IMG/VR virus record: IMGVR_UViG_3300045996_000515
Location: 1 to 24,033 of that record
DNA: 24,033 bases
From: a virus
Strand: one strand, 5' to 3'
A program made the translations under genes and the position numbers. Below, piece by piece: positions 1 to 24,033 of the stretch (its first letter is position 1; each line of letters begins with the position of its first letter). The notes beneath the pieces are model-generated. The model saw nothing but the letters and a program-made list of their open reading frames with translations. It ran no database searches and was not told where the DNA came from.

Positions 1-529
1 CTGCAATAGCTTGTGCTAATTCGGTCCCGATTGCGAACACTCCCAAGGCTGCAAGCATAACCTCTTTATAATTTGGAACCGTAGAGATAACGTAAGGCAT
101 GAAAATAAAATCATCCCCAGTTATTGTTTTGGTTTCCTCGTATAGATACTCGAATGTAAAGCTGTCTGCTATATCATTAAGCCAGTCTATCTTAGCCCGT
201 TCCTTGGCTGAAACAGTTATATCGCTGCACGAGATAGCCTTAAGTTCTGTTAAATCTAAATAACCGGTGAATGGTTTTTCTGTTTGTCCTTTTTCGCTTA
301 CTTCAATATCAAAAGGAATCCCCTCAAATACTCCAACACCTCCAACAAGGCCATCCGCAATCCACTTATTTACAATGGCTGTATTCTCTCTAACAAACCT
401 CCAATCATTAATTTTTACCTGGCTTTGAACTACATCTTTATCGTAGTTAAGCTCAATACTAAGTTCACCGGCATTAAAAGGCCAGTTTATCTTAGTGTTG
501 TTTAGGTAAAAAGTAACATCAGCAGCCAT
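1..529 (-). CDS. Phage structural protein, N-terminal part (runs off left edge)
   Basis: This reading frame is open from an ATG at 529 to the window edge, giving about 176 residues with no stop. It begins MAADVTFYLNNTKINWPF. Its start codon follows directly after the portal stop codon, so the two genes form one leftward operon. The visible part is rich in beta-strand-like and aspartate/asparagine-containing stretches, with a more hydrophobic segment near the break (LAALGVFAIG). I see no catalytic motif. The position next to the portal gene and the large open size suggest a virion protein, perhaps of tail or baseplate, but I do not recognise the family. The full length and product need the sequence to the left. 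Confidence 0.7.
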   Translation of the reverse strand, partial: MAADVTFYLNNTKINWPFNAGELSIELNYDKDVVQSQVKINDWRFVRENTAIVNKWIADGLVGGVGVFEGIPFDIEVSEKGQTEKPFTGYLDLTELKAISCSDITVSAKERAKIDWLNDIADSFTFEYLYEETKTITGDDFIFMPYVISTVPNYKEVMLAALGVFAIGTELAQAIA

Positions 530-1732
530 TTAAGCTAGTTGTAATTCTTTAGCAAGTATTTGTGTAGCCATTGCAGCATCAAGCAAGCCACCTGAAACAG
601 CCTTGGTAAGCGCATCAATTAGGGTGTTTATCCCCTGTAATCCTTTTTGTTTGTTCTCTTTTAATAAACTTAAGTGCTCGTAAGAAGCCACAAGGCGAAG
701 GTTCTCAGGAACTCCGATAAACTTTCCAAAGGATTGAGTAAACTGATCCGCTTCAGGAATGATTGTATCCTGGTAAACCTGAAGTATTGAGTTCTTTACA
801 TTTTCAAACGTTGCATTTTTGTTTGAGAACATATTGATGTTAAGCCCAAAGGAATCAACTAGTGTGATAAGGTTGGAATCAACTTCCTCGAACAACATCA
901 TGTCCTTGGTTGCAAAGCTCATGGCTTGCCACTTAAGAGAGGCTTCAGTAAGCTTTATTTTGCGCTGGCCTATTCCAATACCGTACTCAGTTGTAAATTG
1001 TTCCTCTACTTTTTTACGCTCATCAGAAGTTAAAGGAATAGCCCCCATTGAATCCTTTGACTCATTTGAAAGAATACCAAGCGGCCCACGTTGAGCCATT
1101 GTTACATTTCTGAACTCGTATGCTAGCTTTATATTAGAGAGCACATACTGAAGCGAAGTAACGGGGCTTAATCCTAATACCGGGTGATTAATATTCGTTA
1201 AGCGGGAATAAAGAATATCGTTAGTATCATAGTTTTCTTTTGTTCCGCTTGCGTCTTTATACTCGTACCCTTTGATTATATCATCTACTGATACCTGGCG
1301 GAATATCTTTCCAGATAATATCGGCTGAATATAGTTTGAAGAGATATTAAATAAGGTTGCAGGGTACTTGTATAGGTTGGATGGCTTATTCTTGAACATG
1401 AACTGGTTCCCGTAAACCTGCTCCTGTATTTTGAACTCTTTTAAAAAGCCGTTCATGGTTTGGATAGGGTTAGGGTTCTGGATAAGCTTTTGCAAATCCT
1501 TATCCTCCTTACGGTTCCCTTTTGCATCAACCAGGTAAATCTCCATGTTACAGAACATCGAAGCCTTACGGTCTATAACTGCTTTTAATTGTGGTATTGT
1601 ATTGTAAAGCTCGAATGGCTCATCTGTTGAAATCCAAACAGGGCCTTTTTGACCAACTACCTGGCTGAAGTAAACGCTATTGCCAAATAATCTTCTGTTT
1701 AAGTATTGTTTTAGGCTATTGGAAAACCCCAT
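530..1732 (-). CDS. Phage portal protein (HK97-like family)
   Basis: The product is 400 residues, the usual size for an HK97-type portal, the ring through which DNA enters and leaves the capsid and onto which the tail is joined. Support: the N-terminal part has the pattern PQLKAVIDRKASMFCNMEIYL, followed by NPNPIQT and an EQVYGNQF-like segment typical of the portal clip and wing regions. A GLSPVTSLQ segment is followed by a long helix, and a late LVDSFGLNINMF segment matches the 'lgvP..l' region of the family. The ATG at 1732 is the only good start. The gene is transcribed leftward, away from the protease and capsid genes, which is not the usual single-strand head cluster. A divergent promoter lies just upstream. 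Confidence 0.88.
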   Translation of the reverse strand: MGFSNSLKQYLNRRLFGNSVYFSQVVGQKGPVWISTDEPFELYNTIPQLKAVIDRKASMFCNMEIYLVDAKGNRKEDKDLQKLIQNPNPIQTMNGFLKEFKIQEQVYGNQFMFKNKPSNLYKYPATLFNISSNYIQPILSGKIFRQVSVDDIIKGYEYKDASGTKENYDTNDILYSRLTNINHPVLGLSPVTSLQYVLSNIKLAYEFRNVTMAQRGPLGILSNESKDSMGAIPLTSDERKKVEEQFTTEYGIGIGQRKIKLTEASLKWQAMSFATKDMMLFEEVDSNLITLVDSFGLNINMFSNKNATFENVKNSILQVYQDTIIPEADQFTQSFGKFIGVPENLRLVASYEHLSLLKENKQKGLQGINTLIDALTKAVSGGLLDAAMATQILAKELQLA

Positions 1733-1778
1733 TAAGATCGTTTTTAACCATTCTACAAAATATTATTTGTAAAATATA

Positions 1779-1807
1779 TTTGTTTACAAAATTAAATTTT
1801 ATATTTG
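1779..1807 (+). promoter_or_regulatory. Rightward promoter for the head-tail operon
   Basis: TTTG at 1779-1782 is followed after 17 bases by TATATTTG at 1800-1807, fitting TAnnTTTG. The spacing is at the short end of the known range. Transcription would start near 1814, about 37 bases before the protease ATG. The same region has three ATTTGT repeats (1765, 1778, 1803) and two inverted repeats that could bind a late regulator. Confidence 0.55.
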
Positions 1808-1817
1808 TTTCACCAAA
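1787..1817 (-). promoter_or_regulatory. Leftward promoter for the portal operon
   Basis: Read on the minus strand there is TTTG (complement of 1814-1817), 19 bases, then TAATTTTG (complement of 1787-1794). This matches the Bacteroidota consensus TTTG-N19..21-TAnnTTTG exactly. The predicted start of transcription is near 1780, about 48 bases before the portal ATG. It overlaps the rightward promoter. The match is read from sequence; activity is inferred. Confidence 0.6.
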
Positions 1818-1850
1818 CATTGTTACAACAAATAATAAAAAAGTTTGCTA

Positions 1851-2690
1851 ATGACATTAACACTTGAACAAAAGAAAGCCAAGCACTACGCTGTAAAAGG
1901 TTGTGGCGGTGTTCAGTTACACGTTAAAGATGTTGATACTGTTGGCAGGACCGTAACCGGGTTTTACAATACCCTTAATTATTTTGATTCTGATTTCGAT
2001 GTTATTGTTTCAGGAGCCACAAAGAAGTCTATATCTGAGAGAGGGCCTTTGTCAAGTGCAACAGCCAAAATAAAACACGCTTTGCAGCATGATTTAACCC
2101 AGTTGCCAGGAAAGATTAAGGTCCTTGAAGAGAAAACATTTAATGGTTACTCAGGAATATACTTTGAAACCAAAATGAGTGATACTACCCTTGGTAACGA
2201 TACTCTAAAAAATTACCTAGAAGGGATTTACGATAACCACTCAATAGGTTTTCAATACCTACAACTAGAGGCTGTTGATGCAGATTCTAAGGCGTGGCAG
2301 TCAACATTAAATATGTTGGTTAACCCTAAAGATGCTGAAGCTGTTGGCCTTCTTTATTTAGTTAAAGAAATAGCACTGTTTGAAGGAAGCACCGTAGCAT
2401 TTGGAGCAAACCAGCTTACACCATTCTTAGGGGTAAAGTCCGGCAATAAGGATTCTTTGCGCATAGCATTAAACTCTCAAATCGATAAACTGGTAAAGGC
2501 TGTTAAGTCAGGGACCCAGTCAGATGAAATACTGCAATCTTTTGAATTGCAGACTTACCAATTAAAACAAATGGTAAATGAATTAACTGAAGTTGTTACA
2601 ATCCCTAAAAGCACTCCAACGGAGCCGCCTGTTGAGGTTAAGCAGTCAGTCAACTATGAATACTTAAAAACCAATTTAAAAATCTCTTAA
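1851..2690 (+). CDS. HK97-family prohead protease
   Basis: The product is 279 residues from the ATG at 1851; an in-frame TTG six bases upstream is less likely. It should cut the capsid protein's scaffold domain during head maturation. The family (peptidase S78/U35) uses a His-Ser pair. Visible here are LQHD with His80, followed by LPGKIKVLEE, then a DNHSIGF segment with Ser131, the usual S-x-GF site. The N-terminal part (AVKGCGGVQLHVKDVDTVGR) fits the barrel start of the family. About 100 residues after the protease core look flexible and may act in scaffolding. It is the first gene of the rightward late operon, 9 bases before the capsid gene. Confidence 0.9.
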   Translation: MTLTLEQKKAKHYAVKGCGGVQLHVKDVDTVGRTVTGFYNTLNYFDSDFDVIVSGATKKSISERGPLSSATAKIKHALQHDLTQLPGKIKVLEEKTFNGYSGIYFETKMSDTTLGNDTLKNYLEGIYDNHSIGFQYLQLEAVDADSKAWQSTLNMLVNPKDAEAVGLLYLVKEIALFEGSTVAFGANQLTPFLGVKSGNKDSLRIALNSQIDKLVKAVKSGTQSDEILQSFELQTYQLKQMVNELTEVVTIPKSTPTEPPVEVKQSVNYEYLKTNLKIS

Positions 2691-2699
2691 ACCCAACGA

Positions 2700-3929
2700 A
2701 TGGAAAAAGAACAAAAAGAGTTACTTGATGCTATAAAAGGTCAGGTAACTGAACTAGTAGAAAAAGGAGCTGAGGCTTCCAAAAAAGAAATCGATTCTGT
2801 AAAAGCAGAGTTGAAAAAACTTGAAGATGCTTCTAAGTCAACAGAAGTTATCGAAGAAGTAAAGCGTTTAGCGGCTGACGTTAACGCAATGAAAGAAAAA
2901 GGAAAAGAAACTCACACTGCAAGAGTTAACACATTAGCTGATGCAATTGTTGAAGGTTTCAAAACCCTAAACAAAGAAGGTGCTTTAAAAGGTATCAAAA
3001 AAGGTGAGTGGAAAAACATTGAGGTAAAAGCTGCCGGAACAATGACTACTGCTAACATTGATGCAGTTGGTACATCTTCTATTCCTTATTCTTTAGCTTC
3101 AATTGAGCCAGGTGTTTCAAGAACTCAAAGACGTTCACCTTTCTTACTTCAGTTAGTTAATACTGGAAGCACAAACAAAGGTATCGTTCAGTGGGCTGAA
3201 CAGGTTAACGTTGATGGAGCTGCTAACGTAACTGCTGAAGGTGCTGCTAAATCACAAGCTGATTTTGACATCCAGGAAGCATCTGCTAAGGTTGAAAAAG
3301 TTACAGCTTACATTAAGGTTTCTACTGAAATGCTTGATGATGTTGATTACATGGATGCCGAAATCCGTAACGAGCTTATGGAAATTGTAAGGTTGAAAAT
3401 GGATCAGCAAATCTTAGCTGGTAACGGTACATCACCTCAGTTAAAAGGTATCCTTCAGTATGCAACTTCTTTTGCAGCAGGAACATTTGCAGCAGCAATC
3501 AACGGAGCTACAAACTTTGACTCATTGAGAGTAGCAATCAACCAGATTGTAAAAGAAAACTTTACTCCTAATTACATTGTAATGCACCCTTCTGATGTTG
3601 CTGCAATGGACTTGGCAAAGGATTCTACTGGACAGTATATTATGCCTCCATTCTCAACAGTAGGTAACACTGTGATTAAGGGCTTACCTGTAATTGAGAA
3701 CACTGGTGTTACTGAAGGTGATTTCTTAGTAGGTGACTTCACAAAGTCAATCGTTCGTTTAAGAAAAGATGCTCAGATCAGCGTTGGACACGAAAACGAT
3801 GATTTCACTAAGAACCTTGTAACTATCCTTTGTGAGATGAGAGGTGTTCACTACATCAAATCAAACCACACGAAGGCATTTGTTAAAGGAACATTTGCTA
3901 CTACAAACGCTGCTTTAGAAACAGCCTAA
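2700..3929 (+). CDS. Major capsid protein (HK97 fold)
   Basis: The product is 409 residues. Residues 1 to about 75 are a charged coiled coil, the scaffold (delta) domain of HK97-type capsid proteins. A likely cleavage zone lies near residues 108-114, just before GTMTTANIDAVG. The rest fits the fold: SIEPGVSRTQRRSPFL, an E-loop-like segment around IVQWAEQVNVDG, VEKVTAYIKVSTEMLDD, the spine-helix region MDQQILAGNGTSPQLKGI, and IVMHPSDVAAMDL. The preceding gene encodes the matching protease. Codon use is more uniform (GCT, GTT, GGT) than in neighbouring genes, as expected for the most highly expressed product. A strong terminator follows 19 bases after the stop. Confidence 0.95.
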   Translation: MEKEQKELLDAIKGQVTELVEKGAEASKKEIDSVKAELKKLEDASKSTEVIEEVKRLAADVNAMKEKGKETHTARVNTLADAIVEGFKTLNKEGALKGIKKGEWKNIEVKAAGTMTTANIDAVGTSSIPYSLASIEPGVSRTQRRSPFLLQLVNTGSTNKGIVQWAEQVNVDGAANVTAEGAAKSQADFDIQEASAKVEKVTAYIKVSTEMLDDVDYMDAEIRNELMEIVRLKMDQQILAGNGTSPQLKGILQYATSFAAGTFAAAINGATNFDSLRVAINQIVKENFTPNYIVMHPSDVAAMDLAKDSTGQYIMPPFSTVGNTVIKGLPVIENTGVTEGDFLVGDFTKSIVRLRKDAQISVGHENDDFTKNLVTILCEMRGVHYIKSNHTKAFVKGTFATTNAALETA

Positions 3930-3948
3930 TAAGTAATAGATAACTAAG

Positions 3949-3978
3949 AATACCGGGTGAAATACCCCGGTATTTTTT
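3949..3978 (+). terminator. Rho-independent terminator after the capsid gene
   Basis: A perfect 9-bp stem AATACCGGG (3949-3957) / CCCGGTATT (3966-3974) with an 8-base loop is followed by a T tract to 3978. It lies inside the late operon, so it probably lets most transcripts stop after capsid and a minority read on into the connector genes. Confidence 0.85.
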
Positions 3979-4004
3979 AAAACATAAACCTTAAAACAAA
4001 GCTC

Positions 4005-4187
4005 ATGGCTAAGAAGGAAAAAGTAGTAAAAGAAACTAAGGCAATTGAAACTCCTGAGATAACAACAACAGAGGTTAAGATTGTTGGATTAAGTGGTGCA
4101 AAGCACCTGGTAGCGGGAACTGAATATACCGTAGGTGCTGAGGTTGCAAAGAACCTTATCGCTAAAGGTTGGGCTAAGTTAGCCTAA
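4005..4187 (+). CDS. Small head-region protein, unknown
   Basis: The product is 60 residues, with a lysine/glutamate-rich N-terminal half and a C-terminal part GTEYTVGAEVAKNLIAKGWAKLA. The pattern 'G..Y.V....A..LI.KG.A' is known from small proteins encoded between capsid and connector genes in many phages, where its role is not settled. It has an A-rich leader (aaaacaaagctc) and no Shine-Dalgarno site. It is the first gene after the capsid terminator and the last before the tRNA. A minor head or joining protein is the best guess, from position only. Confidence 0.75.
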   Translation: MAKKEKVVKETKAIETPEITTTEVKIVGLSGAKHLVAGTEYTVGAEVAKNLIAKGWAKLA

Positions 4188-4194
4188 ATAATAT

Positions 4195-4267
4195 AGCGAG
4201 TTAGAGCAGTTGGTAGCTCGTTGGGTTCATTACCCAAAGGTCGAAGGTTCGAGTCCTTCACTCGCCA
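4195..4267 (+). tRNA. tRNA-Met(CAT), initiator-like
   Basis: A full 73-base cloverleaf can be drawn: acceptor 4195-4201 with 4260-4266, D stem GAGC/GCTC, anticodon stem TTGGG/CCCAA, anticodon CAT at 4228-4230, T stem GAAGG/CCTTC with loop TTCGAGT, and discriminator A4267. CCA is not encoded. Several features are those of initiator, not elongator, tRNA: three G:C pairs in a row next to the anticodon loop, an A11:U24 pair in the D stem, and an unpaired 1:72 position (A1, C72). Base 37 is T where A is usual. It lies on the sense strand of the late operon, between two protein genes, and must be cut from that transcript or read from it. Confidence 0.9.
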
Positions 4268-4281
4268 CAAAAATATAAGTT

Positions 4282-4410
4282 ATGGTAACGGTTAATTTAA
4301 AGTGCCCTATTTGCGATAAAGATCATATTAAAGCGGTTCGTAATTACGCGAAATCAGCTCAGATTAAATGCTGCAAAAAGGTTATAACATTTAGCGCAAA
4401 GAAAGACTAA
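4282..4410 (+). CDS. 42-residue zinc-binding microprotein
   Basis: The ATG at 4282 opens a 42-residue frame ending at TAA 4408-4410, starting MVTVNLKCPICDK and ending IKCCKKVITFSAKKD. A CPIC pair and a CC pair about 20 residues later could hold one zinc ion, like a short zinc ribbon. It fills the gap between the tRNA and the next gene, with 14 bases before and 6 after, in the same direction. This tight fit and the cysteine pattern argue that it is real. Its role is unknown; small zinc proteins of this sort occur in phages as nucleic-acid binders or translation regulators (compare Com of phage Mu, only by general type). Confidence 0.65.
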   Translation: MVTVNLKCPICDKDHIKAVRNYAKSAQIKCCKKVITFSAKKD

Positions 4411-4416
4411 CAGTTA

Positions 4417-4923
4417 ATGGGATTACTCATAGTAAAGGAAGATTTCACAGGAAAGTTCAAGATAGCCACAGGGTTATTTGATAAGCTTGACGCGTACATC
4501 ACACGCTATGAGGAAACTATTCTTATTGATCTTTTAGGAGCTACGTTATTTGATTTATTTAAGGCTGATGTAAATACTACAACCAAGGAACCTCAAACTC
4601 CTATCTATCAAAACCTTTACAATGAATTTCACCAGGATTACAACGGGTGTATAAAGAAGAGTAGAGGATTAAAAGATATGCTTTTAGCTATGATATACTT
4701 TGAGTTCAAGCGGGATGAAAAGTATAAATCAACTACCGGAGGCACAACCGTAGCAACAATAGAAACAGGCAGAGAGGCGGGATTTTCTGAGGAACCAATA
4801 TTTGTAAAGTATAACGAAGGGATAACAACCTATTGCGCTATACAATGGTATTTAAATAAGAATTTCTCTTTGTATCCTGACTTTAACGGGCAGTATAAAG
4901 GATTAGCTCACTGGGCTCTGTAA
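4417..4923 (+). CDS. Probable head-tail connector protein
   Basis: The product is 168 residues, beginning MGLLIVKEDFTGKFKIATG. The helical pattern 'YEETILIDLLGATLFDLF' followed by a second helical part (KDMLLAMIYFEFKRDEK) and a C-terminal 'YNEGITTYCAIQWYLNKN' resembles the mostly alpha-helical adaptor proteins that sit below the portal (gp6-like) and Bacteroidota phage proteins of that size. Position supports this: it follows the capsid and small head genes and precedes a neck-like gene. The stop codon overlaps the next start (TAATG), which suggests translational coupling. Family placement is by pattern and context, not by a sure motif. Confidence 0.6.
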   Translation: MGLLIVKEDFTGKFKIATGLFDKLDAYITRYEETILIDLLGATLFDLFKADVNTTTKEPQTPIYQNLYNEFHQDYNGCIKKSRGLKDMLLAMIYFEFKRDEKYKSTTGGTTVATIETGREAGFSEEPIFVKYNEGITTYCAIQWYLNKNFSLYPDFNGQYKGLAHWAL

Positions 4924-5438
4924 TGGCAAGGAAAGAGATATACGAACGAGTCCAGGATGTAATAAATAATATAGACTGGTCAGCCATTGCAACCGGCCAG
5001 CCTAAGTTCTTTCACGGTACTGTACTGGCTACTTCAGTTGAGCTTTCTAACCTTGAAAAAGGATCTGATAAACTGCCAATGATTTACCTATTGGAGGTTA
5101 TCAAGGAGCGAGTTAATAATGATGATGGGTTAACCTTAGAAGTAGAGGCTGATGTTAGGCTGTTCTTTTTAGCTGAGGCGAATATTGAGGACTGGAATAC
5201 AGACGGGCACTATACCGGAGCAATCAAACCAATGAGAATCCTGGCGGATATGTTCATTGAAGGGTTAAAAGACTCTGGAACGGTAGGGGATTTTGAAAGC
5301 TACACACTTATAAATCATGCAAAGTGGGGAGTATATACAACTGATCGCGGGACTAAATCAAAACTTTTCCCGGATGATCTTTCAGGCTGCGAATTACAAA
5401 TAAACATACCATTCCTAAAAGAATGTGAATGCTGTTAA
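4923..5438 (+). CDS. Probable neck or tail-completion protein
   Basis: The product is 171 residues. Its start overlaps the previous stop by one base. The order of parts (an N-terminal helix, then beta strands such as MIYLLEVIKERV and LTLEVEADVRLFFLAEA, a helix PMRILADMFIEGL, and a final strand INIPF) fits the alpha/beta fold of tail terminator proteins. It ends with ECECC, a cysteine-rich tail that could be surface-exposed. It sits between the connector gene and the tail tube gene, where tail terminators are normally encoded. I assign the role from layout and predicted fold only. Confidence 0.55.
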   Translation: MARKEIYERVQDVINNIDWSAIATGQPKFFHGTVLATSVELSNLEKGSDKLPMIYLLEVIKERVNNDDGLTLEVEADVRLFFLAEANIEDWNTDGHYTGAIKPMRILADMFIEGLKDSGTVGDFESYTLINHAKWGVYTTDRGTKSKLFPDDLSGCELQINIPFLKECECC

Positions 5439-5482
5439 ACTTAAATAAACCAAAATAAAAACAACAATTAAAACTAAAACAA

Positions 5483-6400
5483 ATGGGAGCTTGCAAATGC
5501 GAAAACACATTAGGTAACACTGGCACACCAACCTGCGAAAGCATTGCTAGCGTTACGAAAAAATTAATCTTCGTTCCTTATTATGACGAGGATGGGAACA
5601 TCAATAAAATTGATACAAGTGCTACCTTGGATCAAACTTGGCTTGATGCTTTATTGAATCATGCCGATTCAGACAAACGTTGGTATCCTACACCTGAGAT
5701 TAAAAACGTTTCAGATGAAAGAGGAGAGCCTAAATACGAAGAGTTTGGCGATGGTACGAAAGTTTTAATCCAGGATGGAGCTCGTGCTTTTAAAGCTTTA
5801 TTTGTTGGAGTTTCTAGTACTTTTTTATCAAAAATTTCAGATAACAGATGCGCTGATTTAGGCGTATATCACATTGATAAGAACGGCAACCTAATCGGTA
5901 CTGAAATCGTTGATGGATACTTATACCCTACAAGGATTGAAAAGAGTTCATACTTAGCGAAATTAATCAAAGCTCAGGATGGAGCTGTTCAAAAGGTGGA
6001 GCTTTCTTTTGAGTATCATGGTGATGAGGATGATGCTGATTTAAGAATGATTAAAGCATCCGAGTTCGCTTCAGGGGTTCGTATGTTATTAACTACCGGC
6101 TTAATGGATGTTACAGCGGTAATTACAAGCCCGACAACTACCGGCTTTGTTGCAACACTAAACACAGATTACGGTTCGGTTGCGAATAAAATAAAGGCAA
6201 ATGGATGGGTAGCTGCTGATTTTGTTCTTTACAATGAAACGGACAGCTTAAGCGTGGCAATTACAAGCGTAACTGAAACTTCAGATGGTGTTTACACTTT
6301 TGTAATCCCTGCTCAAACTTCAGGCGATGTTTTAAGGTTAAGCAAAGCAGCGGCTAAAAAGAAGTACGATCTTTCAAATGCTACGGTAACCATTCCTTAA
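5483..6400 (+). CDS. Probable major tail (tube) protein
   Basis: The product is 305 residues. It has a long A-rich leader (about 40 bases with almost no G), typical of strongly translated Bacteroidota genes, and its own terminator follows, both signs of high expression. Residues 1-200 look like a tube domain, with alternating strands and a loop containing YEEFGDGTKVLIQDGARAF. Residues from about 210 to 305, rich in Thr, Val and Ser (VTAVITSPTTTGFVATLN), look like an added Ig-like domain, a common decoration on siphovirus tubes. The first 20 residues have four cysteines (ACKCENTLG..TPTCES). The place just before the tape measure cluster supports the call. Confidence 0.65.
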   Translation: MGACKCENTLGNTGTPTCESIASVTKKLIFVPYYDEDGNINKIDTSATLDQTWLDALLNHADSDKRWYPTPEIKNVSDERGEPKYEEFGDGTKVLIQDGARAFKALFVGVSSTFLSKISDNRCADLGVYHIDKNGNLIGTEIVDGYLYPTRIEKSSYLAKLIKAQDGAVQKVELSFEYHGDEDDADLRMIKASEFASGVRMLLTTGLMDVTAVITSPTTTGFVATLNTDYGSVANKIKANGWVAADFVLYNETDSLSVAITSVTETSDGVYTFVIPAQTSGDVLRLSKAAAKKKYDLSNATVTIP

Positions 6401-6423
6401 TCAACTTAATTAATTTAATAATT

Positions 6424-6458
6424 AGCCCGGTTCGTTACAAAGCGGATCGGGCTTTTTT
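6424..6458 (+). terminator. Rho-independent terminator after the tail tube gene
   Basis: The stem AGCCCGGTTCG (6424-6434) / CGGATCGGGCT (6443-6453) has 11 pairs, two of them G:T, with an 8-base loop and a TTTTTT run to 6458. As after the capsid gene, it probably raises the ratio of tube protein to downstream products. Confidence 0.85.
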
Positions 6459-6470
6459 AAAACTACTATT

Positions 6471-6731
6471 ATGGCAAACTTAAACGATAAAGATTATTTG
6501 GAGTTTCAAGGAACTACATTTTATGTTCCAAACCTTATGAAATGGACTAAGGACCAATTCAAAGCTAAGTACAAAGGGTTGGTAAATTATGACCTGGACC
6601 ATGCATGGATGGAAATTGAAAAGGGAATAAAAGAAATCGAAAGAAGATCAATCCCTATTGATACTCCTGAAGAAAAAGCCGCTGACATTGTAAGCAAAAA
6701 GCAATACAAGGGAACGATTAAAAAGAAGTAA
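6471..6731 (+). CDS. Small pre-tape protein, unknown
   Basis: The product is 86 residues: an N-terminal part with FQGTTFYVPNLMKWTKDQFKAKYKG, then a charged helix and a lysine-rich end. It starts 12 bases after the tail-tube terminator. The TAA stop is followed at once by the ATG of the next gene in the same frame. Genes in this place in siphoviruses often encode tail assembly chaperones, but I see no slippery heptamer that would give the usual frameshifted pair. Function is unknown. Confidence 0.75.
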   Translation: MANLNDKDYLEFQGTTFYVPNLMKWTKDQFKAKYKGLVNYDLDHAWMEIEKGIKEIERRSIPIDTPEEKAADIVSKKQYKGTIKKK

Positions 6732-7199
6732 ATGGAGGCTTTGACCTTGCTACTTGGCCGGATCAAACGGCTGAATGTTTCTGATTTATTTAAACAGGTT
6801 ATTGCCGAGGATAAAACTTTGCAAGCCCAAATAATAGACTGGAATATTGAACAGCTTTATGAAAAAGGCAAGGATAGTAAAGGGCAATCACTAGGGGAGT
6901 ACTCCGCTATCACCATTAACTTTTATAAACCATTAGCAGCCAGCGAGGGAAGGGATGGAAGAACTGACCATATAACCTTAAAAGATACCGGGGCCTTTTA
7001 CCGGTCCTTCAGGATATTAATTCCTTCCAGCGGTGACTTTATAGAGATTGAGGCAGACCCTATAAAAGATGGTGGCGTTAATTTATTTGAGGCTTATGGT
7101 ATTGACATTCTTGGACTGGATGAGTCAAACATGGATAACCTGGCCGATGAGATAAGGGACAGGTTAGCAGAATTAATTATTGAACGTATTGCAGCATGA
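6732..7199 (+). CDS. Tail-region protein, unknown
   Basis: The product is 155 residues. It has a central segment QLYEKGKDSKGQSLGEYS and then HITLKDTGAFYRSF. The pattern 'L.EKG.DS.G..LG.YS ... LKDTG.FY.SF' recurs, as I recall, in small Bacteroidota phage tail proteins of unknown role. An alpha-helical end (NLADEIRDRLAELIIERIA) could mediate assembly. It begins directly after the preceding stop and overlaps the next gene by four bases (ATGA), so the three pre-tape genes are probably coupled in translation. Confidence 0.75.
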   Translation: MEALTLLLGRIKRLNVSDLFKQVIAEDKTLQAQIIDWNIEQLYEKGKDSKGQSLGEYSAITINFYKPLAASEGRDGRTDHITLKDTGAFYRSFRILIPSSGDFIEIEADPIKDGGVNLFEAYGIDILGLDESNMDNLADEIRDRLAELIIERIAA

Positions 7200-7702
7200 T
7201 TAATCTATTTAAAAGAAATAAGAAAAGGGTTTTATCATACTATACTAGTATTGATGAGCTGCCTGTTTACAACTGGTTCAAGATCCAGGAAACAAGCGAC
7301 CTGAATTACCTGGTTAAAGGCAGTGAAACGGGTGAAGTTCTTACCCTTGCTTCAATATGGCAAAACCTTTACCGGGAGTTTTTAGATACGTTTGGGATTA
7401 GCGATGCTTTGCGTAAGTCAATGGAGCTTAAGAGAGATATAGAAATGTTATATATCGAAATGGCTATGACTGACGATAAAAGCTTAATGACTGAAATTAA
7501 GATTAAAGAATGGGAGCAACAGGAATCTGTTAAAACTCAAACAACGGTTAAGTATAACGAAGTGAAAGTATATGTTGAAAAGTGGCTATCATTCAAGTTG
7601 GATGAAAAAACAACCACAGTAAAGGAATACTACTCCTACTTACAGGTATTAGAAAAAGAAGCAACTAAAACTTTAAAGCAAAGTAATGGCAAAGAAAATT
7701 AA
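7196..7702 (+). CDS. Pre-tape protein, possible tail assembly factor
   Basis: The product is 168 residues, mostly helical and highly charged, with no membrane segment or clear motif. It begins MINLFKRNKKRVLSYYTSI and contains YNWFKIQETSDLNYLV, a form seen in Bacteroidota phage proteins encoded before the tape measure. Four bases overlap the previous gene and 17 bases overlap the tape measure gene. The tape measure start lies in the +1 frame relative to this gene. Tail assembly chaperone is a guess from position. Confidence 0.7.
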   Translation: MINLFKRNKKRVLSYYTSIDELPVYNWFKIQETSDLNYLVKGSETGEVLTLASIWQNLYREFLDTFGISDALRKSMELKRDIEMLYIEMAMTDDKSLMTEIKIKEWEQQESVKTQTTVKYNEVKVYVEKWLSFKLDEKTTTVKEYYSYLQVLEKEATKTLKQSNGKEN

Positions 7703-10220
7703 AGGCGAGGACCTACTCGAAAAGGGTCTATTTGATGATGCTATTGAAGGGGCTAAGGTTCTTGAACGAAATATAAGCGACCTTATTAATGGCTTTAAAG
7801 AGCTGCACAAAGAGAGTAAAGAATCAATGGCCGGCAATCCGCTTAAGGATGCAAAGGATATAGATGATTTAAACGATGCTGTATTAAGATCAATAAAGAT
7901 CCGCCAGGAGGAAGCCAAGGCAAAAGCTGAATTAGCAAAAGCTACACGCGAAGAGTTTAAAAACAGCCAGCTCCTAGAAAAAGCTATTGCTGCTGAAGCA
8001 AAGGAAAGAGAGAAAGCTCAAAAAGCATTAGAGGCAAGCAACTCAGCTTATGCTCAAGCGAGCAAACGATTAAACGATTTAAGAAAAAGCTATAAGGATT
8101 TAGCAGTTGCAGGAAAAGAAAATACAACTGAAGCGCAAAAGTTTAAAGCTGAAATCACAAAGCTTGATGCTCAACTTAAAAAGGTTGATGCAACAGTAGG
8201 GCAACATCAAAGGAATGTAGGTAATTATAAAAGCGCATTTGAAGCGTTACCTGGTCCGATGGGCAACGCTGCACAAGCAGCAGGGAGCTTTGGAGATAGC
8301 TTAAAGACGTTAGCTAAAAACCCGTTTGTAATTGTTGCTGGGTTACTGATTGCAGCTTTGTATGGAATAGGAAAAGCATTTACCTCAACTGATAGCGGAG
8401 CTGTAAAGTTTGATGGTATTATGAGGTCAATCTCTAATATTATTGATGTGGTAAGGGTTCGTGCTATTTCAGTTGCAGAGGGGATTTCTAATATTTTTTC
8501 CGGTGATTTTAGTGCTGCTGCGGATAATTTTAAGGCTTCGGTTTCAGGCGTTGGTGATGAGCTAAACCGGGTTACCAGGGCAGCGATGGAATATGCTGAG
8601 GCTATTGATGCAATTGAGGATGCTGAGAGTAATTATATTTCACAGGCAGCAGATAATAGAAACAAGATAGCTAAACTTGAATTTGATGCAGCAGATAGAA
8701 CTAAAACAGCAAAAGAGAGAAAGGCGGCATTATTAGAAGCAAAGAGGATTTCTGAGGAAGAAAGTAAATTTTATGAAAAGAAAGCAGACGAAAGGCTTCA
8801 GGCTACTGCTGATGAACTTGCAGTAAAAGCCGGCATTAGGAAAGCGGATGTACTTAATTTCATTGCCATGACTGATGAGCAGCAAAAGTACGCCTCAGAA
8901 GCCCAATTAAAAGCAAGGAACGAGTTTCCAAAAGAATTTGCAGCACTTGAAGAGTTGTATCAGAAAAAGGTTGATGCAAACACTAAGTTTTTTGAGGATA
9001 ACAAAAGGAATGAAGGGAAGATTACAGCCTTTGAAGAAGAGGAGCAACGCAAAAGAGATGATGCCAGAAAGAAAGCAGAAGAAGCCAGAAAAAAGGCAGA
9101 TGATGAAGCGGCAAGATTACAAAAAGAGTATTCTGATGTTAAAATCAGAAACATAGAAAATGACAGGCTTAGAGAGATTGAAACCGTAAACCAAAATCTT
9201 AAGGAAAAAAAAGAGGGCATTAAAGGCAATACTGATATTGAGATAAAGTTAAGAGCAGAATACGAGGAAGAGGCTCAAAGGCAAATTGCGGCAATTAAAA
9301 AGAAGTATAGGGATGCGGAAAACGCGGCTGCAACAACTCAGGCGAACAACGAAAAAGAGGCAAGGGATAAACAGATTGCTGCCCTTAAAGTTACAATGGA
9401 CCGGGAAAGGGAGGCTAATGAAAAACTTGCCAAGGAGGAAGAAGATAGAAAAAAGAAACAGCGCGAAGATGCCATTGAACAAGCCGAGCAGCTTGCAAAG
9501 ATTGCGGCAGATGGACTAAATAAAGCGGCTGAGTTACGAAAGGAAAAAAACGAGGAAGAGATTGAGCTTCGTAAATCAAACATTGACAGGCAGCAGGAGT
9601 TAGCTGACAAAGGACTGGCAAACACTTTGGCATTTGAAAAGAAAAAACTTGCCGAGGCTGAACTTAGAAAGGAAGAGGAAAAACAAAGAGATATAAGGAG
9701 GGCAAAAGCCTTACTATATATGAATGCTACAATTGAATACGCTAAACAAGATCCTAATTCAGCTCCATTTAAGGCATTGGCTCAGGTAATTATTGCTGAA
9801 ACAATTGCGGGAGCGTTCAAGGATGGAGTAGAAAACTTCCAGGGCAAAGGGACTGAAACCTCAGACAGTAATTTAATCTTATTTTCAAAAGGGGAATCGG
9901 TAGCAACAGCCAAGGGAACTAAAGAAAATCCAGGCTTAGTTACTGCCATGAACGAAGGCAGAGTAGAAGAGTACTTTAAACAAAACTACCTAATGAATAC
10001 AAATTTCGGAGCACCTACAATTGCCCCGGTAGTTGACATGAGCGCACCTGTTCAAGAACTAAAAAGGCTAAACAATCAAATTAAGAATTTAGAAAGAGCT
10101 ATTTTAAATAAAAAAGAAACAGTTACGCACTGGGATACGCACGGCAATATGGTTGTTAATGAAGTATCAAATGGGATGCGCCAAACAATTAAATATGTAA
10201 AGGCAAAGCCAAGAATTTAA
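7686..10220 (+). CDS. Tape measure protein
   Basis: The product is 844 residues, the longest in the late operon, and is rich in Ala, Lys and Glu with long coiled coils (about 65-170 and 430-690). A hydrophobic segment lies at about 214-228 (FVIVAGLLIAALYGIG), as usual in tape measure proteins that line the tail and later enter the membrane. A GQHQRNVGNY motif near residue 172 is one I know from Bacteroidota tape measures. Using the rule of about 1.5 angstrom per residue, the tail would be near 125 nm long (inference). It starts within the end of the preceding gene and is followed by a terminator, so it closes the rightward operon. Many antisense and frame-shifted open frames inside it are shadows of its biased composition. 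Confidence 0.92.
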   Translation: MAKKIKGEDLLEKGLFDDAIEGAKVLERNISDLINGFKELHKESKESMAGNPLKDAKDIDDLNDAVLRSIKIRQEEAKAKAELAKATREEFKNSQLLEKAIAAEAKEREKAQKALEASNSAYAQASKRLNDLRKSYKDLAVAGKENTTEAQKFKAEITKLDAQLKKVDATVGQHQRNVGNYKSAFEALPGPMGNAAQAAGSFGDSLKTLAKNPFVIVAGLLIAALYGIGKAFTSTDSGAVKFDGIMRSISNIIDVVRVRAISVAEGISNIFSGDFSAAADNFKASVSGVGDELNRVTRAAMEYAEAIDAIEDAESNYISQAADNRNKIAKLEFDAADRTKTAKERKAALLEAKRISEEESKFYEKKADERLQATADELAVKAGIRKADVLNFIAMTDEQQKYASEAQLKARNEFPKEFAALEELYQKKVDANTKFFEDNKRNEGKITAFEEEEQRKRDDARKKAEEARKKADDEAARLQKEYSDVKIRNIENDRLREIETVNQNLKEKKEGIKGNTDIEIKLRAEYEEEAQRQIAAIKKKYRDAENAAATTQANNEKEARDKQIAALKVTMDREREANEKLAKEEEDRKKKQREDAIEQAEQLAKIAADGLNKAAELRKEKNEEEIELRKSNIDRQQELADKGLANTLAFEKKKLAEAELRKEEEKQRDIRRAKALLYMNATIEYAKQDPNSAPFKALAQVIIAETIAGAFKDGVENFQGKGTETSDSNLILFSKGESVATAKGTKENPGLVTAMNEGRVEEYFKQNYLMNTNFGAPTIAPVVDMSAPVQELKRLNNQIKNLERAILNKKETVTHWDTHGNMVVNEVSNGMRQTIKYVKAKPRI

Positions 10221-10280
10221 AGGAACTTTTTTAAAACCGTTGCTAGTATTGCAATGATAATAACTACTAACCCTAACTGG

Positions 10281-10314
10281 AAGCCGGACCTATAAAAGCC
10301 CGGCTTCTTTCTTT
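10281..10314 (+). terminator. Terminator after the tape measure gene
   Basis: The stem AAGCCGG (10281-10287) / CCGGCTT (10300-10306) with a 12-base loop is followed by a T-rich tract CTTTCTTTTG. It ends the rightward late operon, where it meets the leftward lysogeny genes coming from the other side. The bases 10221-10280 hold no gene that I can support. Confidence 0.75.
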
Positions 10315-10329
10315 TGTTGTAATTAGGCA

Positions 10330-10617
10330 TTATTCTCTATAATCTTCAATAGCCTCTTTGCAAAGGCTGCATTTAAATAAAGTAAAGCTCCCTTCCCGGC
10401 CATGCTCAAGCATAGGATAGCCACAACACTCAGGAGCTAAAGCATCTATTATGATTTCGGGCTCTGTTATGGGTAGTTTTGAATGCTGCCAGTTGTTATA
10501 GGCCCATTTAATTTTTTGAATGTTATACTCAAACGTCCTACTTAAATAGCGAATCAACCTGTATGTATTATATACCAGGGCAAAAAGTAAAAAAAGTAAT
10601 ATTGGGTATATTACCAA
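10330..10617 (-). CDS. Small membrane protein with a zinc ribbon
   Basis: The product is 95 residues if translation begins at TTG 10617, which overlaps the stop of the lipoprotein gene (TTGGTAA); no ATG is available until far inside the frame. An N-terminal membrane helix (IYPILLFLLFALVYNTY) is followed by a basic linker and a C-terminal zinc-ribbon-like part with CC, then CSLC (ECCGYPMLEHG..., KCSLCKEA). The zinc part should face the cytoplasm if positive residues stay inside. It is probably translationally coupled to the lipoprotein. I do not recognise the family. A role at the host envelope during lysogeny, such as excluding other phages, is possible but only inferred from location. Confidence 0.65.
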   Translation of the reverse strand: MVIYPILLFLLFALVYNTYRLIRYLSRTFEYNIQKIKWAYNNWQHSKLPITEPEIIIDALAPECCGYPMLEHGREGSFTLFKCSLCKEAIEDYRE

Positions 10618-11159
10618 GGGTTATCTCCTAAATAAAGTACATTTAAATCTGGATCAGTTTTAACCCAGGATTCACTCAAAACCAATGCGCCCAATTTATT
10701 CTTTAACCTATACTGGTGTCTATATATATATCCTAATAACTTATTTGTATTAGCATATGAAGTTTTAATTGAATCAAGTCTACTCCGCAATCCCGGAAGA
10801 TCGGCTTCGTACTCTTTAATCCGCTCGTTGTTCGTCTTGATTTCTTCGTTAGCAATGTCAGGAAATTTAACCCAATCTTTTTTAGCCTTTTCGTTATCTG
10901 CCTTTTCCCACTCGATGCCACTTAGTGCGTTTTGTAAATCATTATTTGCCTTCCATATTTCACGCTCACCTTCCATTATTGTATCAGCAACTTCAGTTTT
11001 AACAGGCTGATAAGAAGCGGGATCATCAGCATGGGAAGCGATATACTCATTAATCTTTGTTTCAATTGTTGGTTTAGCTACCACTTGCGGCTCTTCAACT
11101 TTTGCTCCACCACAACCAAATAAACTCAAAGCCAATAACCCTAGCATTATCTTTTTCAT
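10611..11159 (-). CDS. Phage-encoded lipoprotein
   Basis: The product is 182 residues with a clear lipoprotein signal: MKKIMLGLLALSLFGC, where Cys16 would be lipidated after cleavage of LSLFG|C. The following GGAK and a short linker lead to a helical, charged body (about residues 60-140) likely to form a coiled coil, and a C-terminal part ending in LYLGDNPW. It lies between the tape measure gene and the integrase, on the integrase strand, a common place for lysogenic conversion genes. A near-consensus promoter sits so close to its ATG that the message may be leaderless. Superinfection exclusion is plausible; a lysis spanin is less likely because no other lysis gene is nearby. Confidence 0.8.
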   Translation of the reverse strand: MKKIMLGLLALSLFGCGGAKVEEPQVVAKPTIETKINEYIASHADDPASYQPVKTEVADTIMEGEREIWKANNDLQNALSGIEWEKADNEKAKKDWVKFPDIANEEIKTNNERIKEYEADLPGLRSRLDSIKTSYANTNKLLGYIYRHQYRLKNKLGALVLSESWVKTDPDLNVLYLGDNPW

Positions 11160-11194
11160 CCCACCAAAGTACCACTACTGAAAAACATTTGCAA
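11159..11194 (-). promoter_or_regulatory. Possible promoter for the lipoprotein gene
   Basis: On the minus strand TTG (complement of about 11191-11193) is followed after 20 bases by TACTTTG, one base short of TAnnTTTG, and then GTGGG and the ATG. Transcription would begin at or next to the start codon. Weak support, because the -7 box is imperfect. Confidence 0.3.
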
Positions 11195-11198
11195 GTTT

Positions 11199-12362
11199 TT
11201 ATCCCCTGGCTTTCTTCAAGGCATCATCAATCCTACCCTGTTTTTTTCTTTTTGCGTAGTCTTGGGTGGTATCTATTTTCTCATGTCCCAGGGCATCGGA
11301 TATTATGCGCGGGTTGTCGGTTACATCATCTAAGTGATCCTTAATAGTATGCCGGGCGGTGTGGTTGGTTAAGCTTTTCCCGGTTGCGACAATTGCCGGG
11401 ATGGCTCTTAGCGCATCGTTCACTCTCCTGGTTGCGTTCTTTATTTCCTTGGCTAGTATTTTCTCATCCTTGAAATGTTCTGGCCTGAGTAAAGGGAAAA
11501 GTAGATCCGTTTCGCTTTTTCCAGAAAAATTAAAGTATTCCAGTATTTCCTTAGCTTCCTTGTTGAGTTCGATAATCTGATCTGGCTTTTCAAACCTTCT
11601 GACCTTTCGCATTTTATATTTTAAATAGTTACCGTGAATGTTCGATTTCCGAACAATACACATATCCGAAATACGAACCCCGGCCATGATATACTCAAAT
11701 AAATAGATTAACCGGGCCTCATGCTTCCATCCTGTTAGTTCAGCTTTACGGATTGCGTTAATCTCCTCCTTGGTAAATACATCCTTTGACTTACTCTTTC
11801 CCTTGGCTCTTTTGCGGTCAACTTTAAAATATACCATTGGATTTTTATCCATTGGATAAAGCCCTTTATTAATAGCCAGTTTGAATATCCCGGCAATGGG
11901 TTTAAAATGATTATCTATTGAATCCGCTGTTAAGAACTCTCCTTTGTTGTTTTTCTTTGATCTTAAAACTTCCTCATACTCTTTTAATAGTTTGAGGGTA
12001 ATGTTTGATAATAGAACATCCCCCGCATAATTAATAAAAGCTTCGAGCCAGTAAGTATAGTTATCCCTTGAACCTCCAACGGCATACCCTTCTAAATACT
12101 CATCTTTTAAGAAGCCGATTTTTAGATCGTTCGCCTGGTCCGTTTCTGCATACTGGGCATAAAGCTTTCCTATTTCTTTATTTAACTTTTGATGATTAGG
12201 GTTTGAGGGCAGAACCTTTCCAATCGGGTTGCCATGCTTCCAGTCAACAGCCGGTATAAATAGGTTTGTAGGAATATCTCTTTTTGTTTTACCTTTGCCA
12301 AGTCGAAAGTATAATCTAAATGTACCATCGGCACGTTCTTTTCCTTTTAATGTTTTAGCCAT
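11199..12362 (-). CDS. int: Tyrosine recombinase (phage integrase)
   Basis: The product is 387 residues, typical of Bacteroidota phage integrases. The N-terminal 80 residues are an arm-binding-type domain, residues about 85-185 a SAM-like core-binding domain, and about 195-380 the catalytic domain. The catalytic set is complete: Arg230 in AGVRISD, a lysine in the KYKMRK beta hairpin (about 250), His334 and Arg337 in NHTARHT, His360 in LGHEKIDTT, and nucleophile Tyr369 in QDYAK. It should integrate and, with a directionality factor, excise the phage at the attP site that begins directly at its start codon. The leftward message could start from a TAAATTTG box (complement of 12409-12416) that overlaps an arm-type repeat, which would allow self-regulation. 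Confidence 0.95.
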   Translation of the reverse strand: MAKTLKGKERADGTFRLYFRLGKGKTKRDIPTNLFIPAVDWKHGNPIGKVLPSNPNHQKLNKEIGKLYAQYAETDQANDLKIGFLKDEYLEGYAVGGSRDNYTYWLEAFINYAGDVLLSNITLKLLKEYEEVLRSKKNNKGEFLTADSIDNHFKPIAGIFKLAINKGLYPMDKNPMVYFKVDRKRAKGKSKSKDVFTKEEINAIRKAELTGWKHEARLIYLFEYIMAGVRISDMCIVRKSNIHGNYLKYKMRKVRRFEKPDQIIELNKEAKEILEYFNFSGKSETDLLFPLLRPEHFKDEKILAKEIKNATRRVNDALRAIPAIVATGKSLTNHTARHTIKDHLDDVTDNPRIISDALGHEKIDTTQDYAKRKKQGRIDDALKKARG

Positions 12363-12410
12363 TTGCGACAGTTTTGGTAAGTGCCGTTATTTTGCGACAA
12401 ATCTGCGACA
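12362..12410. repeat. GCGACA direct repeats, likely integrase arm sites
   Basis: Three copies of T(T/C)TGCGACA stand in the same orientation at 12362-12370, 12391-12399 and 12402-12410. A fourth perfect copy, TTTGCGACA, is at 12631-12639 on the other side of the tRNA-derived core, and a degenerate one (CTGCGATA) is near 12621. Repeats of this size that flank a crossover core on both sides are the normal layout of integrase arm-type sites. The first copy overlaps the integrase start codon. Confidence 0.6.
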
Positions 12411-12416
12411 AATTTA
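12409..12416 (-). promoter_or_regulatory. Possible -7 box of the integrase promoter
   Basis: TAAATTTG on the minus strand fits TAnnTTTG and would start transcription near 12402, about 40 bases before the integrase ATG. I find no good TTTG at the right distance upstream, so it would be weak or activator-dependent. It overlaps the third GCGACA repeat. Confidence 0.3.
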
Positions 12417-12433
12417 ACCATTTATATCAAGAT

Positions 12434-12453
12434 TAAGCGGGTTTAAGCGGGTT
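12434..12453. repeat. Tandem 10-bp repeat next to attP
   Basis: TAAGCGGGTT occurs twice in tandem at 12434-12443 and 12444-12453. It lies between the arm-type repeats and the tRNA-derived core, so it could bind a directionality factor or a host bending protein. Role is inferred. Confidence 0.5.
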
Positions 12454-12479
12454 TGAAATTATAAAAAGGGGAGTTTTGA

Positions 12480-12639
12480 AACCTTTGCAGGACTAGAGAG
12501 ATAAAGGGAACGGCTGAAAATCAAGGAATTGCCCAGGTGGCGAAATTGGCAGACGCACCATCTTGAGGGGGTGGAATTTCCCGCTGTCAACAAATACAAT
12601 ATCAGTTAGTTATAAAAATACTGCGATAGATTTGCGACA
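12480..12639 (+). other. attP core: 5' part of a tRNA-Leu(GAG) gene
   Basis: Bases 12531-12574 fold as the first half of a tRNA-Leu: acceptor GCCCAGG, T8-G9, D stem GCG/CGC with an AAATTGGCAGA loop, and an anticodon arm CCATC-TTGAGGG-GGTGG with anticodon GAG at 12565-12567. After this the sequence leaves the tRNA pattern: no T arm and no CCTGGGC partner for the acceptor follow. This is what an attP identity block looks like when the integrase targets a tRNA gene near the anticodon or variable arm. A promoter-like AACCTTTG (12480-12487) lies upstream and could drive the restored tRNA after integration. The GCGACA repeats flank the block. Phage genes on both sides show that this copy is not integrated here. 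Confidence 0.75.
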
Positions 12640-13320
12640 TTAATGCCACGAATCCCTAACCGGGCCATGTACCATAAAGAGGCTAGCTATCTTACTTTTA
12701 TGGATATTTATATCATCATACCTGGAATTTGCCGAGCGTAAGATTAAATTATCATCATCCACGCCCTTCCGTATTATTTTAAAAAGCCTTTGACCTGAAC
12801 TCATAACAATGGCGTGAGGCTGGCCGTATTCTATTATCTCGAAGTTTAATAGCGGCTCAAGTCCTATAATATCCCCTGCCGTGAAATCGGGAAACATTGA
12901 ATTTCCTTTAACCTTTACAAATCCAACACACCTTCTGAACCCTTCAAAATCAATGTAACCAACAATGTTTTGTTGAGTTTCATTGAATACTAATTTATCC
13001 CCTGCCGCAAAGTCTACATCGTATACTGGAACTCCCTTGCCGCTGTGGTTTATGGGTACATGGGTTACTTTGCGCCCGTTGCTCTCGTTTTCGTTTGCTT
13101 CTTGCAAACTTTTGCCAACCTCTCCATATAAATCTAAAAACTTCCTGTAATACTTGTAAGGAATATCCCGTGAACCCGCGAACACAAGGCTAAGAGAGGA
13201 CTTATCTATCCCCAATGAGGTGGCTAATTCTGCCTGGCTAACTATTTTGCCCTCTTTTTTTAATTGCTCAAATGCTATTTTAAACGCTTGTGTATCAGCG
13301 TTTTGTTGCTTTTTTGCCAA
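12640..13320 (-). CDS. CI/LexA-type phage repressor (HTH + S24 peptidase)
   Basis: From the TTG at 13320 the product is 226 residues; a second TTG at 13329 would add three. The longer open frame upstream runs through the operators and across the opposing gene's start, so it is not used. Residues 1-70 are a helix-turn-helix domain (VSQAELATSLGIDKSSLSLVFAG). Residues about 97-226 are an S24 (LexA/UmuD) peptidase: a likely Ala106-Gly107 cleavage site in DVDFAAGD, Ser141 in GNSMFPDFTAGD and Lys181 in RLFKII. It should hold the phage in lysogeny and cut itself on RecA activation after DNA damage. It faces the early operon across a region of TTTGCAAA-type palindromes, which are its likely operators. 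The stop codon adjoins an attP arm repeat. Confidence 0.9.
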   Translation of the reverse strand: MAKKQQNADTQAFKIAFEQLKKEGKIVSQAELATSLGIDKSSLSLVFAGSRDIPYKYYRKFLDLYGEVGKSLQEANENESNGRKVTHVPINHSGKGVPVYDVDFAAGDKLVFNETQQNIVGYIDFEGFRRCVGFVKVKGNSMFPDFTAGDIIGLEPLLNFEIIEYGQPHAIVMSSGQRLFKIIRKGVDDDNLILRSANSRYDDINIHKSKIASLFMVHGPVRDSWH

Positions 13321-13321
13321 C

Positions 13322-13382
13322 TTTTGCAAAATATTTATTGAAAAAGGTTTGCATTTTGCAAACTCTTGTATACATTTGCAAT
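13322..13382. promoter_or_regulatory. Repressor operator cluster
   Basis: Three related palindromes stand between the repressor and the early operon: TTTTGCAAAA (13322-13331), the longest GTTTGCATTTTGCAAAC (13347-13363, seven-base arms around TTT), and ATTTGCAAT (13374-13382). The centres are about 29 and 23 bases apart. The second covers the -33 box and the third the -7 box of the rightward promoter, and the first overlaps the repressor's own start region. This layout suits repression of the early operon and autoregulation. Confidence 0.7.
13348..13378 (+). promoter_or_regulatory. Early rightward promoter
   Basis: TTTG (13348-13351), 19 bases, then TACATTTG (13371-13378) is an exact match to the Bacteroidota consensus TTTG-N19-TAnnTTTG. 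Transcription would begin near 13385, 27 bases before the first early ATG at 13412. Both boxes sit inside operator palindromes, so bound repressor would block the polymerase. Confidence 0.75.
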
Positions 13383-13403
13383 CAACATATATGATATACA
13401 AAT

Positions 13404-13433
13404 CAAATATAATGAAATCAACAACTAACGCAA
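13404..13433 (-). promoter_or_regulatory. Possible repressor promoter, facing the early promoter
   Basis: On the minus strand TTG (complement of 13431-13433), 19 bases, then TATATTTG (complement of 13404-13411) fits the consensus. Transcription would start near 13397 and run leftward through the operators to the repressor start about 70 bases away. It would therefore overlap and oppose the early promoter. Moderate support from sequence only. Confidence 0.45.
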
Positions 13434-13693
13434 TAAGTAGAAAGGCCGGCAAGGGGGTAGAGCAGGTAATTACACCGGACAAGCTTTCTAAAACAGAACA
13501 AAACGAATGGAAAATTCGTGCCTTAAAAGCAGCCTCCTTACTTCCAAAGACTTATATGCCTGTGTGGGAATATGAATACCCAGAGGATAAAGGCAAAGAG
13601 GATTCGATACGCCAAACCTTAAACGCTCGAATTGTAAATATCAAACTAACCCAAAAGGCTGAGGCTTTAGCTGAAAAAGTAAAAAACTCTTAG
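13412..13693 (+). CDS. First gene of the early operon, unknown
   Basis: The product is 93 residues from the ATG at 13412, which leaves a 27-base leader after the predicted transcription start. A further in-frame ATG at 13391 would leave only about six bases and is less likely. The protein is basic and charged (MKSTTNAISRKAGKGVEQV...), has a 'KTYMPVWEYEYPE' segment and a helical C-terminal part (RQTLNARIVNIKLTQKAEALAEKV). It holds the place of cro in lambda-like phages, but I see no sure helix-turn-helix. The next gene begins one base after its stop. Confidence 0.7.
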   Translation: MKSTTNAISRKAGKGVEQVITPDKLSKTEQNEWKIRALKAASLLPKTYMPVWEYEYPEDKGKEDSIRQTLNARIVNIKLTQKAEALAEKVKNS

Positions 13694-13694
13694 T

Positions 13695-14483
13695 ATGGAA
13701 CAAGTTCAACACTTCAATTTTAACGGAAACACCTTCAATGTTGTCCTTATTAATAATGAGCCGCATTGGATTGCAAAAGAGGTTTGTGAGTTTTTGGAAA
13801 TCTCAAACACCACTCAGGCAATTGCAAGCTTAAAAGATCAGACCCAAAAGAAAAAGGTCGATGCTCAAACTTGCACTATGTTAAACATAGGGCACTACCC
13901 TGATGGAATAAATCTACTTTCCGAGGCTGGTCTTTATAAGTTGGTTTTCAAAAGCAGAAAACAGGAAGCGGAAACATTCAGCGATTGGGTTGCCTCTGAT
14001 GTTCTTCCTTCAATTAGAAAACATGGGGCGTTTTTAACAGATCAAAAGATTGAAGAGGTATTATCAAATCCCGATACTATCATCCGATTAGCTACTGAAC
14101 TAAAAGCAGAAAGGCAAAAAGCAAAAGCCTTGCAAGCCGAAAACGCAAAGCTTCAAATCAAATCTGACTTTGTTGATAAGGTTATGGACAATGATCAGAA
14201 AATTGACATCGGCCAGGCTGCTAAAATTCTTGAGCTTCCATTTGGCAGAAACACATTATTCCAGCAATTACGATTAAAGGGCGTGTTTTTCAAAAACCGC
14301 AACGAACCTAAACAGGACTTTGTTGATAAAGGGTTTTTCCAACTAAAGGAAAAATGGATTGACAGAACCAATCACGAAGGCTTCCTTACTATAAAAGTAT
14401 TAGTAACTCAAAGAGGGCTTGCATTCTTAGCCAAATTGTTTGAGGTGGAGGCGAAAAGCAAACAACTAGCAAAACTGAACTAA
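13695..14483 (+). CDS. Phage antirepressor (Bro-N + KilA-C/ANT domains)
   Basis: The product is 262 residues. Residues 1 to about 112 are a Bro-N domain: VQHFNFNGNTFNVVLINNEPHW, WIAKEVCEFLEISN, INLLSEAGLYKLVFKSRK, FSDWVASDVLPSIRKHG. A coiled-coil linker (about 132-157) leads to a KilA-C/ANT domain at about 160-250: IDIGQAAKILELPFGRNTLFQQLR and LTIKVLVTQRGLAFLAKLF. Proteins of this two-domain type bind DNA or the repressor and promote lytic growth. Its place as the second gene behind the early promoter fits such a role. The stop overlaps the start of the next small gene. Confidence 0.9.
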   Translation: MEQVQHFNFNGNTFNVVLINNEPHWIAKEVCEFLEISNTTQAIASLKDQTQKKKVDAQTCTMLNIGHYPDGINLLSEAGLYKLVFKSRKQEAETFSDWVASDVLPSIRKHGAFLTDQKIEEVLSNPDTIIRLATELKAERQKAKALQAENAKLQIKSDFVDKVMDNDQKIDIGQAAKILELPFGRNTLFQQLRLKGVFFKNRNEPKQDFVDKGFFQLKEKWIDRTNHEGFLTIKVLVTQRGLAFLAKLFEVEAKSKQLAKLN

Positions 14484-14575
14484 TGATAGATGGCGAATCA
14501 GTAGCACTAGCAATGTTAGTGGCAGGGGTTGGCCTTTGGGTTCTCCTGGGAATTGAAAAAATGATAAAGAAATAA
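14483..14575 (+). CDS. 30-residue membrane microprotein
   Basis: The ATG at 14483 overlaps the antirepressor stop (TAATG), and the frame runs to TAA 14573-14575. The product (MIDGESVALAMLVAGVGLWV..., ending EKMIKK) is a single predicted membrane helix with acidic residues before it and lysines after. It fills the gap before the next ATG at 14580 exactly. The overlap, the tight spacing and the clean hydrophobic profile support it as a real gene. Its role is unknown. Confidence 0.55.
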   Translation: MIDGESVALAMLVAGVGLWVLLGIEKMIKK

Positions 14576-14579
14576 GTAA

Positions 14580-14831
14580 ATGGAGCCAACACAACTCATA
14601 CAAGCCCTTAACTCTCCAGAAGGAAAAGTGATAATGCAGGAGTTCGCAAAGATCGCTATAAGGGTAGCAAGCGAAAAGCCAAAGCCAAGAAGATGGTTAA
14701 GAACAGCCGAAGCCTTGAAAGAAATCGGCCAGGATAACATCGAAGTATTACACGCAATGGAAAGAAGGGGAGAGATCAAAAAAAGAGGTTCAAGAAAGAC
14801 CTTACAGTGGGACTTAACAGATTACGAATAA
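14580..14831 (+). CDS. Small winged-helix-like DNA-binding protein
   Basis: The product is 83 residues. The C-terminal half (RRWLRTAEALKEIGQDNIEVLHAMERRGEIKKRGSRKTL, written here by its parts: a helix at about 43-50, a second at 53-64, then a basic 'wing' at about 65-78) looks like a MerR/excisionase-type winged helix. Small proteins of this kind serve as excisionases or transcription switches in phages. It is therefore a candidate for the missing directionality factor of the integrase, although it lies away from int. It is on the early operon, 4 bases after the preceding stop. Confidence 0.65.
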   Translation: MEPTQLIQALNSPEGKVIMQEFAKIAIRVASEKPKPRRWLRTAEALKEIGQDNIEVLHAMERRGEIKKRGSRKTLQWDLTDYE

Positions 14832-14832
14832 C

Positions 14833-15033
14833 ATGAGAACCAAAACAGCAAGCGCAGCAGCCCTCGCATTAATCGGAGGAATAGAAGGATGGAACCTTCA
14901 GCAGCAAGCAATCAAAGAAGCTGAGGATAACAAGCCGATGTTTTACGACTGCCAGAACTGCGAGGAAGTATTTCAATCCTCTATCTGCCCTAAGTGCCTT
15001 GGAGAATGTACGCTTGTAAGAGAGGAATTATAA
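14833..15033 (+). CDS. Small zinc-ribbon protein
   Basis: The product is 66 residues. The C-terminal half has Cys40-x2-Cys43 and Cys52-x2-Cys55 (DCQNCEEVFQSSICPKCLGEC), a short zinc ribbon. The N-terminal part TASAAALALIGGIEGW is Ala/Gly-rich but too short to call a membrane helix with confidence. It begins one base after the preceding stop. The family is not recognised; nucleic-acid or protein binding is likely from the zinc motif. Confidence 0.65.
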   Translation: MRTKTASAAALALIGGIEGWNLQQQAIKEAEDNKPMFYDCQNCEEVFQSSICPKCLGECTLVREEL

Positions 15034-15055
15034 AAATCAATTAAATAAAAACATT

Positions 15056-15472
15056 ATGGCTGATATAGTTGAAGAAATAAAAACGCCCGCTGAGTTTAAT
15101 CTGGGAATTTTCAAAGAGCAGTTGATTGCCTTTTCAAGAGAAGCAAACTTTAGAATGTGCGACAGTTTTAAAAAACAACTGATAAACTGTGAAGATGCAA
15201 AGAATGTTAAGTATCTAATGCAAAACTATGCTGAGGAAATCGCAGATAGATTAGGGTACGAGCCAGACTTTGACGACTGCGAGGAGTGTGACAGATTAAA
15301 GGATGAAGTAAAGGAGCTTGAAGAGGAAATCACCTTAATGAATGTGGAAACTGAAGATAGGAGAATACTAAACACCCTTGATTACAGACAAAAGATTGAA
15401 GCCTTCCATAAGCACCATAAAAAATACACTTCATATCAATTCGAGGAAAGACTTGAAGCAACAATTAATTAA
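15056..15472 (+). CDS. Early-operon protein, unknown
   Basis: The product is 138 residues, acidic, with an A-rich leader (aattaaataaaaacatt). The first part (about 15-75) looks helical and has one cysteine at each end of a 'RMCDSFKKQLINC' segment. A 'DDCEECDRL' motif at about 84-92 leads into a heptad-type coiled coil (LKDEVKELEEEITLM). The C-terminal part is rich in His, Lys and Tyr. No known family is recognised. The downstream 138-base gap holds a candidate structured RNA. Confidence 0.7.
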   Translation: MADIVEEIKTPAEFNLGIFKEQLIAFSREANFRMCDSFKKQLINCEDAKNVKYLMQNYAEEIADRLGYEPDFDDCEECDRLKDEVKELEEEITLMNVETEDRRILNTLDYRQKIEAFHKHHKKYTSYQFEERLEATIN

Positions 15473-15477
15473 AACAT

Positions 15478-15573
15478 CGGGTATCGTCTAATATGGATAG
15501 GACAACAACGGCTGAACGGATTAATACCCTTTTAGGTTGAAACCGTTGGAAAAGTGCAGACTCGGAACTCACT
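15478..15573 (+). ncRNA. Candidate structured RNA with pseudoknot pairing
   Basis: In the gap between two early genes, GGGTAT (15479-15484) can pair with ATACCC (15524-15529), and CAACGG (15506-15511) with CCGTTG (15543-15548). The order A-B-A'-B' makes an H-type pseudoknot. A small GTCT/GGAC hairpin (15486-15503) that looks like a tRNA D arm lies inside, and AGTG/CACT (15553-15573) may close a third hairpin. It is transcribed in the early operon and ends about 38 bases before the next ATG. It may be a processed RNA or a leader element. No known class is recognised. Confidence 0.3.
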
Positions 15574-15610
15574 ACCTGGCAATAAATATTAACACTTAAC
15601 AAAAGCAAAA

Positions 15611-15967
15611 ATGAAAAACAGGGAAAAAATAATAGGATGGAGCTTTATTCAAGAGATAACCGACCTCGCTATTGAAATTCAAAACAAAGGTATTGCTACC
15701 GTATTTATTGAATTATCGGGGCACGTTAACCATATAACAGTTGCTATTCATGCTCCTGTTTGGCTGCCAAGTGTGCCGCCTACTAAAAGAATATCTGCTT
15801 ATGTAGAAGAAATGGAAGGTTATGAAACCGACCTACAGAAGATTGTTGATGAACTAAAGGCAATCCTTGAAACTCCTTCTATGCTCCCATCGCTAGAAGA
15901 TGTAAAAGCCAAAAGAAAAATGGAGCTCCAGTTGGAACTTGAAAAACTAGAAGCTGAAACCATTTAA
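15611..15967 (+). CDS. Early-operon protein, unknown
   Basis: The product is 118 residues. It begins with a helix (MKNREKIIGWSFIQEITDLAIEIQNKG), then strands (ATVFIELSGHVNHITVAIHAPVW), and ends with a long charged helix (KAKRKMELQLELEKLEAE). The strand-rich centre and helical ends suggest a small alpha/beta fold. Its leader carries ATTAACACTTAA followed by an A-rich stretch, a pattern repeated before the Rad52-like gene. No family is recognised. Confidence 0.7.
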   Translation: MKNREKIIGWSFIQEITDLAIEIQNKGIATVFIELSGHVNHITVAIHAPVWLPSVPPTKRISAYVEEMEGYETDLQKIVDELKAILETPSMLPSLEDVKAKRKMELQLELEKLEAETI

Positions 15968-15978
15968 CAACTAAGGAA

Positions 15979-16254
15979 ATGATAAACACACTAACAGAAT
16001 TACAGAACGAGGTTACAAGAGCTAAGATGGCTATTGATGCGGCTTTACGTGTGGCTCCAAATATCAAACTAAGAGCAACGATTGAGAACGTATCAGATGA
16101 TGTTATGAACCAATATGCAGCAACCAAAGGGCTTCATCTTTTTAACCCTTGCAATATGTCCCCTTACTTATGGCTAATTGATTCTGCTAATGGCGTAACG
16201 CTTCATGGACCTGAAAAGAAACAAAAAACGGTTTGGAATGAAGCTACTGCGTAA
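15979..16254 (+). CDS. Early-operon protein, unknown
   Basis: The product is 91 residues. An N-terminal helix (LTELQNEVTRAKMAIDAAL) is followed by a mixed region containing GLHLFNPCNMSPYLWLIDSANG. Nothing in it points to a function. It begins 11 bases after the preceding stop, in the same operon. The last 17 bases overlap a possible membrane microprotein gene. Confidence 0.65.
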   Translation: MINTLTELQNEVTRAKMAIDAALRVAPNIKLRATIENVSDDVMNQYAATKGLHLFNPCNMSPYLWLIDSANGVTLHGPEKKQKTVWNEATA

Positions 16255-16318
16255 CACCGACTTTCAGGCAATAGCAATATCAACGGCCTTGATAATTGCA
16301 GGTTACCTATCAAAATAA
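16238..16318 (+). CDS. Possible 26-residue membrane microprotein
   Basis: The ATG at 16238 lies inside the end of the preceding gene, and the frame ends at TAA 16316-16318. The product has basic residues first (MKLLRNTD), then a hydrophobic stretch (AIAISTALIIAGYL). It resembles in type, not in sequence, the microprotein at 14483. The overlap and the hairpin just after its stop support it, but it is short and could arise by chance. Confidence 0.35.
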   Translation: MKLLRNTDFQAIAISTALIIAGYLSK

Positions 16319-16320
16319 AA

Positions 16321-16343
16321 AAGCCCGGCCACTACCCGAGCTT
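16321..16343 (+). terminator. Degenerate terminator-like hairpin
   Basis: AAGCCCGG (16321-16328) / CCGAGCTT (16336-16343) pairs at seven of eight positions, with one C/A mismatch and a 7-base loop. No T run follows. It starts like the stronger terminators of this genome but is probably a weak attenuator or RNA-processing site, since the operon continues. Confidence 0.4.
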
Positions 16344-16393
16344 CTTAATGCCAATTAAATAAATCAATTAACACTTAATCTAAAACAAAGGTA

Positions 16394-16945
16394 ATGGAAA
16401 AACCAGAAAAACAAGTTGCAACACTTCCAAAATTGGAGGATTTGCACCACGACTTAAACCTTGCACACAAGAACGATCAATTAAGTTTCTTATTAAACCA
16501 GCCGCCTCCTGCTAAATGGGTAAAAGATCATCCAATGGCTTCAGGAGTGAAGTACCTGCCTATTGATAAAGTAGAAGGTTTATTAACTCGAATATTCCAG
16601 GAGTGGAGAGCTGAGGTTATAGGGTACAATCAACTATTTAACTCAGTTGCTTGCCACGTAAGATTACACTATAAAAACCCGCTTACAAGCGAATGGCAAT
16701 ACCATGATGGACTTGGAGCGGTCGGTATTCAAACCAACAAAGGAGCAGCAGCTTCAGACTTAACAGCAATTAAACAGGATGCGGTTATGAAAGCCCTGCC
16801 AGCAGCAAAGAGTTATGCAATCAAAGATGCGGCAGAACATTTAGGCTCTCTATTCGGGCGCGACTTAAACAGAAAAGATGCAATAGGATTTGCACCTGCC
16901 TATGGTAAATCAACAATGTGGAACAAAGAAAACATTCAACAATAA
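16394..16945 (+). CDS. Rad52-like single-strand annealing protein
   Basis: The product is 183 residues, a size known for phage Rad52-type annealing proteins. It has the family's layout: YLPIDKVEGLLTRIFQEWRAEVIGYNQLF, then SVACHVRLHYKNPLTSEWQYHDGLGAVGI, then a helix-rich KGAAASDLTAIKQDAVMKALPAAKSYAIKDAAEHLG. These parts match the alpha/beta core and the DNA-binding groove of Rad52/Sak-type proteins. It should pair complementary single strands made by the exonuclease encoded immediately after it (stop and start overlap, TAATG). The pair works like Red-beta with lambda exonuclease. Confidence 0.8.
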   Translation: MEKPEKQVATLPKLEDLHHDLNLAHKNDQLSFLLNQPPPAKWVKDHPMASGVKYLPIDKVEGLLTRIFQEWRAEVIGYNQLFNSVACHVRLHYKNPLTSEWQYHDGLGAVGIQTNKGAAASDLTAIKQDAVMKALPAAKSYAIKDAAEHLGSLFGRDLNRKDAIGFAPAYGKSTMWNKENIQQ

Positions 16946-17613
16946 TGGAAGCACAAGCAACATATACACCCGAACAAAGATCAAGCGAATGGTTTAACCA
17001 GCGTATTGGAAAGTTCACGAGCAGCGAAATCTATAAGTTAATGACTGAGCCAAGGGCAAAAGCTGCCAAGGATGCAGGGGAGTTAAGCGAAGGAGCCAAA
17101 ACCTATGTAAGAAAGAAAATTGCAGAGCAGTACGGTTTCATTCCAGATTATACCACCGAGGCAATGGCTTGGGGAGTTGAGCAGGAGTTCTACGCTAAAG
17201 CATGGTACGAAAAACTAACAGGAAATAGAGTAGCTGAGTGCGGGTTCATTGAGGTGTCACCTACTTACGGAGGTTCACCGGATGGGAAAGTGTTTGAAGG
17301 AATAGCTCAGGGAGCCTTGGAAGTAAAATGCCCTTTCTCTTCTGAACATCATATCGGGCATTGCATGATAGATAGCGCAGAGTATTTCAAAATCGAATAC
17401 CCTGAATATTACTGGCAGTGTGTTTCTCACATGATTGTTCTAAATGTTGAATGGTGCGACTTCGTAAGCTTTGATAGTAGGATTGATAAGGAAATAGGAT
17501 TGTTTGTTTTCAGGCTTGAACTAGATAAAGCTGATGCTGAAAGGTTAAAAGCCAAAGTTCAAAAGGCAACCGAATACTTAAACGAGGTAAAAACAAAACT
17601 AAAGCTTGCCTAA
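16945..17613 (+). CDS. YqaJ/lambda-exonuclease family nuclease
   Basis: The product is 222 residues from the ATG at 16945; an earlier in-frame ATG lies inside the upstream gene and is not needed. The family's features are visible: RSSEWFNQRIGKFTSSEI at the start, GVEQE with Glu81, GGSPDG with Asp113, and LEVKCP with Glu126 and Lys128, together the PD-(D/E)xK metal and catalytic residues. It should digest 5'-ended strands to leave 3' single-stranded DNA for the annealing protein just upstream. It also overlaps the next gene by one base. The two form a phage recombination module used in replication or repair. Confidence 0.9.
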   Translation: MEAQATYTPEQRSSEWFNQRIGKFTSSEIYKLMTEPRAKAAKDAGELSEGAKTYVRKKIAEQYGFIPDYTTEAMAWGVEQEFYAKAWYEKLTGNRVAECGFIEVSPTYGGSPDGKVFEGIAQGALEVKCPFSSEHHIGHCMIDSAEYFKIEYPEYYWQCVSHMIVLNVEWCDFVSFDSRIDKEIGLFVFRLELDKADAERLKAKVQKATEYLNEVKTKLKLA

Positions 17614-17948
17614 TGGAACCAACAAAAGACCAAATCCGCGCTTCTGTTATCCTTGAGAATATATGCAGGTTGAGAGGTGTATGCCCGGTGGAAGTTAAAA
17701 CCAATATTAGTAAGGAACGCGAACTAAAAGAAACCCGCCAGCTAGTTTATTACTCATGGTTCAGGCATACTAAAATGAATTACGAACAAATGGCCTTACT
17801 ATTTGGACAAAACTGGAAATCTGCAAGCAACGCAATAAAGCTCATTCATGGATTAAGGCAAACGGACAAGGAAATAAAAGCAGTTGTTGAACAAGTAGAC
17901 CTGATTGAGGAACAGGCAAAGAAGGAGAGGAGGGCACTTGAAAGCTAA
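17613..17948 (+). CDS. DnaA domain IV-like DNA-binding protein
   Basis: The product is 111 residues. The pattern at about 14-76 (ILENICRLRGVCPVEVK, SKERELKETRQLVYYSWF, MNYEQMALLFGQNWKSASNAIKLI) follows the C-terminal DNA-binding domain of DnaA, where a basic loop, 'R....R....Y' helix, and the signature '...IG..FG.RDHSTV..A' bind the DnaA box. The signature here has NWKSASNA in place of RDHSTVLYA, so box recognition may differ. There is no ATPase domain. Free-standing proteins like this may recruit replication proteins or act as regulators. It overlaps its neighbours on both sides, 11 bases with the next gene. Confidence 0.75.
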   Translation: MEPTKDQIRASVILENICRLRGVCPVEVKTNISKERELKETRQLVYYSWFRHTKMNYEQMALLFGQNWKSASNAIKLIHGLRQTDKEIKAVVEQVDLIEEQAKKERRALES

Positions 17949-18129
17949 ACCTATCCTAAAATACTACCACGAAATCCCGGAGGAAATAAAAGAAGCTATC
18001 AAAGCAGACTTTATTAAAACAGGGAACTCAGCCAAGCATTACGCTGCTCTATATTCTAAACACGTAACATACTGGGCAGCAAACCGAATCCTAACTGAAG
18101 CTATTTCTAATCCTAAAAGACCTTTATAA
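17938..18129 (+). CDS. Small early protein, TTG start
   Basis: The product is 63 residues (MKAKPILKYYHEIPEEIKE...) if translation begins at TTG 17938, which has a good purine-rich ribosome site GGAGAGGAGGG seven bases or less upstream. Another in-frame TTG at 17905 would add an arginine-rich lead (RNRQRRRGGH) that looks like a translated ribosome site, so I prefer 17938. It overlaps the end of the DnaA-like gene and the start of the next. The C-terminal part (YSKHVTYWAANRILTEAI) could be a helix-turn-helix. Family unknown. Confidence 0.55.
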   Translation: MKAKPILKYYHEIPEEIKEAIKADFIKTGNSAKHYAALYSKHVTYWAANRILTEAISNPKRPL

Positions 18130-18338
18130 TGATAGTAAATATATGCCGGGGCTGCGGATATAAAGCCAAGACAATAGCAGAGCACTTTAAACATACGGAC
18201 GAATGCCAAGGAAGGTACAGTTATACAGACTTTTTAGCAAGCAACCCAAACCAAGAAACAATAATCCAACGCCATTACCTGGACTATGAGAGCCATTTAA
18301 AGGTAAAGCAAAATAATACTAATAAAGATTTAAGATGA
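18129..18338 (+). CDS. Small zinc-finger protein
   Basis: The product is 69 residues. Cys6 and Cys9 (CRGCG), His19 or His22, and Cys26 form a C2HC-type single finger. The rest is polar and hydrophilic. It overlaps the previous stop by one base and the helicase-methyltransferase start by four (ATGA), so it is likely coupled in translation to that enzyme and might help it bind DNA; this link is inference. Confidence 0.65.
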   Translation: MIVNICRGCGYKAKTIAEHFKHTDECQGRYSYTDFLASNPNQETIIQRHYLDYESHLKVKQNNTNKDLR

Positions 18339-20836
18339 TTGCAGAATATAAGGAGTTTTTAGAAAATAAGATTGTTATCGCTGAAGAATACGGGACTGAG
18401 ATTGAAGCCTCAAACCTTTCGCCAGTTCTTTTACCTCACCAAAGAGATATAGTTGAATGGTCAATTAAAGGAGGTCGCAGGGCCATTTTTGCCAGCTTCG
18501 GTCTAGGTAAAACAGTTATGCAGCTTGAACTAGCAAAGCAGGTTATAGCAATCGAAAACAGGCCCTTTTTAATCTGTATGCCACTTGGAGTTGTAGGGGA
18601 GTTTAAAAGAGATAATGAGTTTTTAAATACTGGGCTTGATGTTCAGTATATTAAAGATACTGATACGATTGAGCAGTACGAACCTAAGATATACGTTACC
18701 AATTATGAGCGCGTTCGTATGGGGGATATTGATCCTGAGAAGTTCGCAGGTGTATCATTTGATGAGGCTAGTATTTTAAGAAACCTTAAAACTGAAACAA
18801 CAAACTACGTCCTAGCTTATTTCAAAAAGATCAAGTACAGATTTGTTGCAACAGCCACTCCAACTCCAAACGACTTTATAGAGATATTAAACTATGCCGA
18901 TTACTTGGGAGTAATTGACAGGGGTCATGCCTTAACGCGATTCTTTCAAAGAGATTCAACAAAAGCAGGGTCCTTGACCTTATACCCAAACAAAAAAGAG
19001 GAGTTCTGGAAATGGGTATCTACTTGGGCGGTGTTTATCAATAAACCTTCAGACTTAGGTTATGATGATACAGGCTATAACTTACCGAAACTAAACTTTC
19101 ACGAGGTTGAAGTTGAAAATTTAACGGATGATGTGCTTTTAAACAAGCGAGGCGAGATCGTAATTTTTAAGGATAACACAAAAAGCCTTGTTGATGTTGC
19201 AAGGGAAAAAGGATGTTCGATTGATTTACGTGTTAATAAAGCTTACGAGATCTTTTCTCAAAACCCTAACGAAAATTATATCCTTTGGCATCACAGGGAA
19301 GCCGAACGGATTGCAATCGAAAAGCGTTTTCATGGCCATGATTTACTTAGTGTTTGGGGTGCACAACCTAATCATGTAAAAGAGGATTTATTGATAGGTT
19401 TTTCAAATGGGGATTATCAGATCCTTTCCAGTAAAGCAGTTATAGCAGGGTCAGGCTGCAATTTCCAGAAGCATTGCCGCAATATGATATACGTTGGTAT
19501 TGATTACAAGTTCAATGACTTCATTCAATCTCTACATAGAATTTTCAGATTTGGCCAAACCGAAGAAACTAATGTTTGGGTGATATTCACACAGAACGAG
19601 CGCGATGTTTTAAAAGCGTTAAAAGAGAAGTGGAAAAAACACATTGAGCTTCAGAGTGAAATGATAAACCTGGTAAGGGAGTACGGATTAAACAGTGATA
19701 AAATTAAAGCAGATATGAAAAGACAAATATTTAGCAAACCAAGAAAAGCAACAATCGGAAATGCCACGGTATATAATGATGATACGGTAAATGTTCATGC
19801 AAATATGCCAGACAATTCAACCGATATGATCCTAACCTCTATACCCTTTGGAGATCATTACGAGTATTCAGACAACTATAATGACTTTGGACATAATCAC
19901 GGCAATGAGAAGTTCTTTGAGCAGATGGACTTTTTAACCCCTCACTTATTAAGGACTTTAAAACCTGGTAGAGTTGCAGCAATCCATGTAAAAGACAGGA
20001 TCCGTTACAGCTACCAAAATGGAACTTCATTTACTACCATAGATGATTTTAGCGGCAAAACAGTAGCTCACTTTGTAAAGCATGGATTTTACCTTATGGG
20101 TAAGATCACAGTAACAACGGATGTAGTTAGGGAGAATAACCAAACCTACCGCCTGGGGTGGAGCGAACAGTGCAAGGATGCTTCTAAAATGGGCTGCGGG
20201 ATTCCTGAGTACATTCTTTTAATGCGCAAAGCTCCAACAGAAAGTAACAACGCTTATGCTGATGAGCCCGTAGTAAAAACTAAACAAGATTACACCCGCG
20301 CAAACTGGCAGCTTGATGCTCACTCATTCTGGAAATCAGATGGAAACAGGTTCCTAAGTTCTGAGGAAATGAAATCAATGGATTTTAAACAGATTGTGAG
20401 GTACTGGAAAAAGCATAACCTGGAAAGCATCTATTCATTCAAAGAACATTTAAAAGCGTGTGAGGATTTAGAAGCTCAGGATAAATTAAGTGCCTTGTTT
20501 ATGACTTTGCCACCTCATTCAAATAATGAGCTTGTATGGACTGACATTAACAGGATGAATACCCTAAACACCAACCAGGCGAACCAAAAGAAAGAGAAAC
20601 ACATTTGCCCTTTACAGCTAGATATCATCGAACGATTAATGTTCAGGTTTTCAAGTGAAGGGGAGTTAATTGACGATCCGTTTGGAGGGTTATTCTCAAC
20701 AGCTTATAAGGCCCTGGAATTAAAAAGGAGAGCTATAAGTGCAGAGTTGAACCCTGAGTATTATGATGATGGGCTTTTCTACCTAAAGGCTATTGAGTAT
20801 AAAATTAATGTACCTACTCTTTTTGAACTTGTATGA
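18335..20836 (+). CDS. SNF2-like helicase fused to a DNA methyltransferase
   Basis: The product is 833 residues in two enzyme halves. Residues about 30-440 are a superfamily 2 helicase/translocase: PHQRDIVEW (Q-type site), Walker A GLGKT 56-60, Walker B FDEAS 142-146, TATPTP 173-178, and motif VI SLHRIFRFGQ 399-408. Residues about 470-820 are an amino (N4/N6) methyltransferase of the beta order: catalytic motif IV TSIPFG at 501-506 comes first and the SAM-binding motif I DPFGGLFST at 781-789 last, with VVRENNQTYRLGW between. The usual SPPY/F motif has Ile at its first proline position. I recall similar fusions in other phages. No nuclease domain is present, so it should modify, not cut, DNA, perhaps to resist host restriction. 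Confidence 0.9.
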   Translation: MIAEYKEFLENKIVIAEEYGTEIEASNLSPVLLPHQRDIVEWSIKGGRRAIFASFGLGKTVMQLELAKQVIAIENRPFLICMPLGVVGEFKRDNEFLNTGLDVQYIKDTDTIEQYEPKIYVTNYERVRMGDIDPEKFAGVSFDEASILRNLKTETTNYVLAYFKKIKYRFVATATPTPNDFIEILNYADYLGVIDRGHALTRFFQRDSTKAGSLTLYPNKKEEFWKWVSTWAVFINKPSDLGYDDTGYNLPKLNFHEVEVENLTDDVLLNKRGEIVIFKDNTKSLVDVAREKGCSIDLRVNKAYEIFSQNPNENYILWHHREAERIAIEKRFHGHDLLSVWGAQPNHVKEDLLIGFSNGDYQILSSKAVIAGSGCNFQKHCRNMIYVGIDYKFNDFIQSLHRIFRFGQTEETNVWVIFTQNERDVLKALKEKWKKHIELQSEMINLVREYGLNSDKIKADMKRQIFSKPRKATIGNATVYNDDTVNVHANMPDNSTDMILTSIPFGDHYEYSDNYNDFGHNHGNEKFFEQMDFLTPHLLRTLKPGRVAAIHVKDRIRYSYQNGTSFTTIDDFSGKTVAHFVKHGFYLMGKITVTTDVVRENNQTYRLGWSEQCKDASKMGCGIPEYILLMRKAPTESNNAYADEPVVKTKQDYTRANWQLDAHSFWKSDGNRFLSSEEMKSMDFKQIVRYWKKHNLESIYSFKEHLKACEDLEAQDKLSALFMTLPPHSNNELVWTDINRMNTLNTNQANQKKEKHICPLQLDIIERLMFRFSSEGELIDDPFGGLFSTAYKALELKRRAISAELNPEYYDDGLFYLKAIEYKINVPTLFELV

Positions 20837-21249
20837 TCCCCTACCGCCAAGGAACCTGCTGCAAATGCCCTGAGCCTCAGATAATCGTAAAGCGTATGGC
20901 TTCAGGGAACTACTGCCACAAGCACAACCAGGAAAGGTTAAACGCAGGAAAGGAAACCAAAAGAGAGCCGATTAAAAAGGTAAGCGATAAACGGGCAAAA
21001 CTCAATGCAGCTTATTCAGTACTTAAAAAGAGCTACATAAAAAGGTTTCCAAAGTGCCAGGTTAATCTTCAAGGGTGCAAAGGTGAAGCAATAGACATAC
21101 ATCATCTATTTAGTGGGAAAAACAGGGCTAAGTACTTTTTAGATGAAACGACATGGAAAGGAACCTGCAATTTTTGTCACCGGCAAATTCACGACAAGCT
21201 GAGCATGGAGGAAGCAATAGAAAAAGGATTAAAACGAATTGATAATTAA
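20833..21249 (+). CDS. NinG-like HNH protein
   Basis: The product is 138 residues. The N-terminal zinc-ribbon part has CCKC at about 9-12 and CHKH at 28-31. After a lysine-rich linker comes an HNH-like part: Cys75, Cys82, IDIHH with His90-His91, then CNFCH with Cys112, Cys115, His116, and His120. This order matches NinG (Rap) family proteins of lambdoid phages, which cut branched DNA recombination intermediates. It overlaps the helicase-methyltransferase gene by four bases (ATGA), in line with joint production. The presence of the Rad52/YqaJ pair upstream fits a recombination role. HNH nickase activity is the alternative. Confidence 0.75.
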   Translation: MIPYRQGTCCKCPEPQIIVKRMASGNYCHKHNQERLNAGKETKREPIKKVSDKRAKLNAAYSVLKKSYIKRFPKCQVNLQGCKGEAIDIHHLFSGKNRAKYFLDETTWKGTCNFCHRQIHDKLSMEEAIEKGLKRIDN

Positions 21250-21252
21250 AAG

Positions 21253-21852
21253 ATGAAAGTATTAATAGGTTGCGAATCATCCCGTACAGTTGCAGAAGCT
21301 TTTGAAGCCCTTGGGCATGAAGTATTATCATGCGATTTATTACCGGCAGATAAACCAGGCAGGCATTACCAAGGTTCCGTTTTCGATGTTATAGACTTCC
21401 CTTGGGACTTGGCAATATTTCATTTTCCATGTACTGACTCTTCAGTTTCCGGTGCACGACATTTTGAAGCAAAAAAACTGGATGGAAGATATTATGCATC
21501 TAATAGCCTTTGGTTGAACGGATGGAGAAGGGCGGCACATATTCCTAAAGTATGCTTTGAACATCCAATTTCAGTTATCAGTTCTCTTTTCAGAAAGCCA
21601 GATCAAATAATACAACCTTGGCAATTTGGGCATGGGGAAACTAAAGCAACGGCTTTATGGTTGCGCGGATTAGAGCCTTTGAAACCTACAAGTATTGTGG
21701 AAGGTCGAGAGCAAAAGATTTGGAAAATGCCACCAAGCGAAAACAGATGGAAAGAAAGAAGTAAAACCTTTCCCGGTATAGCTCAAGCAATGGCCGAACA
21801 ATGGGGCCAAATAGAAATTAAAAAAGAACTAAAACAATTACAGATTTTATGA
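21253..21852 (+). CDS. C5 cytosine methyltransferase-like phage protein
   Basis: The product is 199 residues, shorter than true C5 methyltransferases (over 300). It belongs, by memory of its pattern, to a phage family with MKVLIGCESS at the start, a PC motif, FExP, and the conserved end RKPDQIIQPWQFGHGETKATALWLRGL plus RWKERSKTFPGIAQAMA (shown here as separate conserved blocks near 114-140 and 166-180). The catalytic-type Cys60 is kept, but the usual HPPC is HFPC. The ENV-type motif is FEHP (Glu103). It lacks a full target-recognition domain, so activity is uncertain. It follows the NinG-like gene by three bases. Confidence 0.75.
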   Translation: MKVLIGCESSRTVAEAFEALGHEVLSCDLLPADKPGRHYQGSVFDVIDFPWDLAIFHFPCTDSSVSGARHFEAKKLDGRYYASNSLWLNGWRRAAHIPKVCFEHPISVISSLFRKPDQIIQPWQFGHGETKATALWLRGLEPLKPTSIVEGREQKIWKMPPSENRWKERSKTFPGIAQAMAEQWGQIEIKKELKQLQIL

Positions 21853-21882
21853 AACAAATAAGAAAGAGCCATGAGGTGAATA

Positions 21883-22221
21883 ATGGCTAACAAGATTTTA
21901 CACCTAACATTAAAAAAGAAGTGGTTTGATATGATTGCTTCAGGTGAGAAAAAAGAAGAGTATCGGGAAGTTAAAGATTATTGGGTTAAAAGATTATTAA
22001 ATCACTTTGAATTTATTGAGTTCCCTAAAGGATGGGAGTATGTAAGCAGGGAGTTTGATTTAGTAGTTTTTAAAAACGGTTATTCAACGAACGCTCCCAC
22101 AATGACAGTAGAATGCAAAGGAATTGTAATTGGGAAAGCGGTTTCTGAATGGTCCGATAACTGGCAAGGCAATGTGTTTAAAATAAAGTTAGGTGAGATA
22201 AAGGAGGTTTTAAATGGCTAA
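21883..22221 (+). CDS. ASCH domain protein
   Basis: The product is 112 residues, the full length of one ASCH domain. The family pattern is at the start: ILHLTLKKKWFDMIASGEKKEEYREVKDYW, with the conserved 'L.L...WF..I..G.K..EYR' core, followed by strands ending in a VFKIKLGEI strand. ASCH domains resemble the RNA-binding PUA fold and are thought to bind RNA or modified bases, some having nuclease or amidohydrolase activity. A purine-rich AGGTG lies eight bases before the ATG. It overlaps the replication gene by eight bases. It may act on RNA during early growth; partner unknown. Confidence 0.8.
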   Translation: MANKILHLTLKKKWFDMIASGEKKEEYREVKDYWVKRLLNHFEFIEFPKGWEYVSREFDLVVFKNGYSTNAPTMTVECKGIVIGKAVSEWSDNWQGNVFKIKLGEIKEVLNG

Positions 22222-23218
22222 AGAACTACCATACTTCCAATTTGAACCGGGGGAGTACTTAACGGGAAACATTCAATTTTGCTCACTAGCAGCTCAAGGG
22301 TTATTTAATAATATATGCTGCATTTATTGGCAGCGTGAATGCAAATTAAGTAGAAGTCAATTATTCAGGCGATTTCCAGGTGATGAAGAAATAGTAAATG
22401 AACTTATCCAGGAGCAGGTGATTAAGTTTATAGGTGATGAGGTGTTAATTGAATTTCTTTTTAACCAGTGGGCTTCAATATCCAAACAAAAAGAAACCAA
22501 CGCGAATAACGGCAAAAAGGGGGCGGTAGCTAAATGGGGAGATGCTCTTATGGATGGAACATTAACTGCAAGTCAAAAAAGACAGGTAAGAATTGCAAAG
22601 GCAAAAGAACTTGGAACTCACACACCTGAACAATGGGAGGAAATGATAGCATTCTTTAATATGCTTTGCGTTCGATGCGAAAGCGATACAATAGGCGCAC
22701 CGAATAAAGATCATATCATTCCAATTTCAGTTGGAGGCAGCGATTCAATTACGAACCTGCAACCGCTTTGCAAAAGTTGCAATGCAGCCAAAGGATTAAA
22801 AGACTTGTCAGATTATAGAATTGAATACTGCGAAGCTCATAATTTAGAAATGCCTCACAAGTGGCTGGCGCAAGTCAAGCACAAGTCTAGCCCCCCCACC
22901 GAAAAAGTCAAGCATTTAGATAAGATAAGAGAAGAAGAGATAAGAGAAGATAATAAGTTAACTAACTCGCAAAAACTTAAAAAGGATTTTCTGGAAGGAA
23001 GTCGTGATCTTTTCGAGTCAGCTCAGAAAACTAAAAGATGGTCCAAGGAATACGTGGATGAAATAGCTGAGAGGTTTATTAATGAACAAATAGCTATTGG
23101 AGTTGAAAGCCGAACCTTGAGAGATTTAAAAATCCATTTTAACCATTGGATTAATAAGCTCCCAGTAAATTCAGGAATAACACCATCAGTCAACATTACA
23201 GGTTTAACAGCTAACTAA
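22214..23218 (+). CDS. Replication initiator-like protein with an internal HNH domain
   Basis: The product is 334 residues. Residues 1-105 resemble the N-terminal winged helix of phage replisome organisers (PYFQFEPGEYL, ...AAQGLFNNICCIYW, ...QWASISKQK...NNGKKG). Residues about 120-205 form an HNH endonuclease: Cys152/Cys155 (CVRC), Asp166-His167 (DHIIP), Asn181 (NLQPL), Cys186/Cys189 and Asn190. The rest (about 236-334) is a charged linker and C-terminal domain. The layout suggests an HNH domain placed in the linker of the replication protein. It is directly before a DnaB-like helicase gene, which fits a loader or origin-binding role. A run of seven C lies in the linker (22891-22897). Confidence 0.75.
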   Translation: MAKELPYFQFEPGEYLTGNIQFCSLAAQGLFNNICCIYWQRECKLSRSQLFRRFPGDEEIVNELIQEQVIKFIGDEVLIEFLFNQWASISKQKETNANNGKKGAVAKWGDALMDGTLTASQKRQVRIAKAKELGTHTPEQWEEMIAFFNMLCVRCESDTIGAPNKDHIIPISVGGSDSITNLQPLCKSCNAAKGLKDLSDYRIEYCEAHNLEMPHKWLAQVKHKSSPPTEKVKHLDKIREEEIREDNKLTNSQKLKKDFLEGSRDLFESAQKTKRWSKEYVDEIAERFINEQIAIGVESRTLRDLKIHFNHWINKLPVNSGITPSVNITGLTAN

Positions 23219-23221
23219 TTT

Positions 23222-24033
23222 ATGTTTTTCAAAATACAAGATTTTAGGGATAAGGTTAGCGACCTATACGAAAAGGGAGTGCAGCCGGGCGAGTATATAG
23301 GATTTAATTCCATGAAGGAACACTATTCCGTAAAGCTTGGCTACACAACCTATTTGGTAGGGGCTCCTGCGAGCGGTAAATCAGAATGGCATAAGCAGGT
23401 GTTAATCAACCTATCACAGTACTACGGCTGGAAGCACGTTTTATTCTCACCTGAAACCGGGAACAAAGAGGAAATAGTAGCGGAGTTATGCCACACCTAC
23501 ATCGGAAAACCATTTTACAAGGCGAATGGTTACGGCATGAGCGATATGGAAATGTATAAGGCAATGGATTTTTTGCAGGAACACTTTTTCATCATTGATC
23601 CAGAGGATAAAGATTTAACCATACCTGAATTTTACAAAGCGGTTGACCAATTAGAAGATTTATACGGCATAAAAGTTCACACAACAACTGGAGATCCATT
23701 TAATGAGTTTAAACACGACTTTTCCAAGGATGAGGGTAGACAAGACCTTTATATCGAAAGAATACTCGGAGATGTAAGAAAAAACGCCAAAAAACACAAC
23801 AGGCACAACTTCATCATTACCCATTGCAGAGATCAAAAGCCAGTTGAGAAGGATGGAGTGGTTTATTTTCCACCTCCAACGGCCAGGGATTATGCAGGAG
23901 GGCAAGCATGGTTCAGGAAAGGAATGGCTATGATTTGCGTATGGAGGCCACCTTACAAGCTTAATGATGAAAACGGGATGCCATACAAGGAAAACGAAAC
24001 CCATATCATAGTGCAGAAGGTAAAGCCCAAAGG
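23222..24033 (+). CDS. DnaB/Twinkle-like replicative helicase, N-terminal part (runs off right edge)
   Basis: The ATG at 23222 opens a frame of at least 270 codons to the right edge. It starts directly with a RecA-like core, without a DnaB N-terminal domain: Walker A GAPASGKS at 47-54, a Walker B-type GDPFNEF at about 157-163, ITHCRDQKP at about 199-207, and a late YAGGQAWFRKGMAMICVWR segment, a pattern of RecA-fold phage helicases. It should unwind DNA at the phage fork, with the preceding gene product as possible loader. Its start is three bases after the replication gene stop. Confidence 0.8.
   Translation, partial: MFFKIQDFRDKVSDLYEKGVQPGEYIGFNSMKEHYSVKLGYTTYLVGAPASGKSEWHKQVLINLSQYYGWKHVLFSPETGNKEEIVAELCHTYIGKPFYKANGYGMSDMEMYKAMDFLQEHFFIIDPEDKDLTIPEFYKAVDQLEDLYGIKVHTTTGDPFNEFKHDFSKDEGRQDLYIERILGDVRKNAKKHNRHNFIITHCRDQKPVEKDGVVYFPPPTARDYAGGQAWFRKGMAMICVWRPPYKLNDENGMPYKENETHIIVQKVKPK

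Follow-up and report, generated by a model that had tools for sequence, protein, structure and literature searches.

An initiator-class tRNA gene with U37 in the head operon of a probable Bacteroidota phage

Gene order and the 229-bp insertion

The stretch of DNA analysed here, referred to throughout as the window, is an entire virus record of 24,033 bases, as opposed to a bacterial genome, and probably represents a temperate phage of Bacteroidota. Its genes follow the order portal, S78 protease, HK97 capsid, 60-aa ORF, tRNA, 42-aa ORF, tail-ward genes, integrase and S24 repressor. The prohead protease S78 (1845–2690) and the major capsid protein of HK97 type (2700–3929) are encoded on the plus strand, as is the 60-aa ORF (4005–4187), which is kept between the capsid gene and a 168-aa gene in relatives. 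Between the capsid gene and the 60-aa ORF lies a hairpin at 3949–3974, and L002, L151 and L187 have a hairpin of other sequence in the same place. The portal gene (530–1732, minus strand) opposes the rest of the head operon. Misassembly as the source of the minus-strand portal was ruled out because related contigs have the same reversal, and its presence in L187, L188, L190, L191, L195, L197 and L198 makes the reversed portal a feature of the clade. Elsewhere in the window, a plus-strand gene at 18335–20836 encodes an 833-aa protein in which an N6/N4 DNA methylase domain is joined to a helicase region of SNF2 type, the latter below cut-off.

In the window, 229 bp (4188–4416, plus strand) separate the 60-aa ORF, measured from its stop, from the start codon of the 168-aa gene. 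They hold the tRNA gene at 4195–4267 and, starting 14 nt past it, a 42-aa Cys-rich ORF (4282–4410, plus strand). This ORF has a CxxC...CC arrangement and is zinc-ribbon-like; no family scored above cut-off and no homologue was found in the relatives. The 168-aa gene (4417–4923, plus strand) is the first conserved gene downstream, and its position fits a head-tail connector; it had no family match, and a scan with the 168-aa protein gave no relatives. Related viral loci were collected by their capsid, 24 by sequence and 52 by profile in overlapping sets, and a capsid scan of genome contigs gave no relatives. In the contigs with the closest layout, reversed portal included (L187, L188, L190, L191 and L195), the 60-aa homologue ends right against the start of the 168-aa homologue, and of the approximately 50 contigs related by their capsid gene none has a tRNA between the capsid and 168-aa genes. 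Judged from this comparison, the head operon has taken up 229 bp in the form of the tRNA and the 42-aa ORF. As the tRNA is missing from this site in every relative, selection on it is not measurable.

The tRNA lies in the sense direction, 8 nt past a stop codon and 14 nt ahead of a start codon. A reading made from the sequence alone had placed a phage-encoded, sense-oriented tRNA inside the head operon, and its flanks bear this out, with the capsid gene and 60-aa ORF on one side and the 42-aa ORF and 168-aa gene on the other. No plus-strand promoter or terminator of note was found beside the tRNA, which suggests that it is probably transcribed together with the head operon. The close spacing to both neighbours would also suit a tRNA that serves as a signal for RNase P and 3' processing and so parts the capsid mRNA from the downstream mRNA. 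We consider such punctuation quite improbable, as a processing signal need not retain the initiator determinants described below and the hairpin at 3949–3974 already lies 3' of the capsid gene. In addition, the nearest relatives have nothing at the insertion site, so no terminator was replaced. A tRNA standing in place of a terminator was likewise not supported, there being no gap at the site in these relatives.

Class of the tRNA

ARAGORN found a single tRNA in the window, at 4195–4268 on the plus strand with anticodon CAT, and Rfam matched RF00005 to 4195–4267 at 62.1 bits (gathering threshold 29, E 1.7e-11). The cloverleaf has a folding energy of −26.3 kcal/mol and a z of −3.85, and 0 of 200 shuffles were as good. 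Read by hand, the tRNA is AGCGAGU UA GAGC AGUUGGUA GCUC G UUGGG UUCAUUA CCCAA AGGUC GAAGG UUCGAGU CCUUC ACUCGCC A. The D stem, GAGC/GCUC, gives A11:U24, and the anticodon stem, UUGGG/CCCAA, has three loop-proximal G:C pairs (G29–G31 with C39–C41). The loop itself (32–38) is UUCAUUA, and position 37 is therefore U (T at 4231). A1 stands opposite C72 with no Watson-Crick 1:72 pair, the discriminator is A73, and CCA is absent from the gene, where A73 is followed by CAA. The features named by the sequence-only reading (A11:U24, GGG/CCC, T37 and A1/C72) are all present.

Two covariance models were used for classification, R1 from 32 initiators and R2 from 13 elongator-Met/Ile2 CAU tRNAs, with the window tRNA excluded from both. 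It scored 90.1 bits with the initiator model and 71.0 bits with the elongator-Met/Ile2 model. Among the controls, some of which are training members, E. coli metZ scored 97.9 (R1) and 51.0 (R2). This is in contrast to the elongator controls metU (55.2 and 89.8) and ileX (41.3 and 89.6), in which the order of the two scores is reversed relative to the window tRNA. Every elongator in the alignments has C11:G24 and every initiator A11:U24; the window tRNA has neither the C11:G24 nor the paired 1:72 that mark elongator tRNA-Met and lysidine tRNA-Ile2. The A37 phage initiator of L207 shares 90% identity with the window tRNA, as against 74% for E. coli tRNAfMet and 62% for the elongator Met of E. 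coli. Initiator identity had been proposed with model scores as its possible refutation, and these scores left it standing.

Together, ARAGORN, Rfam, the hand reading, the covariance models and the fold identify the 73-nt tRNA(CAU) at 4195–4267 (plus strand) as an initiator-class tRNA. With bacterial tRNAfMet, represented by E. coli metZ, it shares the CAU anticodon, A11:U24, the three G:C pairs at 29–31:39–41, the 1:72 mismatch and the acceptor pairs G2:C71, C3:G70 and G4:C69. It differs from metZ in having U37 rather than A37, U32 rather than C32 and A1×C72 rather than C1×A72, and also in a shorter D loop and a CCA that is not encoded.

The 1×72 mismatch and U37

The sequence-only reading had described both T37 and A1/C72 as unusual, and only the first of these held. 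Among 98 distinct initiators from viral contigs and E. coli, the 1×72 states were C×A (27), T×T (16), C×T (15), T×A (13), A×C (6) and others. A1×C72 is thus a known minority state in which the mismatch is kept, whereas U37 is very rare.

Base 37 was surveyed with the pattern GAGCAGN{1,3}GGTAGCTCGTYGGGYTCATxACCC, counting exact matches only and taking single bases without a read check. More than 120 of the viral matches listed have A37, which is a lower bound. C or G at this position gave 2 matches, both G (L148, 383–456, minus strand; L149, 287–362, plus strand), and T was found in 2 contigs besides the window. With U37, the exact pattern had 0 matches in 84,980 prokaryote genomes, and no exact U37 copy was present among 20,983 places searched across 5,375 E. 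coli genomes. Probe searches of cultured phages likewise found no U37 initiator. When other anticodon stems were allowed, two further viral U37 tRNAs appeared, one in L208, a G+C-rich contig probably from an actinobacterial phage, and one in L209, which going by its IMG number is an isolate-derived record. The five viral U37 tRNAs, those of the window and four others on unrelated contigs, score 87.6–95.9 bits with the initiator model and are otherwise intact, which indicates no obvious decay.

Position 37 is read here from one metagenomic contig and may carry a base-calling error; sequencing or assembly would then have altered one base of an ordinary phage initiator. The variant is seen here in one contig, and the three exact-pattern U37 contigs set among more than 120 A37 viral initiators could include errors. 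We nevertheless think the chance of this slim, given that the tRNA is otherwise flawless and that U37 occurs in four other contigs, including the apparently isolate-derived L209.

If U37 is genuine, its consequences may be considered at the level of start-site choice. In extended pairing, base 37 of the tRNA can face the mRNA base directly before the AUG. U37 might in this way tune initiation in favour of phage mRNAs with A at −1, where A37 would favour U. An A directly precedes the start codon in 15 of the window's 22 genes, as compared with 37 of 84 genes in thinned relatives, and −1 is the sole start-adjacent position at which the window is A-richer. However, the p value is 0.056 in the thinned set and 0.037 in the full redundant set, both uncorrected for 20 positions and for a position picked after the tRNA had been seen. 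Several other positions differ equally in the opposite direction, and the excess of A at −1 in window genes over those of relatives is not significant once corrected. Such tuning appears very improbable.

A second consequence concerns the anticodon loop. A37 makes a triple with G29-C41 in free tRNAfMet (review, PMC4611024), and in the window tRNA this A37 of bacterial initiators is replaced by U37. Since U37 is unable to form the triple in the same way, the shape of the loop is likely to be affected, to benefit or harm, and loss of the triple could weaken the tRNA as an initiator. A37 is conserved in the reference set and is no formylation determinant; U37 makes an ordinary initiator less credible but leaves the class assignment as it is.

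The same features might reflect passive carriage, with a host-derived tRNA gene and a small ORF lodged in a tolerated gap, and U37 and A1/C72 arising by drift under relaxed selection. Consistent with this, the tRNA is a singleton among the approximately 50 related contigs, an insertion at a gene boundary would be harmless there, and changes at position 37 are rare yet present in phage initiators, as in the two with G37. Drift is harder to reconcile with stems that are all intact and with every initiator determinant being kept. At 90 bits, moreover, the tRNA exceeds the 87.4 of the Prevotella initiator in L203 and comes near its closest A37 phage relative, L207 (94.9). We therefore regard passive carriage as possible, though on the unlikely side.

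Other phage initiators and a model of late supply

Initiator tRNA genes are in themselves a common find in phages. To place the window among them we surveyed viral loci whose single tRNA is an initiator, with neighbouring genes named using PHROGs. The initiator tRNA comes after the major head gene in L041, lies one gene past it in L113, and precedes a protease-capsid fusion in L059 and a head protease in L065 and L133. It lies two bases ahead of the small terminase gene in L094 and, in L116 (1168–1242, minus strand), an unrelated phage contig, between the tail sheath and tail tube genes on the same strand. Cases such as L041, L059, L113 and L116 indicate that late-operon initiator tRNAs recur in unrelated phages. 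Other loci have the tRNA beside replication or recombination genes (L029, L061, L082, L096 and L137) or adjoining an integrase (L043, L063, L093, L127 and L138). Structural neighbours account for about one third of single-initiator loci with nameable neighbours, close to the share of structural genes in a phage genome, and enrichment is therefore not claimed. One viral contig has a tandem pair of initiator tRNA genes (L083, 130–310, plus strand). The annotated tRNA-fMet of Stenotrophomonas phage QDWS359 and the tRNAs of L041, which also adjoins the major head gene, and L207, the 90% identical relative, are of the same class as that of the window but have A37; in contrast to these phages, the capsid operons related to that of the window carry no tRNA.

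The window also encodes a tyrosine integrase (11199–12362, minus strand), as expected of a temperate phage. Approximately 155 bp upstream of the integrase start, 12530–12576 (plus strand) resembles the 5' half of tRNA-Leu(GAG), anticodon included, with 44 nt at 93% to a Paraburkholderia copy of that gene. This segment is probably attP, which would direct integration to tRNA-Leu(GAG), and integration into an initiator tRNA gene was rejected on the basis of this match. The temperate phage, tyrosine integrase, S24 repressor and single tRNA nonetheless share the outline of tRNA-dependent lysogeny (PMC10865867). Applied here, the phage would disrupt a tRNA-fMet gene of the host on integration and make good the loss with a copy of its own. 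The window differs in that its probable attP overlaps tRNA-Leu(GAG) rather than the cognate tRNA and is long enough to restore the tRNA-Leu(GAG) half, and in that its tRNA lies in a late operon expected to be silent in the lysogen. Both points argue against this role for the window tRNA, which we consider extremely improbable.

These data allow us to propose instead, at about an even chance of being correct, that the window holds a functional initiator tRNA gene, acquired as a cassette in the late head operon, which supplies initiator tRNA with a gain mostly in resilience. In this model, the phage would have acquired a small cassette of the tRNA and the 42-aa ORF. The tRNA would be transcribed within the late head operon and released from the polycistronic transcript by RNase P and 3' nucleases of the host, and would then gain CCA, be charged by MetRS and be formylated. 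The resulting fMet-tRNA would be added when translation of capsid mRNA peaks. That the phage tRNA would serve initiation on late mRNA, as the sequence-only reading had suggested, appears plausible, and the most likely gain would be resilience, with initiation going on if host tRNAfMet were limiting or cleaved.

Cleavage of tRNAfMet by enteric VapC falls between A38 and C39 (PMC4105405). U37 is one base ahead of this bond, although the cut is that of the enteric enzyme and maybe not of one in this host. Being near the bond cut by VapC-type toxins, U37 may turn the phage tRNA into a poor substrate and may protect it from anticodon nucleases. Some phage tRNAs carry altered anticodon loops that are predicted to let them escape VapC and further anticodon nucleases of the host (PMC10264068), and the loop change in the window tRNA, beside the enteric cleavage site, may be comparable to these predicted cases. 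The same study reports that phages generally avoid carrying tRNA-fMet when its anticodon is the target of VapC (PMC10264068); the window would be either an exception or a solution.

Late initiator supply is the most likely reading in view of the 19-bit lead of the initiator model, the retention of all determinants, the clean insertion, the parallels in other phages and the recurrence of U37. Counting against it could be a site occupied in no relative, the lack of enrichment beside structural genes and the possible weakening of the tRNA by U37. A broader proposal holds that U37 initiators are a phage-only variant of several origins, which sustains initiation after loop cleavage of host tRNAfMet or shifts it to phage mRNAs; this we judge unlikely.

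The role of phage tRNAs has been a question for more than 50 years. An initiator tRNA is not explicable by codon usage and so isolates the other explanations, namely initiation capacity or the replacement of tRNA destroyed by the host. U37 is the part of the finding worth following: found in none of the searched cellular genomes and in several unrelated viral contigs, it is a single-base difference that is testable with tRNAfMet-cutting nucleases and start-site reporters.
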